64,000 bases of DNA. Origin: Thermosynechococcaceae cyanobacterium MS004. Its GTDB lineage: Bacteria > Cyanobacteriota > Cyanobacteriia > Thermosynechococcales > Thermosynechococcaceae. Under the pieces are notes generated by a model. That model searched no databases. It was not told the origin of the DNA and saw nothing but the letters and a program-made list of their open reading frames with translations. The translations under genes were made by a program, and so were the position numbers. Location: positions 124,001 to 188,000 of the forward strand of contig JAKRSB010000085.1 of assembly GCA_022402525.1 (NCBI GenBank), in the 5' to 3' direction. Shown here piece after piece: positions 1 through 64,000 of the stretch. Each line of letters starts with the position of its first letter. The first letter of the stretch is position 1.

Positions 1-2
1 AT

Positions 3-407
3 CGGCATGGGGCATTTGAGGCCAATCCCGATACCCATGAGCTAGTCCACCTCCAGTCTGGACGGCATTGGCGGCAGTGGAACGGAGAGTGGTATCGGCA
101 GCATACCCATCCGGACGGAATTCGATTTGAAATTCACGAGGCGCTAGATCGCCTCTGTACAGAAGGGTTTCGTGCAACACGAGTGGTGATTGCACAGCGA
201 TATCAAGAGCTGATCAGCGCTTACTTAGAACGCGCAACGCCCTGGACGAAAGGTGGCGACGGGACAAGTTCACCTCGGCTCTATGGGTTGCCTGTAGAAT
301 TTGGCCCCCACGCTAGTGAGTCGCCAGAATGGGAAGTCATTAATTTTTCTCTTGAAAAAGAGCCTGGGCTGCCGACCCATTCCCCTTATTCCCGCTTTTT
401 TGATTGA
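3..407 (+). CDS. Unrecognised protein, 5'-truncated by window edge
   Basis: An open frame runs from the window edge to TGA at 405-407, so about 134 C-terminal residues are visible and the true start lies outside. The reading frame is charged and rich in Trp, His and Arg near the edge and contains the segment RLYGLPVEFGP. I recognise no family and see no membrane segment or signal. The ATG/GTG-type codon at 183 is internal to this longer open frame and need not be the start. It is followed after 78 bases by a VOC-type gene on the same strand. Confidence 0.55.
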   Translation, partial: RHGAFEANPDTHELVHLQSGRHWRQWNGEWYRQHTHPDGIRFEIHEALDRLCTEGFRATRVVIAQRYQELISAYLERATPWTKGGDGTSSPRLYGLPVEFGPHASESPEWEVINFSLEKEPGLPTHSPYSRFFD

Positions 408-485
408 TGTTGGCAGTATGCTGATTTTGAGTGCTGGCTGGCGTTCTATTAGATCTACCTTAGATCTAAGGTTGACGGGTAGCTC

Positions 486-923
486 ATGAAGGGGCATCAC
501 ATCTCGATTCGCACTGCAGATATTCATCGCGCGATCGCATTTTATGAAACCCTGGGCTTTGAGGTTAAAGAGCGCTTTACAACGGGCTATACCCTCGCCT
601 GCTGGATGGAGGGTGAAGCGGGTCGTCTAGAGTTTATTGAAGTTCCTAGCCCCAAAGCTGCGCCGGATCCTTTTGGGGACGAGCATTATGTGGGGTACTA
701 CCATCTTTCCTTTGACTTATCTGAGGCGCTAAAGGATGATCTCAGATTAGAGGACTGGCTGAATGCTTGGCGAGAACGTCTGGTAAAAGAATCTTTGCCC
801 TTTCGGGTTTTGCTATTGCCCACTACCCAGGTTATTGGCGAGCAGTCTTATCGCGTGGCCTTTGCGGCTGACCCAGATGGAATGCCTCTGGAGTTCTTGC
901 AGCAGTTAAATGGCAGCGATTAG
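486..923 (+). CDS. VOC-superfamily (glyoxalase/dioxygenase-fold) protein
   Basis: A 145-residue protein with the paired beta-alpha-beta-beta-beta layout of the vicinal oxygen chelate fold. The first module opens with HHISIRTADIHRAIAFYETL and carries RLEFIEVP; the second ends with the typical FAADPDGMPLEFLQQ, where the Asp-Pro-Asp-Gly turn and the Glu in PLEF are characteristic and the Glu is often a metal ligand. His4 and the C-terminal Glu could form part of a metal site. Substrate cannot be read from sequence; a methylglyoxal lyase role is only one option. The stop codon lies inside a 14-bp tandem array that continues downstream. Confidence 0.8.
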   Translation: MKGHHISIRTADIHRAIAFYETLGFEVKERFTTGYTLACWMEGEAGRLEFIEVPSPKAAPDPFGDEHYVGYYHLSFDLSEALKDDLRLEDWLNAWRERLVKESLPFRVLLLPTTQVIGEQSYRVAFAADPDGMPLEFLQQLNGSD

Positions 924-963
924 ATGGCAGCAATTAGATGGCAGCAATTAGATGGCAGCGAAT
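908..963 (+). repeat. 14-bp tandem repeat x4 over a stop codon
   Basis: Four near-identical 14-bp units (consensus AGATGGCAGCAATT) start within the last codons of the VOC gene and include its stop codon at 921-923. Confidence 0.85.
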
Positions 964-1122
964 TTTAATACCTGATGCCGTCCAGGCACAGTAGCTATGG
1001 CAGACTGATGGGGGATGTCCCCGATGGGGGTAATCTCTAGAAAATGGCCTATAAGATGGCCTGTCTTACCCGTGCCTGTCTTATTCCATGATTGAATCCA
1101 TGATAGAAGAAGTGCGATCGCC

Positions 1123-1674
1123 ATGATTGAAGTGTGTCCTCGCTGCTCCTGTCGGTTAGGGTCGCCCCTGAAGTCGGGTCGACTGGTCTGTGCTAACTGT
1201 GGCTGGTCGAATGACCCACCCCCTAGCAAGCGTGGGGTTACGGAGACAAAGCGATCGCCAGTGGTCGAACTTTTGACGGTCTGTTCGCGCATTATCCGTC
1301 GCACCTTTGTCTACGTGGTGCAGGTGATTCAGACCAAAATTCAGGATTTCCGCAGCGCCAGGGCAGACGCACCGCCCACGGGTAAGCGACTGGTCGAAGG
1401 GTTGAGCGATCGGCTGAATGCCCTAGAGAAAGCGATTCCTATCGCCTCAGACGAACCGCGCTGGCTAAGTATCGAAGAGGCTTTTCGGTACCTAGGCGGT
1501 GATCCTAGCGACTCTAATTCTGTAGTTACCACAGAAAACGGTTCCACCACCATCCCTTTCCGGCGGTTTCGCTCGCTGACTAGCGTGACAGACTTTAAAG
1601 CCTTTGGTCTTGATGCAGATCTAGCACGCCGAGATGCTCAGAAGCCCTGGCTGCGCTGGACAATTGAGAAATAA
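1123..1674 (+). CDS. Zinc-ribbon hypothetical protein
   Basis: A 183-residue protein beginning MIEVCPRCSCRLG followed by LVCANCGWS, giving two CxxC knuckles (Cys5/Cys8 and about Cys24/Cys27) that form a classical N-terminal zinc ribbon. After this comes a basic, Pro-rich linker and a C-terminal part with WLSIEEAFRYLGGD and RRFRSLTSV. No enzyme motif is visible. The zinc ribbon suggests nucleic-acid or protein binding, but that is inference. It stands alone between the VOC gene and a convergent CDF transporter. Confidence 0.65.
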   Translation: MIEVCPRCSCRLGSPLKSGRLVCANCGWSNDPPPSKRGVTETKRSPVVELLTVCSRIIRRTFVYVVQVIQTKIQDFRSARADAPPTGKRLVEGLSDRLNALEKAIPIASDEPRWLSIEEAFRYLGGDPSDSNSVVTTENGSTTIPFRRFRSLTSVTDFKAFGLDADLARRDAQKPWLRWTIEK

Positions 1675-1779
1675 TAGGTCTCATGTCAGAGAGGTTTCCT
1701 GTCAGAGAGGTCTTCTGCCAGTGAAATGATTTTCAACTCGGAGGCAAGATCATCTCAGTAGCAAAAATAATGCCCAACG

Positions 1780-2709
1780 CTAGTCTAGGGATTCGTCATT
1801 CCAGGCCAGCGGATCATCAATAGGCTCTAGATGCGTAGTGACGTGGGTACGTGCAACAGACTGCATAATTTTGCGCTCAATTTCGTCACAAAGGTCATGG
1901 CCTTGCTGCACCGTCCATTCCCCTGGCACCAGGACGTGAAATGAAACAAAGTTCCTTGCCCCTGCAACACGGCTGCGGAAGGCATGAAAGGCAATGCCCC
2001 GCTGCTGGTAATAGCTTAAAACCTCTTGAATCACATCCTGCTCGTGGCGGGGCAGTGCGCTATCCATCAGACCATTGGTCGTTTCCCTTAAAAGCTGAAA
2101 TCCGACCCAGCAAATGTTAGCCGCTACGGCTAGCGCCATCAATGGGTCAAGAATTTGCCATCCGGTCAGCTTCACCAACAGCAGTCCAAGCACCACGCCC
2201 ACAGAAGTCCAGACATCAGTGAGGAGATGATGGGCATCAGCCCGTAGGGTAATGGAGCGCAGGCGTTTCCCAGCTTTTAACAGCGTCCAGGCAACAACCC
2301 CGTTTACGACAGCCGCCGCTATGGACAGCAATAGCCCCAGTTCAATCTGAACCAGGGGCTGAGGGTGCAGTACCTTGGGAATGGCCGCAATGATAATGCT
2401 AAGCGCCGCAACGAGAATAAGGAGGCCTTCTAATCCGCTAGAAAAATATTCTGCTTTAGAATGACCAAAGGTATGCTCATAATCGGGCGGACGGACGGCA
2501 ATGGTGAGCGCCCATAGGGCAAAGGCTGCGGCGGTCAAGTTAACACAGGACTCTGCTGCATCAGAAAACAGCCCCATGGAGCCCGTCAAAAAATAGGCCG
2601 TGAACTTCATAACCATTGTCACGATCGCTGCACCAATGGACAGCACAATATAGGCTCGCGGCGATTGCCGGCCATTTTTTGGAGCAGGTTGGGCTACGGT
2701 TTGTGGCAA
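1780..2709 (-). CDS. Cation diffusion facilitator (CDF) family efflux transporter
   Basis: A 309-residue protein with six hydrophobic segments and a cytoplasmic C-terminal domain, as in CDF exporters such as YiiP/FieF. The transport-site residues are visible: Asp in GLFSDAAES of TM2 and the HxxxD motif in ADAHHLLTDVWTS of TM5. The C-terminal domain contains HxFRSRVAGARNFVSFHVLVP and ends near HVTTHLEP, typical metal-sensing dimerisation sequence. The substrate is probably Zn2+, Fe2+ or another divalent ion exchanged for protons across the inner membrane; HxxxD rather than DxxxD in TM5 favours zinc. The start is a TTG with AGGAG about 13 bases upstream. Confidence 0.88.
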   Translation of the reverse strand: MPQTVAQPAPKNGRQSPRAYIVLSIGAAIVTMVMKFTAYFLTGSMGLFSDAAESCVNLTAAAFALWALTIAVRPPDYEHTFGHSKAEYFSSGLEGLLILVAALSIIIAAIPKVLHPQPLVQIELGLLLSIAAAVVNGVVAWTLLKAGKRLRSITLRADAHHLLTDVWTSVGVVLGLLLVKLTGWQILDPLMALAVAANICWVGFQLLRETTNGLMDSALPRHEQDVIQEVLSYYQQRGIAFHAFRSRVAGARNFVSFHVLVPGEWTVQQGHDLCDEIERKIMQSVARTHVTTHLEPIDDPLAWNDESLD

Positions 2710-2891
2710 GGCTTTAGCGCAATCTCCTGGAGAAAAAGGGAGTATTCTGAACCGCTTGGCCTCAAGATATCCAAAATGATAGATGGGGCATGATCTCAGG
2801 ATTATCTTTATCAGCCTCTACATCCTGATGGGTTGCCTGCTATTTTTCAAGCCTTGGAACCAGTCTTTTTGATAACCTTTACTTTACTGCT

Positions 2892-3497
2892 ATGGCTCCC
2901 GTATTTATTTTGGCCTCAGCTTCTCCGGCCCGTCGCCAGCTCCTTGAAACTGTCGGAATTCAGGCTCAGGTTAGGCCAAGTCAGTTTGATGAATCTACGA
3001 TTCAGGACACTCAGCCTGAAAACCTTGTGCAGGCCTTAGCCCTGGGGAAAGCCCATCGCGTTGCAGAATACTGCCAGGAACCTGCTCTTGTCTTGGGCTG
3101 TGATTCGGTTTTGGCGCTGGATAACAAAATTTACGGCAAGCCTGAAAATCAGGAAGCAGCGATCGCCCGCTGGCAGCAAATGCGCGGCAGGACAGGCAAT
3201 CTTTATACAGGACACGCGCTCATTGATATTGTTCAGCCCAAGAACGTTCAGCATCATACCCTGGTGCGCTGTCAGGTGACCCAGGTGCAGTTTGCTCAGA
3301 TTAGCGATCGCCAAATTGAAGCTTACGTCAACACTGCTGAACCCCTTAACTGCGCGGGCTGCTTCGCCCTAGATGGAAAGGGGGGGCTTTTCATTGAAGG
3401 AATTCAGGGCTGTCACAGCAACGTCATTGGGCTAAGCCTACCCCTACTGCGACAGATGCTGACGGAGTTAGGTCATGAGGTCACAGACTTTTGGTAA
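2892..3497 (+). CDS. maf: Maf-like nucleoside triphosphate pyrophosphatase
   Basis: A 201-residue Maf/YhdE-YceF family protein. It opens with [18 protein letters not shown], the phosphate-binding SxSPRR-type signature, followed by [17 protein letters not shown] with the catalytic Asp and Lys region, and [18 protein letters not shown]. The family hydrolyses non-canonical or modified nucleoside triphosphates to monophosphates and has been linked to septum inhibition. It includes [13 protein letters not shown], which corresponds to the conserved Y/C-AGA-FxIQGxG region. Length is normal. Divergent from the CDF gene, with 182 bases between starts. Confidence 0.9.
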
Positions 3498-3556
3498 AGC
3501 CCTACGCCTTAAAACCGTCCATAAAGACTGCCCTTAAAGCATGTTGAGCTCCAGAC

Positions 3557-3616
3557 CTGCTACTTCACAATCTGCAACTTCACGATCTGCTATTTCACAA
3601 CCTGCTATTTCACAAC
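3557..3616 (+). repeat. 15-bp tandem repeat x4 over a stop codon
   Basis: Four units close to CTGCTATTTCACAAC. The array ends inside the last codons of the minus-strand L,D-transpeptidase, so its stop at 3605-3607 lies within the array. Confidence 0.85.
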
Positions 3617-4141
3617 TAGGGGCGTACCGACCGCAACCTTTTCAAAGAGTTCTTCAATATCTTTTTCAAACATTCGGACGCATCCGTGGGAGGCGGCTGT
3701 ACCAATACTGTTGACGCTGTTGGTGCCGTGGAAGCCAGCCCAGTTATTGCCATCCGTCCAGAAGCCCATCCATCGACGCCCCAGGGGATTATCGCGATCG
3801 CCCGCTGGAATCAGCTCTCCGGTAAACGGGTTGATCCATTTAGGATCTTTGTACATCGTTTGGATTTTAAATGTGCCCTTTGGCGTTTCCCAGCCAGCCT
3901 TGCCTACCGCAACAGGGTAGCTCTTGACGGCTTTATCACCCCGAAAAAGCGTCACTCTACGGGCAGACAAACTAAGCTCCAGCCGAATGGGAGAAACCAA
4001 TGGCGGCAGGTAAGCATTCACATTGGACAGACCAGGAAGACGAGTATTCGGCTCTAGCTCGGTAGCAAGACCGACCGAAGGCCATAGGGCAATGGCTAGG
4101 GCAAGACCTACGCGAAACTTCTGACGATTCTGGAGACGCAT
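3605..4141 (-). CDS. Secreted L,D-transpeptidase (YkuD domain)
   Basis: A 178-residue protein with an N-terminal signal (RKFRVGLALAIALWPSVGLATE) and a C-terminal YkuD catalytic domain. The active-site signature is HGTNSVNSIGTAASHGCVRM, with the catalytic Cys and its upstream His. The family forms 3-3 cross-links in peptidoglycan or attaches proteins to it in the periplasm. The N-terminal part of the catalytic domain is seen in LELSLSARRVTLFRGDKAVKS and GKAGWETPKGTFKI. Length is that of a minimal enzyme without LysM or other wall-binding modules. Confidence 0.9.
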   Translation of the reverse strand: MRLQNRQKFRVGLALAIALWPSVGLATELEPNTRLPGLSNVNAYLPPLVSPIRLELSLSARRVTLFRGDKAVKSYPVAVGKAGWETPKGTFKIQTMYKDPKWINPFTGELIPAGDRDNPLGRRWMGFWTDGNNWAGFHGTNSVNSIGTAASHGCVRMFEKDIEELFEKVAVGTPLVVK

Positions 4142-4338
4142 CTAACCTAATTTGCTCAAAAAAACAGGGTGTATAAAAAAGCTTTCAGACCTATGTTAGC
4201 CCATCTCTTTTAATTCGCCAGCTCCTTCAGGATCTTCTCATTATTGTTCACGCTCAAGGCATAGAGGCCATTTCGGTAGAAGTCCTTTCGGTAGAAGCCA
4301 TTCCTTGAGTAGACCTCGTTCCAACGCTCTCCCTTTAC

Positions 4339-4377
4339 GCAAACCATTCAGGCAAACCATTCAGGCAAACTATTCAG
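4339..4377 (+). repeat. 13-bp tandem repeat x3 over the trmD stop
   Basis: Three units of GCAAACCATTCAG (third with one change). The last unit overlaps the 3' end of trmD, whose stop is at 4370-4372 on the minus strand. Confidence 0.85.
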
Positions 4378-5071
4378 GCTGCTGCTGAGCTTGACGCCAC
4401 TGGGCATAGAGATCGGGACGGCGATCGCAAGTACGCTGCTGCTGCTGGGCCTGACGCCACTGCTCGATAGCGCCATGATTGCCAGAGCGCAACACCTCCG
4501 GCACCTCCCATCCGCGAAAGCTTGCGGGCCGCGTGTATTGCGGGTAATCCAGGAGTCCTGCTTCAAAGCTCTCGTACTTGAGCGACTCTTCTTTTGCCAC
4601 CGTCCCTGGCAGGAGACGCAGAACCCCATTGAGTAAAGCCAGCGCAGGAATTTCGCCGCAGGTCAGCACAAAGTCACCCAGAGAAACTTCTCGCGTTACC
4701 AAATGGTCAACTACCCGCTCATCGACTCCCTCATAGTGACCACACAGCAGCACCAGCTGATCGACCTGAGTTAGTGTTTGGAACAGACGTTGATCCATGC
4801 GCTCTCCCTGGGGAGACAGAAAGATAATTTCGCGCTGGGGCAGTACGGGCAAAGACTCAACTGCGGCAAAGACGGGTTCTGGCTTGAGGAGCATACCCAC
4901 GCCACCGCCATAGGGTTCATCATCGACTCGATGGTGTTTGTCCGTTGTAAAGTCTCGTGGGTTGGTAAGGTAAACTTCTGCAATTCCCTTGCTGAGTGCC
5001 TTGCCGATTAGTCCCGACGCTAGCGGAGAGTGAAAAAAGTCAGGAAAAAGCGTGATGATGTCAAACCGCAC
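4370..5071 (-). CDS. trmD: tRNA (guanine37-N1)-methyltransferase TrmD
   Basis: A 233-residue SPOUT methyltransferase. It starts MRFDIITLFPDFF, continues with DEPYGGGVGMLLKPEPVF and LLCGHYEGVDERV, and has the trefoil-knot SAM-binding segment SLGDFVLTCGEIPAL. The enzyme methylates N1 of G37 in tRNAs that read CUN, CCN and CGG codons, which prevents +1 frameshifting. The C-terminus carries QWRQAQQQ twice, 14 residues apart. The gene is alone here and not in the rpsP-rimM-trmD-rplS order seen in many other bacteria. Confidence 0.97.
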   Translation of the reverse strand: MRFDIITLFPDFFHSPLASGLIGKALSKGIAEVYLTNPRDFTTDKHHRVDDEPYGGGVGMLLKPEPVFAAVESLPVLPQREIIFLSPQGERMDQRLFQTLTQVDQLVLLCGHYEGVDERVVDHLVTREVSLGDFVLTCGEIPALALLNGVLRLLPGTVAKEESLKYESFEAGLLDYPQYTRPASFRGWEVPEVLRSGNHGAIEQWRQAQQQQRTCDRRPDLYAQWRQAQQQPE

Positions 5072-5153
5072 GGGTGAAGCCTTTAGGTGTCAATATTAAA
5101 ATTGATTAGATTTTGAATTTAGGTTAAAAATCTAATTCTGATTGCTATTTTAC

Positions 5154-5262
5154 GAGCTTTTAATCACTAGCTTTGAAGTATGAGCTTTGAATCACAAGCT
5201 TTGAATCACGAACTTTGAAGTACGAGTTTTTAATCACGAGTGTTTAATCACGAGTTTTGACC
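5154..5262 (+). repeat. Degenerate tandem repeat, about 15-17 bp
   Basis: About seven imperfect units resembling GAGCTTTGAATCAC fill part of the 274-base gap between trmD and the FHA-oxidoreductase gene. I see no gene in this gap. Confidence 0.75.
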
Positions 5263-5345
5263 CTTCATTCTTTTTGTCTCTAGGAATCCCTGAGTGTTGT
5301 CATCCTGAAGCATCATCCTAATCAATCTCCGTCCTCTTAAAAATT

Positions 5346-6662
5346 GTGACTATCTTAAAAATCCACGTCTTTAACCCCCACGATTCAGAAAATCCCCAAG
5401 ATCTAGAGCTACAGCCCTCAGACTTTATGGAAGGGGAGTTTTTGATTGGGCGCTTACTCTCCTGTGACCTCGTGCTCTCTAGTCTTGATGTGAGTCGTCA
5501 GCACGCAAAAATTTTGCTGGAGAGTGGAGAGTATTACTTTATCGATTTAGGTAGCTCTGGGGGCTCTTGGTTTAATGAAGCCCAGGCTATTGGTCAGCAG
5601 CGGTATCCACTCAGCTCTGGCGATCGCATTCGTATCGCGGACTATTCCCTTGAAATTACGCTATTTCCCAGTCAGGCATTAGCAGTGACGCAGATTGCCC
5701 ATCGTATTGCTGATCGTATTTCTGAAAATCGTGCCCCAGACGTTATTGAAGGTCTTGCCAAAACAACCGTCGATCCGGCCTTTCATGCCGCTGCTCAAGC
5801 GCCAGACCAAATCCAGCAATGGCAACAGGGAGACATTACCGTTCGGTGCATCCAAATCATTGAAGAAACTCCGGATGTAAAGACCTTTCGCTTTGTGGCT
5901 TCTCCGCCCATTCTGTTTACCTATCAGCCCGGTCAGTTTGTCACCCTGCACTTAGAAATTGAAGGGGAGTCTGTGCAGTGTGCCTACTCCATTTCTTCCC
6001 CACCCTCTCGGCCCCATACCCTAGACCTGACCGTTAAACGTATCCCTCTCCTCAACAGCGGCATAGAGGATCCCCGCAGCTTAGTATCCAACTGGCTTCA
6101 CGATCATCTCAGCGTAGGTAACCCCCTGAAGCTGAGTGGGCCTTATGGGCAGTTAACCTGTGCAGGGCATCCCGCCCATCGACTATTGTTAATTTCTGCA
6201 GGCAGCGGCATTGCGCCCATGATGTCGATGGCGCGATGGATTTATGACACGGCAACCAACCGGGATGTGGTGTTTTTACACAGTACCCACAGTCTTGAAA
6301 CGCTCATTTTCCGCAAAGAACTGGAGATGATGGCTTGCCGTCTGCCAAGCTTTCGGCTGGCCTTAACCCTGACGCGTCCTGATTACCGTCAAGGCTGGCT
6401 GGGCTTTACGGGCCGGATTTCAGCGCCCTTGATTCAGGAGGTTGTCCATGATTTTCGCGATCGCACGGCCTATGTCTGCGGGTCTGAAGGATTTATGGAC
6501 AGCATCAAAAGGCTCATGAATGGCCTTGATTTTCCCATGCAGAACTACTACGAGGAAAGAAGCTTTGAGATTCCAAGGCAAACCACAAAAGTAGAGTTAG
6601 ATCCCCTAAATCTTTCAAGTGGTGATGATTTATCCCGACAGGGCACAGTCAGACCGCATTAA
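5346..6662 (+). CDS. FHA domain fused to FAD/NAD(P)-binding oxidoreductase
   Basis: A 438-residue two-part protein starting at GTG. Residues about 8-110 form an FHA (phosphothreonine-binding) domain: FLIGRLLSCDLVL, SRQHAKILLE and DLGSSGGSWFN give the Gly-Arg, Ser-x-x-His and Ser/Gly-rich loops. After a linker, residues about 165-415 form a ferredoxin-NADP-reductase-type module with the FAD segment CAYSISSPPSRPHTLDLTVK, the nucleotide segment LLLISAGSGIAPMMSM and the C-terminal AYVCGSEGFMDSIK. The related HCP reductase family has a C-terminal 2Fe-2S ferredoxin domain, which is absent here; the protein ends after RQGTVRPH. It may pass electrons to a separate ferredoxin or flavodoxin under control of phosphorylation. 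Function is inferred. Confidence 0.82.
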   Translation: MTILKIHVFNPHDSENPQDLELQPSDFMEGEFLIGRLLSCDLVLSSLDVSRQHAKILLESGEYYFIDLGSSGGSWFNEAQAIGQQRYPLSSGDRIRIADYSLEITLFPSQALAVTQIAHRIADRISENRAPDVIEGLAKTTVDPAFHAAAQAPDQIQQWQQGDITVRCIQIIEETPDVKTFRFVASPPILFTYQPGQFVTLHLEIEGESVQCAYSISSPPSRPHTLDLTVKRIPLLNSGIEDPRSLVSNWLHDHLSVGNPLKLSGPYGQLTCAGHPAHRLLLISAGSGIAPMMSMARWIYDTATNRDVVFLHSTHSLETLIFRKELEMMACRLPSFRLALTLTRPDYRQGWLGFTGRISAPLIQEVVHDFRDRTAYVCGSEGFMDSIKRLMNGLDFPMQNYYEERSFEIPRQTTKVELDPLNLSSGDDLSRQGTVRPH

Positions 6663-6758
6663 TGCGTACCTAGAATCGTACAATCAAAAAACAATCAAAA
6701 AAGCAAAAGACAGTTAGAGTCGCCCTGCTCTAGCACTAAAGCTGGTTTTATAAATCCC

Positions 6759-6813
6759 TAGTGCGCTAATTTTAGTGCGCTAATTCCAGGGCGCTAATTT
6801 CAGGGCGCTAAGC
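6759..6813 (+). repeat. 14-15-bp tandem repeat x4
   Basis: Four imperfect units around the core TAGTGCGCTAATT lie in the 283-base gap upstream of the cation exchanger gene. No gene is seen in this gap. Confidence 0.8.
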
Positions 6814-6945
6814 TTGTAGTCTGCATCAGGCAGTCGACTTTCAAAGTTTAGGAGATCCTTGAAACTAGAATCATGCAGCATCCTGAATTCAATGGGAACT
6901 CCAGTCCTTTTGCATCTTTATCTCTGTTTTGAACCCTAAAACTTC

Positions 6946-8049
6946 ATGAGTATTCAGTCCATCGTTGAGCTTGTAGCTGGACTCGTCCTGTTGGTACTTG
7001 GCGCAGAAGGATTGGTGCGCGGTGCGGTGCGACTTGCCGCAATGCTGGGGATATCCCCCCTGATCATTGGCCTAACCATTGTGGCCTACGGCACCAGTGC
7101 GCCAGAAATGTTTGTTAGTTTGCAGTCCAGCCTGAGCGGCAACCCAGATATTGCCCTGGGTAACGTGGTGGGCAGCAATATCTTCAACGTTCTGTTTATT
7201 TTGGGACTTTCGGCTTTGGTCACGCCGCTAATAGTGGCGCAGCAGCTAATTCGGCTCGATGTACCCATCATGATTGGAGTGTCGCTGTTGCTGCAGCTCT
7301 TAAGTCTGGATGGCGTCTTAAGTCGTGCGGATGGCGTCTTTTTGTTTATGGGGGGAATTGGCTATACCCTCTTTCTGATCTGGCAAAGCCGCAAGGAGTC
7401 TAATGCGGAAGTCCAGGAAGAGTATGCCCAAGAGTATAGTTTTACAACAACAAAGCCCGGTCTACAGTGGGTGATTAATCTGGCATTCATTGGCGGCGGG
7501 CTACTGCTGTTAGCGCTGGGCTCTAACTGGCTCATTTCAAGCTCGACTGCGCTCGCTCAATCCTTTGGGGTGAGTAATTTAATTATTGGTTTAACCATTG
7601 TGGCCGCTGGGACATCGCTGCCGGAGTTGGCAACCTCGGTGGTGGCGAGCTTCCGTGGGGAGCGCGATATTGCGGTGGGCAACGTGGTAGGCAGCAATAT
7701 TTTCAATATTTTGGCGGTGCTGGGGGTGGCGGCGATCGCCAGTCCGACGGGGGTGCAGGTGGCCAGTACGGCGCTGCGCTTTGATATTCCGGTCATGATT
7801 GCCGTAGCGGTCATTTGTTTTCCGATTTTCTTTACGGGCAACTTAATTAGCCGCTGGGAGGGGCTTTTGTTTCTAGGCTATTACGCGGCCTATACCGTCT
7901 ACCTCATTTTGGCGACAACTCGCAATGAGACGCTGCCCTTTTTTAGTACGGTATTGGGTCAAGTTGTCATTCCGCTGACGGTGGCGACACTGGCCGTGGT
8001 GTGGTGGCAAGATATCCGGCGATCGCGGCGATCTGCAAAGGCTGAGTGA
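6946..8049 (+). CDS. Calcium/sodium (cation/H+) antiporter, CaCA family
   Basis: A 367-residue membrane protein with about ten hydrophobic segments and the inverted duplication of CaCA exchangers. The two alpha repeats are visible: IIGLTIVAYGTSAPEMF with GNVVGSNIFNVLFILG in the first half, and IIGLTIVAAGTSLPELA with GNVVGSNIFNILAVLG in the second. The paired acidic residues (SAPE and SLPE) and GSNIFN motifs coordinate Ca2+ and Na+ in structures of the archaeal NCX_Mj. YrbG-type proteins of this length exchange Ca2+ for Na+ or H+ at the inner membrane. It is a single gene with a repeat-containing upstream region. Confidence 0.92.
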   Translation: MSIQSIVELVAGLVLLVLGAEGLVRGAVRLAAMLGISPLIIGLTIVAYGTSAPEMFVSLQSSLSGNPDIALGNVVGSNIFNVLFILGLSALVTPLIVAQQLIRLDVPIMIGVSLLLQLLSLDGVLSRADGVFLFMGGIGYTLFLIWQSRKESNAEVQEEYAQEYSFTTTKPGLQWVINLAFIGGGLLLLALGSNWLISSSTALAQSFGVSNLIIGLTIVAAGTSLPELATSVVASFRGERDIAVGNVVGSNIFNILAVLGVAAIASPTGVQVASTALRFDIPVMIAVAVICFPIFFTGNLISRWEGLLFLGYYAAYTVYLILATTRNETLPFFSTVLGQVVIPLTVATLAVVWWQDIRRSRRSAKAE

Positions 8050-8088
8050 GTGCTTTTTGAGTAAGTGCTTTTACTGCGCGATAGAGCT

Positions 8089-8865
8089 TCACACCCGACC
8101 ATAGCGGGCGGTCAAGACTTGGTCTGGCGATTGCTGTTGTCTAAGCCATGCCCACATCTGATCCCCTAAGCTAAAGTGCCACCATTCGCCAAGGTGGCGC
8201 TCAAATCCTGCCGCATTCATGATGTCTTTGAGGATTTGTCGATGGTGATGAGCAAGGGCGGCTTGCTTGCGCTCTGGTTCCGGGCGCTGGGGGTCTGTGG
8301 TGACTGAGTAAAAGAAATCGGGCTGCGATCGCTCCGATAGTTCATCAATGGGCGAGCCCATCCAGACGGTTTCTTGCGTTTCGAGGTCAAAGAGAGACAC
8401 ATCAACCGCTGCCCCTGTGCTGTGGGGTGGAGGTGTTTTGGGGTCTAGGCTAGGCGGTGCCCAAAGCTGAAAGACTTCATGCCAGAGCGCATCGGCTTCG
8501 GCACTAGAAAGCTGCGATCGCGTTAGGCTCCGTTCTTGCAGCGCCTGCTCAAAGGTATACTCCACCATAAACTGCTGCACCGCCACCGGACGATAGGCGT
8601 CAAACAGAAAAATTTTCCAAGAAGGTTGCTGCTGCTGAAGCCGTTCCTGAGCGGTCTGGAGTGCAGCCAACACTGCCTGTCGGACGAAAAACGGAGAGGC
8701 ATCCTCATAGGGTGCGCCCAACACTGCATAGGGATGAGGATTGGCACAGATAAAGTCCTTTCCCACTGAAACCAGCGGTTCGCTAGATTCCAGAATTGGT
8801 ATTCCCCAGTAAGGCTTTTGGACAGAGGTTGATGGCACGGCTTTTACTCGTACGGATACTTGCAC
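8089..8865 (-). CDS. D-alanyl-D-alanine dipeptidase (VanX/DdpX-like, M15)
   Basis: A 258-residue zinc peptidase of the M15D family. The metal and catalytic motifs are present: HSTGAAVDVSLFD (HxxGxAxD, first His and Asp ligands) and EWWHFSLG (catalytic Glu and third ligand His). The substrate-side Arg occurs in LFDAYRPVAVQQF. The enzyme cleaves D-Ala-D-Ala dipeptide; in cyanobacteria without vancomycin clusters it likely recycles wall-derived dipeptide. No signal peptide, so a cytoplasmic site is likely. The start is a GTG within a short tandem repetition (CAAGTATCCGT twice), so the first few residues are uncertain. Confidence 0.88.
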   Translation of the reverse strand: MQVSVRVKAVPSTSVQKPYWGIPILESSEPLVSVGKDFICANPHPYAVLGAPYEDASPFFVRQAVLAALQTAQERLQQQQPSWKIFLFDAYRPVAVQQFMVEYTFEQALQERSLTRSQLSSAEADALWHEVFQLWAPPSLDPKTPPPHSTGAAVDVSLFDLETQETVWMGSPIDELSERSQPDFFYSVTTDPQRPEPERKQAALAHHHRQILKDIMNAAGFERHLGEWWHFSLGDQMWAWLRQQQSPDQVLTARYGRV

Positions 8866-8962
8866 GGATACTTGTTCAGATCTTCGTTAATAGAGAGTTT
8901 ACCTAGAAGGATCGCTAGACCCCGTTCAGTGGGACACTAAAGTAATGTAGTGAAAAGATGCG

Positions 8963-9862
8963 ATGACATCGAATCAACGAATGACGAACACAGCATGGAT
9001 TTTTCCAGGACAGGGCTCTCAATCCATTGGAATGGGTGTTGACCTACAGGAAACCGAAATTGGGCAGCAGCGTTATCAACAAGCCGAGTCTATCCTAGGC
9101 TGGTCCGTGGTGGAGCGCTGCGAGGGCGATCTTGCCACACTATCGCGAACCCTCTACACCCAGCCTTGTCTCTACGTCATTTCTGTGATTTTGGCTGACT
9201 TACTCCGCGCCCAAGGCCAGCAACCCGTTGCCGTTGCCGGACACAGTTTAGGAGAATATGCCGCCCTCTATACAGCGGGTGTCCTGGACTTTGAATCAGG
9301 ACTGAAATTAGTCAAGCGTCGTGCCGAACTGATGGAGGATGCTTCTGGTGGCAAAATGGTGGCGCTGATTGGTTTTGATCGCGCTGCCCTAGAAACCCAA
9401 ATTAGCGCTATCCCTGATGTGGTGCTGGCCAATGACAACCATGCTGACCAAGTGGTCATTTCAGGTGCGCCTGCTGCGGTGGATGCGGTGCTGGCCCAGG
9501 TTAAGGTGAAACGGGCCTTGCCCCTCAACGTCAGCGGGGCGTTTCATTCGCCCCTCATGATGCAGGCTGCTCAAGATTTTGGCGCAGTGCTGAAGGCCGT
9601 TATTTTTCAACCCGCACAGATTCCGGTGCTGGCTAATGTAGAGCCAACCCCAACCACCGACGCAGAAACGCTACAGGTGCAGTTGAGCAAACAAATGGTT
9701 GGGCCTGTTCGCTGGCGCGAAATTTGCCTCAAGCTTCAGGAAATGGGCGTTGAGCAAGTCGTAGAAGTGGGGCCTGGAAAGGTCTTAACGGGGTTGGTCA
9801 AACGCACCTGCCCCAGTATGGGGCTTGTGAACCGAGGCTCTTTGGCGGATTTGTCCCATTAG
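8963..9862 (+). CDS. fabD: Malonyl-CoA:ACP transacylase FabD
   Basis: A 299-residue acyltransferase that loads malonyl groups onto acyl carrier protein for fatty acid synthesis. Visible landmarks are WIFPGQGSQSIGMG at the N-terminus, the nucleophile elbow GHSLGEYAALY, the catalytic His in GAFHSPLM, and a C-terminal VVEVGPGKVLTGLV. The ATG at 8963 gives six residues ahead of a second ATG at 8981 (MTNTAWIFPGQG), which matches the usual FabD N-terminus equally well. It precedes plsC by 15 bases, a common cyanobacterial arrangement that joins fatty acid and phospholipid synthesis. Confidence 0.96.
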   Translation: MTSNQRMTNTAWIFPGQGSQSIGMGVDLQETEIGQQRYQQAESILGWSVVERCEGDLATLSRTLYTQPCLYVISVILADLLRAQGQQPVAVAGHSLGEYAALYTAGVLDFESGLKLVKRRAELMEDASGGKMVALIGFDRAALETQISAIPDVVLANDNHADQVVISGAPAAVDAVLAQVKVKRALPLNVSGAFHSPLMMQAAQDFGAVLKAVIFQPAQIPVLANVEPTPTTDAETLQVQLSKQMVGPVRWREICLKLQEMGVEQVVEVGPGKVLTGLVKRTCPSMGLVNRGSLADLSH

Positions 9863-9877
9863 GGCTGGACTACACCA

Positions 9878-10516
9878 ATGGCAAGAGAACGAGAGCCTTT
9901 GATAGGGCTGACGCTCTATCACCTGTTCAAATGGTCGATCGTCAGCCCGATGCTTCATGGGTATTTTCAAGGCCGAATTTATGGTGCGGAGCAGGTGCCG
10001 CGTCTGGGGCCTTTTGTACTGGTCAGTAACCACGCAAGCGATTTTGATCCGGTGCTGGCATCCAGCGCTGTTCGACGTCCCGTGGCCTATATGGCCAAGC
10101 AGGAGCTGTTTCAGGTGCCTGTGTTGGCTACCCTGATTCGCTGGTATGGGGCGTATCCGGTCAATCGAGGGGCGGCAGACCGCAGTGCAATTCGGGCCGC
10201 CCTCAATTCTTTGGAGCAGGGCTGGGCGACGGGGGTCTTTCTTCAGGGTACGCGCACGCCCGATGGACGGGTGAGTGACCCCAAGCCAGGTGCTGCGCTG
10301 ATTGCCCAAAAAGCACAGGTGCCTTTGCTGCCCATTTGTCTTTGGGGCACCGAGGCAATTGTGTCTAAGGGAAAATACCTTCCCAAGCGCACGCCCGTAA
10401 CGATTCGGATTGGAGCACTGATTCCGCCTCCCAAGGCAGGCGATCGCGCTGAGTTGATGGCCGTTACGCAACGCTGTGCGGATGAGATTAATGCACTCCA
10501 CGAATTGGGCCGATAA
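9878..10516 (+). CDS. plsC: 1-acyl-sn-glycerol-3-phosphate acyltransferase (PlsC family)
   Basis: A 212-residue LPLAT-family acyltransferase that places the second acyl chain on lysophosphatidic acid at the membrane. The Hx4D motif is in VSNHASDFDPVL; the glycerol-phosphate binding block is FLQGTRTPDGRVSD, a QGTR variant of the usual EGTR; block IV is PLLPICLWG. The N-terminal YHLFKWSIVSPMLHGY is amphipathic or hydrophobic and may embed in membrane. It follows fabD closely and is probably cotranscribed. The last codons and stop (TAA, 10514-10516) fall in an 11-bp tandem array. Confidence 0.92.
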   Translation: MAREREPLIGLTLYHLFKWSIVSPMLHGYFQGRIYGAEQVPRLGPFVLVSNHASDFDPVLASSAVRRPVAYMAKQELFQVPVLATLIRWYGAYPVNRGAADRSAIRAALNSLEQGWATGVFLQGTRTPDGRVSDPKPGAALIAQKAQVPLLPICLWGTEAIVSKGKYLPKRTPVTIRIGALIPPPKAGDRAELMAVTQRCADEINALHELGR

Positions 10517-10561
10517 TGGGTCGAGAATGGGCCGATAATGGGCCGACAATGGGCCGAGAAC
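10507..10561 (+). repeat. 11-bp tandem repeat x5 over the plsC stop
   Basis: Five units close to GGGCCGATAAT in exact 11-bp register. The plsC stop codon lies in the first unit. Confidence 0.9.
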
Positions 10562-10577
10562 CTATGGCAACCACAAG

Positions 10578-11165
10578 ATGACTCCCTTGGCCTCTTGGCG
10601 TCCGGCTTTGGCACGGGCACTCCATCTCAATCGTGCGCTGGCCAATGCCCGTTATTTTCAGCTTGCGACCGTTCGGGCTGATGGTCGCCCTGCTAACCGC
10701 ACCGTGGTCTTTCGTGGGTTTAGGCTAGACACCAATCAGCTCATGATCATTAGCGATCGCCGCGCTCAAAAAATAGCCCAGCTTCAGCAATCCCCTTGGG
10801 CAGAAATTTGCTGGTATTTCCCGAAAACTCGCGAACAGTTTCGGCTGTCGGGGCGGCTCTCAAGAATCGATCAGGGCAATGCAGAACTCCAACACAGTGA
10901 TTATTGCGATTTTTGCCAAGTCTGGGAAAAACTTTCCGCATCCGCCCGCGAGCAATTTTACTGGCCACCACCAGGACAACCCCATCATGAGTCCGAGTCG
11001 CCCCTAGCACCACCGACTGACCAAGAACAACCCGCTGAAAACTTTACGCTGCTGCTATTTGATCCGATAGAAGTGGATCACTTAGACCTGCGATCGCACC
11101 CTCATGTACGCCATCGGTACGGGTGCGAGGCAGGCCAGTGGAGTGTAGAAAAGCTGAATCCGTAA
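10578..11165 (+). CDS. FMN-dependent PPOX-type flavoprotein
   Basis: A 195-residue protein of the pyridoxamine 5'-phosphate oxidase fold, resembling the cyanobacterial Npun_F5749-type family. Typical segments are YFQLATVRADGRPANRTVVFRG, LMIISDRRAQKIAQL, AEICWYFPKTREQFRLSG and the C-terminal DHLDLRSHPHVRHRY. FMN binding is expected at the RTVVFRG and SDRRAQKI regions. It is probably not the biosynthetic PdxH because the C-terminal substrate-binding Arg-His pattern differs. The physiological substrate is unknown. It starts 61 bases after plsC across the tandem array. Confidence 0.82.
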   Translation: MTPLASWRPALARALHLNRALANARYFQLATVRADGRPANRTVVFRGFRLDTNQLMIISDRRAQKIAQLQQSPWAEICWYFPKTREQFRLSGRLSRIDQGNAELQHSDYCDFCQVWEKLSASAREQFYWPPPGQPHHESESPLAPPTDQEQPAENFTLLLFDPIEVDHLDLRSHPHVRHRYGCEAGQWSVEKLNP

Positions 11166-11246
11166 GATGATGCACTCACGTCATCCGCTATCCATAGCAT
11201 CTATCCAGAACGAAGCTAAAAATAAATCGAGCGCGAATCTTCTCTA

Positions 11247-11447
11247 CTAGCCATCAGGAAACTGCCAGCACAATATAAATTCCACATCTTTGCTGCTGCA
11301 TACCGTGCAGGCCGTTGGCCCTGACGCCACCCACTCAGCTTGACAACTTCGGCAGTGGCAAAACACATTGTTTCGGTTGGCTTCGGCAATGCCTCGATGC
11401 CATTGATGAAGCTCCTGTTGGGTCAGTAATGGTTCAGGCTCATTCAT
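11247..11447 (-). CDS. Small zinc-ribbon-like protein
   Basis: A 66-residue protein with CHCRSC and CTVCSSKDVEF, giving a CxC/CxxC pattern that could bind one zinc ion. It begins MNEPEPLLTQQELHQWHRG and ends ILCWQFPDG. There is no recognisable enzyme domain. Codon use and strand isolation between convergent and divergent neighbours suggest a real small gene. The role is unknown. Confidence 0.6.
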   Translation of the reverse strand: MNEPEPLLTQQELHQWHRGIAEANRNNVFCHCRSCQAEWVASGPTACTVCSSKDVEFILCWQFPDG

Positions 11448-11751
11448 GATTCAGGCTCGTTCATGGGCAAGGCTTTTCTGCTGACTGTTTGACGCTCATC
11501 CAAGCATACCTAACCTCGGCGATCGCCCTGACCAGCGCAAGCCCAGATAAAAGCAGTCCAGGGATTCAAATCACAGGCTGTACGAGATCTGGAACAGCAC
11601 AAAACTTGGAGCCAGCAGTTATATTGAGAACCTATTCGAGAGCAAGGCTCTGCAAGAAAATAAAAACTTCTAGACAAAATCAAGATTTTTTCTGAAGAAT
11701 AGGCAATAATACATCCCAGAATTAACGTGTGTGTGTGAGGAAGGCTAGGCT

Positions 11752-12666
11752 GTGTTCAACCGTCTTGAGCGTCGGGTTAAAGTTCTCCATGAATCATCTA
11801 CTTCAGTTTCATCGTTCCGGATTCCTCAAGACTTACCGATTGGGGTATTTGACAGCGGCGTTGGAGGTCTAACGGTTCTCAAGGCGCTCCAAAGCCACCT
11901 CCCCCACGAATCTTTTACCTATTTTGGCGACACCGCCCATGTTCCCTACGGCAACCGCTCCCAGGCCGAAATCCAGGCATTAGTTAGGCAAATTTTGTCT
12001 TGGATGGCGGAGCAGCCCATTAAAATGGCGATCATGGCCTGCAATACCAGCTCTGCCTTGGCCCTAGACACAGTGCGCTGTGAGTTTAGCTTTCCCATTT
12101 TGGGCGTTATTTTGCCAGGAGCGCGAGCTGCGGTGCAGTCCGGGCGGCGAATTGGCGTCATTGCAACCCCCGCAACAGTTGCGAGCGAGTGCTACGAACG
12201 CGCCATTCTTGAAATTAATCCTGAAGTTGAAGTGTTTCAGGTGGCCTGTCCTGAGTTTGTCCCGCTCATTGAGGCCAATCAGATTTTCCATCCCCAGACG
12301 CGCCAGATTGTCCGACATCGTCTTGAGCCGCTGGTGAAGGCAAAAGTCGATACGCTGATTTATGGATGTACGCACTACCCCCATCTTGCACCCGTGATTC
12401 AGCAGATTTTGCCCAGCCGCATCACCAAGGTTGACCCTGCGATTCACATGGCGATCGCAGCAGCCCAAGAGCTAGACCTTCTGAACCTAAGGAGCGTTCA
12501 GGGTTCACCCCGCACCCAGTTTTTTGTGAGTGGTCAACCCGCCCAGTTTGCAAAGTCGGCCCGTCCCTGCCTAGGCTTTACTCCTCAAGTTGAAGGCGTA
12601 CAGCTTCAGGGACTTGCACCCCTGCTGCGAGAATCTGATTCGGTGCAGACCGTTTTACAGCGATAG
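11752..12666 (+). CDS. murI: Glutamate racemase
   Basis: A 304-residue cofactor-independent racemase that makes D-glutamate for peptidoglycan. The two-Cys mechanism is visible: IGVFDSGVGGLTVLKAL with the substrate-binding Asp-Ser, MACNTSSALALD with the first catalytic Cys, and YGCTHYPHLAPVI with the second catalytic Cys next to His. The N-terminus carries about 28 residues ahead of the conserved core. The start is a GTG preceded by GTGAGGAAGG. It is a single gene here. Confidence 0.95.
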   Translation: MFNRLERRVKVLHESSTSVSSFRIPQDLPIGVFDSGVGGLTVLKALQSHLPHESFTYFGDTAHVPYGNRSQAEIQALVRQILSWMAEQPIKMAIMACNTSSALALDTVRCEFSFPILGVILPGARAAVQSGRRIGVIATPATVASECYERAILEINPEVEVFQVACPEFVPLIEANQIFHPQTRQIVRHRLEPLVKAKVDTLIYGCTHYPHLAPVIQQILPSRITKVDPAIHMAIAAAQELDLLNLRSVQGSPRTQFFVSGQPAQFAKSARPCLGFTPQVEGVQLQGLAPLLRESDSVQTVLQR

Positions 12667-12689
12667 TTCAATCCACAGGGTCTATTGCT

Positions 12690-12765
12690 ATCCACGGATT
12701 CTATGCATAGTTGCTATCCACGGCTTCTATCTACAGTTTCTACCCATAGCTTCTGCCTCCATCCA
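12690..12765 (+). repeat. Degenerate repeats around TATCCACGGNTTCTAT
   Basis: Several imperfect units of about 20 bases (TGCTATCCACGG and TTCTATCTACAG variants) in the gap between murI and the cyclophilin gene. Confidence 0.55.
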
Positions 12766-12886
12766 TAATCCAGGTAGCGCCATAGTCTAGAGTGTTAATG
12801 GGGGGCAACTGCTCCGCTGAGGGATGTTTCTGGGATGCGTAATGTACCCAGCAACCGCGAATAAGACATCAGCTTGACACAACACT

Positions 12887-14008
12887 ATGAACCGCTTTTT
12901 TAATCTCCGACATGCGCACCATGCATTCGCTCAGGTCTGTCTGGGCGTTATTCTGATGGTGATGCTCTGGGCTGTCCCCAAAGCGCCAGCCCAGGCCAGT
13001 CTCATTGCTGCACTGCCCCCTGGGAATGCCGTCACCGATCCGCGATCGCTACTGAGGCTGGCGCTACCCTTCAAGAATGACTCCATTCGCAGAATTCAAA
13101 GCGATATTGAAGATATTGCTTCTCAGGTGCGTGCGCGCCGATGGTCAGCCATCAACAGCGATATTTCTAAGGCGTCTACGTTTTTAGAACGTCGGAAGGA
13201 TGAAATTCTGGCGACGGTGCCGGAGGCTAACCGGGCGGCTGCCGTTGCCCTAGTAGACCAAATTGCGGCAGACCTGACGGAACTAAAGGCGATCGCGCAA
13301 GTCAAGGATGGCGAAGCGCTGGTGGAGAAAAAAAATCAGGTGCTTGACACCATCGGCACCCTAGAGGCCTCAATGGTGGATAAGTTCCCCTTTGAAGTGC
13401 CCCAAGAATATGCCAACCTTCCCCAGCTCAAGGGTCGGGCAACCGTTGAAATTGAAACCACCAAAGGCAGTCTTGCCCTGGTGGCGGATGGCTATAGCGC
13501 CCCAGTGACCGCAGGCAACTTTATAGATCTAGTACAGCGCGGCTTCTATAACGGCCTCCCCTTTACCCGCGCTGAAGAATCCTACGTGCTGCAAACCGGA
13601 GATCCCCAGGGCCCGGAAGTCGGCTTTGTTGACCCCACCTCCGGTAAATATCGCGCTATTCCCTTTGAGGTTTTGGTTCAGGGCGATGACAAGCCGTTTT
13701 ACGGCTCCACCCTAGAGGAAGCCGGACGCTATCTAGATAACCCCGTACTGCCCTTCTCGGCCTACGGAACCGTTGCAATGGCTCCCCCAGCAGAAGACCC
13801 CAACGGGGCATCGTCGCAGTTCTTTTTCTTTTTGTTTGAGCCGGAATTGACCCCCGCTGGCCGAAATCTACTGGATGGTCGCTATCCGGTCTTTGGCTAT
13901 GTGGTTTCTGGGCAGGAAGTTTTAAGACAGCTAAAGCCCACGGACAAAATTATTTCGGCAAAAGTGATAGAGGGCTTAGAGAATCTTCAAAAGCCCACCA
14001 AGGCTTAG
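12887..14008 (+). CDS. Lumenal cyclophilin-type peptidyl-prolyl isomerase (CYP38/TLP40-like)
   Basis: A 373-residue exported protein. Residues 1-38 form a signal peptide ending APAQAS. Residues about 50-175 are helical and charged, like the N-terminal leucine-zipper-type domain of plant CYP38/TLP40. Residues about 185-365 are a cyclophilin fold: VEIETTKGSLALVADGYSAP, VTAGNFIDLVQRGFYNGLPF, and QFFFFLFEPELTPAGRN. Plant CYP38 assists photosystem II assembly in the thylakoid lumen and has weak or no isomerase activity; the usual catalytic Arg region (FHRVI) reads FTRAEES here, suggesting the same. Followed by a good terminator hairpin. Confidence 0.88.
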   Translation: MNRFFNLRHAHHAFAQVCLGVILMVMLWAVPKAPAQASLIAALPPGNAVTDPRSLLRLALPFKNDSIRRIQSDIEDIASQVRARRWSAINSDISKASTFLERRKDEILATVPEANRAAAVALVDQIAADLTELKAIAQVKDGEALVEKKNQVLDTIGTLEASMVDKFPFEVPQEYANLPQLKGRATVEIETTKGSLALVADGYSAPVTAGNFIDLVQRGFYNGLPFTRAEESYVLQTGDPQGPEVGFVDPTSGKYRAIPFEVLVQGDDKPFYGSTLEEAGRYLDNPVLPFSAYGTVAMAPPAEDPNGASSQFFFFLFEPELTPAGRNLLDGRYPVFGYVVSGQEVLRQLKPTDKIISAKVIEGLENLQKPTKA

Positions 14009-14091
14009 TATCTATTCGCTGAATGGCTAAAGGGAAACGGCCATCTGCGAACGACCTGAACCCTAACCTTTAAGCTACCTGCTTTTCACTC

Positions 14092-14126
14092 AACCCAACC
14101 CTACAAAGGAGTTGGGTTTGCTTTTT
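14092..14126 (+). terminator. Intrinsic terminator after the CYP38-like gene
   Basis: AACCCAAC at 14092-14099 pairs with GTTGGGTT at 14111-14118, with an inner CCT/AGG pairing, followed by TTGCTTTTT. It lies 84 bases past the stop codon. Confidence 0.75.
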
Positions 14127-14145
14127 GTGATGTAAGTTCAGGGTT

Positions 14146-14309
14146 GGTAGCCAATACTGTTCGGATAAGAGAAATCGACTTTTCACTCGCCCCCCTAAAT
14201 CCCCCAACTTTGGGGGACTTTGAGTTCAGAGTTCCCCAAAGTTGGGGGGCTGGGGGGCAAGTGCAAGGATGCTGAACTTTAACCAAACCGTATTGGGTTG
14301 GTGGCTACC
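14146..14309. repeat. MITE-like inverted-repeat element with G/C-run hairpin
   Basis: The ends GGTAGCCA (14146-14153) and TGGCTACC (14302-14309) are inverted, and beyond them AATAC-GTT-type sequence matches with an 8-base offset. The centre holds CCCCCAACTTTGGGGG facing CCCCAAAGTTGGGGGG, a sequence type common between cyanobacterial genes. No coding frame. Confidence 0.6.
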
Positions 14310-14369
14310 ATACGCCTCACCACTTGGTGTTGTTTCTCTGTTTCAAGTGCTTGGCGGTTGAAACCGCAG

Positions 14370-14450
14370 CTACAAGAACGAAATCCGCCTACGCGGATTG
14401 CTGGAAATCTTGACGCATTTAGTCTGCCTCAGCAGACTTTGTTCTTGTAG
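14370..14450. repeat. Dispersed cyanobacterial hairpin repeat
   Basis: CTACAAGAAC (14370-14379) is exactly inverted at 14441-14450 (GTTCTTGTAG). Two inner palindromes, AATCCGCCTACGCGGATT and AGTCTGCCTCAGCAGACT, give a cloverleaf-like fold. A further GCGGTTGAAACCGC palindrome precedes it at about 14354. Confidence 0.75.
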
Positions 14451-14542
14451 GCGCGTTGGGGTAGCCTATCCTCAGCACTTATTTAGTCGCTGCCCTCAAC
14501 GATGAATTTGCGGGAGTTCCAGAATTTTTGTCAGTCATTCAG

Positions 14543-14721
14543 GTCCTACTGTGTCCTGTTGACCGGACTCATCCTCAGCACAACGCCTACAAAACCACAA
14601 TTCTTCGTTTAGAAACGCCCCTTTTAACAACTTGGCCATGCCTGGCCTGACCGAAGCCATTTATCTTGCCCTGCATCGGGGTGGCTGGCAAATGCAAAAG
14701 CACTTAGGTAGTTTCTGCTAG
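14543..14721 (+). pseudogene. Decayed VapC-type PIN-domain toxin
   Basis: Reading from 14543 gives VLLC then PVDRTHPQH, followed by NAYKTTILRLETPLLTTWPC. After a 4-base duplication near 14641 (CCTG GCCTGACC) the frame moves and continues LTEAIYLALHRGGWQMQKHL to TAG at 14719. The block LETPLLTTWPCLTEA...GGWQMQ is characteristic of one PIN toxin subfamily. Compared with such proteins the segment after LLC, which normally carries the catalytic Asp (DTGPLVAL), is missing, so both a deletion and a frameshift have inactivated it. In-frame sequence from about 14480 (LNDEFAGVPEFLSVIQ) may be part of the former antitoxin. Confidence 0.65.
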
Positions 14722-14741
14722 ATAAACTATTGATAGTTTAT
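14722..14741. other. Perfect 8-bp-stem palindrome
   Basis: ATAAACTA-TTGA-TAGTTTAT immediately follows the PIN remnant stop, 192 bases upstream of mntA. It may be an old operator or terminator of the lost toxin-antitoxin operon. Nothing else is seen between it and mntA except AT-rich sequence and two GGCGATCAC-like blocks. Confidence 0.4.
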
Positions 14742-14932
14742 GAGATTCAAGCAAGCAATTACACTCGGCTGCTGACATTGATAGATCAATATTGCGATCG
14801 CCCGATGGACTTAGTATTCATGCCAAAATAAGTTGATTATTTTGGCTAGGCTCCTTAGTTTATAAGGGTGATCGTCACAACGGAAAGGGGCGATCACAAA
14901 AGAAAAGGGGATAGGCTTAAGGGATAAAGAGC

Positions 14933-15262
14933 ATGACCGTTTCGAGGTTGTCCATGAAAACACCAGAAACCCTCAAAATTGAAGCGATTCTTCACCAGCA
15001 GCGCGATCGCATTCTAGAACTCGCCACTCAACACGGTGCGAAAAACGTGCGGATCTTCGGCTCCGTTGTTCGGGGAGACGCTCAGGCTAATAGCGATATT
15101 GACTTATTGGTAGATTTAGGCGAACCATTAAGTCCCTGGTTTCCGGTCGGACTCATTCAGGATTTAGAAGCATTACTAAATCACAAGGTGGATGTTGTGA
15201 CCGAAAAGTCCTTGCACTATTTCATTCGCGATCGCATCTTAAATGAAGCGCGATCGCTATGA
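14933..15262 (+). CDS. mntA: MntA-type nucleotidyltransferase antitoxin
   Basis: A 109-residue minimal nucleotidyltransferase. The active-site motif GSx10DxD is complete: GSVVRGDAQANSDIDLLVD. In the characterised HepT-MntA system of Shewanella the MntA enzyme adds AMP residues to a Tyr of the HEPN toxin and silences it. The protein may begin at the ATG at 14933 or at a second ATG (MKTPETLKIEAIL) 21 bases downstream, which matches family length well. Its TGA overlaps the ATG of the next gene by four bases, indicating translational coupling. Confidence 0.88.
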   Translation: MTVSRLSMKTPETLKIEAILHQQRDRILELATQHGAKNVRIFGSVVRGDAQANSDIDLLVDLGEPLSPWFPVGLIQDLEALLNHKVDVVTEKSLHYFIRDRILNEARSL

Positions 15263-15591
15263 AAGACAACCGTGTTTATCTGATTCATATTAGAGACTGC
15301 ATCCAACGTATCAAGATCTACACGGTTGAAGGAAAAACAACCTTTTTTGCCGACCTAAGAACTCAGGATGCGGTGATCCGAAATCTGCAAACGCTATGTG
15401 AATCAACCCAACGACTGTCAGATGCGTGGAAAGCGATACGCCCCGAAATTGACTGGAGAACAATTGGCGATTTTCGCAACGTCCTGGCTCATCAATATTT
15501 AGACATCGACCTGGATATTGTCTGGAATGTGGTAGTGAACTATCTGCCAGGTTTAAAGCAAGCGATAGAAGCAATTTTCCAGCAGGTTTAG
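15259..15591 (+). CDS. hepT: HepT-type HEPN-domain toxin (DUF86)
   Basis: A 110-residue four-helix HEPN protein. It carries the RNase motif Rx4HxY as FRNVLAHQYLDID near residue 86, where Tyr is the residue modified by the partner MntA in the studied system. The family cleaves RNA, in some cases tRNA, when not neutralised. It overlaps mntA by ATGA, the usual organisation of this toxin-antitoxin type. All key residues are present, so the pair is probably functional. A decayed PIN toxin lies just upstream, so this spot has hosted more than one such module. Confidence 0.88.
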   Translation: MKDNRVYLIHIRDCIQRIKIYTVEGKTTFFADLRTQDAVIRNLQTLCESTQRLSDAWKAIRPEIDWRTIGDFRNVLAHQYLDIDLDIVWNVVVNYLPGLKQAIEAIFQQV

Positions 15592-15733
15592 ACTGAAAGG
15601 CCAGAAACGCCCCTGTCAACAAAGGGGCGGAACATTCCCCTTTTGTAACGCTGCTGAAAGTAAGCGCATCCCCTCAACTCCACCGAACTGCGCCCTCTTT
15701 ACCCACTCAGGCGATCGCCCTTTTTTCTGTATC

Positions 15734-16858
15734 ATGAGCAAAATCATGAGTACAAATCTACCATCTGAGCATCCTTCAGAGGATCATTTTGAGGGTCTTT
15801 ACGTTGCAGACCTGGGTGAGCAGCAGCTTCTCCAGCGAGTTCAGCGCTTTTGTCCCGCCAACCTTGTGGGGGATGATGCCGCTGTTCTCATCCCACGCGC
15901 TGGCTATAGCCTGGTGGTGACGGCAGACATGCTGGTGGATGGTGTGCACTTTGCGACAGGGTACGCCGCGACAGGGTGCGTCACGACAGAACAAGGCGCG
16001 ACAGGACAAGACACACCAGGGAAATGTACCACTTCGCCCCAGGATGTGGGGTGGCGAGGCACTGCTGCAAACCTGTCTGACCTCGCGGCCATGGGTGCCC
16101 AGCCCTTGGGAATTACCGTGAGTTTGGGGCTGCCTCCCACAACGCCCGTGCAGTGGCTGGATGAACTCTATGAGGGAATTACAGGTTGTCTGAGCCTTTA
16201 TCAAGCTCCTATTCTGGGGGGAGATCTCTGCCGATCGCCCATCTTAACCCTCTCCATCACAGCCTTGGGCGAAGTGTTGTTAGGCCAACAATTTCTGCGC
16301 TCCACCGCTCAGGTAGGGGATGCGATCGTGGTGACGGGCGTCCACGGCGCTTCCCGCGCTGGACTTGAACTACTGCTCAACCCTGAGTGGGGTCAGGACT
16401 TAAGCCCACAAGCTCAGTCCTTGCTCAAGCGTGCTCATCAGCGACCCACACCCCGATTGGATGTGCCACCCCTGCTAAGGCAGCTTGACCCAACGGCACG
16501 CATCACAGGCATGGACAGCAGCGATGGCCTCGCCGATGCAGTGCTGCAGATTTGTCGGGCAAGCGGAGTTGGCGCAAGGCTCAACCGCGATCGCCTACCT
16601 ATCCCAGAAGTTTTGCGCGCCACTCAGTCGCTTTCGGAGCAAACACTCATTCATTGGGTACTCTACGGCGGTGAAGACTTTGAGCTGATCCTTTGCCTGC
16701 CGCAGCCTCTCGCCGAAGCACTGGTTTCACAGCTAGGGCAACAGGCCGTCATCATTGGCAAAATTGTGACCGATCCAACCGTCCGGCTGGTCGATGAAGG
16801 AGGGCAGAGTCTCGGTGCCCCACTCTCTCTAGAGCAAGGTTTCCAGCATTTTTCCTAA
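15734..16858 (+). CDS. thiL: Thiamine-monophosphate kinase with in-frame repeat insert
   Basis: A 374-residue kinase that phosphorylates thiamine monophosphate to thiamine pyrophosphate in the cytoplasm. Landmarks are VGDDAAVLIPR, VTADMLVDGVHF, NLSDLAAMGAQPLG, GGDLCRSP, GMDSSDGLADAVLQ and YGGEDFELIL, covering the Mg-ATP and substrate sites. Right after DMLVDGVHF the protein has about 25 extra residues (ATGYA, ATGCV, TTEQG, ATGQD, TPGKC) encoded by a 15-bp tandem array. Family members have a short loop here before DVGWRGTAANLSDL. The start at 15734 has an alternative four codons later. Confidence 0.93.
   Translation: MSKIMSTNLPSEHPSEDHFEGLYVADLGEQQLLQRVQRFCPANLVGDDAAVLIPRAGYSLVVTADMLVDGVHFATGYAATGCVTTEQGATGQDTPGKCTTSPQDVGWRGTAANLSDLAAMGAQPLGITVSLGLPPTTPVQWLDELYEGITGCLSLYQAPILGGDLCRSPILTLSITALGEVLLGQQFLRSTAQVGDAIVVTGVHGASRAGLELLLNPEWGQDLSPQAQSLLKRAHQRPTPRLDVPPLLRQLDPTARITGMDSSDGLADAVLQICRASGVGARLNRDRLPIPEVLRATQSLSEQTLIHWVLYGGEDFELILCLPQPLAEALVSQLGQQAVIIGKIVTDPTVRLVDEGGQSLGAPLSLEQGFQHFS
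15953..16027 (+). repeat. 15-bp tandem repeat x5 inside thiL
   Basis: Five units beginning GCGACAGGGTACGCC, increasingly diverged toward the 3' side, in exact 15-bp register so the reading frame is kept. Confidence 0.85.
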
Positions 16859-16865
16859 ACAGCCG

Positions 16866-19766
16866 CTAGTGGATAGCAAAAGATGCATGTTTTTCAGTTT
16901 CACTGAGCTTAATTAGCAGATCGCTCCAGGTCAGCCCTGCCAAATTGGGCAGCACTACATGGGCTTTGCCGACACGCTCTTGAGGGCCTAGCCCCACAGC
17001 CCACATCTTGGCCGCAAGGGCCGCTTCCACCCCCGATGCAGCATCTTCAATAACCAGACAGTGCTGGGGCTCTAGCCCTAGATGATGGGCCGCGAACAAA
17101 AACAAGTCCGGTGCAGGCTTAGAATGCTCGACGCTATGGCCATCGGCCACAAAATCGATGAAGTCGGCAATGCCGAGCCGTTCAATGACGGGCTTGGCAT
17201 TTTTGCTGGCGGAGCCTAGGGCGATGCGAATCTTGCGCTGGCGTAAGTCCTGGAGCAGCGTGAGCGCACCGGGCAGCAGATCCTTCGGTGAAATATCCTG
17301 AATAAAGCTCACGTAGTAGTGATTTTTACGATCCATCATTTCCAGGAACTTCTCTTCTGGCACCTGGCGATTGCCCAAAATACGCAGCAAGGAATCGCGG
17401 CGCGATACGCCCCGCAAGGCTTCGTTGGCCTGGCGGTTAAAGAACAGCCCTTCTTCATCGGCCAGCTTTTGCCAGGAATGGTAGTGATACTCCGCAGTAT
17501 CGGTGAGAACCCCGTCTAGATCAAAGATGACGCCCTGAATATCTGGGTACTTTTGGCGATCGCTGATGGGGGGTTTGAGATCAAAGTCATACCATTTTCC
17601 GCGCCAGTGGAGCCGGAACCGGAGCCGAGTCCAGCCTGGGGGAAGATGAGGGTTTGCAATCAGCCCTTCCGGCGTGAGCTGAATGCCGCCAAACCCAAAG
17701 ATCGCAGCCTGCCAAAGCCCACCCGCTGAGGCCCCGTGGATACCGTCTGCCGCATTGTCTCGCACATCTTCGAGGTCAACGAGTGCCGCCTGCATAAACC
17801 GTTCATAGGCTTCAGCCGTCTTTTTAAGATCCGCTGCCAAGATGGAGTGAATCGCTGGGCCTAGGGAAGATCCGTAGGTAATGTCTGTTCGGGGGGCGTA
17901 GTAGTCCCAGTTGACCTGGAGCCAGTCTTCCCGGTAGGGAAACCCTTGGCTGAAGCGCATAAGATACATCAGCATCAGTACATCGGGCTGCTTAAGTACC
18001 TGGTGCTGATTTGCACCTTCAATGCCCAAGAGCGCCTGCATGGACTGCTGACGCGGCTCATAGGTGGCTAAATCTAGATCTTTGAGCTTAAAAAAGCCCT
18101 CAAACTCTTCAATGAGACCCGTTTTTGGATCGTAGGGAATCCAGATGTTTTGGACAATATCGCGCCATCGCGATCGCCGATCATCTGACAGATTCAGCTT
18201 CGCGTGCAGCACAGCGAAGGTTTCAGGATAGCTAGCCTGAAGCCAGTCACACACAAAGAGCGCCTGCTCTAGATGCCACTGCGCCATCCGGTTGGTAAAG
18301 GCATTGTTGCTGACATGCTCATGATACTCATCGGCACCAATGACTTCACGAATCTCGTAGCGCTCGGATTTAATATTGAGGTCAACGCGGCTGCTCCAAA
18401 AAATTGCCGTGTCTAGAATAATCTCCGCACCATAGTCTCGCAGCCAAGGATCGTCTTGGGTGGCCTGCCAGTACTGCCAAATCGCAAAGGCAATATCCGC
18501 GCTGATGTGGATTTCCTGATCTCGACACCAGATCCGCACGTCCTCGGCGTAGGGCTGATTGGGCAAAGACCAGCGAGGGGTAACTTCATCGCCCGTATCT
18601 GCACTTTCCCAGGCGTACATTGCACCCTTATAGCCATAGTTGAGGGCTTTGCGACGAGCGCCTTCTAGGGTGTGGTAGCGATAGTTCAGCAGACGCTTTG
18701 CTGTATCGGGCTGGGTAAAGGTGAAAAACGGCAGAATAAAAATCTCGGTGTCCCAAAACACATGGCCCCGATACCCAAACCCAGAGAGGGTTTTGGCCGG
18801 AATACTGACCCGATCATCCGTCCGAGATCCACAGATCAGGAGCTGAAAAAGGTTATAGCGCAGCGCCAGTTGTGCCCTGGTATCGCCTTCAATATCAATG
18901 TCACACTTGTCCCAAATCTCCGCCCAGGCTGCAATATGCTCTGCCTTTAGGGTTTGATAGCTGGGCAGGCCAGCTTGACGGGCGATCGCTGCTTCTAAGG
19001 GGTCAGTGGTTTCGCGAGATGTATAGATCGTAATGAGTTTTTCGACGGCATAGTGCTCACCAGCCTGCACCAAAAACGTAGTAGAAAGGGTCGGGTAGCC
19101 CGGTACATTGGTGCTTTGCAGAGGGGTATCGGCCCCCACCAAATTCATTTGAGCCGTCATCCCCAGACGGATATGGGAGCTGCGCGTACGAGAAGACAGC
19201 CAAATGCTGCGATCCTCTTTGCCCTGCTGAAGGAGCTCCCAATGATTAAAGCCTTGGTTTTCAGGGTATCCATTGAGGCTGGCCTGCACCTCCACAAATC
19301 CTTCAAAGTCGAGGGGGACAATTTCACACCGGATTGCCAGCACATGGGGATCGGCCATACTCGCCCAGCGCTCAAACTTTAAATCGACCGTGCGGCCGTG
19401 GGGACTTTGCCAGCGCACTTTACGAGACAACAAGCCCTGACGCAGATCGAGGCTGCGCTCATAGCGGAGCAGGGTGCCCTGATCGAGCCGAAAGGATTCC
19501 CCATTGATGCTGAGGGTGAGGGGCAGCCAGTTGGGGCAGTTTGCCAGCTCGGTATAGACGATAGGCACCGCGTCAAAGACGCCATGAATGAGCGTGGCCG
19601 GAACCGCTTGGGGATAACCTTCCTCAAAGCTGCCGCGCGTGCCGAGGTAGCCGTTCCCAAGGGTAAAAACGGTTTCACGAGTATGCAGCAGTTCAGGGCT
19701 GAACTGAGTCTCTAGGACAACCCAATCGGTATAGGTCAAGTTTTGCACTTCTGAAAGTCCCTGCAT
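16866..19766 (-). CDS. GH65 glycoside phosphorylase fused to beta-phosphoglucomutase
   Basis: A 966-residue bifunctional protein. Residues about 10-735 are a GH65 enzyme with ETVFTLGNGYLGTRGSFEEG, RGHVFWDTEIFILPFF and REVIGADEYHEHVSNNAFTN, the last containing the acid Glu of GH65 phosphorylases. Residues about 740-955 are a HAD-type beta-phosphoglucomutase: GVIFDLDGVLTDTAEYHYHS with both catalytic Asp, LGSASKNAK and KPAPDLFLFAAHHLG. GH65 phosphorolysis of an alpha-glucosyl disaccharide gives beta-glucose 1-phosphate, which the mutase turns into glucose 6-phosphate, so the fusion channels the product. Disaccharide identity (trehalose, maltose, kojibiose or another) is not readable. It lies 239 bases downstream of sucrose synthase on the same strand. 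Confidence 0.92.
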   Translation of the reverse strand: MQGLSEVQNLTYTDWVVLETQFSPELLHTRETVFTLGNGYLGTRGSFEEGYPQAVPATLIHGVFDAVPIVYTELANCPNWLPLTLSINGESFRLDQGTLLRYERSLDLRQGLLSRKVRWQSPHGRTVDLKFERWASMADPHVLAIRCEIVPLDFEGFVEVQASLNGYPENQGFNHWELLQQGKEDRSIWLSSRTRSSHIRLGMTAQMNLVGADTPLQSTNVPGYPTLSTTFLVQAGEHYAVEKLITIYTSRETTDPLEAAIARQAGLPSYQTLKAEHIAAWAEIWDKCDIDIEGDTRAQLALRYNLFQLLICGSRTDDRVSIPAKTLSGFGYRGHVFWDTEIFILPFFTFTQPDTAKRLLNYRYHTLEGARRKALNYGYKGAMYAWESADTGDEVTPRWSLPNQPYAEDVRIWCRDQEIHISADIAFAIWQYWQATQDDPWLRDYGAEIILDTAIFWSSRVDLNIKSERYEIREVIGADEYHEHVSNNAFTNRMAQWHLEQALFVCDWLQASYPETFAVLHAKLNLSDDRRSRWRDIVQNIWIPYDPKTGLIEEFEGFFKLKDLDLATYEPRQQSMQALLGIEGANQHQVLKQPDVLMLMYLMRFSQGFPYREDWLQVNWDYYAPRTDITYGSSLGPAIHSILAADLKKTAEAYERFMQAALVDLEDVRDNAADGIHGASAGGLWQAAIFGFGGIQLTPEGLIANPHLPPGWTRLRFRLHWRGKWYDFDLKPPISDRQKYPDIQGVIFDLDGVLTDTAEYHYHSWQKLADEEGLFFNRQANEALRGVSRRDSLLRILGNRQVPEEKFLEMMDRKNHYYVSFIQDISPKDLLPGALTLLQDLRQRKIRIALGSASKNAKPVIERLGIADFIDFVADGHSVEHSKPAPDLFLFAAHHLGLEPQHCLVIEDAASGVEAALAAKMWAVGLGPQERVGKAHVVLPNLAGLTWSDLLIKLSETEKHASFAIH

Positions 19767-20005
19767 GGGGTTATCTACTTTTTCCTCAAAGGGGGCACTG
19801 ACGGTTTTGGGTCAAATCCATTCAATCAATCTAGTCAATCAATCTAGTGAATCAATCTCGTCAATTAATCTAGATCTGGATAGCAAGACTGGGGTCAAGG
19901 GATGGGGATAAATCGACTGTTTGTCAAAAACCTTCTTCTCAAGGATGACTATTCAAGGATGACTATCAAAAATGGTTTAGGCCCATCTGACCCCAAAAGT
20001 AGCGC

Positions 20006-22438
20006 TTAAGGTTGTGAAGCCGCAGCATCCTGAGTCTGCTGGAGAAGGGCTGAGGCGCGAGATTTGTAAATAAAGTGATAGATCAGCTCTAGATAGCGAA
20101 ACATAGCTTCTCGGTTGTGGGGTGCAGTTTTATTCCAGAACCAGTATAAGTTTGCCAGCGCTAGCAGTTTGGTGGTGTGTATTGTCCAACTGTAGCGATC
20201 TTTGACCCGATGGATCGAGCGTTCTGAGAAGAGCTTCCAATGGTCGGGCTGAGTGTTGCAGTCTTGGAAAAACTGCAGAATTTTGGATGCGGTTTCTTCT
20301 AGGTTTGTGGGGTTAATTAAGTACCCATTGACCCCGTGCTCAATAATTTCAGAAGGCCCACCAAACTGGCTGGCAAAGGTGGGCAACCCAGAAATCATCG
20401 ACTCTAAGATTGTCAGGCCAAAGGGTTCAAATCGAGCGGTGTGCAGGAAAATTCCTTGACGATCAGCCACGACGCGAAAGGCTTCACCGAGGTCGAGACT
20501 GGAGAGGGGGGTGCCAATCCAGCGAATGCTGCCTTCAAGCTGATATTCTTCAATTAAATGGTGCAGGGCTTCAATTTCGCCTTTTTCTTCAGCATTAATG
20601 GCCTCTTCGGGATGGAGTTTTCCGGTGAGGACAACTAGGTTACAGCGATCGCGCAGATCGGTACTGCGGCCAAAGCATTCCACTAAGCCTGGGAGGTTTT
20701 TGACGGCGATGATGGGCGCAAAGCTGAGTATAGTCCGTTTCTCCTGGGTCTCGAAATAGCCTAGAATTTGCGAGTCTTCCCGGTGAAAGAGAAGGTCGGC
20801 GATCCGATCGCGATCGCTAGGGCTGCGCTCATGGCTGAGATGGTAGGGAAAAAAGGCGCGTTCGTTGACGCCGGGGGGGACGACGTTAAATTTTGGGCTG
20901 CGCAGATCGATGCCGTTAACAACATGGTAAAGCTGAGGCAGACTAAAGCACTGGTAGGACTCAAACTGGCCGGTGGTGTCCGGGGTGCCCAAAATTTCCT
21001 GGGCGGAGGAGGTCACAATAAAGTCAGCCGCATTCATGCCAATGAGATCGGCGGTAAACAGCAAAGAAAAGTGATAGTCCGGCTCTAAGTCCTGCCAATA
21101 CAGATCGCTAAAGAGATATTTGGGCTTTTCTAGGGCATGGGCAATAAAACAGTGGGGCGCTTTGAGACGGCGTGCTAGCAAGAAAGAAACAAGATTCCCG
21201 TCGGTATAGTTACCAATAATCAGGTCGGGTTTGCCCTGAAGGTGCGCCAGAACGGCCTTCTCTGCTTCGTTGGCAAAGCCTTCCAGGTAGGGCCAAACCT
21301 CAAATTTAGAGATCCACTGCGGCAGAATGGAGGCCGGGTCGTTCCGGAAGGGCACTCTTAAAATCCAGGCGTGTTCCGTGCCTTTAAGTTGCTCTAGGGG
21401 CAGGGCACACTGGGTGCCATCGCAGTCTGGAATCAGGCGGGTCAGGATCACGATATGGGGGGTAACGCCCAGCCGATCTAGGCCACAGCGCTGAATATTT
21501 TGGGTGAGGGCATGCTCTAGATGCCTTGCCTGGTCCATGACGTAGGCAACCTGTCCCGCAGTTTCTGGGCGACCCAGTACGCCGTCCTGCCCAACCCAGC
21601 CATGAATAGAAATCAAAACAATCTTAAAAATACTGGGAATCCGAGAAACCAGCGCTTCTAGGACGGCGGAGTCGGGGGTATGAAGCAGCCGATCAAGCAG
21701 CTCGAAGGTTTCACAGGCGCGGGCAACGGTATCCCCCCAGCCGGGATCAAAGCCGAGGGTCTGGAGGTCTAAGTGTACGGTTTCATAGCCAGCTTGGGGG
21801 AGGCGATGGTGCAGCAGTCCGGTGGCTTCTTTGACCTGTTGCTGAAGGTGCTCTGCGCTGTGAATCCGCTCATTGAGCAGCAGCGATAGACCGTTGAAAT
21901 GGTGCGATCGCAGGACTTCAAAGATGGACTGCATCCAAGTTTGGGGGTCTTTACCCAGGTTTCCGGCCAGGTAGCGGTGCAGAAAGCCAAGTCCTTCACC
22001 AATGCTGCGCGGATCTTGGATGCTCAAATCCAGGTCATAAAAGGGCTGCAAATCAATTTCCAGGACACCGGGCTGGTAGCGATCCACAAGGCGATCGCGC
22101 AGATCGAGCAGGGTTTCGGGCGGCATCACATCCACGCTGCCCAAGTCCGCTGAGAGCCGCAGGATCAACTGGCGGGCAATGCGGGGTCGTAAAATCAGCC
22201 AGACGTTCCCTTCTTCTAGTAGCACCTCATGGGTGAGGTGGATCAGTTCACCGAGGCGTGAGCTATAAAAAAAGTAGGGAGCCTTATTGAGCACCTGACA
22301 GGTATGCTCAAAGGTCTGTAAGATTTCGTTGCGCAGTAGATAGCGCTTCTCCGTTGCGTGAAGATCGGCCACGAGCTGACGAAGATCTCCTTTCTCGTCG
22401 CTCCGTAAGACGGCTTGCAAAACTTCTAGCATGGGCAA
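20006..22438 (-). CDS. susA: Sucrose synthase
   Basis: An 810-residue GT4 enzyme that reversibly converts sucrose and NDP to NDP-glucose and fructose. The N-terminal regulatory region (LRNEILQTFEHTCQVL and following) occupies about the first 270 residues; the GT-B core includes KIVLISIHGWVGQDGVLG for sucrose binding, IGNYTDGNLVSFLLA, and the C-terminal EPFGLTILESMISGLPTFAS with the E-x7-E donor-binding pair. Length and order match cyanobacterial and plant SuS. In cyanobacteria SusA mainly breaks down sucrose and feeds ADP- or UDP-glucose to polysaccharide synthesis. It is upstream of the GH65-mutase gene in the same orientation; cotranscription is possible. Confidence 0.96.
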   Translation of the reverse strand: MPMLEVLQAVLRSDEKGDLRQLVADLHATEKRYLLRNEILQTFEHTCQVLNKAPYFFYSSRLGELIHLTHEVLLEEGNVWLILRPRIARQLILRLSADLGSVDVMPPETLLDLRDRLVDRYQPGVLEIDLQPFYDLDLSIQDPRSIGEGLGFLHRYLAGNLGKDPQTWMQSIFEVLRSHHFNGLSLLLNERIHSAEHLQQQVKEATGLLHHRLPQAGYETVHLDLQTLGFDPGWGDTVARACETFELLDRLLHTPDSAVLEALVSRIPSIFKIVLISIHGWVGQDGVLGRPETAGQVAYVMDQARHLEHALTQNIQRCGLDRLGVTPHIVILTRLIPDCDGTQCALPLEQLKGTEHAWILRVPFRNDPASILPQWISKFEVWPYLEGFANEAEKAVLAHLQGKPDLIIGNYTDGNLVSFLLARRLKAPHCFIAHALEKPKYLFSDLYWQDLEPDYHFSLLFTADLIGMNAADFIVTSSAQEILGTPDTTGQFESYQCFSLPQLYHVVNGIDLRSPKFNVVPPGVNERAFFPYHLSHERSPSDRDRIADLLFHREDSQILGYFETQEKRTILSFAPIIAVKNLPGLVECFGRSTDLRDRCNLVVLTGKLHPEEAINAEEKGEIEALHHLIEEYQLEGSIRWIGTPLSSLDLGEAFRVVADRQGIFLHTARFEPFGLTILESMISGLPTFASQFGGPSEIIEHGVNGYLINPTNLEETASKILQFFQDCNTQPDHWKLFSERSIHRVKDRYSWTIHTTKLLALANLYWFWNKTAPHNREAMFRYLELIYHFIYKSRASALLQQTQDAAASQP

Positions 22439-22585
22439 CCTCTAACGGTATGGCTCTGGAGAGAATGGCGATCGCAGAGCCTAGAACGTGAGTTAACGCA
22501 CTCAACCCTCAAAGGATAGGCAATTTAGATGCCTCTAAGGATGTATCCAGGGGTGTATCTAGGGTTATTTAGGGCTTGTATTCAA

Positions 22586-22800
22586 GAGTTATATTCAGGG
22601 GCTGTTAGGAACTGTATTCAGGGACTATTAGGAACTGTATTCAGGGGCTATACCCACAAATCAATCTGTGAAGGGTCAACTTCGTGGGTGGTTATCTTCC
22701 GTGGATAGCTCTTGCGTGCATAGTTACCTTGCGTGCATAGTTCTTAGGTGCATAGTTATCTTGCGTGCATAGTTATCTCCCGTGCATAGTTTTAGTCTTG
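22586..22800 (+). repeat. Two tandem arrays upstream of susA
   Basis: The 637-base gap between susA and raf1 starts holds two repeat families: about three units near GGAACTGTATTCAGGGGCT (22586-22650) and about six units of 16-17 bp containing GTGCATAGTT (22710-22800). No gene seen in the gap. Confidence 0.8.
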
Positions 22801-23075
22801 CATAGTCTTTATGGGCAAGAGGTTAAGTTTGAAGTTTGATAAACCCATCGCTCAGTAAATTCATCGCCTAGACCGAAGCTGTCAGCTTGACTCTAGAATA
22901 AAAAAGCTTAAGAGAAAAAGTATGCTGACGACTTGAAGCACGCTATCCGTTTTAGAAAATGAGCATTTCTTTTGGCAGTCTGTCTTAAGAATTTGATTCC
23001 TGTTCGTAAGCTGCCCTGTTTTCAACCCTCGTTTGACGCGAGGTTTTCCTGCGATCGCCCCCATACCCCCAACCC

Positions 23076-24167
23076 ATGACTGAACCCTCGCCTTTTACCC
23101 AATCCACCCCCTCAGAAGTCTTGTCTTCAGACGAGATCGAATCTCTTACCTTGACCTTGAGGCGAAAGCAAGGGAACTGGGTAGAGTGGGGTCAAGCCTG
23201 CCAGCAGCTTCAGAAAGCAGGCCGCAGTCCCCAGGCTATTTTTGAAGAGACGGGATTTGAGCCAATCCAGCAAAATCAGGTCATTGTTGCCGCTCAGGTC
23301 TATGAGGGACTGCGCCAATCTGAAGCGACTCCCGCAGTCCTTGAGCACTTTGAGCAGCGCGGGAGCGATATTCTCTATGAATTTCGGGTGCTCACCCAGC
23401 CAGAGCGCGTCGCAGCGGCGAACTTTGCCCATCAGCATCGCATCGATAGCGATGAAGCCCACGAAATCACAAAAGCCCTGAAGGACTTTTCTCGCCTTAG
23501 TAAAGTGCCGGAACCCTTTACCACTCACCCTGGCGATGCCGTTGCGCACCAGTGCTGGGTTCAGGCACGTCAAAAATCTGACCTCCAAGAGCGATCGCGC
23601 CTCATTGCCAAGGGGCTGCGGTATGTCCAGAGCGATGCCGCCCGCCGGGAACTGGAAAAGCTGCTCACGGACTTCAGCATCGTCAAGCAGCAGCCTGCCC
23701 CTCGCTTACCCCTCTATCGACTAGAGTCGGACGAAGACTTGCCCCGAATTTTACCCTTACTGGGAAAGCTACCCCTTCCTGTGGATGCCCTCAAAGCTGT
23801 TCCCATCCTTGAAGAACAAGAACCCTTTAGAATTGTCAAATTTGCCGGAGAAGGGGCCTGGGTTCCCCTCCCGGGCTGGCAGGTGTTGCTCAGCGCAGAA
23901 GACCCCATCGCCATTCTCACCCAGAGCGATCGCCTTCCCTTCCCGCCCGATCAGGTCAACCAAGAAGTGCTGATCGTCATTGATCGCGCACAGCGCACCT
24001 GGGACGAGCAAGCCTACTTTGCGATCGAGACCAATGGCGAAATTGAGATCCAGTGGTTTCCTGAAGCCCCTCAGCAAAACCTGCTCGGACGCTTACTGCT
24101 CGTGGTTAAACCCAAGCGCATCCTTGATGAAAGCTTGACCAAGGAGCTATGGCTCACAGATGAATAA
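23076..24167 (+). CDS. raf1: RuBisCO accumulation factor 1
   Basis: A 363-residue assembly chaperone for form I RuBisCO. The N-terminal part (residues about 20-190, EIESLTLTLRRKQGNWVEW, FEETGFEPIQQNQVIVAAQVYE, LYEFRVLTQPERVAAANFA) is the HTH plus alpha domain that grips RbcL; the C-terminal part (about 215-355, LPLYRLESDEDLPRILPLLG, WVPLPGWQVLLSAEDPIAIL) is the beta dimerisation domain. Raf1 stabilises folded RbcL dimers and is displaced by RbcS. In many cyanobacteria it is not adjacent to rbcLXS, and the same is true here. The cytosol or forming carboxysome is the expected site. Confidence 0.95.
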   Translation: MTEPSPFTQSTPSEVLSSDEIESLTLTLRRKQGNWVEWGQACQQLQKAGRSPQAIFEETGFEPIQQNQVIVAAQVYEGLRQSEATPAVLEHFEQRGSDILYEFRVLTQPERVAAANFAHQHRIDSDEAHEITKALKDFSRLSKVPEPFTTHPGDAVAHQCWVQARQKSDLQERSRLIAKGLRYVQSDAARRELEKLLTDFSIVKQQPAPRLPLYRLESDEDLPRILPLLGKLPLPVDALKAVPILEEQEPFRIVKFAGEGAWVPLPGWQVLLSAEDPIAILTQSDRLPFPPDQVNQEVLIVIDRAQRTWDEQAYFAIETNGEIEIQWFPEAPQQNLLGRLLLVVKPKRILDESLTKELWLTDE

Positions 24168-25452
24168 AGGCTTAACGACCAGGGATGCGACTGGCTGTAA
24201 TCCCTTAAGGTGCACGGATTTAATAACCTCCAGAAATCATCTTCTGAAAGGGCAGTGCTAAGGCACTCGGCTAGACCATTCTGGTTCTTATCTAACTCAC
24301 GATCCTTAAGGATTAAATGATTGCCGAACTTTAATCTTACAAGCCTGGGGTTCCTGTCAGACAAACAAGGTTCTCAATGGAATAAACTTGTTGAGACTAG
24401 CAGGCAATGAGGAACTGTTGCTTCAAGGCTAGGTTGAACATGTTTCAAATAGTGCATGTAAGGGTTACTTTTTTCTTTCGCTTACCCTGATAAAACAAGC
24501 GCCTAATAAAATTACGTTATTAGGCGCTTTAATCCAGAATTGCTAAAATTGAGACCTAAATATTTTTAGTCCAACTTATTAAGTCAACTTGCTTGATGGT
24601 TCTAATCGATTTAGAGAAGCTAAGGTTCAATCCTAAAGCCTTATACAGCGCTTTGTACGATAATTGAGCACACCAGATCTTATGATCCAATTGCTTTTGG
24701 GCGCTTGACCATGGGCATTAGGCACAAAATCTAATGTAGAGAATAAAAACAGATATAATTCTTCGAATTTAGACAAATACACTCGAAATTCACCTAAAAC
24801 ACATATTATAGATAAAAGATGTATTTACTTATACTATTAACCTATACATCTAGACATCTCATTTATAAGCATGATATATTCACTCCAGTTGTGCAAAATT
24901 CAAAAAAAAGTTTAGATCAACCGTTTAGTTATTTTTTTTTCAAAAGAGATTTATCAACTTAAATATCTTTTTAAATTTAAACAATTTACAAAGATATTTG
25001 GGTTTAACTGGCGTGAGTGAGCTGTAAATAAAGCACAACAACAGATCTTCCCCAGAGTCATTCTTCATAAATTTGAAGAAGTTCATGTCTATAGAGAAAA
25101 ATATTGATGGTTTTGCATCATTTTTTCTCTTTGAACAATTAAAAAGTGTGTTCCATAAAACTTCTGTATTATTTTGGCTGGCTTGAGTTGTTTGACTTTA
25201 TATCTTAATGACAAATACAGGGCGGGAAAATTTTCCACTCAAGTATGAGTTTTTAAGATCATATGTAGGTAGCTGAAACTCTCAGCATTTATTTATCTAT
25301 ATTCTGGTATAGATAAACTTTGACTTACAGTTCTGAATGCATCAGTTCTGAATGCTCTGAATGCATTCATTCTGAGTGCGTCAGTCGGTTTAAGCGAAGG
25401 TATCATAAATACTTTTGCCTCAGCAGCCACTGAATTATTAAGAGGTATAAAA
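24168..25452. other. AT-rich non-coding stretch upstream of the secretion locus
   Basis: About 1.3 kb with no coding frame of note. It becomes strongly AT-rich after 24540, in contrast to the flanking raf1 gene, and has long A/T runs around 24900-24970. One hairpin is annotated separately. Short direct repetitions of TCTGAATGCAT occur near 25332-25380. The abrupt composition change marks the left side of the peptide-secretion region. Confidence 0.6.
24497..24529. terminator. Perfect 13-bp hairpin, probable bidirectional terminator
   Basis: AAGCGCCTAATAA (24497-24509) pairs perfectly with 24517-24529 around a 7-base loop. A short T-tract follows on the plus strand and a stronger one (GTTTTA) on the minus strand. 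It is 330 bases past raf1, further than usual. Confidence 0.6.
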
Positions 25453-26082
25453 ATGCAACTTATGGGGCAATCAAAGGCTCCTGAGCTAAGCCATAGCTCA
25501 TCATCTCAGGGCCACCTTTTAAGCGATTTTCAGAGAGAAGTATTGATGAAGGCGCTGAACCACAATTTGTCTCTAGCGTATCGACGTCGCATTGAAATTA
25601 TGCTGTTAGCAGATTTAGGCCATTCGCAAGCGCATATCTGTAAAGTCTTAGGATGTGCGCAGCAAACTGCGCGCCATTGGATTGCTGTTGCCGAGTCAGG
25701 GAAAGCGCATCTATGGAATGACGATCAAATCGGCCGTCCCAAAACAATCAATAGCCAGTTTATAGATCGACTTAAAGAGCTGGCGACCAAAAGTCCGCGA
25801 GACTACGGGTATTCTTTTCATACATGGACGGGAGACTGGCTCAGAAAGCATTTAGCAAAGGAATTAGGGATTGAGGTTAGTAACCGACATATCAATCGTC
25901 TTCTGAGTCAGTTGGGTCTTTCGAGTCGACTAAAACCTCTTAAGGCAGAGCAAAAGTCTCTAGAGCAATACAGCATCAATATTCAAGTATTGAACCCAAA
26001 AAGCTTGCCAAACTCCGAGTTTGTATGGGGACTTAATCTTGTTCATCCTACCATTTGTCAGCCCAATGCTGAATTGAACTAA
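25453..26082 (+). CDS. Transposase-derived helix-turn-helix protein
   Basis: A 209-residue protein whose residues about 28-165 resemble the DNA-binding half of IS630/Tc1-type transposases: RRRIEIMLLADLGHSQAHIC and VLGCAQQTARHWIAVAESG form a first HTH, and DWLRKHLAKELGIEVSNRHI with LLSQLGLSSR a second winged helix. The DDE catalytic domain is absent and the protein ends after a unique tail (NPKSLPNSEFVWGLNLVHP). No terminal inverted repeats flank it. It begins the secretion locus, 74 bases before the exporter, so a regulatory role is plausible but unproven. A truncated transposase is the alternative. Confidence 0.7.
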   Translation: MQLMGQSKAPELSHSSSSQGHLLSDFQREVLMKALNHNLSLAYRRRIEIMLLADLGHSQAHICKVLGCAQQTARHWIAVAESGKAHLWNDDQIGRPKTINSQFIDRLKELATKSPRDYGYSFHTWTGDWLRKHLAKELGIEVSNRHINRLLSQLGLSSRLKPLKAEQKSLEQYSINIQVLNPKSLPNSEFVWGLNLVHPTICQPNAELN

Positions 26083-26156
26083 TAGATTTTCTTTAAGATC
26101 TTTTTAAGATTTTTTTGAAGGAAGCACTTTAGCTATCGTTAGCAGGTAGATTTGTT

Positions 26157-29100
26157 ATGATACAGTCTCCTTCTGCTGTTTTAAGTCATCAGCTAAGTCT
26201 GACCTTAAGGCAAATTTTGGGTACTTTCATTTTCGAGGAGGACTTGGCGCAGAGTATTCGTCAAGTTGAATTTCTATACCCTACTTCTAGTAAAAATTTT
26301 TGGCACTCAAACAGTGCTGCGGCTGGTCTTTATATTGTCTTGACCGGTAAGGCTCGAATTCTGGACTGCCATGAAAATCTCGTGGTCTCTATCGGTCCAC
26401 AAGAAACCTTTGGAGAGATTACGCTCTTTCCCGATGAAGGATTTCATCCTTATAAGGTTCGTGCATCCCTAAGTTTACAAATTGGGGTTTTGCCTGAGAC
26501 ATTCGTGCGCTATCTCATGCAAAAATATCCTGCACTTCAGGAAAAACTGAGAACTCAGGCTGTCCAGCAAGATCTGCTGCTGTTCTGCCGGCAGAGTCTG
26601 CTGCTGCGGTATGCAGATTCTGAAGCGTTAAAAAAACTTGTTTCGCAACTTGAGCCTCATACCTTAAGCCCAGGAAGCCTTCCTATCCCACTCTATGACG
26701 CTCAGTCTCTTTGGCTAATTCGTCAAGGTGAGCTTCGAAGTAGGTCTGCGTTTGAAGGGCCTGAGGTAAGGTTCCAAACAGGGCAGCTTATTTTATTGTC
26801 AGAGGTTCCCGTTGTGAGGGATTTACAGGCCTCTCAGCCTACTGAGCTGTATAGTCTGAGTGACCTTGCAAGAGATCTGCTGGTACAAAAATTTCCTTTG
26901 CTTGCGTCTCTGCTTACGTCCTGGGGAAAAACTCAAAACGGTGAGGCGATTTCAAGGATTCACCGCCCACTTCCGCAGAGCCTAGAGCCAATCACAGGGT
27001 TTGCACGCCAGAAAGATGCGATCGCAAAGCCCGTACTACAGGTATCGCGTCAACCTTCGCGCCGTCAGTATTTTCCAAACCCTACCACTCGGCTAAGTCA
27101 AATCTGGCGTCGTGTTGCTCGACAATATCCTTTTTTTGCCCAGCAAAGTGCAACAGACTGTGGTGCAGCCTGTTTGGCGATGGTTGGACGGTACTGGGGC
27201 AAGCGCTTCAGCATTAATCGCCTAAGAGATTTGGCGAATGTAAACCGAAGCGGCTCTTCCCTACGCTTTTTGGCAGACGCCGCAGAAAGTATCGGATTTA
27301 TAGCTAGACCTGTCAAAGCAAGTTTAGATAAGCTTGCGGAGCAGTCTCTCCCGGCGATCGCCCATTGGGAAGGAAAGCACTATGTCGTGGTGTATGCCAT
27401 CACGCCCAAGCGCGTCATGATCGCCGATCCGGCTATTGGCCAGCGATCGCTCACCCATGCTGCCTTCAAGCAAGGGTGGACAGGATACACACTGCTGTTA
27501 GAGCCAACAATCCTGCTCAAAACAGCCCAGGAAGCCAATCCAGCCTTTTGGCAGTTTTTTGAGCTCATTAAGCCTCACAGCCTCGTATTATTTGAAGTTT
27601 TAGCGGCTTCTTTACTGATTCAAGTTTTTGGATTAGTTACCCCATTGCTGACCCAGCTCCTTTTGGATCGGGTTGTTGTCCAGGGGAGCGACCTGACGCT
27701 TAATGCGGTTGGGTTTGCGCTGCTGATTTTTGGGATCTTCAAAATTGCGACCACCGGACTCAGACAGTACCTCCTTGACCATACCGCCAATAAAATTGAC
27801 CTCTCGCTGATTGTGGGGTTTATTCAGCATACATTTCGACTTCCGATGCAGTTTTTTGAATCCCGCTACGTGGGCGACATTATGTCGCGGGTTCAGGAAA
27901 ACTATAAGATTCGACAATTTTTAACCGGGGAAGCACTCTCTATCCTCCTAGACTTGACAACCGTTTTTGTTTACCTCGGACTCATGTTTTGGTATAGCTG
28001 GCGGCTAGCACTACTGGTGCTGGTTGTTGTGCCGCCGTTTTTTTTGTTGGCGCTGGTTGCGACCCCATTTTTAAGACGAATCTCCAAGGAAATTTTTAAT
28101 GGGATGGCCGCCGAGAATAGCTACCTCATCGAAGCGCTGACCGGCATTCGCAGTATTCGCTCTATGGCTTTGGAGCAAACTGTGCGCTGGCACTGGGAAG
28201 GACTGCTGAGCCAATTTATCAGAAGCACGTTCTCTGGCCAGCTCGTGAGCAATCGCCTGCGCATTTGCAGCTCAGTCATTGAGTCCTTCGCTATCACGTT
28301 TCTGCTTTGGTTTGGGGCAGGCCAAGTGATTCAAAATCAGCTCTCGGTTGGGCAGTTAGTTGCGTTTTATATGCTGCTGGGCAATGTGATTACGCCCTTT
28401 CAGCGCATGATTGTGCTTTGGAACCAGCTTCAGGAAGTCGTGATTGCCGTGGAGCGGATTAATGATGTTTTAGATGCTGAACCAGAGGAAGATTTGCAGC
28501 AGCAGCCCCGCCAAATCTTGCCCATGTTGCAAGGGTCGATACGCTTTGAGCAAGTGACCTTCCGCTACCACGCCAGTAGTGACATTAATACTCTAGAAAA
28601 TCTTAGTTTTGAGGTACACCCCGGCCAAACGGTAGCCCTAGTAGGACGGAGTGGTTCTGGGAAAACCACGGTTTCTAAGCTAGTTTTGGGGCTTTATCCT
28701 CCCACCACCGGAAGAATCTTAATGGACGGGCAGGATATTACAACGCTATCACTGCGATCACTCAGGCAACAAATTGGAGTGGTCGATCAGGATACCTTTC
28801 TATTTGGCGGAACCATCCGCGACAACATTAGCATTGCCCATCCCGAAGCCACCTTAAGCGAAGTGATGAAAGCCGCAGAGCAAGCAGGGGCAGATCAGTT
28901 TATTCGACAGTTGCCACTGGGTTACGAAACCCTGGTTGGTGAGGGGGGTGGCTTACTGTCCGGTGGTCAGCGTCAGCGGCTGGCGATCGCACGGGCGCTT
29001 TTGGGGCAGCCCAGACTCCTGATCTTAGATGAAGCGACCAGCCATCTTGATGCTGAGTCAGAGCGCATTATTCAGCAAAACTTCGCCACAATTTTGCAAA

Positions 29101-29270
29101 ATCGAACCACTCTTGTGATTGCTCATCGGCTTTCGACGATTTGCAATGCCGATCTCATCCTGGTGCTTGATCGCGGCGTCTTAATTGAACAAGGAACCCA
29201 TGCCGAATTAATGAAAAAACATGGACATTACTTTTACCTAAATCAGCAGCAGTTTGCTATTGCAAGCTAA
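26157..29270 (+). CDS. C39 peptidase-domain ABC transporter with cNMP-like N-terminus
   Basis: A 1037-residue bacteriocin-type exporter. Residues about 35-150 form a cyclic-nucleotide-binding-like domain (AAGLYIVLTGKARILDC, GPQETFGEITLFPDEG), with a weaker second copy to about 260. Residues about 325-455 are a C39 protease with QQSATDCGAACLAMVGRYWG (catalytic Cys335), His408 in KHYVVVY and Asp424 in DPA. Six membrane helices follow (about 465-750), then an ATPase domain with Walker A GRSGSGKTT at 830-838, LLSGGQRQRLAIARALLG and LLILDEATSHLD. Such proteins cut leaders after GG and export the core peptide. The architecture is like HetC and other cyanobacterial peptide exporters. The likely substrates are the two small precursors at 32.7-33.3 kb. 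Confidence 0.93.
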   Translation: MIQSPSAVLSHQLSLTLRQILGTFIFEEDLAQSIRQVEFLYPTSSKNFWHSNSAAAGLYIVLTGKARILDCHENLVVSIGPQETFGEITLFPDEGFHPYKVRASLSLQIGVLPETFVRYLMQKYPALQEKLRTQAVQQDLLLFCRQSLLLRYADSEALKKLVSQLEPHTLSPGSLPIPLYDAQSLWLIRQGELRSRSAFEGPEVRFQTGQLILLSEVPVVRDLQASQPTELYSLSDLARDLLVQKFPLLASLLTSWGKTQNGEAISRIHRPLPQSLEPITGFARQKDAIAKPVLQVSRQPSRRQYFPNPTTRLSQIWRRVARQYPFFAQQSATDCGAACLAMVGRYWGKRFSINRLRDLANVNRSGSSLRFLADAAESIGFIARPVKASLDKLAEQSLPAIAHWEGKHYVVVYAITPKRVMIADPAIGQRSLTHAAFKQGWTGYTLLLEPTILLKTAQEANPAFWQFFELIKPHSLVLFEVLAASLLIQVFGLVTPLLTQLLLDRVVVQGSDLTLNAVGFALLIFGIFKIATTGLRQYLLDHTANKIDLSLIVGFIQHTFRLPMQFFESRYVGDIMSRVQENYKIRQFLTGEALSILLDLTTVFVYLGLMFWYSWRLALLVLVVVPPFFLLALVATPFLRRISKEIFNGMAAENSYLIEALTGIRSIRSMALEQTVRWHWEGLLSQFIRSTFSGQLVSNRLRICSSVIESFAITFLLWFGAGQVIQNQLSVGQLVAFYMLLGNVITPFQRMIVLWNQLQEVVIAVERINDVLDAEPEEDLQQQPRQILPMLQGSIRFEQVTFRYHASSDINTLENLSFEVHPGQTVALVGRSGSGKTTVSKLVLGLYPPTTGRILMDGQDITTLSLRSLRQQIGVVDQDTFLFGGTIRDNISIAHPEATLSEVMKAAEQAGADQFIRQLPLGYETLVGEGGGLLSGGQRQRLAIARALLGQPRLLILDEATSHLDAESERIIQQNFATILQNRTTLVIAHRLSTICNADLILVLDRGVLIEQGTHAELMKKHGHYFYLNQQQFAIAS

Positions 29271-29417
29271 GCCTCATCTGCACAGTTCCCTTGATTCTTT
29301 CTCTCCATTCCTTCTTGCGTATGTTCCCTGCAGCCCAACCTTTAACCGCATTCACCATGCAGCCTCCAAAATATAGGCCCAATCCTAGCGCTCCTTGCAG
29401 ACAAGGATCTTTCACCC

Positions 29418-31562
29418 ATGGCAAACAACTCGCCTCAGCCCCTCCAGGTTTCACATAATCCGCCCCTCAACGACCCACTTCTCAGCGACCAGGCTCTCAT
29501 CGGCCAGACTAATCCCAACTATTCCAGGCATAGAATTTTAATCATTGATGACAACTTGGTGCTGCGCAAGTTAATTTCCAGCCAGCTTACCGGCGATCTT
29601 CTGGAGGTATACGAAGCAGAAAGTGGCCAGCAAGGTATCGCCAAGGCATTGGAAATTCAGCCTAGCCTGATTTTGCTGGACTTCTATATGCCAGAAATGG
29701 ATGGCTATGAAGTCTATCAGGCCCTTAAAGCCCAAGAGCAGTGTGCCAAAATTCCAATTATTGTGCTGTCTGCTAGCTACAGTGATGTTGCAGATCGGTT
29801 TGGAGCACTTTTAACCCACGAAAACTTTCTGCCAAAACAAGCGAGCTATGAGGAACTGCGCGATCGCATTCATCAAGTCTTGGCACAAGATTCCCCATCT
29901 TCTGCAGGAGAAAAGATAGCCAGCACAACAGCAACATCTACATCAATTTCCCTGCCACTCCAAGAGGTTTCTACCTTAATCACCCACCTGTGCGAAACAG
30001 AGCATCAGGCCAGCGCAAAAAACCTGGCTTCAATCCAGCAGACTGCTGCCCTTCAGACAGTGGTGGAGCCGAACACCACCCCTCACGCCCTTGCGCTGCC
30101 AGTGCCAGAGCAACCAGCGATCCAGCGCCTCGAAAACGACTATGCCTACGCAACCCAGGAACTGCTGACCGCCCTTCCAAGAGTGTGGACAAGAGGGCTA
30201 CTCTACTTTGTCATTATTTTTACTGCAATTGGGCTGCCGTTAGCGGTGCTGTCCAAAGCAGATGAGACAGGTAGCGCCCGTGGCCGTCTTGAACCAGAAG
30301 GTCAAACCTTTAAGGTTGGTGCGGCCGAAAGCGGCAAAGTGGCAAAAGTGCTGGTCAAAGAAGGCCAGCAGGTCGTCAAAGGCCAGCCACTGTTAGAGTT
30401 AGAGGCCTATCAAGTTGAATCAGAGCTTCAGCAGGTACAGGCTAAACTCTCTGGCCAGCTGAATCAGATGGGACAAGTGCAGCTCATTAAGAGCCAGCTT
30501 AATCTCCAGGTTCTAGAGCAGCAAAAACAAGGCCAAACCCAGGATCTTGAAAAGCAGGCGCAAGTTTCCCAAGCCCAAGGGATTTTAGCGGGCAAGCAAT
30601 CCACCTTTAAGGCCCAACGGGCCGAAAAAAAGGCGCTGCTGGATCAGGCCAAGGAGTCTTTAAGCATCCAGCAAGCAAATCTCCATTTTTTTCAAAAGCA
30701 AGTTGAGCTAAATCAATGGGAGCTCGACCGATTTCTCCAGGCTCAAGCTGAAGGGGCCGTTCCGCAAATTACAGTCATCGCCAAGCAGAAAGATGTTGCA
30801 GATAGCGAACGGCAGTTGTCCCAAGCGATCGCTGATATTAAAAAAGCGAAGCTACAGCTAGCAGAACAAGAAAATCAGTACGGGCGATCCGTTGCCCAAC
30901 TTCAAAACGACATTGACCTATCTAAACTTCAGGCTGTCGAGGTAGGCCGCAATCATCAGAGCCTAAATCATTCCAACTCCCTAGCCCTTCAGAAAGTGCA
31001 ACAGCAGCTCGAAGAGCTACAGTCACAAATTGCCATACTTCGGGCCAATATTGCCCAGAGTGAAGGCCAGATTCAATCGCTCAAGCGGCAGATAGATCAG
31101 CGACTCCTGCGATCGCCAGCCAATGGCACCATCTACAAGCTTCCGATTCAGCGCACAGGGGCGGTGGTAGAGCCCAGCGCCCTCATTGCTGAAATCGCCC
31201 CCATAGGAACTCCCATGATTTTGCGAGCGAAAATGACCACTCGCGAAAGCGGCTTTTTACATCTCAATATGCCTGTGCGCGTAAAGTTTGACGCCTATCC
31301 TTTCCAGGACTACGGCATTGTAAAAGGAACCTTGAGCCGAATATCTCCAAATTCAGAGATAGAAAACACGAATCATGGCTCAGTCGCAACGTTTGAGATT
31401 CAGGTCAAGCTCAAAAAAACCTGTATCCCTAGTGGCCAAAAGTGCATTGCACTGAATCCAGGTCAAACCGCAACGGCTGAAGTCGTAGTGCGTCAGCGAC
31501 GAGTCATCGACTTTTTCCTAGATCCCTTTAAAAAACTGCGCAGCAGCGGCCTCAAACTTTAG
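29418..31562 (+). CDS. Receiver domain fused to HlyD-family membrane fusion protein
   Basis: A 714-residue protein. Residues about 37-157 are a complete response-regulator receiver domain: Asp44-Asp45 in ILIIDDN, phospho-acceptor Asp88 in LILLDFYMPEMDG, Ser118 in IIVLSAS and Lys140 in FLPKQ. A Ser/Thr/Pro linker (160-240) leads to one membrane helix (about 259-279). Then come a lipoyl-like barrel (FKVGAAESGKVAKVLVKEGQ), a long coiled-coil hairpin (about 330-560) and a C-terminal beta-barrel (LRAKMTTRESGFLHLNMPVR), as in HlyD adaptors. The receiver should face the cytoplasm and the adaptor the periplasm. AAGGA ten bases before the ATG supports the start, so the fusion is real. It follows the C39 exporter by 147 bases. 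Confidence 0.9.
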   Translation: MANNSPQPLQVSHNPPLNDPLLSDQALIGQTNPNYSRHRILIIDDNLVLRKLISSQLTGDLLEVYEAESGQQGIAKALEIQPSLILLDFYMPEMDGYEVYQALKAQEQCAKIPIIVLSASYSDVADRFGALLTHENFLPKQASYEELRDRIHQVLAQDSPSSAGEKIASTTATSTSISLPLQEVSTLITHLCETEHQASAKNLASIQQTAALQTVVEPNTTPHALALPVPEQPAIQRLENDYAYATQELLTALPRVWTRGLLYFVIIFTAIGLPLAVLSKADETGSARGRLEPEGQTFKVGAAESGKVAKVLVKEGQQVVKGQPLLELEAYQVESELQQVQAKLSGQLNQMGQVQLIKSQLNLQVLEQQKQGQTQDLEKQAQVSQAQGILAGKQSTFKAQRAEKKALLDQAKESLSIQQANLHFFQKQVELNQWELDRFLQAQAEGAVPQITVIAKQKDVADSERQLSQAIADIKKAKLQLAEQENQYGRSVAQLQNDIDLSKLQAVEVGRNHQSLNHSNSLALQKVQQQLEELQSQIAILRANIAQSEGQIQSLKRQIDQRLLRSPANGTIYKLPIQRTGAVVEPSALIAEIAPIGTPMILRAKMTTRESGFLHLNMPVRVKFDAYPFQDYGIVKGTLSRISPNSEIENTNHGSVATFEIQVKLKKTCIPSGQKCIALNPGQTATAEVVVRQRRVIDFFLDPFKKLRSSGLKL

Positions 31563-31630
31563 CACCTTGACGCCTGCGCAAACTAAACCGGAGCATTTCA
31601 CCGCATTTGACTAAGGAGTAGAGCATCACG

Positions 31631-32425
31631 ATGCAACATACAATTTCGATTTCACAAGATGATTTGGTGAAACACCTGAAACTGTCCTGCCAAATTCCCC
31701 AGATCATTGAGGGAATTGTGGCGCACAAAATCATTATGGCGATCGCAGAAGCAGAAGAGATTGCTGCAGAGCCAGAAGAGCTTCAGGAAGCAGCCGATAG
31801 CCTCAGGCTTACAAATAATCTTAGGCAAGTGGATGAAACTCTAGCATGGCTGCGTCATCATCATCTAACGATAGAAGAATTCGAAACCATTAGCCGCACC
31901 AGCGTCATCACAACGAAGCTCGCAAAGCACCTGTTAGAGACACAGATAGAGCCATTTTTTTGGGAGCATCGCCTAGAGTACATCAAAGCCGTCATTTATG
32001 AACTTATTCTAGAAGATGAAGACCTCGTACAAGAGCTCTACTATTCGCTGCAAGAGGGAGAAGCTAGCTTTTCTGAGATTGCTCGGCAATATATACAAGA
32101 ACCAGAAAAGCGTCGTCTAGGCGGATTTCGCGGCATTGTGTCACGGCAGGAATTAAGACCTGAAATTGCAGCAGCAGTTTTTGCAGCATCTCCTCCACAA
32201 CTCATTGCGCCCATTACTTCACCCTTGGGGACACATTTAATCTTAGTAGAAGAGATTATTCAGCCCATCCTTGACAAAGAGATGCGAGACAGAATTCTTT
32301 CCCATTTATTCACAGAGTGGCTAAAAGGAAAGATTAAGCAGGCAGAAGTTACCATCAACCTCTCCGGCAAATCTTATTTACCTCAGCAGTCCATCTCTAC
32401 TGTAACGATAGAAGCAAGTATGTAA
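31631..32425 (+). CDS. Parvulin-type peptidyl-prolyl isomerase of the export locus
   Basis: A 264-residue SurA/PpiC-like protein. The N-terminal half is helical (HTISISQDDLVKHLKLSCQI; LAWLRHHHLTIEEFETISRT), and residues about 140-235 form a rotamase domain: GEASFSEIARQYIQEPEKRR, LGGFRGIVSRQELRPEIAAA and ITSPLGTHLILVEEI. It has no signal peptide, so it acts in the cytoplasm or is carried out by another route. It is 68 bases after the REC-HlyD gene. Parvulins are frequent neighbours of cyanobacterial C39 exporter genes and may keep precursors export-competent. Confidence 0.85.
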   Translation: MQHTISISQDDLVKHLKLSCQIPQIIEGIVAHKIIMAIAEAEEIAAEPEELQEAADSLRLTNNLRQVDETLAWLRHHHLTIEEFETISRTSVITTKLAKHLLETQIEPFFWEHRLEYIKAVIYELILEDEDLVQELYYSLQEGEASFSEIARQYIQEPEKRRLGGFRGIVSRQELRPEIAAAVFAASPPQLIAPITSPLGTHLILVEEIIQPILDKEMRDRILSHLFTEWLKGKIKQAEVTINLSGKSYLPQQSISTVTIEASM

Positions 32426-32537
32426 GCAAAGAAGTTACAACTTAAGATTTAGAAATTTTTAAGCAAAGATTTTATTATAAAATATATATCTTTAAAATCT
32501 GAAGCATTTATTTTTATTAGAATTTTAGACACAAAAA

Positions 32538-32596
32538 AGTGGTGAAGCCATTTCAAGACATTTAAACATCTTAAAAAGAATAAGCTGTTCACCACT
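32538..32596. terminator. Inverted repeat between convergent genes
   Basis: AGTGGTGAA (32538-32546) is inverted as TTCACCACT (32588-32596) with 41 bases between. It sits between the parvulin stop and the convergent precursor gene and may terminate transcription from either side, although the loop is long. Confidence 0.4.
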
Positions 32597-32684
32597 CACT
32601 TAAAAGCTCAAGTTTTATACTTAAGCTATAAATACTGATCTATATTTTAAAAGAGACAGTCAAGTATTCACACCGAATAGTATA

Positions 32685-32894
32685 TTAAAAAGCAAAGCTT
32701 AAGCTGAATGCACGACCTAGTGCATCAAATCCAGAAAAAGATAAAGATGCTGTTGAACCACTGCCGGCTGATACCGCAACACCAAATTGATTTGCGACCG
32801 CTCCTGCTGTATAGCCATATCCACCAATAATATTTTCTCCAGAGATACAATACATCTTTTGTTCATTTAGTTCAGAAATAACTAAATTTGTCAT
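32685..32894 (-). CDS. Double-glycine-leader secreted peptide precursor 1
   Basis: A 69-residue precursor. Residues 1-25 are a leader with ISELNE at 6-11 and GENIIGG at 19-25, a C39-type double-glycine cleavage site. The predicted 44-residue core starts YGYTAGAV and is rich in Gly, Ala, Ser and Phe without Cys, ending SLSFAF. The ATG is preceded by GGAGAAAATCA. It resembles precursors of cyanobacterial bacteriocin-type (CTB-like) peptides. It lies opposite and convergent to the exporter operon. Biological activity is unknown. Confidence 0.85.
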   Translation of the reverse strand: MTNLVISELNEQKMYCISGENIIGGYGYTAGAVANQFGVAVSAGSGSTASLSFSGFDALGRAFSLSFAF

Positions 32895-33059
32895 TGATTT
32901 TCTCCATTCTTAGACTATTAATGAGTATTTAATCTAGTCAAAACACTCATGAAAAAATTTTAGGTACAGCTTTTCCAAAAATATTTTTGGAAAAACTGTA
33001 CTTCATTAAAGTCATTAAGAACCATAGGCAAATCTAGTATGCCTATAGTTCTTATTTAT

Positions 33060-33257
33060 TTAGATGTTAAGAGAGAACGAACCAAGAACCAAGCTAGAAG
33101 CACTTAGAGACAGAGCTCCACCAGCACCACCAGCGTAAGTACCACCGGTTAGGCCAATCGTAGCAGTTTGAGAAAATCCAACGCCGCCAAAGACCTGCTC
33201 GGCATTGACATCATATAAAGCGACTTCATTTAGTTCAGAGATTTTGATAATAGACAT
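33060..33257 (-). CDS. Double-glycine-leader secreted peptide precursor 2
   Basis: A 65-residue precursor starting at the ATG at 33257, which has AAGGAG eight bases upstream; the longer frame from 33281 lacks such a site. The 25-residue leader has ISELNE at 6-11, Tyr15, Glu20 and Gly-Gly at 24-25, the same positions as in precursor 1. The 40-residue core begins VGFSQTATIGL, contains GGAGGALSLSASS and ends FSLNI, with no Cys. The hydrophobic Gly/Ala/Ser-rich core suggests a membrane-active or self-assembling peptide. It is 165 bases upstream of precursor 1 in the same direction. Confidence 0.85.
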   Translation of the reverse strand: MSIIKISELNEVALYDVNAEQVFGGVGFSQTATIGLTGGTYAGGAGGALSLSASSLVLGSFSLNI

Positions 33258-33537
33258 TGTATTTCTCCTTAGGATTTGCAAAAGATTTCTTCTAAAAAAG
33301 ATGATTAAACAATTGAATCTATTTTTAAATCAAATCAAAACAATTGTTAATGCAACCTATAAAATAAATTTTCTAGATTGATTTTCAGAAAAATCTTTTT
33401 TTGTTTACATCTCTATTATTCAGAGGTGAGCTAGGTGAGTCAAGTCTTTTGAATTCATTATTTGGATATAAGTACAGCAATTATGTCTTCGATTATCTTT
33501 AAAAGTAAAGGAATATTTTCCCTGCAATACAAGCAAG

Positions 33538-34093
33538 ATGGCTTAGTGGTGCAGAAAATTAAAAGTAGTTAAAAAGCTTAGAATACAGTAACTTTAGCAA
33601 GCACAATGCGAGTATTCATAGCATCTAGCCGCTTGAGAAAAGCATAAGCAGGGGGTGAATTACATCGTGGTCAATGCCTAAGCAGTGGCAACGGTCATCT
33701 TTGGTAACACCACTGATTAATCTGTCTTAGACCGATGTATAGAAAGCTTCATCCCCTCTGAGCATGCTACGCTCTATGTGGCTACGGGCATGACATGAAA
33801 ATGGCTCAAATAAGTCAGCCAATGGCTTAAGCACCCACTTTGGGCTTGGAGGATGGCTGCGATGTTTTCAACACACACAGTAAGGTGGCGTTTATCTTTG
33901 GGTGTGATCTATTGACTCAATTGAATTTGAAGTTGACGATAGAGTTGAGGGGTTGACATAAGCTTGCTTTGGGTTGGAGCACTGAAGCATCCCATTGAAG
34001 GCTCCTATCAAAAGCTCCTCTCTGTCGCCTTTGATAGATTTGAATATTCCCTGCTGGCAAACCTTTCACAACTTTTCTGCACCACTAAGCCAT
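33538..34093. mobile_element. Decayed insertion element with perfect 21-bp terminal inverted repeats
   Basis: ATGGCTTAGTGGTGCAGAAAA at 33538-33558 is exactly inverted at 34073-34093. The 514 bases between have no intact frame; minus-strand fragments such as ELLIGAFNGMLQ look like broken transposase, but I cannot name the family. No clear target duplication beyond a possible 2-base AT. Confidence 0.7.
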
Positions 34094-34172
34094 GATCCTT
34101 AGCCTTGGCAGAGGCAGTTCACTTGAGTCAAAAGCATCCAGGCTAAACCTTGCCTAATCTTACAGATCCGGC

Positions 34173-34727
34173 CTAATCCATCCAGCCCACATCAATAGTT
34201 TTGGGCGGATCAATATTCTCAGACGGCCTCAGCTGAATTGAGTGGCGGGGCAATGGGCGCACCGCCAAAGGCGCTTTAGCCTTCGTCCGCTGAGGCGGCT
34301 TCTTCAGCTCATCCAGGGTCTGACTCATCTGGGTATTGGCTTCCGAAAGCTGCAAAATTACGTCCTTTGCTTCCGCTAGCTCAGTCTTTAAATTTGCCGC
34401 TTGGCCGCTTTGGGTTTCTAGATCTTTTTCAAGGGCTTTGATTTGCGTCTGCTGCTGCTTTACGCTGACTTCTAAAGACCTAATTTTAGACTGGAGCGCT
34501 TTCTCCTGTTCTGCACCCTGAGCCAGCGCCGCCTTTAACTCCGCAAGCTGAGCGGATTGATCCACTTCCGCAGGCACAGCAGATGGAGCAGCAGGCTTTG
34601 ATGCTCGGCTGGCAGCCTTTTGGGCAGCAGGCGTAGCTTCACCTTTAGAGGCGACATTAGGAGCGGCTTCCTCAGCGTCCTTGGTGACCTCCTGCCGTAA
34701 AACATCTGAGAGATTTCGGCGCGTCAT
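34173..34727 (-). CDS. mcdB: Coiled-coil partner of ParA-type ATPase, candidate McdB
   Basis: A 184-residue protein with a basic N-terminus ([14 protein letters not shown]), an Ala/Pro-rich disordered stretch (about 20-55), a coiled coil at about 58-142 rich in Gln, Lys and Glu, and a disordered tail ending IDVGWMD. Carboxysome positioning protein McdB is a small, low-complexity coiled-coil protein encoded just after McdA and has an invariant Trp at or near the C-terminus; those features fit here. Its start overlaps the ParA stop by four bases (ATGA). A generic ParB-like adaptor for another cargo is the alternative. Confidence 0.6.
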
Positions 34728-35383
34728 GATGCTTTCCTCCAGTCCTTTTCGATTTCTTGGGCAACCCTTAAGTAGTCTGACTCTGCCTGCGCAGCATTTT
34801 TACCATGCCACTGCAAAATTGCCTTTCCTTCTAAAGCAGCGCGTTCGTGGGCTTTGTAGGCACGAATAAACGCACTGCAAACCGGAATCTTGAGTTCTTG
34901 CAGGGTTTTTTGTGCTTCGTAGGCCTCTTTGGCGCTACGCGGGTCTACCTTGGTGAGCAAGACCCGATGAGCAACCCCCGCAGGCAACACAGCATTTTTG
35001 ACGGTGTGGACCAATGCGGTCAAATCCATAGGGGCAGGGGGCGTCGGCAAGATGAGATAGTCCGCAGCCGAAATAACGGCAGCAAGAGCTTCTGAGCCCA
35101 AGGCAGGAGGCATATCCACAACCACGACTTGATAGGTCTGAGCCGCTCTTAACTGCTTCAGCAGGGCTGGCTCGGTTTCTTGGGCGATATCAAACCCGAT
35201 TGGCTCAGCGCCCTGCTCTGCCCACCACGTCGCAGAACCCTGGGGGTCAGCATCGACCAGCAACACCTTTGCGTGCTGGGCAAAAACTGCGGCTAAGTTA
35301 ATGGCGGTGGTGGTTTTGCCCACACCGCCTTTGCCGTTGAGAATGCCTAAAACTCTACTCGATTGGACAGATGATGGCACCAA
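34724..35383 (-). CDS. mcdA: ParA/MinD-type ATPase, candidate McdA (type 2)
   Basis: A 219-residue deviant Walker ATPase. [19 protein letters not shown] contains the signature Lys and P-loop, [15 protein letters not shown] is Walker A', and [16 protein letters not shown] is Walker B. C-terminal [18 protein letters not shown] and [19 protein letters not shown] fit orphan ParA proteins that form gradients on the nucleoid. The type 2 McdA of many beta-cyanobacteria keeps the signature Lys, unlike the type 1 protein of Synechococcus elongatus. The coupled downstream gene ends with a conserved-looking Trp, which favours McdA over a plasmid-type ParA. No parB or parS is visible. Confidence 0.65.
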
Positions 35384-35851
35384 TACATCCTCAGGTCAGC
35401 AGAATTGAACCCGTAATGAACCCAGTGAGATAAACCCAGCAGATTAAGACCTCACTCAACCTTAATGGGTGTTGTAGCCATAGACAAGAAAAAACTAAAT
35501 CTACACCATAGGAATCATCTTTGGGAAGCTGCTTGGGAAGCTTAGGCAGCACTTTTTCTTTCGGGCGTCTGTCTTATCTTCGTAAGAATGCGGGAACCTT
35601 AGGGAACAATAAGGCTATCTCTAATAATGCGAATCGGCTGGAAATCTAGGTTTATCTCCAGACCTACCGTTTATAACCCTGCAATACCTCAAGTATCTGT
35701 TCATTCATGCTAGATAGGTTCAGGCTGGGGGTAGATTGTTTTGAGGGCACTTCGGTTAATTGAAGCCAATCCATCGCCTTTCGATTGGTTTGGCCCATTG
35801 GATTGGCTCAGATCCAGTGTTCTGCAGAAGGGTTTGATTATTACCTCGTGA
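35384..35851. other. Intergenic region between divergent mcdA-like and PatA-like genes
   Basis: A 468-base divergent spacer that must hold two promoters. I see no gene, no strong hairpin and only a short direct repetition (TTGGGAAGCT twice near 35521-35540). Confidence 0.5.
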
Positions 35852-37174
35852 ATGAATGGGACAAATCTTGTGACGCAATTGTCTGAGACCGCTTCAAAGG
35901 AATCTGTGCAGCCACTCTCTGGTGAAGTTGCAAGTCATCCGGACAAAAGTATTGTGGCGGTGATTCAGCAGTATCTTCAGAAGCCTTGGACTGGATACCT
36001 GAAGGTCGAAAGCGGTGCGATCGCCTGGTTTATTTATATTCGCCAAGGCCAGCTTGTCTTCATTACCCACTCCATCGATCCCTTTTCGCGGCTGGATTTG
36101 TATCTTAAAGATTTAGGCGATCGCACCCCTAGCCTAAGTGTGGATGTGCGCAATGAATTGCGAATCTCCCTAAGCCAAGTCGATGCCTCCGGCCCGCTTT
36201 CTCCTGACCTTCAGGGACTTGCTGCTTTGCTGAAAGATCATGTCTTAGAAGGGGACGCGGTACAGACGCTGCTGACCACTCTCTCCAGAGAGGCGCTAGA
36301 AAGCCTCCTGCTGATTCAAAGCAGTACCTATAGTTTTGTGTCCGTCAAGCTTGAGCTGGACTGGGTGCGGCCACTCACCTTCACCAAACTCCTCGCAGAC
36401 TGCACTGAGCGCCTGCGAGTATGGCAATCCATGCGATCGTACATTACCTCCCCCTATCAGCGACCCTATTTAACCCAGCCTTCTGAAGCAACACAGACCT
36501 TTTTGGCCTCTACGGATCACAAACGGCTCGGTCAGCTTTTAAAAGGGTTTAGTTTTCGTCAGCTTGCCCTATTGCAGCACCAAGATGAATTAGACATTGC
36601 CCGCACCCTCTATCCCCTCATTGTAGATGGGGCCTTAGAGATCCGCGCTCCGCTTACCCCCTATCACAATCTGCCCAGCTTCATAAATCTTGCGCCGGCC
36701 ATCGATAACAGCAGCCTGTTTCCGCTGATGGAGCCGGACGAAGACCCTGTAGCACCTCCCCTCTTTCAAACGGCGGCCTCCACCAAGACCTACACAATCG
36801 CCTGCATTGACAACAGTGCAGCCATCTTAGAGACTGTCCAGGAATTTCTGAAGGACGAAATCCTAAGCCAGAAAACCCTCTCACTCTGCTTGGTTCAAGA
36901 TTCTGTCAAAGCCCTAACGGAGCTGATTAAGGTCAATCCCGATCTCATCCTGCTGGATACTGAACTACCTGGGGTAGATGGCTATGCCCTCTGTCAGCTA
37001 TTCCGGAAGCACCCGTCTTTTAAGGCCATACCCATCATCATGATGACGGGGCATACCGGACTCATTGACCGTGCCAATGCTTCGGTTGCGGGTGCAACGG
37101 GCTTTATTATGAAGCCTTTTACGCAGGCTGAGCTTTTAAACGTGATTTTTAAGAATCTAGGGCTTACACATTGA
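35852..37174 (+). CDS. PatA-type response regulator (DUF4388 plus receiver)
   Basis: A 440-residue protein. Residues about 25-130 form a PATAN/DUF4388-type domain (LQKPWTGYLKVESGAIAWFI, YIRQGQLVFITHSIDP), a middle helical region follows, and residues about 312-438 form a receiver: IACIDNS (Asp with Asn where a second Asp is usual), phospho-acceptor in LILLDTELPGVDG, Thr in IIMMTGH and Lys in GFIMKPF. PatA-type regulators act in heterocyst pattern formation and phototaxis or pilus control in cyanobacteria by protein contacts, not DNA binding. No partner kinase is adjacent. Confidence 0.85.
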   Translation: MNGTNLVTQLSETASKESVQPLSGEVASHPDKSIVAVIQQYLQKPWTGYLKVESGAIAWFIYIRQGQLVFITHSIDPFSRLDLYLKDLGDRTPSLSVDVRNELRISLSQVDASGPLSPDLQGLAALLKDHVLEGDAVQTLLTTLSREALESLLLIQSSTYSFVSVKLELDWVRPLTFTKLLADCTERLRVWQSMRSYITSPYQRPYLTQPSEATQTFLASTDHKRLGQLLKGFSFRQLALLQHQDELDIARTLYPLIVDGALEIRAPLTPYHNLPSFINLAPAIDNSSLFPLMEPDEDPVAPPLFQTAASTKTYTIACIDNSAAILETVQEFLKDEILSQKTLSLCLVQDSVKALTELIKVNPDLILLDTELPGVDGYALCQLFRKHPSFKAIPIIMMTGHTGLIDRANASVAGATGFIMKPFTQAELLNVIFKNLGLTH

Positions 37175-37310
37175 CAAAAACAGATTGTCAATCAATCCTT
37201 CTCTTGGCATCGTTTGGAGTGTGCAGAAGGCCTGAAGTACAGAAAATAAGTGACGTGAGTTCGATGATGCACTTAAAGCACCTCACCCCAAGCCTCTCTC
37301 CCAATGGATA

Positions 37311-37451
37311 CGTCATGCCAATTCGATCGCATCCCATCAATTCCAACTGCTTAAACTGATCCGCCACATTAGGGCAAGCCGGATAGCCAAAGCTATAGCG
37401 CGAACCCTGTTAGAGCTGGGCCAGCATATCGCGAATATTGTCTGGTTCTAG
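37311..37451 (-). pseudogene. Duplicated fragment of metH 3' region
   Basis: These 141 bases align without gaps to 39284-39424 inside metH, with about 10 mismatches (about 93% identity) in the same orientation. The metH frame (Q-R-Y-Q-G) reads Q-L-stop here, so it is not coding. It abuts the stop of the DUF5615 gene. Upstream, 37281-37302 has the CCTCACCCCAAGCCTCTCTCCC motif common between cyanobacterial genes. Confidence 0.85.
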
Positions 37452-37807
37452 AACGGTATCCAGTCAAGCCGATCGCGCCATTCTTCTGCTTCAGTTGCAT
37501 CCCAAACCAGTAGCAAATCTTGAACAAGCTTGCCTATTGGCGTATTTGGTCGAATCCACAGTAAGCCCCAAATATGGCGGTCTGCACTCTAATGATCGGT
37601 CAAGTGTCCAGGCATACTGGAACGATTATCGGTGACTAATAAGCGCTGTGAGGCTTCGAGATAAATCAAGATTTCTGGATCGAGGGTTTCATTAGGCGGG
37701 GCACTGGGTTCGCCAACGCGCAGTACATCAATTTGAGGGTTAAGTCGCAGGAGCGCTGTTTTGAGACGAGGCGGAAGGTTTTCATCGAGCAAAAACTTGA
37801 CCTTCAA
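37448..37807 (-). pseudogene. DUF5615 PIN-like toxin gene with internal stop codon
   Basis: The frame from ATG 37807 gives MKVKFLLDENLPPRLKTAL and continues to LLVTDNRSSMPGHLTDH, then TAG. Beyond the TAG the same frame stays open (SADRHIWGLLWIRPNTPIGK, then LLLVWDATEAEEWRDRLDWI) to a natural TAG at 37448-37450. The full 119-codon length and the C-terminal EAEEW...DWIPF match intact DUF5615 proteins, which have an acidic PIN-like active site (LLDEN, VTDN). A single nonsense change therefore splits the gene. It overlaps the DUF433 gene by four bases. Confidence 0.82.
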
Positions 37808-38127
37808 GAAGCTTGCCTCGCGTTTGCTGTTTTGATTGCTCGAAGTCTTTGTACGACGGGCGGGGGATTATTGAAACTTTCTTGATAGCGTTGTTCTCGC
37901 CAAGTATCTAATTCAGCTAAATAGGTATCGATTTGCGGTCGATGATGAAGGTAATAGGTGATGGTGGCGTGAATTTTTTCTAGGCTCAAGGTTGGCAGGT
38001 TTGCCGCAATTTCTTCGGGGGTATAGCCTTCGAGGTAATAGGACAATACGGTATCAATGCCGATGCGGTGGCCTTTGATCCGAATGTCGGTTGAGGAGAG
38101 GAATTCAAAGTAGTCTTCTAGCTGCAT
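37804..38127 (-). CDS. DUF433 antitoxin-type protein
   Basis: A 107-residue DUF433 protein: IRIKGHRIGIDTVLSYYLEG followed by YTPEEIAANLPTLSLEKIHA, a winged HTH typical of this family. DUF433 genes are commonly paired with DUF5615 PIN-like genes and regarded as antitoxins that bind DNA and the partner. The stop overlaps the start of the DUF5615 gene (ATGA-type). With the partner broken by a stop codon, this gene may be an orphan antitoxin. Confidence 0.85.
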   Translation of the reverse strand: MQLEDYFEFLSSTDIRIKGHRIGIDTVLSYYLEGYTPEEIAANLPTLSLEKIHATITYYLHHRPQIDTYLAELDTWREQRYQESFNNPPPVVQRLRAIKTANARQAS

Positions 38128-38208
38128 GGCGATCGCCCTTTTTCATGAATTGTATCTATCCAATTTCAGATCTCATCTACTCCCCTCAGAAATATTTCTC
38201 AGAAGAAC

Positions 38209-39141
38209 CTAATCTTCTTTTCCAGGCGGAAGACTCTTAACTGATTTCCCAGGCGAAAGTTTCTTAGTCGATTTTTCAGGGGGAAGTGTCTTAGCTAATT
38301 TTCCAGGCGGAAGCTTTCTTTTCTGATGATTAGTCCCAGTAATTTTCCCACAAATACTTTTAATGCTTGAGTCTTCGTCAATGTGGAGTTCAATCTTCTG
38401 GCGAAACTCGACCAACTCATGAAATTTTGGCACCCAAAAACTTTCTATATCAGGGAGCAATCCAGCGACATCCCAAAAACCAGGTCTAAGAAACAGCAGC
38501 AAACTAAATGCAGCTACTTTGAGATTTTTGAGTACTGGACTACATGTTTTCTGGCTGGTACTTTTATCTCCAATTTCTAGCTGTACTACTAATGACTGTA
38601 AAGCTTTTTCTATTCCTTCAGTTCCATCAATCGAGTAGTTGCGAATACAACATAACAAATCTTCAATTTTAATTTTAATTTCTTTTTTTAATGTTTTGGG
38701 CAATTCAGAATCTATGACCTCTCGCAAAAGGGATGAAAAATCATTGTCTAAATTCTGCAAGAAATCTTCTTCCAAAAATAGATTATTAGACTGATTATGA
38801 TAAGAGTTTGCCAGATTGTTGAGTAAACTAAGAATATTTGAAGTCTTGATGCGACCAGAGAATACGCTCCAAGGATGACCCCAGGCATGATTCTCAGAGA
38901 ATATTGTTTGAAGATCTTCTATAGCAGCAATGTCTCTATCTACCTTTGGATAATTTAATCTTTTTGCTTCTTCTTTAGCTTTATGTAAAAGCGTAAAAAA
39001 ACTTACAAGGTTGCATGGTGTTTCCGGAAGCTGCATGGCTTGCATTAAGATCAAGCCAGTCTGTGCATTGTCAGCCCTTGTCATTGCTTGCTCAAGAATA
39101 ATTTCAAGTTGTCGTAACGCGCTGGATTGATTCATACGCAC
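38209..39141 (-). CDS. Unrecognised protein with C-terminal LPPGK repeats
   Basis: A 310-residue protein I cannot assign. The first about 270 residues are mostly helical and charged with no signal or catalytic motif; one hydrophobic stretch (VAAFSLLLFLRPGFWDVAGL, about residue 210-230) could be buried or membrane-associated. The end is four 9-residue units (KLPPGKLAK, TLPPEKSTK, KLSPGKSVK, SLPPGKED) from a 27-bp tandem array. Its base composition is more AT-rich than neighbouring metH. It lies between a copy of part of metH and metH itself, hinting at acquisition. Confidence 0.6.
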   Translation of the reverse strand: MRMNQSSALRQLEIILEQAMTRADNAQTGLILMQAMQLPETPCNLVSFFTLLHKAKEEAKRLNYPKVDRDIAAIEDLQTIFSENHAWGHPWSVFSGRIKTSNILSLLNNLANSYHNQSNNLFLEEDFLQNLDNDFSSLLREVIDSELPKTLKKEIKIKIEDLLCCIRNYSIDGTEGIEKALQSLVVQLEIGDKSTSQKTCSPVLKNLKVAAFSLLLFLRPGFWDVAGLLPDIESFWVPKFHELVEFRQKIELHIDEDSSIKSICGKITGTNHQKRKLPPGKLAKTLPPEKSTKKLSPGKSVKSLPPGKED

Positions 39142-39196
39142 TTGTCGCTTTTACATGATTTCATTCTTAAAGTCTTGAAGGCTGCCGAGGCTAAAA

Positions 39197-42100
39197 TCAA
39201 GCACTAAAATACTTCGCCACTGGATGATACACAATCAACGCTGTGGTCGATTGCTCAGGATGGAGCTGCTCACTCTCATCCATCGTCATGTCAATGCGAT
39301 CGCATCCCATCAATGCCAACTGCTTGAACTGATCCGCCACATTAGGGCAAGCCGGATAGCCAAAGCTATAGCGTGAACCCTGGTAGCGCTGGGCCAACAT
39401 ATCGCGGATATTGTCTGGCTCTAGGTCGCCGTAGCCCAGTTCTCGACGGATACGGGCGTGGGACTGCTCTGCGATCGCCTCTGCCACCTGCACCGCTAAC
39501 CCATGAAAATAGAGGTAGTCCGTGTAGGCATTTTCAGCGTAGAGCTTTGCGGCAAACTCCGTGGCAATGTGGCCCACCGTTACCGCCTGCATCGGGAAGA
39601 CATCAAACTGATTTTCGGCGATCGGTCTAAAGAAGTCGGCAATGCACAGGCGGCGAAGCGATTTCTGACGCGGGAATGTCCAGGTGACAAAGGGGGTGGC
39701 GGTTTGGGGCGTTAAGCCCTGCTCAATCACAGCGGGATCGTAGACATGAACTGAGTTCCCTTCGCCCACGGCAGGGAAGTAACCATAGATGAGCTGCGGG
39801 TGGAGCAGTTCTTCCGTGACGACACGCTGCTTCCAGGTGTCCAGGACGGGATACACCTTTTCTGCCAAGAAGTCATCATATTCTTCACGAGATTGCTCCT
39901 TGGGCTTCCGGAACTGCCATTGCCCCGCAATCAGGGCCTGCAAGTCCATGTGCCAGAACAGTTCCTCAAAAGAAAAGTCTTTAGGGTTCAGGATCTTTGT
40001 GCCCCAGAAGGGTGGGGTGGGGCGCGGAACATCTACCGCTACCGCTTCGGAGCGCACCGTGTCAATGACTTCTGGTTCAGTGGATTCAGCCTTCTCTGGC
40101 ACCCCACCGTTGAGTTCCCGCTCCGCCTGCTCGATCGCCTTGCGACCTTTTTGGTTGTACTGCTCAAACTCTCCCAAAAACCCTTCTTCATCTTTCCACT
40201 GGGTTTCAGCCTTGGCGGGCATATAGCGATCCATAAAGGTGAGGTCAGCAAAGGCATCCTTGCCGTAGATCACCTGACCCTGGTAGGCGTTCTGACAATC
40301 TTCGTAGACAAACTTGGGCGTGAGGGCGGCTCCGCCCAGAATCACGGGGACGGAAATTCCGCGTTCGTTGAAGACTTGGAGATTTTCTTTCATGAAGGCG
40401 GTGGACTTCACCAGCAGGCCGCTCATGGCGATACAGTCGGGCTTGTGCTCCAGATAGGCATCCACGATCGCGTCCACAGACTGCTTAATGCCCAAGTTGA
40501 TCACCTTGTAGCCATTATTGGTGAGGATGATATCCACTAAATTTTTGCCGATATCGTGGACATCCCCCTTCACCGTGGCGATCAGGAATTTACCCTTACC
40601 GGAGGAGGTATCTTCCCCTTCTACCTTTTCCATGAAGGGTTCCAAGAAGGCCACCGCCGACTTCATGGTTTCAGCGGACTGCAGCACAAAGGGGAGCTGC
40701 ATTTGCCCAGAGCCAAACAGCTCCCCTACCACCTTCATGCCGTCTAGCAAGAAGGTATTGATGATGTGGAGGGGAGCGTAGGTTTCCAGGGCCAGCTTGA
40801 GGGCATCTTCCAGACCAATGCGTTCGCCATCAATGATGTGCTGCTTGAGGCGCTCTTCAATGGGCAGATCCGCCAGAGAGCTACTAGAGCGGGCATCCTT
40901 GGCGCTCACCCCCGCAAACAGTTCGGTGAGCTTGGTGAGGGGATCGTAGATGCAGATGCCGTTATCGTCAAAACGACGGCGATCGTAGATTAGATCACGG
41001 CAGACTTCTTGGTGTTCGGGGTCAATTTTGGCGAGGGGTAAAATCTTTGCCGCCGAGACGATCGCCCCATCCATGCCCACTTGGGTTGCCTCATTGAGGA
41101 ACATGGAGTTGAGGGTAATGCGGGTAGCGGGACTGAGACCAAAGGAAATATTGGACACCCCCAACATGAAGTGACAGCCAGGGAGATTTTCCCGGATCAA
41201 CCGAATCGATTCGATGGTGGCTTTGCCGTTGGCGCGGTCTTCTTCAATGCCGGTGGAAATGGGCAGGGCGAGGGTGTCAAAGAAGATCTCATGGGCAGGG
41301 ATGCCATACTCCACGGCGGCGCGGTAGGCCCGCTGGGCAATCTGGAATTTTTTCTCAGCGGTACGGGCCATGCCTTCTTCATCAATGGTGCCGATGACCA
41401 CGCCCGCGCCATATTCCTTAGCCAGCTCTAGGACCTTTAAGAAGCGTTCCTCACCGTCTTCATAGTTGGTGGAGTTTAGGATGCATTTGCCCCCTGCCAC
41501 TTTTAAGCCAGCCTCCATCTTTTGCCATTCCGTAGAGTCCAGCATGAGGGGAAGGGTGACGTTGGTGACTAGGCGCGAGACGAGTTCGTGCATATCCCGC
41601 TCACCATCGCGCCCCACGTAGTCCACGTTCACGTCTAGGACATGGGCACCTTCTTTAACTTGGGACTTGGCGATCGCCATCAGTCCATCCCAGTCATCTT
41701 CGTTGAGTAGCTCCCGTACTTTCTTGGAGCCACTGGCGTTGAGCCGTTCTCCCACAATCAGGAAAGAATTGTCCTGTTCGTAGGGTTGAGCCGTATAGAT
41801 CGATGCCGAAGCAGGGGTATAGCTGAACAAATCCCGTCCGCTGTGACCGGGAGAGAGCGATCGCCGGACTGTCCGTTCCTTGGGCTTCAGAACCGTGCCA
41901 ATTTCTGCCAAAGCCTGAATATGTTCTGGGCGCGTGCCGCAGCAGCCGCCAATCACCTGCACGCCCCAGTCCTCAATAAAGCGATGAAGCGCCATGCGCA
42001 ATTCCATCGGCGTCATCTTGTAGTGGGCGTGCCCGCCAATATTTTCTGGCAAACCCGCATTGGGCACGCAGGACACCACAAAGGGCGCATTCTCCGCCAG

Positions 42101-42826
42101 GTATTTAATATGATCCGCCATGCGGTCTGGCCCCGTAGCGCAGTTCAGCCCCAGAATATCGATGGGGTAAGGCTCCAGAATCGACAGCATCCCGCTGATG
42201 TCCGTGCCCAGCAGCATCGTGCCCTGCACCTCCATCGTCACGGACACCATCAGGGGAAGGCGATCGCCCTTTTTGGCAAACACCGCCTCGATCGCATTCA
42301 GCGCCGCCTTAATTTGCAGCACATCCTGACAGGTTTCCACAATAAACAGATCCACCCCGCCGTCGTATAGCCCCTCGGCCTGCACCTCAAAGGAGTCCTT
42401 GAGCGCGTCATAGGAAATGTGCCCTAGGGTGGGGAGCTTTGTCCCTGGCCCAATGGAACCCGCCACAAATCGAGGTTTTTCAGGGGTCGAAAATTCTGCG
42501 GCGCACTGCTTGGCCAGTTCTGCCGCCTTTTTGCTCAGGGCATGGGCCTGATCCGCTAGGTCAAATTCCGCTAGGGTGATGGGGCTGCTGCCAAAGGTAT
42601 CGGTTTCGATGACATCAGCTCCAGCGGCTAGAAAGTCGCGGTGAACCTTGGCGATCGCCTCCGGTTTCGTCTCGACCAAATACTCATTACAGCCCTCATA
42701 CTCTGGCCCGCCGAAGTCCGCCGCCGTCAGGTTCTGGGATTGGATATTTGTGCCCATTGCCCCATCAAACACAATGACCGGGCGCTCTGGACTGTGAAGA
42801 CGCTCAAGAAAAGAACTTTTCATCAT
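39197..42826 (-). CDS. metH: Cobalamin-dependent methionine synthase
   Basis: A B12-dependent enzyme that moves a methyl group from methyltetrahydrofolate to homocysteine. In order: homocysteine domain with zinc Cys ([13 protein letters not shown]), pterin domain ([19 protein letters not shown]), cobalamin cap, cobalamin domain with the lower-ligand His in [12 protein letters not shown] and [12 protein letters not shown], and a C-terminal AdoMet reactivation domain ([24 protein letters not shown]). The frame is open from 42895 but family members begin at [13 protein letters not shown], so I place the start at 42826, giving 1209 residues. No cobalamin riboswitch features were seen upstream. 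A diverged copy of codons near the 3' end lies at 37311-37451. Confidence 0.95.
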
Positions 42827-42895
42827 AGGTGCAGGGTGGGTGCTGAGGATGGGTACTGAAATGGATACTGAGAGCGTTATTGAAGCATAAATCAA

Positions 42896-43359
42896 TCAAC
42901 CAGGATGATGCCAAACACACTTTTGTTCAACAGGCTCATGCCAGACTCATATCAGAAATAGTAATGCATGAAGGCTGAACGCAGGAAAGAGCATACTCTA
43001 GAGGCTCAGCAACCAGCCAAAATCTCTTCATCTCTCTCTTCATCTCTATTGTGCAAAGTTTTAGAGATTCAGTCGCGAAAATGAAGCACATTCCCAAAAC
43101 AGGTTTTGCTAAGCTCGCGAAGACTTTGCATCAGAGCATTGTTTCACTTAAGATTTGGAACAATAGATTTAGAATCCGCAGATTTAGAATCCACAGATTT
43201 AGAATCCATAGATTTAAAATCATTGAAACCACCGTTAATTTCATCGAAAAAGGGTTGTTTACAGCCCCTGATTTCGTCAACACCGAACTATCTCTTCCTA
43301 GAGGTCTTTATAAGATCACTCTGAGACCATTGATTAAGCGCCCTGATTGAGAAAGCTAT
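42896..43359. other. metH-sepF divergent spacer with repeat
   Basis: A 464-base spacer. The only structure I see is the 15-bp array at 43164-43223 and a short TCATCTCTCTCT repetition near 43028. An open frame over 43051-43350 is explained by the array and lacks a family match, so I do not call it. Confidence 0.55.
43164..43223 (+). repeat. 15-bp tandem repeat x4
   Basis: Four units of TAGATTTAGAATCCG/CAGATTTAGAATCCA in exact register; the last unit has three changes. Confidence 0.9.
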
Positions 43360-43650
43360 ATGAATAATCTTCTGCCCCTCTCCGGACAGCCAGGCTACAA
43401 AATTGCCTTTCTTTCACCCCAAACTTTTGATGAAACCAGAGAGGCGATCGCCGCTTTAAAAGACGGTGAAATTGTGTTGTTCAACCTAGAAGACCTAGGG
43501 CCAGTCCAGGCGCAGCGCATTACGGATTTTGTGTCAGGCTGCGCCTGTGCGCTATCAGGGCATAAGGCCACCGTGGGAAATGGAGTGTTACTGTTTGCGC
43601 CAGCGTCTGTTCAGATTACGTCGCCTGCACCCGCACCCGTCGAAGCCTAG
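43360..43650 (+). CDS. Short SepF-like cell-division protein
   Basis: A 96-residue protein matching the SepF/YlmF core: ETREAIAALKDGEIVLFNLE, AQRITDFVSGCACALSGH and GNGVLLFAPASVQI. SepF links FtsZ polymers to the membrane. Full cyanobacterial SepF (Cdv2) is about twice as long with an N-terminal membrane-binding helix, which is absent here; this is therefore a core-only paralogue that may modulate FtsZ or do something else. The Cys pair in GCACAL is unusual. Divergent from metH, upstream of dnaK. Confidence 0.75.
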   Translation: MNNLLPLSGQPGYKIAFLSPQTFDETREAIAALKDGEIVLFNLEDLGPVQAQRITDFVSGCACALSGHKATVGNGVLLFAPASVQITSPAPAPVEA

Positions 43651-43704
43651 TGCACTGCAATAGCCCATGGCTCACGCTTGGGTTTAGGGTTCAATGTTGG
43701 CAAT

Positions 43705-43768
43705 GCTTGAACTTGGCAGCGCTTCAACTTGACAGCGCTTCAGCTTGGCAACGCTTCAACTTGGCAGC
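43705..43768 (+). repeat. 16-bp tandem repeat x4
   Basis: Units close to GCTTCAACTTGGCAGC, with a partial fifth unit after 43768, in the 316-base gap before dnaK. Confidence 0.85.
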
Positions 43769-43966
43769 GTTTGAATCTGCCGGACTTTTATGCTGGCAAA
43801 CTTTGTGCTGTCAGCCTACGGCCCTCCCCAGCTTAAAAACGAAGGCAAGATACAATAGATGCGAGTATCCGCCATTGTTGTCATGATTTCGATGTGTCAT
43901 GGTTTCAATGGGTCATGGTTTCGATGGCACGGCTACGATTGACTGGCAGTAGGAGAATCCGATTCG

Positions 43967-45976
43967 ATGGGAAGAGTTGTCGGGATTGATTTGGGCACAA
44001 CCAATTCGGTTGTGGCGGTTATGGAAGGGGGCAAGCCCGTCGTGATTGCCAATGCTGAAGGAAGCCGCACGACCCCTTCTGTTGTGGGGTTTGGGAAAGA
44101 TGGTGAGCGCCTGATTGGTCAGTTGGCCCGTCGTCAAGCCGTCCTCAACCCCCAAAATACCTTCTATGCGTTTAAGCGGTTTATGGGCCGCAAATATACG
44201 GAACTAAACCCAGACTCTAAGCGGGTGCCCTACACCATTCGCCGCGATGAGGTGGGTGATATTAAGCTGAAGTGCCCACGCCTGGAGCGGGAGTTTGCGC
44301 CGGAAGAAATTTCGGCCATGATCTTAAAAAAGCTGGCGGAAGAGGCTAGTCGGTTCTTGGGGGAGCCAGTCACCGGGGCCGTGGTGACGGTTCCAGCCTA
44401 TTTTAACGATGCCCAGCGTCAGGCAACCCGCGATGCAGGCCGCATCGCGGGACTGGACATTAAGCGCATTATCAATGAACCCACCGCTGCAGCCTTGGCC
44501 TATGGCCTAGACAATCGCCAAGTTCAGACCGTCATGGTGTTTGACTTGGGGGGCGGAACCTTTGATGTGTCGCTGCTGGATATTGGCAACGGGGTTTTTG
44601 AGGTGCGCGCCACCAGTGGGGATACCCAGCTTGGCGGCAACGACTTTGACAAGATTATTGTGGACTGGCTGGCTGAGCAGTTTTTGGAGCAGGAGGGAAT
44701 TGATCTGCGGCGCGATCGCCAGTCTCTCCAGCGGCTCACTGAAGCGGCAGAAAAGGCCAAGATTGAGCTATCTGGGCTGCCTGAAACCAACATTAGCCTA
44801 CCCTTCATCACGGCCACAGAGGATGGCCCCAAGCACCTGGATGTAGCCCTGACGCGGGGACAGTTTGAAGCGCTGTCCCATGAACTCACTCAGCGGCTTA
44901 AAGCACCCGTTGAACTGGCGCTGCGAGACGCGAGGCTGCGTCCTGAGCAGGTGGACGAGGTGGTCTTGGTGGGCGGCTCCAGCCGTATCCCTTTTGTGCA
45001 GAAGCTGGTGCGGGACTTTATTCAGGCAGAACCGAACCAAAACGTGAACCCAGATGAAGTGGTGGCTGTGGGTGCTGCGGTGCAGGCCGGTATGCTGGGC
45101 GGTGAAATCAACGATTTTCTACTGCTGGACGTTACACCCCTCTCCCTGGGGCTAGAAACCATCGGGGGCGTCATGAAGCCCCTGATTCCGCGCAATACCT
45201 CTATTCCGGTGCGGCGCTCCGATATTTTTTCGACTTCTGAAAATAATCAAAGTCAGGTGGAGGTTCATATCCTTCAGGGAGAGCGTCAGCTGGCGGAGCA
45301 CAACAAGTCGTTGGGACGCTTCCAGCTCCGAGGGATTCCCCCTGCGCCACGCGGTATTCCCCAGGTGCAGGTGTCCTTTGATATTGATGCAAACGGCATT
45401 TTGCAGGTTACGGCCCTCGATAAGTACACGGGTCGAGAGCAAACCATTACGGTGCAGGGGGCAACCAATCTCTCCGAGTCCGAAATCCAGCGGATGGTTA
45501 GAGAAGCAGAGGAATTTGCGGATGCTGATCGCAATCGCCGAGAGCGCATTGAGAAGCGCAACCGCTCTCAAGATCTCATTGCTAAGTGCGATCGCCAGCT
45601 TCGGGAGGTTTCCCTGGACTTTGGCCCCCAATTTATGAGCGGCCTGCGGCGGGAGATTGAGTCCCTCAGCCGGGAGCTCCAGGAAAGTCTAGGCCAAAAT
45701 GAAGATCGCAAAATCGACCTAAGCTACACCAACCTTCAAGACGCGCTCTACGAGCTGATGCGAGAGGTGAATCTTTCGGATCAAGGGTTTGAGGATGATG
45801 AAGATCTGCTGAACTTACCCTCCATCGACTCCATTAAAGAAACCCTTTCTAAAGGGGTGGACGCTATTCGCGGCACCAGTCCCTCCAGCCGTCGTGCCCC
45901 AGTCGGCCGCACTAGCAGCGATCGCCGTCCCGAAAGTTCGCGCTGGGAAGACTGGGATGATGATGACAGTTGGTAG
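43967..45976 (+). CDS. dnaK: Hsp70 chaperone DnaK paralogue
   Basis: A 669-residue Hsp70. ATPase domain: GIDLGTTNSVVAVMEGG, VPAYFNDAQRQATRDAG, MVFDLGGGTFDVSLLD and EVVLVGGSSRIPFVQ (to about residue 380). Substrate domain: LLLDVTPLSLGLETIGG to about residue 500, then a helical lid. The tail (SSRRAPVGRTSSDRRPES, then EDWDDDDSW) is acidic and differs from the usual bacterial DnaK2 ending, so this is one of the extra cyanobacterial DnaK copies (DnaK1- or DnaK3-like). A dnaJ gene follows after 92 bases, giving a dedicated pair. Starts at ATG with AGGAG upstream. Confidence 0.95.
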   Translation: MGRVVGIDLGTTNSVVAVMEGGKPVVIANAEGSRTTPSVVGFGKDGERLIGQLARRQAVLNPQNTFYAFKRFMGRKYTELNPDSKRVPYTIRRDEVGDIKLKCPRLEREFAPEEISAMILKKLAEEASRFLGEPVTGAVVTVPAYFNDAQRQATRDAGRIAGLDIKRIINEPTAAALAYGLDNRQVQTVMVFDLGGGTFDVSLLDIGNGVFEVRATSGDTQLGGNDFDKIIVDWLAEQFLEQEGIDLRRDRQSLQRLTEAAEKAKIELSGLPETNISLPFITATEDGPKHLDVALTRGQFEALSHELTQRLKAPVELALRDARLRPEQVDEVVLVGGSSRIPFVQKLVRDFIQAEPNQNVNPDEVVAVGAAVQAGMLGGEINDFLLLDVTPLSLGLETIGGVMKPLIPRNTSIPVRRSDIFSTSENNQSQVEVHILQGERQLAEHNKSLGRFQLRGIPPAPRGIPQVQVSFDIDANGILQVTALDKYTGREQTITVQGATNLSESEIQRMVREAEEFADADRNRRERIEKRNRSQDLIAKCDRQLREVSLDFGPQFMSGLRREIESLSRELQESLGQNEDRKIDLSYTNLQDALYELMREVNLSDQGFEDDEDLLNLPSIDSIKETLSKGVDAIRGTSPSSRRAPVGRTSSDRRPESSRWEDWDDDDSW

Positions 45977-46068
45977 CGTTGTCTAGCCCACCCGCTCTAG
46001 TCCGCCTAAAAAGTCCACCCGCCCTGAAATTCTCACCCTGACTCCAGATTGGCTAAAGTCAACCTTAA

Positions 46069-47031
46069 ATGCTCAACTTTCGGAATTATTACGAAATTTT
46101 AGAGGTTCCTAGAGCCGCTAGCAGTGATGAAATTAAGCAGGCCTATCGTCGCCTTGCCCGTAAATACCATCCCGACCTGAATCCCGGCAATAAGGCCGCT
46201 GAAGATCGGTTTAAGGATATCAACGAAGCCTACGATGTGCTGTCTGACCTGACCAAGCGCTCCCAGTACGATAGCTTTGGCCAGTACTGGAATCAGCAGG
46301 GGTTCCAGCAAAAAACAGGCCCTACCCATCCCCAAAACTGGAGCGATCGCGCGGGTGCTGCGCCTGCTGGCTCCGCGTCCTCTGATGACGTTGATTTTGG
46401 TAAATTTGCCGATTTTCAAGACTTTGTGGATCAGCTCATTGGCAAGCGTCGTAAAGCCAGCACTGCAGCCCGCGCTGATCGGCGCTCGGCGCGTCCAGAA
46501 CCGACCGTGCCAGGACGACGGGATGCGGAAGCCCGCCTCGTTATTCCTTTGGAAAAAGCCTATGCCGGAGGGCGAGAGCGCATTCGCCTCGAAGATGGTC
46601 GCTCGTTGGAAGTCAATATGCCGGGGGGGATGGTCTCCGGTCAGCGGATTCGGCTCAAGGGCCAGGGCACAAACGGGGGCGATCTTTACCTCAAGATTGA
46701 GGTATTACCCCATGAGTTTTTTAAGCTAGAGGGCATTGATATTGTGTGTGAGCTGCCCATTACGCCGTCAGAAGCCATTCTGGGCGGTCAAATTGAGGCC
46801 CCCACCCTGGATGGCTGGGTCAAAATGACCCTTCCGGCGGGGGTTCGCTCCGGGCAGCGCCTACGCTTGGGCAGTAAGGGTTATCCCGCCGCTGAGGGCA
46901 ATGGCCGGGGCGATCAGCTCGTGCAGATTCGCATTGAAATTCCTCAAAATCTCAGTGACCAAGAGCGATCGCTTTACGAAAAGCTGCGAGAGACGGAAAG
47001 TTTCAAGCCCCGTGCGAGTTTACCGGTTTAG
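46069..47031 (+). CDS. dnaJ: J-domain co-chaperone (DnaJ type without zinc finger)
   Basis: A 320-residue class-B (CbpA-like) DnaJ. The J domain at residues 5-70 has [11 protein letters not shown] with the HPD motif that triggers DnaK ATPase. A Gly/Ser-rich and basic linker follows, then two C-terminal substrate-binding barrels ([57 protein letters not shown]). The CxxCxGxG zinc finger of class A is missing. It probably serves the adjacent DnaK. Its last 12 bases overlap the convergent cyclase gene. Confidence 0.93.
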
Positions 47032-48945
47032 ATTTTGCCCCAGCACCCGAAACACGTTGACTTGAACTGCCTTCCCCTTCAGGTGCATCTCGCCCCAAGG
47101 CTCTAGGGCGTAATCTTCCTGTAGGCAGTCGCGGGTTTCTCCCGCAATCAAAATGCGGCAGGGGGAAGGCTGACGATCTTTATCAAGACTTTCAAGGCGC
47201 GATGCAATATTCACGCTGTCGCCAATGACGCCATACTCTAGCCGAATCCGGCTGCCTAAACTGCCCACCACCACCGGGCCTGTAAAAATGCCGACCCGCA
47301 TTTCCACAACGGGGAGCCCCACCGCCGCCCAGCGCTGGTTGAGCGGTTCGAGGGTTTGGGCCATGGCGATCGCACAGTCCACCGCGTGCCTTGCATCCTG
47401 ACGAATTTCGTCGGGCTGCTCGTGGGCAATGGGCACCCCAAAGACCGCCATAATACCGTCCCCCGTAAATTTGTTGATGACGCCCTGGTGCTGCTGAACA
47501 TGGGTGGCCATCCAGTCAAGGTACTCATTGAGCCACACCAAAAGCTGTTCTGGGGAGTATTTTTCAGCGATGGTGCTAAAGCCTTTGAGATCCGTAAACA
47601 ACAGCGTTGCCGTGAGACGCTGCCCTGGGAGCTGACCATTTTCAAGGAGTTCATCCCGTCGCTGCCACAGGGTTGCCGCAATTTCGGGGGAGGTACTCTG
47701 TCCCAAAAGCCGCATCACGATTTGCTGCTGCTGCTTCGCCTGCTGGGCACTGTAGGCCACCACGCTGCCCATGGCAATTAAGAAGGCAAGTCCCGGCGGC
47801 ACTAGCGGAATCCAGCCGCTTTGGCTAAAGACAAAAAAACAGGCCCCCAGCAGCCCTAGCATACTGAGGGGCGTCGCCAAGAATAAAAACAAAGGCCGCC
47901 GCGATCGCCCCGCCAGCAATCCCCCCAAAACCGCCCAGGCCAAAATCCAGAGTCCTTCTGCACCATCAGGCCAAGCCCAGCGCAGGGGTCTAGTGCCCGT
48001 GGCCGCATCCAAAAACTGGCTGACCATCTGGGCATGAACCATCACCCCCGGCACCCGACGGTCGTCGGTCTGTCCCGCACTGTAGGGCGTACTAAAAAAG
48101 TCCTTTGCACTTTCTGCCACATTGCCGATTAGCACAATGCGGTTTTGGATCTGCTCCGGCGGCACCCGTCCCTGCATCACGTCGCCTAAGGACACCATAG
48201 GAATACTCTTAAGTCCACCGCGATAGGTCAATAACACCTGATAGCCCCTGGCATCGACATTGGTATACCCCCCTTCACTCGACTGAAGGGGAATAAAGTC
48301 CGTGGGGCCAAGCCGCATATAGGCAGGATTCAGGGGACTAGCCTCTGACTCAATCTTGTCGTCCCTGAGGTAGCGCAGCGCAAGCTGAAGGGAAAAGGCA
48401 GTGCTCTCTTCGGGGCCAAACAGTAAAACCCGTCGAATCACATCGTCCTTGTCCACCAGCACATCGTTAAACCCAATCTGCTCCGGCGGCAGCGCCTTGG
48501 GCGGTGCGATCGCAGGCTGGTTAGCATCTCCTAGCTTTGTAATGCCAATGATGCGGTCAGAGCGCTGAAGTTGCTGTACAAAAGCAGCATGGCCAGGCTC
48601 CACCGGACGATCACGCCAAATATCCAGACCCACCGCCCTGGGCTTAGCGGCCAGCAGCTTCGCAAAAAGATCCGCATAGACCTGGTCAGGAAATTGAAGC
48701 ATCCCGTCCCTGTCCTGAATATCCTGCTCCGTAATGCCAACGACCAAAATTCTGGTGTCCGGCGGACGCGGCGACTGGCGGCGCACCATCCAGTCGTAGG
48801 TCACCAGCTCAATCCATTCCAGGGTGCCCAAGGTTCTGAGGGCCAGAATGAACATCGTAACGGCTACGCTGGCGATCGCCATTCCCCAGAAGCTTGCCGT
48901 ATCCTCCTGCAATCGTCGTGGACGGGGTTTTGCACTAGTCTTCAC
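47020..48945 (-). CDS. CHASE2-domain adenylate cyclase (class III)
   Basis: A 641-residue membrane sensor-cyclase. TM at about 20-42, periplasmic CHASE2 domain about 43-325 ([59 protein letters not shown]), three hydrophobic segments about 330-400, cyclase domain about 440-625. Catalytic motifs: [17 protein letters not shown] and [13 protein letters not shown] (two metal Asp, and Lys for adenine selection), [18 protein letters not shown] (transition-state Asn and Arg). All are present, so it should make cAMP. The CHASE2 ligand is unknown. It overlaps dnaJ tail to tail by 12 bases. Confidence 0.92.
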
Positions 48946-49188
48946 AGCTCACCTACTGAAATGCTAAAAGATGCTCTAGCGTTCTCAGGCAAAGCCCTAG
49001 AGCGCACCAGAAGCAACGCACCATTCTCTCCAAAGAGAACAAGGAGAAGACCTTCAAGAACAGGGTAGAGTATCCTAGAAAGATAATAGAGCCCCCAATT
49101 CCCACACACACTGATTCTGATCACGGGCGGAGTGTTCCTGACTCAAAATCTAATCGCTCGTTGATTTCCACCCTGAATAAACGCCTGT

Positions 49189-49707
49189 ATGTCTTACTAT
49201 CTCGTCGCTACCTACAGCAATCAAGAGCAGGCAAAGACTGCCTATCAACAGCTCCAAACCTCTGACTTGCCCCTCTCTCAAGTCGATTTGTTTGGCGCAG
49301 GCTACAAAAGTATTCAGGAGGCAACTCTCGTTGATCCAAACCAGCAGGCATGGCGTCAGGCTATGCGAATGCTGTGGTGGGTGATTCCCTTTGGGTTTGC
49401 GGCAGGCTTTGGCTTTAATGACATTACAAAGCTGAGCATCCTCCCCCAGAGTTCTCCCTTCTTAAATCACCTCCTGGGGGGGCTTTTGGGGGCAGGTTCT
49501 GCGGCGATGGGTGGCTTTACCTTTGGCGGTGGCGCTCAGGTGCTCCTTGATCGGGAAAAGACTCCCCTCGAAAAACGTCTGAAAGCCGGTAAATATTTAG
49601 TGGTTGCGGAGGGGACTGAGCTGTTGGTGCGGCAAGCCAATCGGGCTTTACAGGGGATTCCCTCCGATAGCCTTCAGTTCTATGAGAGCCAGCCCCAGCG
49701 AACTTAG
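49189..49707 (+). CDS. Conserved membrane-associated hypothetical protein
   Basis: A 172-residue protein with an N-terminal alpha/beta segment (YYLVATYSNQEQAKTAYQQL, reminiscent of the general-stress protein 17M-like fold), two central hydrophobic segments (MLWWVIPFGFAAGFGF and LLGGLLGAGSAAMGGFTFGG) and a C-terminal alpha/beta half (GKYLVVAEGTELLVRQANRA). Similar proteins are widespread in cyanobacteria without assigned function. It may hook two cytoplasmic modules to the membrane through a hairpin. Role unknown. Confidence 0.7.
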   Translation: MSYYLVATYSNQEQAKTAYQQLQTSDLPLSQVDLFGAGYKSIQEATLVDPNQQAWRQAMRMLWWVIPFGFAAGFGFNDITKLSILPQSSPFLNHLLGGLLGAGSAAMGGFTFGGGAQVLLDREKTPLEKRLKAGKYLVVAEGTELLVRQANRALQGIPSDSLQFYESQPQRT

Positions 49708-49807
49708 CCCTAACGAACTTAGCAACTCCAAGCTTCAATTCACCCAGCCTAAACTCAACCAGGCTAAGCAGCTCAACAGACTGAATCCCTAACATCCGCT
49801 TTGAGCC

Positions 49808-49848
49808 TCTGAATCCCTTAATCTGAATCCCTTAATCTGATTCCTTAT
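49808..49848 (+). repeat. 14-bp tandem repeat x3
   Basis: Two perfect units of TCTGAATCCCTTAA and a partial third, just upstream of the next start codon. Confidence 0.85.
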
Positions 49849-49866
49849 GGGCGATTGAATGGCACG

Positions 49867-50565
49867 ATGGGCGCTGAAACGCTAAAGAATGCTCTAGCAG
49901 GAATGCTGCAAAGCTGGCTAGTCGATCATCCAGTGCTGGGGTGGTGCCTATCTCATCCACTCTGGGCGATCGCTTCCAGTCTGCTGACCCTATTCCTTGG
50001 CTGGGGATTCCTGCGGGCGATCGCTCGACTGGTGGAAACTCTCTGGATTAGGCTACTGCAAATCCCGCTCCAGCTCAGTCGTTGGCTCGTGATTGGATTG
50101 TTGTGGCTCTTCCGGCTTGTATTCCAATCCACAAAAGCAGCCGCTTTAGAGACTTCCCCTTCAGCCATAGATTCAGTCAGAGATTCAGACCCGCAGGTCA
50201 TTTCTGCTAGCACCGATATAAGCGCTAGCCTCAATGGGCGATCGCCCTTGATCTCAGCATCCCTAATCCTAAAACCAGAGCATCAATCTTCAGGGCTGGC
50301 TGCTGATCTGCCCCTAGAAAATCAGCGCCAGCTCCGTAAAATTATGATGCGCTTAGAGCAGCTTCAGCGTGAGCAAGCTCAGCTTTTACAGGAAGCGCGA
50401 TCGCTGTTGTCCCAATCAAAGCCAGCGGTTCAGCCTCATGTGGTCGCGCTCAAAACACCCCCAGAAAATCTTTTGGGCAAAGCTAAATTTGGCACAGAGT
50501 TTGATGCTGAATTGGACGCTGAATTTAACGCTGAACTTGGCACTGAATTTGGCGCAGAGGGCTAA
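49867..50565 (+). CDS. Membrane protein with acidic C-terminal repeats
   Basis: About 232 residues from the ATG at 49867; a TTG at 49855 would add four residues. Two or three N-terminal hydrophobic segments (PLWAIASSLLTLFLGWGFL; WLVIGLLWLFRLVFQ) precede a Ser-rich region and a short coiled coil (QLRKIMMRLEQLQREQAQLL). The tail is made of 4-residue units (FDAE, LDAE, FNAE, LGTE, FGAE) from a 12-bp tandem array at about 50499-50560. I recognise no family. It sits upstream of a protein kinase on the same strand. Confidence 0.6.
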   Translation: MGAETLKNALAGMLQSWLVDHPVLGWCLSHPLWAIASSLLTLFLGWGFLRAIARLVETLWIRLLQIPLQLSRWLVIGLLWLFRLVFQSTKAAALETSPSAIDSVRDSDPQVISASTDISASLNGRSPLISASLILKPEHQSSGLAADLPLENQRQLRKIMMRLEQLQREQAQLLQEARSLLSQSKPAVQPHVVALKTPPENLLGKAKFGTEFDAELDAEFNAELGTEFGAEG

Positions 50566-50708
50566 TCGCCTTATGATAGCGATGAGCGTATGAAATCAGC
50601 CCTCTATCTATCCCGATTAGATCCCGATTAGATCCTGATTAAATCCCGATTAGAAATGACTGTGCTCCCATCGTCTCTCACCCTTCAAGCTGCGCACCTC
50701 AAAGACCC

Positions 50709-52772
50709 ATGGCTGCCATCGGCAATAGTTCTAATTCCGAACTGATCAACGGTCGCTACCGCACCCTCTATCCGCTTCAAGAAGGTGGGTTTGGGCAGAC
50801 GTTTTTGGTCGAAGATACGCAGCTCCCCTCTCAGCGACGCTGTGTCCTAAAGTTGCTCAAGCCGGTTGCCGATAATCATGAATTTTATCGGCTGATTCAG
50901 GATCGCTTTCAGCGAGAAGCCGCCATTCAGGAAACGCTGGGCGAAGCCTGCCAGCAAATTCCTCGGCTCTATGCCTACTTTTCAGAGGCCGACAATTTTT
51001 ACCTGGTAGAAGAGTGGATCGATGGCGATACCCTCACGGCTAAGGTTGCAGAGGTGGGCCGTTTTTCTGAAGCGAGGGTCATTGAAGTCCTGAGTCAACT
51101 GCTCTTAACCATTGATACGGTTCACCAGCACCACATTATTCACCGAGATATCAAGCCAGACAATATTATCCTGCGGCGACGGGATGGAATACCAGTCTTG
51201 ATTGACTTTGGGGCAGTCAAAGAGTCCATGGGCGCAATGGTAAATTCCCAAGGGGCATCGGGTCGCTCGATTGTGATTGGCACCGCCAGCTATATGGCAC
51301 CAGAACAGTCCGCTGGTCGCCCCCTCTACAGCAGCGATCTCTATAGCCTGGGTCTAACGGCAATCTACCTCTTGACGGGCAGATCTCCTTCTGAGTTAGA
51401 CCATGACCCCCGCACAGGCAAGGTGGAATGGCGATCGCAATCTTCTAGAATTGGCGCAGGCCTTGCGAAATTCATTGATAAAGCCATTCAGATGCACCCT
51501 CAGGATCGCTTTTCTAGCGCCCAAGAGATGCTTCAGGCTCTTCAGGCTGTCCAGACAGCTGCGGCCCAAGATGATGTCCCTACAATTCTGAACCCCACCG
51601 CCACTCCAGACCTCAAAGGCACTCCGCAAGCCTTTGCCATTCCCGTAGCGCCGCCCGCTGCGCCGTCCGCACCAAACCCTGTCCAGGCAGGTCAGCCCCC
51701 CTTTATTCCTCAAGATCAATCCCCACATCAAAGCCCCTCCCAACCTCAGTATCAGCCGCCTTATCAAAATCCATCCCATCCCCATCAGCAGTATCCCTCT
51801 CAGCCTCAATATCCAGCAGATCCCTTCCCGCCGGGTCAGGGTCAGCCCTCCGCTCCGCAGATTCCGGCTACGGTTGTCTCAGGCCAGCATCCCCACGGAG
51901 GCGAGACGCAGGTTGTGGCACCCTCCTTTCCCCAAAATCCTACTAATGCCTATAGCGCCGACCCCTACGGTACCCCTCCCAAGTCCAATGAGTGGCTGAA
52001 GGCCGCACTCATTGGTGGCGGCATTGGCGGTGGGCTCCTGATTGGGCTGCTCCTGGTGCGGAGTCAGCAGCCTTCTCCGTCGGTTCCTTCTCCTAGCGCT
52101 TTACCTTCAGCAATCAGCAGTGGGTCTCCTACCCCGACGGAGGTTGCAAGTCAGCCTTCTCCTAGCCCATCTCCTTCTCCAGAAGCCTCCCCAGAAACTT
52201 CCCCAAACGCTTCCCCAAATACTTCTCCAGAAGCCTCCCCAGAAGCCTCTCTGGAGCCTTCGCCATCTCCCACGATTACGGCCTCTGCAACCTGTGGCGA
52301 TCCGAGCGGTAGCGGCCCAAACTGGTATCCCGTCTTTATTGACAATGCCGACTTAGGTGAGGTGCAGCGAACCTACTGTGGAGACGCGATCGCCAAAGTC
52401 CGCGACAACGGAACCCCAGCGGTTCAGGTGGCAAGCTTTACCGATCGCGGACGGGCGGAGAACTTCGCGGCACAGGTGGGAGGAGACGTAGGCGAACCTT
52501 ACCAAGTGGGCGGCACCCAGCCCAGCCCATCGCCTGATTCTGCACCAGCGGGCGGAGACACCAATGCGGTCATTATTGGGGACAGCAGTTCCAAAAATAT
52601 TCGGCGAGGCCCCGGCAGCCAGTTTCCGGTACAGCACATTGCCTACCCCGGCGATCGCGTAAAAATCTTGGGCAGCGACCAAGACAGGGGCGGATATGTT
52701 TGGTATAGAGTGTATTTTCCAAAGTCCGGCGCATCCGGCTGGATTGCGGGTCAGCTCATTCAGACAGACTAG
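50709..52772 (+). CDS. Membrane Ser/Thr protein kinase with C-terminal SH3b domain
   Basis: A 687-residue Hanks-type kinase. Residues about 15-280: Gly loop EGGFGQTFLVED, Lys in RCVLKLLK, catalytic HRDIKPDNIIL, Mg-binding LIDFGAVKE, and TASYMAPEQSAGRPLY. Residues about 290-425 are Pro/Gln-rich low complexity (QYQPPYQNPSHPHQQYPSQP). One TM helix (about 432-452, ALIGGGIGGGLLIGLLLV) leads to an extracytoplasmic Ser/Pro-rich stalk with SPEAS/SPNTS repeats, a conserved Cys-containing segment (SATCGDPSGSGPNWYPVF) and a C-terminal SH3b domain (RRGPGSQFPVQHIAYPGD; GYVWYRVYFPKSGASGWI). The outside part may sense the wall. Substrates unknown. Confidence 0.93.
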   Translation: MAAIGNSSNSELINGRYRTLYPLQEGGFGQTFLVEDTQLPSQRRCVLKLLKPVADNHEFYRLIQDRFQREAAIQETLGEACQQIPRLYAYFSEADNFYLVEEWIDGDTLTAKVAEVGRFSEARVIEVLSQLLLTIDTVHQHHIIHRDIKPDNIILRRRDGIPVLIDFGAVKESMGAMVNSQGASGRSIVIGTASYMAPEQSAGRPLYSSDLYSLGLTAIYLLTGRSPSELDHDPRTGKVEWRSQSSRIGAGLAKFIDKAIQMHPQDRFSSAQEMLQALQAVQTAAAQDDVPTILNPTATPDLKGTPQAFAIPVAPPAAPSAPNPVQAGQPPFIPQDQSPHQSPSQPQYQPPYQNPSHPHQQYPSQPQYPADPFPPGQGQPSAPQIPATVVSGQHPHGGETQVVAPSFPQNPTNAYSADPYGTPPKSNEWLKAALIGGGIGGGLLIGLLLVRSQQPSPSVPSPSALPSAISSGSPTPTEVASQPSPSPSPSPEASPETSPNASPNTSPEASPEASLEPSPSPTITASATCGDPSGSGPNWYPVFIDNADLGEVQRTYCGDAIAKVRDNGTPAVQVASFTDRGRAENFAAQVGGDVGEPYQVGGTQPSPSPDSAPAGGDTNAVIIGDSSSKNIRRGPGSQFPVQHIAYPGDRVKILGSDQDRGGYVWYRVYFPKSGASGWIAGQLIQTD

Positions 52773-52960
52773 CATCCAGCCTAACAGCCAAGCCTGAGCG
52801 ACTAGACCCGCCCCCAGCAGGGCCGCACATCAAGCAGGGCCACACATCAAAAAACGCGATCGTTCACAATTTTACAAGAATTAAAGCGAAGTCATTACGA
52901 GTATGATTTAATGGTTATAGAGACTAGAAAGCGCTAGGATCGCTCTACTGCCCCTCTTCG

Positions 52961-53041
52961 AGAATTCTGCAATGAGAACTCAGCCATAAGAATTCAGCAA
53001 TGAGAACTCAGCCATAAGAATTCAGAATAAGGATTCAGCAA
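52961..53041 (+). repeat. 28-bp tandem repeat x3
   Basis: Units close to AGAATTCAGCAATGAGAACT plus CAGCCATA in the 412-base gap between the kinase and dps. A second short direct repeat, TTAGCGCCAATGTAAA twice, lies near 53129-53160. No gene seen in this gap. Confidence 0.85.
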
Positions 53042-53184
53042 AAGCGGAAAGATTCTATCGTTCGGTTGATTGAGGATGAGCCGTGCAGCGGTAAAGATAT
53101 AAGGCATCCTTGGGGTCATTATGCCCCTTAGCGCCAATGTAAATTAGCGCCAATGTAAAAGAGTCTGTAAATGAGGAATTTGGT

Positions 53185-53718
53185 ATGACAACGACATTAA
53201 ACGCTAAAACTGTGCAACGATCCTACCCGACCCGCAACGATCTGCCTGCGGACGTGCGATCGCGCCTTGTGGCGATTCTGAACCAAACCTTAGCCACCAC
53301 CCTTGACCTCAAAACTCAGGCCAAGCAAGCACACTGGAATGTCAAAGGTCTAGATTTTCTGCAGCTTCATGAGCTGTTTGACGAACTCTCCGGCGAACTA
53401 GAAGACTACGTGGATTTGGTGGCTGAGCGCATCACGGCCTTGGGCGGAACCGCCCTGGGCACAGCACGGATTGCAGCAGCAGATTCCGTGTTGCCAGAGT
53501 ATCCGCTTGATGCAGTAGAGGGCGCAGAGCATGTGGCAGCCCTGGCCGATCGCTATGGGGCCTATGCAAAGCACCTGCGCAGCGCCATTGACACTACCGC
53601 AGACCTTGGCGATGCTGATACCTCTGACCTCTATACCGAAGTCTCCCGCACCGTTGACAAACGCCTCTGGTTTTTAGAAGCCCATCTCATTAAAAAGTCG
53701 GACGTGATTGAGTCTTGA
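53185..53718 (+). CDS. dps: Dps-family ferritin-like DNA protection protein
   Basis: A 177-residue Dps protein. The inter-subunit ferroxidase site is visible in QAKQAHWNVKGLDFLQLHEL (His), and LFDELSGELEDYVDLVAERI (Asp and Glu). Twelve subunits form a shell that oxidises Fe2+ with H2O2 and protects DNA in starvation or oxidative stress. An N-terminal tail (TTTLNAKTVQRSYPTRNDL) is longer than in E. coli Dps. A strong convergent terminator follows. Confidence 0.94.
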   Translation: MTTTLNAKTVQRSYPTRNDLPADVRSRLVAILNQTLATTLDLKTQAKQAHWNVKGLDFLQLHELFDELSGELEDYVDLVAERITALGGTALGTARIAAADSVLPEYPLDAVEGAEHVAALADRYGAYAKHLRSAIDTTADLGDADTSDLYTEVSRTVDKRLWFLEAHLIKKSDVIES

Positions 53719-53758
53719 TACTGTGTCATGATTCTGCGTCATGATTCATTGACGAATG

Positions 53759-53790
53759 GCAGGGGCATCGCAATACGATGTCCCTGCTTT
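53759..53790. terminator. Bidirectional terminator between dps and hflX
   Basis: GCAGGGGCATCG (53759-53770) pairs with CGATGTCCCTGC (53776-53787) with one mismatch and a 5-base loop, followed by TTTCT. Both flanking genes converge on it. Confidence 0.8.
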
Positions 53791-55524
53791 CTACCGATCT
53801 ACGGCGTAGGCTACCAACTTTGAGATCTGCTGCCGGAGCGTTTCAAGACCGTGGCGATCGCGGGCTGAAATGAAGACCGCCTGAGGAAATTCTTCCATGG
53901 CGATCGCCAGAGTTGCACTATCCACCTGATCAATTTTGTTAAACACAACCAGGGCAGGCCCTGGCGTGATGGGCATCTCTTTCAAAATTTCCATCACCGC
54001 TCGAATTTGAGACATCCAGGCAGAGTGGGACAAATCAACAACATGCAGCAGCGCATCTGCATCAGTGACTTCCTCTAGGGTTGCCCGAAATGCATCCACC
54101 AAGGCTGGGGGCAGCTCATGGATAAATCCGACGGTATCCGTTAGCAAAATCTGCTGAAACGTCTCAGGTTGCCCCTGGGACTGCCCCTCGTCCTGGTCAT
54201 CGTTTGTATTCCGAATCATGAGGCGACGAGTCGTTGGGTCTAGGGTCGCAAAAAGCTGATCCGCCGCGTAGACCTCTGAATTGGTCAGGGTATTGAGCAG
54301 CGTTGATTTACCCGCATTGGTATACCCCACCACCGCAATCACCGGAACCCCATGATGCTGTCGCTTTTGCCGTAGTCGCGATCGATGGGCCTGAAGCTGA
54401 GTCACCTCTTTCTGCAGACGACTGACCCGACTCTGGATGGCGCGTCGCTCCGTCTCTAGCTTAGTTTCCCCAGGCCCACGGGTTCCAATGCCGCCCCCCA
54501 AGCGAGACATGGCTAGCCCACGCCCTTTAAGGCGCGGCATCATATATTCAAGCTGCGCCAGCTCCACCTGAAGCTTGCCTTCTTGGGATTGAGCGCGTTG
54601 GGCAAAGATATCTAAGATAACTTCCGTTCGATCCACGATCCGAATGCCGATCTGAGTTTCGAGGTTGCGCGCCTGAGAGGGTGATAAATCACGGTTAAAC
54701 ACAATCAGATTGGCACCCAAGGTCTGCGCCCTAAGGGCAATTTCCTGCACCTTGCCGGGGCCAACAACGGTTTGGGGGTGGGGCTGGCGCTTTTGTTGGA
54801 TGATGTCAAGGACCTTCCCCCCTGCACTATCCACCAGAAGCACCAGCTCGTTGATGCTGTCTTGGAAGCGCTCAGGACTCATGCCTTGAGTCAGTAGTCC
54901 CACCAAAACCACCCGATCAATTTCAGCCTTGGACTCAACCTGCACCGCCGGAGCAGGCACTGCTTCAGACTGCCGGAATCCGTCTTCTACGCTTTCAACA
55001 AGATCCAGTAAATCCTGCTGCGTTAGTGCATCTAAGCTCAGGGGTTCTGAAACGAGCCAAGGGTGCTCAGTATCCGGCATCAGGTGGGCGAGGTAGGATT
55101 CCTTCACATAGCCCGTCGCGCCCCCGCCCCGTCGCTCAAAGCCGCTCCCGGTCAAGCTCAGCAGCGCCATTGCATCCAGCCGCTGGACGGCCATCGCGGT
55201 TAAGGCTGACTCACTAGGGGCTTCCCCTTTGAGGGTTGTCGCAATACAGCGAATCCCGCTGAGGCGCTCAGCACCGTACCTGGGCAGTTCCAGGGGAGGG
55301 ATTTGGGTTTGGCGAGGGGTACCTACACCCACGCGGATCACCTGCCCCCGTCGATTGAGATAGCTGCAAACAGGCTCTTGAATCTCTGTGCTGATGGCGG
55401 CTAGACGCTGGGCAAACTCGACCGTAGTGATGCGATCGCCCGGTAGCCGCTGATGGTACAAGCGTCGGAGCTGTTTAAGCTGACTGGGTTTTAGTCCTTG
55501 AAGGTTGCCGTAAATGGTGTCGAT
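53791..55524 (-). CDS. hflX: Ribosome-associated GTPase HflX
   Basis: A GTPase that splits stalled or hibernating ribosomes. HflX domain: AQTLGANLIVFNRDLSPSQA, YMMPRLKGRGLAMSRLGGGI, GTRGPGETKLETERR; G domain: G1 VGYTNAGKSTLLNTL, G3 DTVGFIHELP, G4 VFNKIDQVD. The first recognised start codon is TTG at 55461, but the frame stays open upstream and encodes IDTIYGNLQGLKPSQLKQLR directly joined to RLYHQRLPGD, which matches the N-terminus of cyanobacterial HflX. AGGAAGGA lies nine bases before the ATC at 55522-55524. I therefore place the N-terminus there; no ATG, GTG or TTG is in frame at that point, so initiation is unusual or the start codon has mutated. Confidence 0.9.
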   Translation of the reverse strand: MDTIYGNLQGLKPSQLKQLRRLYHQRLPGDRITTVEFAQRLAAISTEIQEPVCSYLNRRGQVIRVGVGTPRQTQIPPLELPRYGAERLSGIRCIATTLKGEAPSESALTAMAVQRLDAMALLSLTGSGFERRGGGATGYVKESYLAHLMPDTEHPWLVSEPLSLDALTQQDLLDLVESVEDGFRQSEAVPAPAVQVESKAEIDRVVLVGLLTQGMSPERFQDSINELVLLVDSAGGKVLDIIQQKRQPHPQTVVGPGKVQEIALRAQTLGANLIVFNRDLSPSQARNLETQIGIRIVDRTEVILDIFAQRAQSQEGKLQVELAQLEYMMPRLKGRGLAMSRLGGGIGTRGPGETKLETERRAIQSRVSRLQKEVTQLQAHRSRLRQKRQHHGVPVIAVVGYTNAGKSTLLNTLTNSEVYAADQLFATLDPTTRRLMIRNTNDDQDEGQSQGQPETFQQILLTDTVGFIHELPPALVDAFRATLEEVTDADALLHVVDLSHSAWMSQIRAVMEILKEMPITPGPALVVFNKIDQVDSATLAIAMEEFPQAVFISARDRHGLETLRQQISKLVAYAVDR

Positions 55525-55782
55525 ACGCGTTTATCCTTCCTGATGGGTGCCGTGCGGGAAAAGAGCGGTGGGCAAAAAGAGCGGTAGACAAAAAGAGCGG
55601 TGAGCGATCGCACTTGACAGAGCCTTTGAATGGCGCAGTGCTGTATTCATTCTAGATATTTTAGAGTCTAGAGAGATGGGATGATGTCTTCATCAGTGCG
55701 CGCAAACCTGCGGGGTGAACCACGTGAACCACGGGTTGAATCCTTCTAAGCACGATCCATTCAATACAGCAGCATCGATTAC

Positions 55783-56430
55783 ATGGCCACCACCCTAGAT
55801 CAAATTTCAACCTACCTCGATCAATACAGTCTGAACTACCAGAGCCAGCCTGAGAAAGCCCGAATTCTGATTAAAGTCAGCGAAGAAGCCAGCGAAGAAG
55901 TCAGCGAAGAACTCCTAATCGTCATTCAGCTTGATGAAGAAGGTCGTTTTTTTAAGCTGTTTGCCCCCGAAGTGCTGTCGGGAGTGCAAGAGCATCCTCA
56001 TAAATCGGCCATTTTGCAAACCATGCTGAGTATTTCCTGGGAAACCAAAATGCTCCAGTGGGAGTACGACCCCTCCGATGGCGAAATCCGCGCCATCATT
56101 GAATTTCCCCTTGAAGATTCCATCTTGACCGCCCAGCAATTTCACCGCTGCTTCAGCGGACTGATAGAAATTGTGCGGGAATGGGCGCTTCCTCGACTCC
56201 ATGAAGTCATGAAAACAGGCATCGATCCGGGCGATCAGGATTTAATGCTGGGCACACAAATTTCGCTCTTGCTTCAAGAAGAGTCTCCGGGGCTGGTAAC
56301 GCGGCTAGAGCGAGCAATGGTGGCGCGCAAGCTGAGAGGCCCGTTTTCCAAGAATCCATCTTCAACAGACCCATTCCCAACAGACCCGTCTTCAACAGAT
56401 TCATCAATGGACGATGACCGTGGAGTCTAA
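55783..56430 (+). CDS. YbjN-like protein with repeat-derived segments
   Basis: A 215-residue protein with the YbjN / type III secretion chaperone-like fold: an N-terminal helix (TLDQISTYLDQYSLNYQSQP), EGRFFKLFAPEVL, and LQTMLSISWETKMLQWEYDP followed by GEIRAIIEFPLEDSILTAQQ. Cyanobacteria have several such proteins of unknown task. Two low-complexity parts come from tandem arrays: SEEASEEVSEE (12-bp units) in the first strand region and PSSTDPFPTDPSSTD (15-bp units) in the tail. Confidence 0.75.
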   Translation: MATTLDQISTYLDQYSLNYQSQPEKARILIKVSEEASEEVSEELLIVIQLDEEGRFFKLFAPEVLSGVQEHPHKSAILQTMLSISWETKMLQWEYDPSDGEIRAIIEFPLEDSILTAQQFHRCFSGLIEIVREWALPRLHEVMKTGIDPGDQDLMLGTQISLLLQEESPGLVTRLERAMVARKLRGPFSKNPSSTDPFPTDPSSTDSSMDDDRGV

Positions 56431-56483
56431 CCCTACCTCCGGCCAAACCTAACGCTCAGCCCAAGGATTGGAAGCGCGATCGC

Positions 56484-57032
56484 CTACGGGCAACCCAGCG
56501 ACTCACGAGTCTCAACGCCGGTCATCGAGTTAACCCCACTAGCCGACTTGCACAACTCAATAACCTGTTCCTTATCGAGAACAGCATCACTAAAATCTGC
56601 CCCCGTCACCACCGCATCCCGAAAAGTTGACTTAAGCAGTAGCGCACCTTGAAATACTCCATCACTTAAGTTGGCACCACCAAAGTTGCTGAGGTAGGCG
56701 AGGCCATCGCTCATATTAACGCCCTCTAAATTAGCCTGCTTTAAGATAGCTGCATTAAAAACCGCCCCGCGCAGATCAGCATGGCTAAAATCTGCGCCCT
56801 CCAGACGGGCATCATTAAATTCAGCCTGCTGTAAATTTTGTCCAGCAAAGTTTTTTTGAGCAACCGTTACATCGTCAAAGGCACGAATGGCCGCAGAACT
56901 TGCGGCATAAGCTGCATCAGGCATTGTCAAAAGGGGCAACACAATACAAAAAGCGAGGCTTAAGATGCGGAAGAACAGCTTTAAGACGAACCTACTGGGA
57001 ACAAAACAATGTAAAACGAGCAATCTTGACAT
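56484..57032 (-). CDS. Secreted pentapeptide-repeat protein
   Basis: About 182 residues from the ATG at 57032; a TTG at 57044 would add four. Residues 1-45 form a signal peptide (FRILSLAFCIVLPLLTMPDA, cleavage after AYA). About 15 A(D/N)LxX repeats follow: LQQAEFNDARLEGADFSHAD and LRGAVFNAAILKQANLEGVN, forming a right-handed beta helix. The tail has CKSASGVNSMTGVETRESLG with two Cys that may form a disulfide, as in thylakoid lumenal pentapeptide proteins (TL15/TL17). Lumen or periplasm is likely. Function unknown. Confidence 0.85.
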   Translation of the reverse strand: MSRLLVLHCFVPSRFVLKLFFRILSLAFCIVLPLLTMPDAAYAASSAAIRAFDDVTVAQKNFAGQNLQQAEFNDARLEGADFSHADLRGAVFNAAILKQANLEGVNMSDGLAYLSNFGGANLSDGVFQGALLLKSTFRDAVVTGADFSDAVLDKEQVIELCKSASGVNSMTGVETRESLGCP

Positions 57033-57044
57033 ATCGCGAATCAA

Positions 57045-57572
57045 AGTCCTTCAGGACATCTAAAAAAATTGAACGGGCAAAATTGAACGGGCAAAATTGA
57101 ACGGGTGGTATTTTGTGGCGCTAAGCTACGGCGCTAGAAACAGAAAGAAGGATTGGCATTTTCTGAATGAACCCAGTGGACACAGACATCCAGCATTTCT
57201 GAGTCCTCATTGACTATTCTAAGGGTATGAGTACCCTGCACCCAACGTCGCGCAGAGAGACTGTTATCAAGGGGCAGGATTAGCATTGGTCAATTTGCTT
57301 GGATTTCAGCGTTCAAAGCGGCTCCATTCTGGGAAAATTGGGCAGTTTGCGGTAGCTTATGGAGAATACAGCATCGCTTTAACTGGGGCTACTGAATGGG
57401 ATTGCTGACTGGGATTACTGACTGAGTTTACTGATTTGGATTACTGACTGAGTTTACTGAACATTGAGCGTAAAGATACTAAGCTTCGAATGTCTGCTCA
57501 CCGTATATTTATCCATCGGCCAATATTTCGATCAATCTTTAACTGCGACTTTATTGGGATATCACCATCATT
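57045..57572. other. Divergent spacer between two pentapeptide-protein genes
   Basis: A 528-base region with two tandem arrays: AAAATTGAACGGGC x3 (57065-57106) and 13-bp units near GGGATTACTGACT x5 (57398-57462). No gene is seen. Confidence 0.75.
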
Positions 57573-59012
57573 GTGGATCATGATTTCTACATTCGGCTTA
57601 TTCGCCGAGGCGCTAAGCGCTGGAATCTATGGCGAAATAGCCAGGGTTCAGGAGACTTGGATTTGAGCGGGATCGATTTGAGTAAGTCAAATTTAGAAGG
57701 CTTTAATTTCAGTGGCGTCAATTTAAGTTCAGCAAACTTGAGTGGCACAAATCTGAAGGGAACCTCTTTTCGATTTGCAGAGCTTGTCCAGACTAATTTT
57801 TCTTCAGCAAATCTGAGTGAGGCGGATCTCTGTTCAGCGAATTTATTTAAAGCCAATTTTAGCAAAGCTAAGCTCTACAAGGCAGATTTATGTAAGGCAA
57901 ACCTCCGCGAAGCAAACTTACAGGATGCGGATGGAGAAGAGGCGTTTATGATTGAGGCTGTCCTTGACTCTGCTCGCCTAATTTCCGCAAATTTTAGCAG
58001 AGCAATTTTGACAGATGCCAGCCTTGAATGTGCAAACCTTTGGCAGGTCAACCTTAACAAGGCCGATTTAAGTTTTTCAAATTTAAGCTATACCAATCTT
58101 GCTCAGGCAAATCTGAGTAAGGTCGTTTTGATTGAGGGAAATCTGAAGGGGGCGAAGCTAGATAGCGCTAATTTTTACTGTGCCAACTGTCAGCGAACAA
58201 CCTTTGAAGAGGCTTCCCTTAAAAATGCTAATTTAGTGGGCGGTAATTTCTGTGAAGGCAATTTTTTAGGCGCAACTTTGACGAACGTGAAGCTTGAAAT
58301 GACGCGATTGAGCAATGCCCGATTTAGCGATGCAGCGCTGGCGGCCGCTTTACAAAAGGAAGAAGAACCGCCCACATTGGTTTCTGTAGACCAAGAGAAC
58401 CAAACCGCGCAGTGGCCTTTGCCCGCGACTGATTTTATTGGAGAACTGCGGCTGACAGCAGAGCGATCGCAGATTAAACCTATCCAAATTGAACCCATTC
58501 AGATTGAGCCCATTCAGATTAAACCTATCCAGATTGAGCCCATGCAGATTGAGCCTATCCACACTCAGCTTACGGTGAAGCAGTCCCCCACTCTAGAGAT
58601 AGTCTTGCCAGAAACCCTGGACTGGCTTGCATTGGCGCTGGCGATCCAGAAAATCAATCAGGCAAAGCCACTCCAGCTAAAGCTCAGTAAAATTGAGGCT
58701 TTGCCGGAACAGAAAATTTTGGTTTCTCTAACCGCAGATTTATCCGTTAAGCCAGATGAGCTGAAGCAAGCGCTAATGCAGCATTATGAAACACAAGCTG
58801 AATCCCTGAAGCTTAAGACATCCAGCCACCCAGCAGTCAACGGGTCGCTTGCCCCAGAAGTGCGATCGCAGCTCAGCACATTAAGCCCAGTAGAACGACT
58901 GGAGAACGAAGATCTGGAGAACGTAGAGCGGCCCCAGGCAACGCCAGCCTATTCAGCTCTCAACCGACTCCTTGATTTATTGACTGCAAGCCTGGGTCAG
59001 CGCGATCGCTAA
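57573..59012 (+). CDS. Large pentapeptide-repeat protein with repeat-expanded linker
   Basis: A 479-residue cytoplasmic protein from a GTG start. Residues about 28-255 are some 45 A(N/D)LxX repeats (LDLSGIDLSKSNLEGFNFSG and so on), a four-sided beta helix. Residues about 300-330 are six 5-residue units of the IQIEP/IQIKP type from a 15-bp array at 58470-58559. The C-terminal part has TLDWLALALAIQKINQAKPL and VSLTADLSVKPDELKQALMQ, an alpha/beta domain I cannot name. No signal peptide. The N-terminal segment (FYIRLIRRGAKRWNLWR) is basic and may contact a partner or nucleic acid. Confidence 0.85.
   Translation: MDHDFYIRLIRRGAKRWNLWRNSQGSGDLDLSGIDLSKSNLEGFNFSGVNLSSANLSGTNLKGTSFRFAELVQTNFSSANLSEADLCSANLFKANFSKAKLYKADLCKANLREANLQDADGEEAFMIEAVLDSARLISANFSRAILTDASLECANLWQVNLNKADLSFSNLSYTNLAQANLSKVVLIEGNLKGAKLDSANFYCANCQRTTFEEASLKNANLVGGNFCEGNFLGATLTNVKLEMTRLSNARFSDAALAAALQKEEEPPTLVSVDQENQTAQWPLPATDFIGELRLTAERSQIKPIQIEPIQIEPIQIKPIQIEPMQIEPIHTQLTVKQSPTLEIVLPETLDWLALALAIQKINQAKPLQLKLSKIEALPEQKILVSLTADLSVKPDELKQALMQHYETQAESLKLKTSSHPAVNGSLAPEVRSQLSTLSPVERLENEDLENVERPQATPAYSALNRLLDLLTASLGQRDR
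58470..58559 (+). repeat. 15-bp tandem repeat x6 inside a pentapeptide gene
   Basis: Six units of CAGATTGAGCCCATT type in exact register, coding for QI(E/K)P(I/M). Confidence 0.9.
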
Positions 59013-59065
59013 GCTCATGTTGAGTTAGTCCATTGAGGTAGCCCATATTGAGTTAGCCCGGCAGA

Positions 59066-59449
59066 TTAGTCCTGAATATAGGGCACCCCGGCGGCCAAAG
59101 CCGCTTCAGCCCGCATAAATTCCCGTCCTAAATAAGCAGCGTGGTCAAATTTAGTCACTAAATTAATCTGAGGGTCTTCAAAAATCTGGATGCATAATTC
59201 TTTAGCAGTGGTGGCCTTGAAGATAGCCGTCGGCTCCCGGTCAACCTTACTACAGGTTGGAAAAGGCTTCCCTGTTTCGGGATCGACAGCCAATCCCTGC
59301 TCATTGATTGTGTTGGTATAGTGTTTTGCGTAAATGAGCGCGGCTTCGGGGTCAATGTAGACAATAAAGTAGCCGCCGGGGTCAAGGGCAATGAAGCGGT
59401 TGGAGAGCTTATCGTTAAGGGTCGTTTGAAGGTCTAATGTTGAAAGCAT
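59066..59449 (-). CDS. DUF4346-like conserved cyanobacterial protein
   Basis: A 127-residue protein: RFIALDPGGYFIVYIDPEAA, IYAKHYTNTINEQGLAVDPE, FKATTAKELCIQIFED and FDHAAYLGREFMRAEAALAA. The DPGGYFIVY and HAAYLGREL-like parts are typical of DUF4346 proteins of cyanobacteria. No catalytic function is established that I know of. It ends with GVPYIQD. Divergent spacing to the next plus-strand gene is occupied by repeats. Confidence 0.7.
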   Translation of the reverse strand: MLSTLDLQTTLNDKLSNRFIALDPGGYFIVYIDPEAALIYAKHYTNTINEQGLAVDPETGKPFPTCSKVDREPTAIFKATTAKELCIQIFEDPQINLVTKFDHAAYLGREFMRAEAALAAGVPYIQD

Positions 59450-59656
59450 GGATCTAAAGCTGCGGGGCGAGAAAAGTCTAAAGTATCAAGGTGTATCCAG
59501 AAGAAAGTATCCAGCAGATATCAGGGCGCGGAACGCTACACACAGGTCAGCAGCCATGAATCAGCAGCAGCGAATCAGTAAAAGCAAGTCAGTAGACATG
59601 AACTTAGTAGCGATGAACTTAAGTAGCGATGAACTTAGTAGACACGAGTAGTAAAT

Positions 59657-60913
59657 GTGGTGTTAAAGCATCTGTGTCTTAGTTTAGTGTGTCTTAGTTT
59701 AGTGCGTCCTAGTTTAGTACGCGGTTTAGTACGCAGATCGCTGTTTTCCCGATCGCCCTTGAGCGCCCAAGCCCCTAGCCGACGGTCTAAACTTGCCTCA
59801 AGCATCAGTTGCGCTGGAGTTGCGCTGGTGGCGCTTTCTATCACATTACCGGCCTACAGCGAGTTTCGGCATGTTCCGCTGGGGGCCGTGCAGACCTGTG
59901 ACGTTTCACTCCGATCTAGTTTAGATATTCCCTATCAGTGCCAGCGCTGGGTAGATTCCACGGCAAAGCTCCCCCTTTGGCAAGACTTTTTAGGGTTTCA
60001 GTTTGGCCAAATCAGCCATGCAGACTGGCTCCAGCTTAGTCAAACCTATGGAAACTGGCACAACACCCAACTTTTGCCGCCCTACGATCCACAGCGAAAC
60101 TACGAGCTACTAGACTTCATGCCGCCCGTCATTCAGGCGCTGGATAAACATCGCTTTTACAGTGAACGGGTTTCAAATAACCGAATTTCAAGTGAACGGG
60201 TTTCAAGTGAACAGGTTTACAACGAGCAAGTTTCCAGTCAGCAGATCTCTCGTAAACCAACGGGAGAAGGGATGCCTGAGGTAGGGGGCTTAGGGTCAGG
60301 CGATTCTGGCGTAGCACAGTGGATCACTAACTGCTGGGGGACAGTCTACGAAATTCTGCGGCTTGCTAAGGGGGCTAGGGTAGAGTCGCCGGTTTTGTTT
60401 GCGACGGCGGCTGAGCCAATGTTAAAGATGCTTCGGAATGCCTCAGCACCCGTCAGTTCTGTGCAGCCAGGAGATATTCTACTGATCTCTCACTATCACG
60501 GCGATCGCGAGTATTTAGACCATACGGTGATTGTCATTGACCAAGGCCTGTATTTTGAGAAAGCAGGCGCTGGCGATGAGGTTCCCTATCGGTTTGTAGA
60601 TGAAGCAACCCTCCGCCGCATCTGGAACCCCACTGTCTTTACCTATCAAGCTCGCCGCCCCCATCCCGCCCTACGCTTACCTCAACCCCACGAGTCTTTT
60701 AGCCTGAAGTCTCTCGCACTTCCCAAAAATCTGGCCACTCATCCGCTGGCGCGTCAGCGATCGCCCAGTCCCTTTCTCGCCCACCTCACCGTCATCGAAA
60801 CACCAGAGGCTCCTCCGACCTTTCTGTGGATGCAGGCTATTCCCCCCCTACGTCAAATCCAGGGACGCTTTCAACTCCCGCAGTCTGCTTACCGCAGAAT
60901 CTTCGTACCATAA
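59657..60913 (+). CDS. Secreted protein with NlpC/P60-like Cys-His domain
   Basis: A 418-residue frame from GTG at 59657. The first about 25 residues (LSLVCLSLVRPSLVRG) come from a tandem array and may not be translated; no in-frame ATG follows before the signal-like segment CAGVALVALSITLPAYS. The mature part has a conserved-looking Cys pair region (VQTCDVSLRSSLDIPYQCQR). A catalytic-type Cys in WITNCWGTVYEILRLA and a His in EYLDHTVIVIDQG, separated by about 80 residues, resemble NlpC/P60 or CHAP amidases. Residues about 169-198 are six 5-residue units (SERVS, NNRIS, SERVS, SEQVY, NEQVS, SQQIS). Hydrolase activity is inference. Confidence 0.65.
   Translation: MVLKHLCLSLVCLSLVRPSLVRGLVRRSLFSRSPLSAQAPSRRSKLASSISCAGVALVALSITLPAYSEFRHVPLGAVQTCDVSLRSSLDIPYQCQRWVDSTAKLPLWQDFLGFQFGQISHADWLQLSQTYGNWHNTQLLPPYDPQRNYELLDFMPPVIQALDKHRFYSERVSNNRISSERVSSEQVYNEQVSSQQISRKPTGEGMPEVGGLGSGDSGVAQWITNCWGTVYEILRLAKGARVESPVLFATAAEPMLKMLRNASAPVSSVQPGDILLISHYHGDREYLDHTVIVIDQGLYFEKAGAGDEVPYRFVDEATLRRIWNPTVFTYQARRPHPALRLPQPHESFSLKSLALPKNLATHPLARQRSPSPFLAHLTVIETPEAPPTFLWMQAIPPLRQIQGRFQLPQSAYRRIFVP
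59673..59729 (+). repeat. 15-bp tandem repeat x3-4 at a gene start
   Basis: Units TGTGTCTTAGTTTAG (two perfect, one with two changes, one partial). They code for CLSLV-type residues in the putative N-terminus of the next gene. A separate array near GATGAACTTAGTAGC lies just upstream (59595-59650). Confidence 0.8.
60161..60250 (+). repeat. 15-bp tandem repeat x6 inside a secreted-protein gene
   Basis: Six imperfect units of AGTGAACGGGTTTCA type in register, keeping the reading frame. Confidence 0.85.
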
Positions 60914-60959
60914 ACTAAGCGATAGACCCAGTTGTAGTCTGTTTTTTTGTCTCGCTTTC

Positions 60960-60998
60960 ATGTCCAGTTCTTATGTCCAGCTCTTATATCCAGCTCTC
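60960..60998 (+). repeat. 13-bp tandem repeat x3 carrying extra start codons
   Basis: ATGTCCAGTTCTT, ATGTCCAGCTCTT and ATATCCAGCTCTC lead directly into the ATG at 60999. Three units total 39 bases, so the first ATG is in frame with the gene and the second is not. Confidence 0.85.
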
Positions 60999-61709
60999 AT
61001 GCCCATCTTGCTAGTCGATGACGAAATTGAGCTAACTGAACCCTTAAGCCGAGCGCTCACGCGAGAAGGCTATGAGGTTGAAGTGGCCTATGATGGCGAA
61101 ACAGCACTTCAGCAAATTCATCGCCATCAGGCGACAGGCAATGCCTATACGCTGCTGATTCTGGACTGGATGCTGCCTAAATACTCAGGCATTGAGGTTT
61201 GCCAAACCCTGCGATCGCAAGGAGACAATACACCCGTCTTGTTTTTGACCGCCAAAGATACCCTGGATGCCAGGGTACAGGGACTGGATGCAGGAGCCGA
61301 TGACTATCTCGTAAAGCCCTTTGAGCTACGCGAACTTCTCGCAAGGGTGCGCGCCCTGCTGCGTCGGAATGAGCAGCTCTCTCCCAAAGCGGCCGACTCC
61401 CCTAGTCCACGAATTTTAGTTGAGGGCTTAGAGCTAGACCTCGAAAATCAGGTTGTGTATCGGGGCGATCGCATCATTGCGCTCTCGGACAAAGAATGTC
61501 AGCTTCTGGCCTATCTCATGCAGCACCCCCAGCAAATCATCCCCCACGAAGAGATTTCCCAACACCTCTGGCCCACCGAGGAAAAACCAAACAGTAACGT
61601 CCTTGCCGCCCATATTCGCCTCTTACGGCGCAAAATCGAGCGAGAAAACGCCCCCCCACTCATCCATACCATCTACGGCAAGGGCTATCGCTTTGGGTCA
61701 GGGCTTTAA
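60999..61709 (+). CDS. OmpR-family response regulator (RppA-like)
   Basis: A 236-residue regulator if begun at MPILLVDDE (60999); the ATG at 60960 would add 13 repeat-encoded residues. Receiver domain: LLVDDEIEL with paired Asp, phospho-acceptor in LLILDWMLPKYSG, Thr in VLFLTAKD and Lys in DDYLVKPFELREL. Effector: winged helix with LSDKECQLLAYLMQHPQQII and RLLRRKIERENAPPLIHTIY. The N-terminal sequence (VDDEIELTEPLSRALTREGY) resembles cyanobacterial RppA, a redox- and nickel-linked regulator. No histidine kinase gene is adjacent, so it is an orphan here. Confidence 0.9.
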   Translation: MPILLVDDEIELTEPLSRALTREGYEVEVAYDGETALQQIHRHQATGNAYTLLILDWMLPKYSGIEVCQTLRSQGDNTPVLFLTAKDTLDARVQGLDAGADDYLVKPFELRELLARVRALLRRNEQLSPKAADSPSPRILVEGLELDLENQVVYRGDRIIALSDKECQLLAYLMQHPQQIIPHEEISQHLWPTEEKPNSNVLAAHIRLLRRKIERENAPPLIHTIYGKGYRFGSGL

Positions 61710-61787
61710 GCAAAAGCAGGCGCAATCCAGCAAATGCTAACGCACCTCAGAATTCTGCACTTCAAAGCATATCAAGAACAATCTTGG

Positions 61788-63005
61788 CTAACGGTTGGCC
61801 TGACGGAGGAGTAACCCACCCACGCCGAAGCCCACAAAGACTGGGATCCAGGCTGCAATTAAAGACGAGATAATACCGGCCTCTCCCAACGATCGCGTGA
61901 TAAATGCAGCGGTATAGTAGGCAAAAATAATCACCACGCTAAGGCCAAACCCCTTCGAGCTAGAGCGCTGCTGCTGCTGTAGACCGAGCGCCGCTCCAAC
62001 TAGGGCAAACACCAAGCATACCCAGGGAAACGCCAGCTTTGTCTGAAACCGGACATCTAGTTGACGGGTCTGCCGCGTGTCCCCCGTGCCCTTCACTAAA
62101 CGCCAGTACTGATAGGTATCAAGAATGCCCATCTCATCAGCACGGCGCACCTCAGTCGCCAGGTCGAGAGGGGCGCGAGATAGATCTAAAGAAAATTTGC
62201 CAAAGGTATTGATGTTTTGGTAGGTGAGGGCATCCTCACCTAGAGAATAGGTAGTGCCCTTGAGTAAATCCCACATTTGAGAGACGGGGTTCCACTGACC
62301 TGACTCCGTGACCAAAATTTGAGCCAGCAGCCCCTGGCTAAAGGTCATGATGGTCAAGTCCTGCATCACTTCCCCATTGAAGCGCCTTGCATAAAACACC
62401 CGCGAGAGGCGGTCATCTTGAAACTCACGGTAAAAAATATTTTTGTCCCGGTAGGCAGGCTTCACCTGCTGAAGCGCCTGATCCGTGAGCTGGCTGGCCT
62501 GCCAGTTGGCGCTGGGCACGATAAATTCACTCACCATAAAGGTGGCCGCTGTGACCCATAACCCCATCAGCAGTCCCGGCACGGCAAGCCGCACCGCGCT
62601 CACCCCTAAGCTCCGAAAGGCGATCGTTTCGGAGGTGCGGGCGAGGCGGTTATAAACCATGAGGCAAGAGAGCAGCATGGCCATCGGCAACGCCAAAACT
62701 AAGAAATTTGGAATTTGAAGTCCAAAAATCTGTAGGGCAGTCTTGAGCGGCAGTCCTTTATCGGATACCTTGCGCAGTAGATCAAAGACGGTGCCCAAGG
62801 TGAGGCTAATACTCAAAAACGCGCTGACGCTCAGCCAGAAGGGAAGCCACAGCGCCCTCAAAATATAGCGATCCAGGGTGCCCCAGTTCAGAATATAAAC
62901 GTCTGAATCGGGCAAGTCTAAATCGGGCAAGTCCGAATGGGGCAAGTCCGAATGGGGCAGGTGTGGCTCTTCGGACGGATAGGCTTTAGGGTGCGGCTGG
63001 GTCAT
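61788..63005 (-). CDS. LptF/LptG-family lipopolysaccharide export permease
   Basis: A 405-residue YjgP/YjgQ-family protein with six TM helices (three at each end; FWLSVSAFLSISLTLGTVFD, LVLALPMAMLLSCLMVYNRL, FPWVCLVFALVGAALGL) and a periplasmic beta-jellyroll between. In the Lpt complex such permeases extract lipopolysaccharide from the inner membrane with the LptB ATPase. Cyanobacteria usually have one such protein. The N-terminus has extra DLPHS/DLPDL units from a 15-bp array at 62901-62960; family members start near NWGTLDRYILRALW. The start overlaps the upstream gene by 20 bases. Confidence 0.9.
   Translation of the reverse strand: MTQPHPKAYPSEEPHLPHSDLPHSDLPDLDLPDSDVYILNWGTLDRYILRALWLPFWLSVSAFLSISLTLGTVFDLLRKVSDKGLPLKTALQIFGLQIPNFLVLALPMAMLLSCLMVYNRLARTSETIAFRSLGVSAVRLAVPGLLMGLWVTAATFMVSEFIVPSANWQASQLTDQALQQVKPAYRDKNIFYREFQDDRLSRVFYARRFNGEVMQDLTIMTFSQGLLAQILVTESGQWNPVSQMWDLLKGTTYSLGEDALTYQNINTFGKFSLDLSRAPLDLATEVRRADEMGILDTYQYWRLVKGTGDTRQTRQLDVRFQTKLAFPWVCLVFALVGAALGLQQQQRSSSKGFGLSVVIIFAYYTAAFITRSLGEAGIISSLIAAWIPVFVGFGVGGLLLRQANR
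62901..62960 (-). repeat. 15-bp tandem repeat x4 at the lptF-like N-terminus
   Basis: Units of GTCCGAATGGGGCAA type (plus-strand reading) coding for DLP-containing pentapeptides before the conserved core. Confidence 0.85.
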
Positions 63006-64000
63006 GCGCTTCCGAGAGAACCTTGAGACGAATAAAGGTGGAGTGGACGCTGTCTTCTCCTGCCCCCCACTCTAGCTCTAGGGTATCGCTGGTGAGGGTT
63101 TCTAGTCCCTGGAGGAGCTGACGAAGTTGGGGAGTACTGGCACCGCTATCAACATAGAGCCGATCTGAGAGCTTATTGACGCGCTTCCAGGTGGTGTAGA
63201 GTTTGGCGATCGCCTGTTCTAGCTGAGCGGCCTGATGCACCAGATCTGCGGCTGCATTGAGGCAGCCAACCCGTAGGGCTTCTTCTAAGGCTTCTTCTAA
63301 GTTAACCCCGCTTTTCTCCAGTGCCTGAACATGGGTCGCTGCGCTGAGGTATTTGGCGAGGTTTTTGGCCTCTGCGGTGACCTGCTTAAGCGTATCGACA
63401 TCTGGGCTGGCGGAGAGTTCCTGCTGCAAAATGACCTGATGCTCGGCAGGGAGCTTTTCAAGCTCGTGGGCGAGGGGGGCAAGATAGCGGGTGGGGATGG
63501 TATTGTCGGCAGCTTTTGTCTTAATTTCGGCGGGGATAAGTTCGGAGGACATTGCGGTCCAGTCGTCCGAGAGCTGGCGCACTTCGCGGCGGGTGATGCG
63601 CTTGCCGTCCCGGGCAGATTCTGCAATCAGCTGCTGAACCTCTGGTTCGGCCTGGGCTGTATCAAGAAAGGCTGACTTACTGAAACGGTTCAAGGACTCG
63701 GTTTCGAGGATGCCTTGCTCCAGCATGGCGTCGGCACTATTGGCTAACTCAATGAGCCGATAGGCTTGGGTTTTACTGATTTCATGGTTTTGCAGCCAGT
63801 TGAGAAACCCAGCCCCCCGTCCTTCCCCTCCGCGTTTTTCGCGATCGCGCACCGCCTGTAAAATACGGCCCCGCCAGACCTCGGTTTGCAAGTCAAAGCG
63901 ATCGCAAATCTGCCAGACCGTTTCAACCTGCGCCAAAAAATCAAAGTCTGACAGTGCTTCATCGGCTGGATCTGGAACCTGGAGCGCGAGGTCAGCCGGT
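62986..64000 (-). CDS. Conserved hypothetical protein, 5'-truncated by window edge
   Basis: The frame is open from the window edge (PADLALQVPDPADEALSDFD) through to TGA at 62986, at least 338 residues; the TTG at 63936 is internal, not a clear start. Residues near VWQICDRFDLQTEVWRGRIL and LNWLQNHEISKTQAYRLIEL suggest an HTH-like helical N-terminal region that could bind DNA. The rest is helical (EEALRVGCLNAAADLVHQAA) with a C-terminal beta segment (DSVHSTFIRLKVLSEAH). No family is recognised with certainty. It is translationally coupled to the LptF/G-type gene by overlap. Confidence 0.7.
   Translation of the reverse strand, partial: PADLALQVPDPADEALSDFDFLAQVETVWQICDRFDLQTEVWRGRILQAVRDREKRGGEGRGAGFLNWLQNHEISKTQAYRLIELANSADAMLEQGILETESLNRFSKSAFLDTAQAEPEVQQLIAESARDGKRITRREVRQLSDDWTAMSSELIPAEIKTKAADNTIPTRYLAPLAHELEKLPAEHQVILQQELSASPDVDTLKQVTAEAKNLAKYLSAATHVQALEKSGVNLEEALEEALRVGCLNAAADLVHQAAQLEQAIAKLYTTWKRVNKLSDRLYVDSGASTPQLRQLLQGLETLTSDTLELEWGAGEDSVHSTFIRLKVLSEAHDPAAP

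Follow-up and report, generated by a model that had tools for sequence, protein, structure and literature searches.

Within the window, by which we mean the whole 64,000-nucleotide stretch of DNA analysed here, lies an operon of three genes, the second of which encodes a type I secretion membrane-fusion adaptor of the HlyD family that carries a response-regulator receiver domain, of the kind ordinarily used for switching genes, ahead of its single membrane helix. The operon and its immediate surroundings comprise the following features.

25453..26082 (+), HTH protein like the N-terminal part of IS630 transposases (PF13565; the IS630 model itself scores below its cut-off)
26157..29270 (+), long-type peptidase-containing ABC exporter of 1037 residues, directly upstream of the fusion gene (Pfam)
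29403-29407 (+), AAGGA, a ribosome-binding-like site ten bases 5' of the ATG (sequence)
29418..31562 (+), receiver-HlyD fusion adaptor, 714 aa (ORF, Pfam, NCBIfam, AlphaFold2)
29526..29888 (+), receiver domain, residues 37-157 (Pfam PF00072, catalytic residues, fold)
29679-29681 (+), candidate phospho-acceptor D88 (residue check)
29889..30179 (+), linker, residues 158-254 (alignment, AlphaFold2)
30180..30254 (+), single transmembrane helix, about residues 255-279 (AlphaFold2, hydropathy)
30255..31559 (+), HlyD periplasmic part with lipoyl halves, long alpha-hairpin (331-561) and beta-barrel (TIGR01843, PDB fold matches)
31631..32425 (+), PpiC/SurA-like rotamase, third gene of the operon (PF00639, E 1.5e-11)
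32685..32894 (-), second small GG-leader peptide, likely cargo, with the leader ISELNE...Y...E...GG common to both peptides (sequence)
33060..33257 (-), small GG-leader peptide, likely cargo, MSIIKISELNEVALYDVNAEQVFGG / VGFSQ... (sequence)

The frame of the fusion gene is free of stops across all 714 codons, and the first-pass annotation, which had cited this continuity and the AAGGA site against an assembly artefact, was correct on both. Its description of a full receiver was likewise borne out. Pfam Response_reg matches residues 40-151 (E 1.6e-17; 64.1 bits against a cut-off of 30.2), and AlphaFold2 predicts a complete receiver fold of five strands and five helices over residues 37-157, with pLDDT of 90-98 over most of it. 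Direct inspection together with the model places D44, D45, D88, S118 and K140 at the expected strand ends; the aromatic switch position is occupied by F137. The first ~50 residues of the linker can be aligned with those of receivers linked to DevB adaptors, the remainder is predicted to be disordered, and model confidence is low over residues 161-251. Kyte-Doolittle hydropathy (19-residue averaging) exceeds 1.6 in one stretch only, residues 258-282, and AlphaFold2 models the membrane helix at residues 255-278. The adaptor part scores 211.8 bits with the type_I_hlyD model TIGR01843 (cut-off 208.65), matches HlyD_3 at residues 564-667 (E 4.5e-16) and has EmrA, MacA and HlyD as its neighbours by fold in the PDB, while its 53.6 bits with the DevB profile TIGR02971 fall under the cut-off of 129 and place it outside that family. 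Pfam detected no DNA-binding output domain in the protein, whose C-terminal part is HlyD. Since the receiver lies N-terminal to the single membrane helix, it would by HlyD-family topology sit in the cytoplasm, in agreement with the arrangement first proposed.

The exporter gene directly upstream (26157-29270), already named as the adaptor's partner, encodes cNMP_binding (50-124), Peptidase_C39 (324-451), ABC_membrane and ABC_tran domains. The operon is a cyanobacterial 'group I' double-glycine peptide exporter, a class that is already known and whose transporters have an N-terminal extension of ~300 residues (PMC3140520). In the window exporter the C39 domain begins at residue 324, and an HlyD gene, a rotamase gene and two GG-leader precursor genes lie near it; the order exporter, adaptor, rotamase is kept in relatives. 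The two convergent peptide genes (32685-33257) have their leader in common (ISELNE...GG) and differ in their cores, and their products are the probable cargo of the window exporter, judged from sequence. Further GG-leader pattern matches in the window were dropped, as they overlap other genes or are without the common leader. The first-pass annotation had the structure right and underestimated its spread (see below); it also missed the known exporter class, the probable cargo genes downstream and the receiver type shared with DevB adaptors.

Several neighbouring genes deserve mention in their own right. An IS630-like HTH gene of ~200 residues precedes the exporter in three genomes (window 25453-26082; L041:4689-5237; L046:16-657), and its product may be a regulator of transposase origin. 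Some 3.4 kb downstream of the operon lies a gene for a PatA-like protein (35852-37174, +) in which DUF4388 is combined with an atypical receiver, and a CHASE2-adenylate/guanylate cyclase (47020-48945, -) lies ~15 kb from the exporter with its cNMP-binding domain. Among the genes scanned, those of the exporter operon and its neighbours, no kinase gene was recognised.

We then asked how far the architecture extends. The profile search and phylogeny that the first-pass annotation had suggested recovered receiver-HlyD fusions from eight genomes, spread over three cyanobacterial families, in a draw of 390 cyanobacterial genomes with five candidates scored per genome, so that the count is a lower bound. 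These are the source genome (G000), G161 (with three), G209, G222, G235, G249, G057 and G198, and at least nine receiver-HlyD adaptors lie in the seven genomes other than the source. The source genome itself has three more, C128 (643 aa), C60 (728 aa) and C126 (687 aa; receiver degenerate), and every one of its four strong HlyD matches, the window's included, carries a receiver. A restriction of the architecture to one genome was therefore rejected: fusions recur in other genomes and families and most of their receivers are intact, contrary to the outcome that would have counted against the original proposal, a fusion in a single genome with a decayed receiver in relatives. The window's exact pairing, its receiver type with a T1SS HlyD, has so far been found in the source genome only. 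Outside cyanobacteria, neither a mixed sample of 25 genomes nor 229 genomes from the class to which G393 belongs (Luteibacter; Gammaproteobacteria) showed a fusion; this absence is weak because, in the class search, nine candidates per genome were scored with the NarL-type profile alone.

Other loci encountered in this search add some context. The G249 fusion (L048:2842-4658, C302), a NarL receiver-HlyD gene, is frame-shifted just past the receiver in an incomplete assembly, through error or decay. Genes for APH-type kinases occur near receiver-HlyD operons (L009:2152-4454, L010:907-3330, L042:11115-13361, L049:1058-2263), in the first three cases adjoined by HopA1-family genes. This pair is known from class V lanthipeptide synthesis, and the exporters near these genes may carry modified peptides. 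One HlyD adaptor (L058:7791-9737, G018) begins with a signal-like segment at its N-terminus and has a LysM domain and an additional membrane helix ahead of the adaptor portion.

The fusions involve two kinds of receiver. All HlyD fusions other than the window's carry NarL-type receivers, whereas the window receiver and its post-receiver linker are of a different kind, 44-49% identical to modules linked to DevB. Two genomes of the same genus, G235 (labelled Thermosynechococcus sp. WC_1) and G249, carry the window-type module on DevB itself; G209 (Acaryochloris sp. CRU_2_0) encodes it as a gene of its own, 183 residues long and immediately 5' of devB, at a locus that adjoins polyketide-synthase-like genes. 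Among 29 genomes of the order the module occurs only at these three DevB loci and in the window; in the more distant copies of Gloeomargaritales, the receiver leads into a coiled coil and a hydrophobic segment at the C-terminus. Receivers of this type, on or beside DevB or with a hydrophobic segment of their own, have therefore been placed at the membrane repeatedly.

On the receiver tree, the window lies within the DevB-linked receivers as sister to the copy of G209 (95/91), apart from the NarL types (100/98), on a long branch (0.81); its HlyD part also sits on a long branch (0.82) of the HlyD tree. There, receivers occupy about five separate positions, namely an old three-family clade, a clade of C128, C60 and the G249 and G222 adaptors, two further G161 adaptors and the window, and well-supported branches force at least four changes of the receiver label, although the joins include some long branches and weakly supported forks. 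With two receiver lineages as well, a single ancient fusion is not favoured. Among related exporters, that of L041 (transporter 70% identical to the window's) has an adaptor with a NarL-type receiver and that of L046 (68%) an adaptor without one, so receivers have been gained, lost or replaced at the adaptor position. A receiver from G161 clusters with the C128 and C60 receivers, but its adaptor falls elsewhere, which suggests that receivers have been shuffled between paralogues. The repeated attachment of receivers at one and the same position speaks for a use.

Constraint on the receivers was assessed from catalytic residues and substitution rates. All DevB-linked copies, the window receiver and 10 of the 12 fusions of HlyD to a NarL-type receiver keep the catalytic residues intact; the two exceptions, G000 C126 and G222 C248, are without key residues. 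Between the paralogues C128 and C60, dN is 0.16 for the receiver, 0.19 for HlyD and 0.44 for the linker, with synonymous sites saturated.

Our preferred reading, to which we assign a probability of roughly 0.5, is that the fusion is a phosphorylation-switched adaptor. A phosphorylatable receiver would have been added to the cytoplasmic N-terminus of the membrane-fusion adaptor of a double-glycine peptide exporter, and a putative orphan histidine kinase would phosphorylate D88. The modified receiver, on a long flexible tether next to the ABC exporter, would then alter the clustering or docking of adaptor N-termini on exporter or substrate and thereby switch or tune peptide export after translation. 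The ~90-residue disordered linker makes rigid allosteric coupling less likely and favours tethering, docking or clustering. Export as such does not depend on the receiver, because the L046 adaptor has none and that of L041 has another type. It has been reported that recognition of the substrate and assembly of the complex require the cytoplasmic ends of such adaptors (PMC8277102), and the cNMP domain of HetC binds ppGpp and is required for HetC function (PMC10986499). In favour of two-component control we counted the intact catalytic residues, the recurrent joining, the receiver changing as slowly as the adaptor between C128 and C60, the lack of a DNA-binding output, the repeated membrane placement of the window's receiver type and the cNMP-bearing partner; against it, the failure to recognise a kinase among the genes scanned, the related exporters whose adaptor has no receiver or one of another type, the two decayed receivers, the long branch and the disordered linker.

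The same observations can be read in other ways. The receiver could be a constitutive protein-protein module that pairs adaptors or docks them to the exporter or a scaffold, with phosphorylation of little weight. Dimerisation is common among receivers, the long linker fits docking, and degenerate receivers persist on G000 C126 and G222 C248. However, most receivers, the window's included, keep a full catalytic set that would be superfluous for docking alone, and we consider this explanation unlikely, if well worth keeping in mind. Rather less probable is signalling in the reverse direction, in which the adaptor would anchor the receiver at the export site, there to recruit a kinase, act as a phosphate sink or report the state of the exporter to transcription. 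Related receivers do exist as a stand-alone gene beside DevBCA (L043, L091), those of Gloeomargaritales carry their own hydrophobic C-terminal segment, and stand-alone receivers are common in cyanobacteria (PMC9953108). Yet no partner was found, and recurrent covalent attachment to adaptors is better explained by control of the exporter. We give still less credence to the fusion as a near-neutral passenger of domain shuffling, tolerated since the adaptor N-terminus is free: the receiver-less adaptors of many genomes have only short N-terminal tails, and receivers have been gained and lost, two of them decaying, but the receiver changes slowly between paralogues, retains its catalytic residues and recurs. 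Finally, the joining of a receiver gene to an adaptor gene by assembly or annotation, for which the occurrence of the exact window combination in the source genome only might speak, is largely refuted by the single open frame with its own ribosome-binding-like site, by the linker that it shares with DevB-linked receivers and by independent fusions in other assemblies; the same receiver and linker, fused or adjacent to other adaptors in related genomes, rule out a chance or chimeric assembly.

Returning to the phosphorylation-switched adaptor, the sequence evidence suggests that export pumps may be switched directly by phosphorylation in these cells. More tentatively, and with less than even confidence, one may envisage a general scheme, run by some cyanobacteria, in which receivers joined directly to inner-membrane components of export machines, on T1SS HlyD, on DevB and on a polysaccharide-type membrane protein, would allow histidine kinases to gate secretion, not transcription. 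On the last of these, NarL-type receivers occur on long membrane proteins beside glycosyltransferase-like genes (L176:7558-9741, which is G000 C46, and L175, L177 and L178). The C-terminal part of these proteins resembles a polysaccharide co-polymerase in its two end helices and Pro-rich motif and has no Pfam match, and the four receivers form one clade on the receiver tree.

Accounts of how type I secretion is controlled generally concern gene expression or transporter ligands. An intact, repeatedly gained receiver on the adaptor would make direct control of the secretion machine by kinases testable, would offer a handle on the poorly understood cytoplasmic ends of adaptors, and supplies a natural blueprint for peptide export that phosphorylation could switch. 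None of the three components, exporter, adaptor and receiver, is new in itself; the receiver on the adaptor appears to be undescribed. The first-pass annotation knew of no HlyD-family adaptor with this domain, and we likewise found no description of one in the literature searched, which left most subscription papers and the domain-architecture databases outside it.

Comparison with known systems places the fusion as follows. The window adaptor shares with HlyD-type T1SS adaptors (TIGR01843; E. coli HlyD, EmrA/MacA fold) the single N-terminal helix, lipoyl halves, hairpin and beta-barrel, as well as a gene adjoining that of the ABC exporter, but differs from them in an extra cytoplasmic part of ~250 residues with an intact receiver. 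Group I bacteriocin/GG-peptide clusters (Wang 2011, PMC3140520) have the same long-type C39 ABC exporter, HlyD, SurA/rotamase and nearby GG-leader peptides, with an HlyD that is single-domain there and receiver-bearing here. A long-type C39 exporter set with GG-leader peptides is also found in S. elongatus, where the EbfG peptides and the PteB exporter are needed for biofilm formation (PMC4997328). HetC (PMC10986499) is similar as a cNMP-C39-ABC exporter with a regulatory ligand domain; unlike HetC, which has no adjacent adaptor gene, the window system carries a second regulatory domain, on its adaptor. Some DevB adaptors of DevBCA exporters (TIGR02971) share the window's receiver type, fused in two genomes and adjoining in a related one, whereas the window adaptor is a T1SS HlyD and its exporter a peptidase ABC protein instead of DevCA. 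With NarL/OmpR response regulators and CheY-like stand-alone receivers, the window protein has in common the receiver fold and catalytic set; its output, in contrast, is neither a DNA-binding domain nor a free receiver, but a transmembrane export adaptor.
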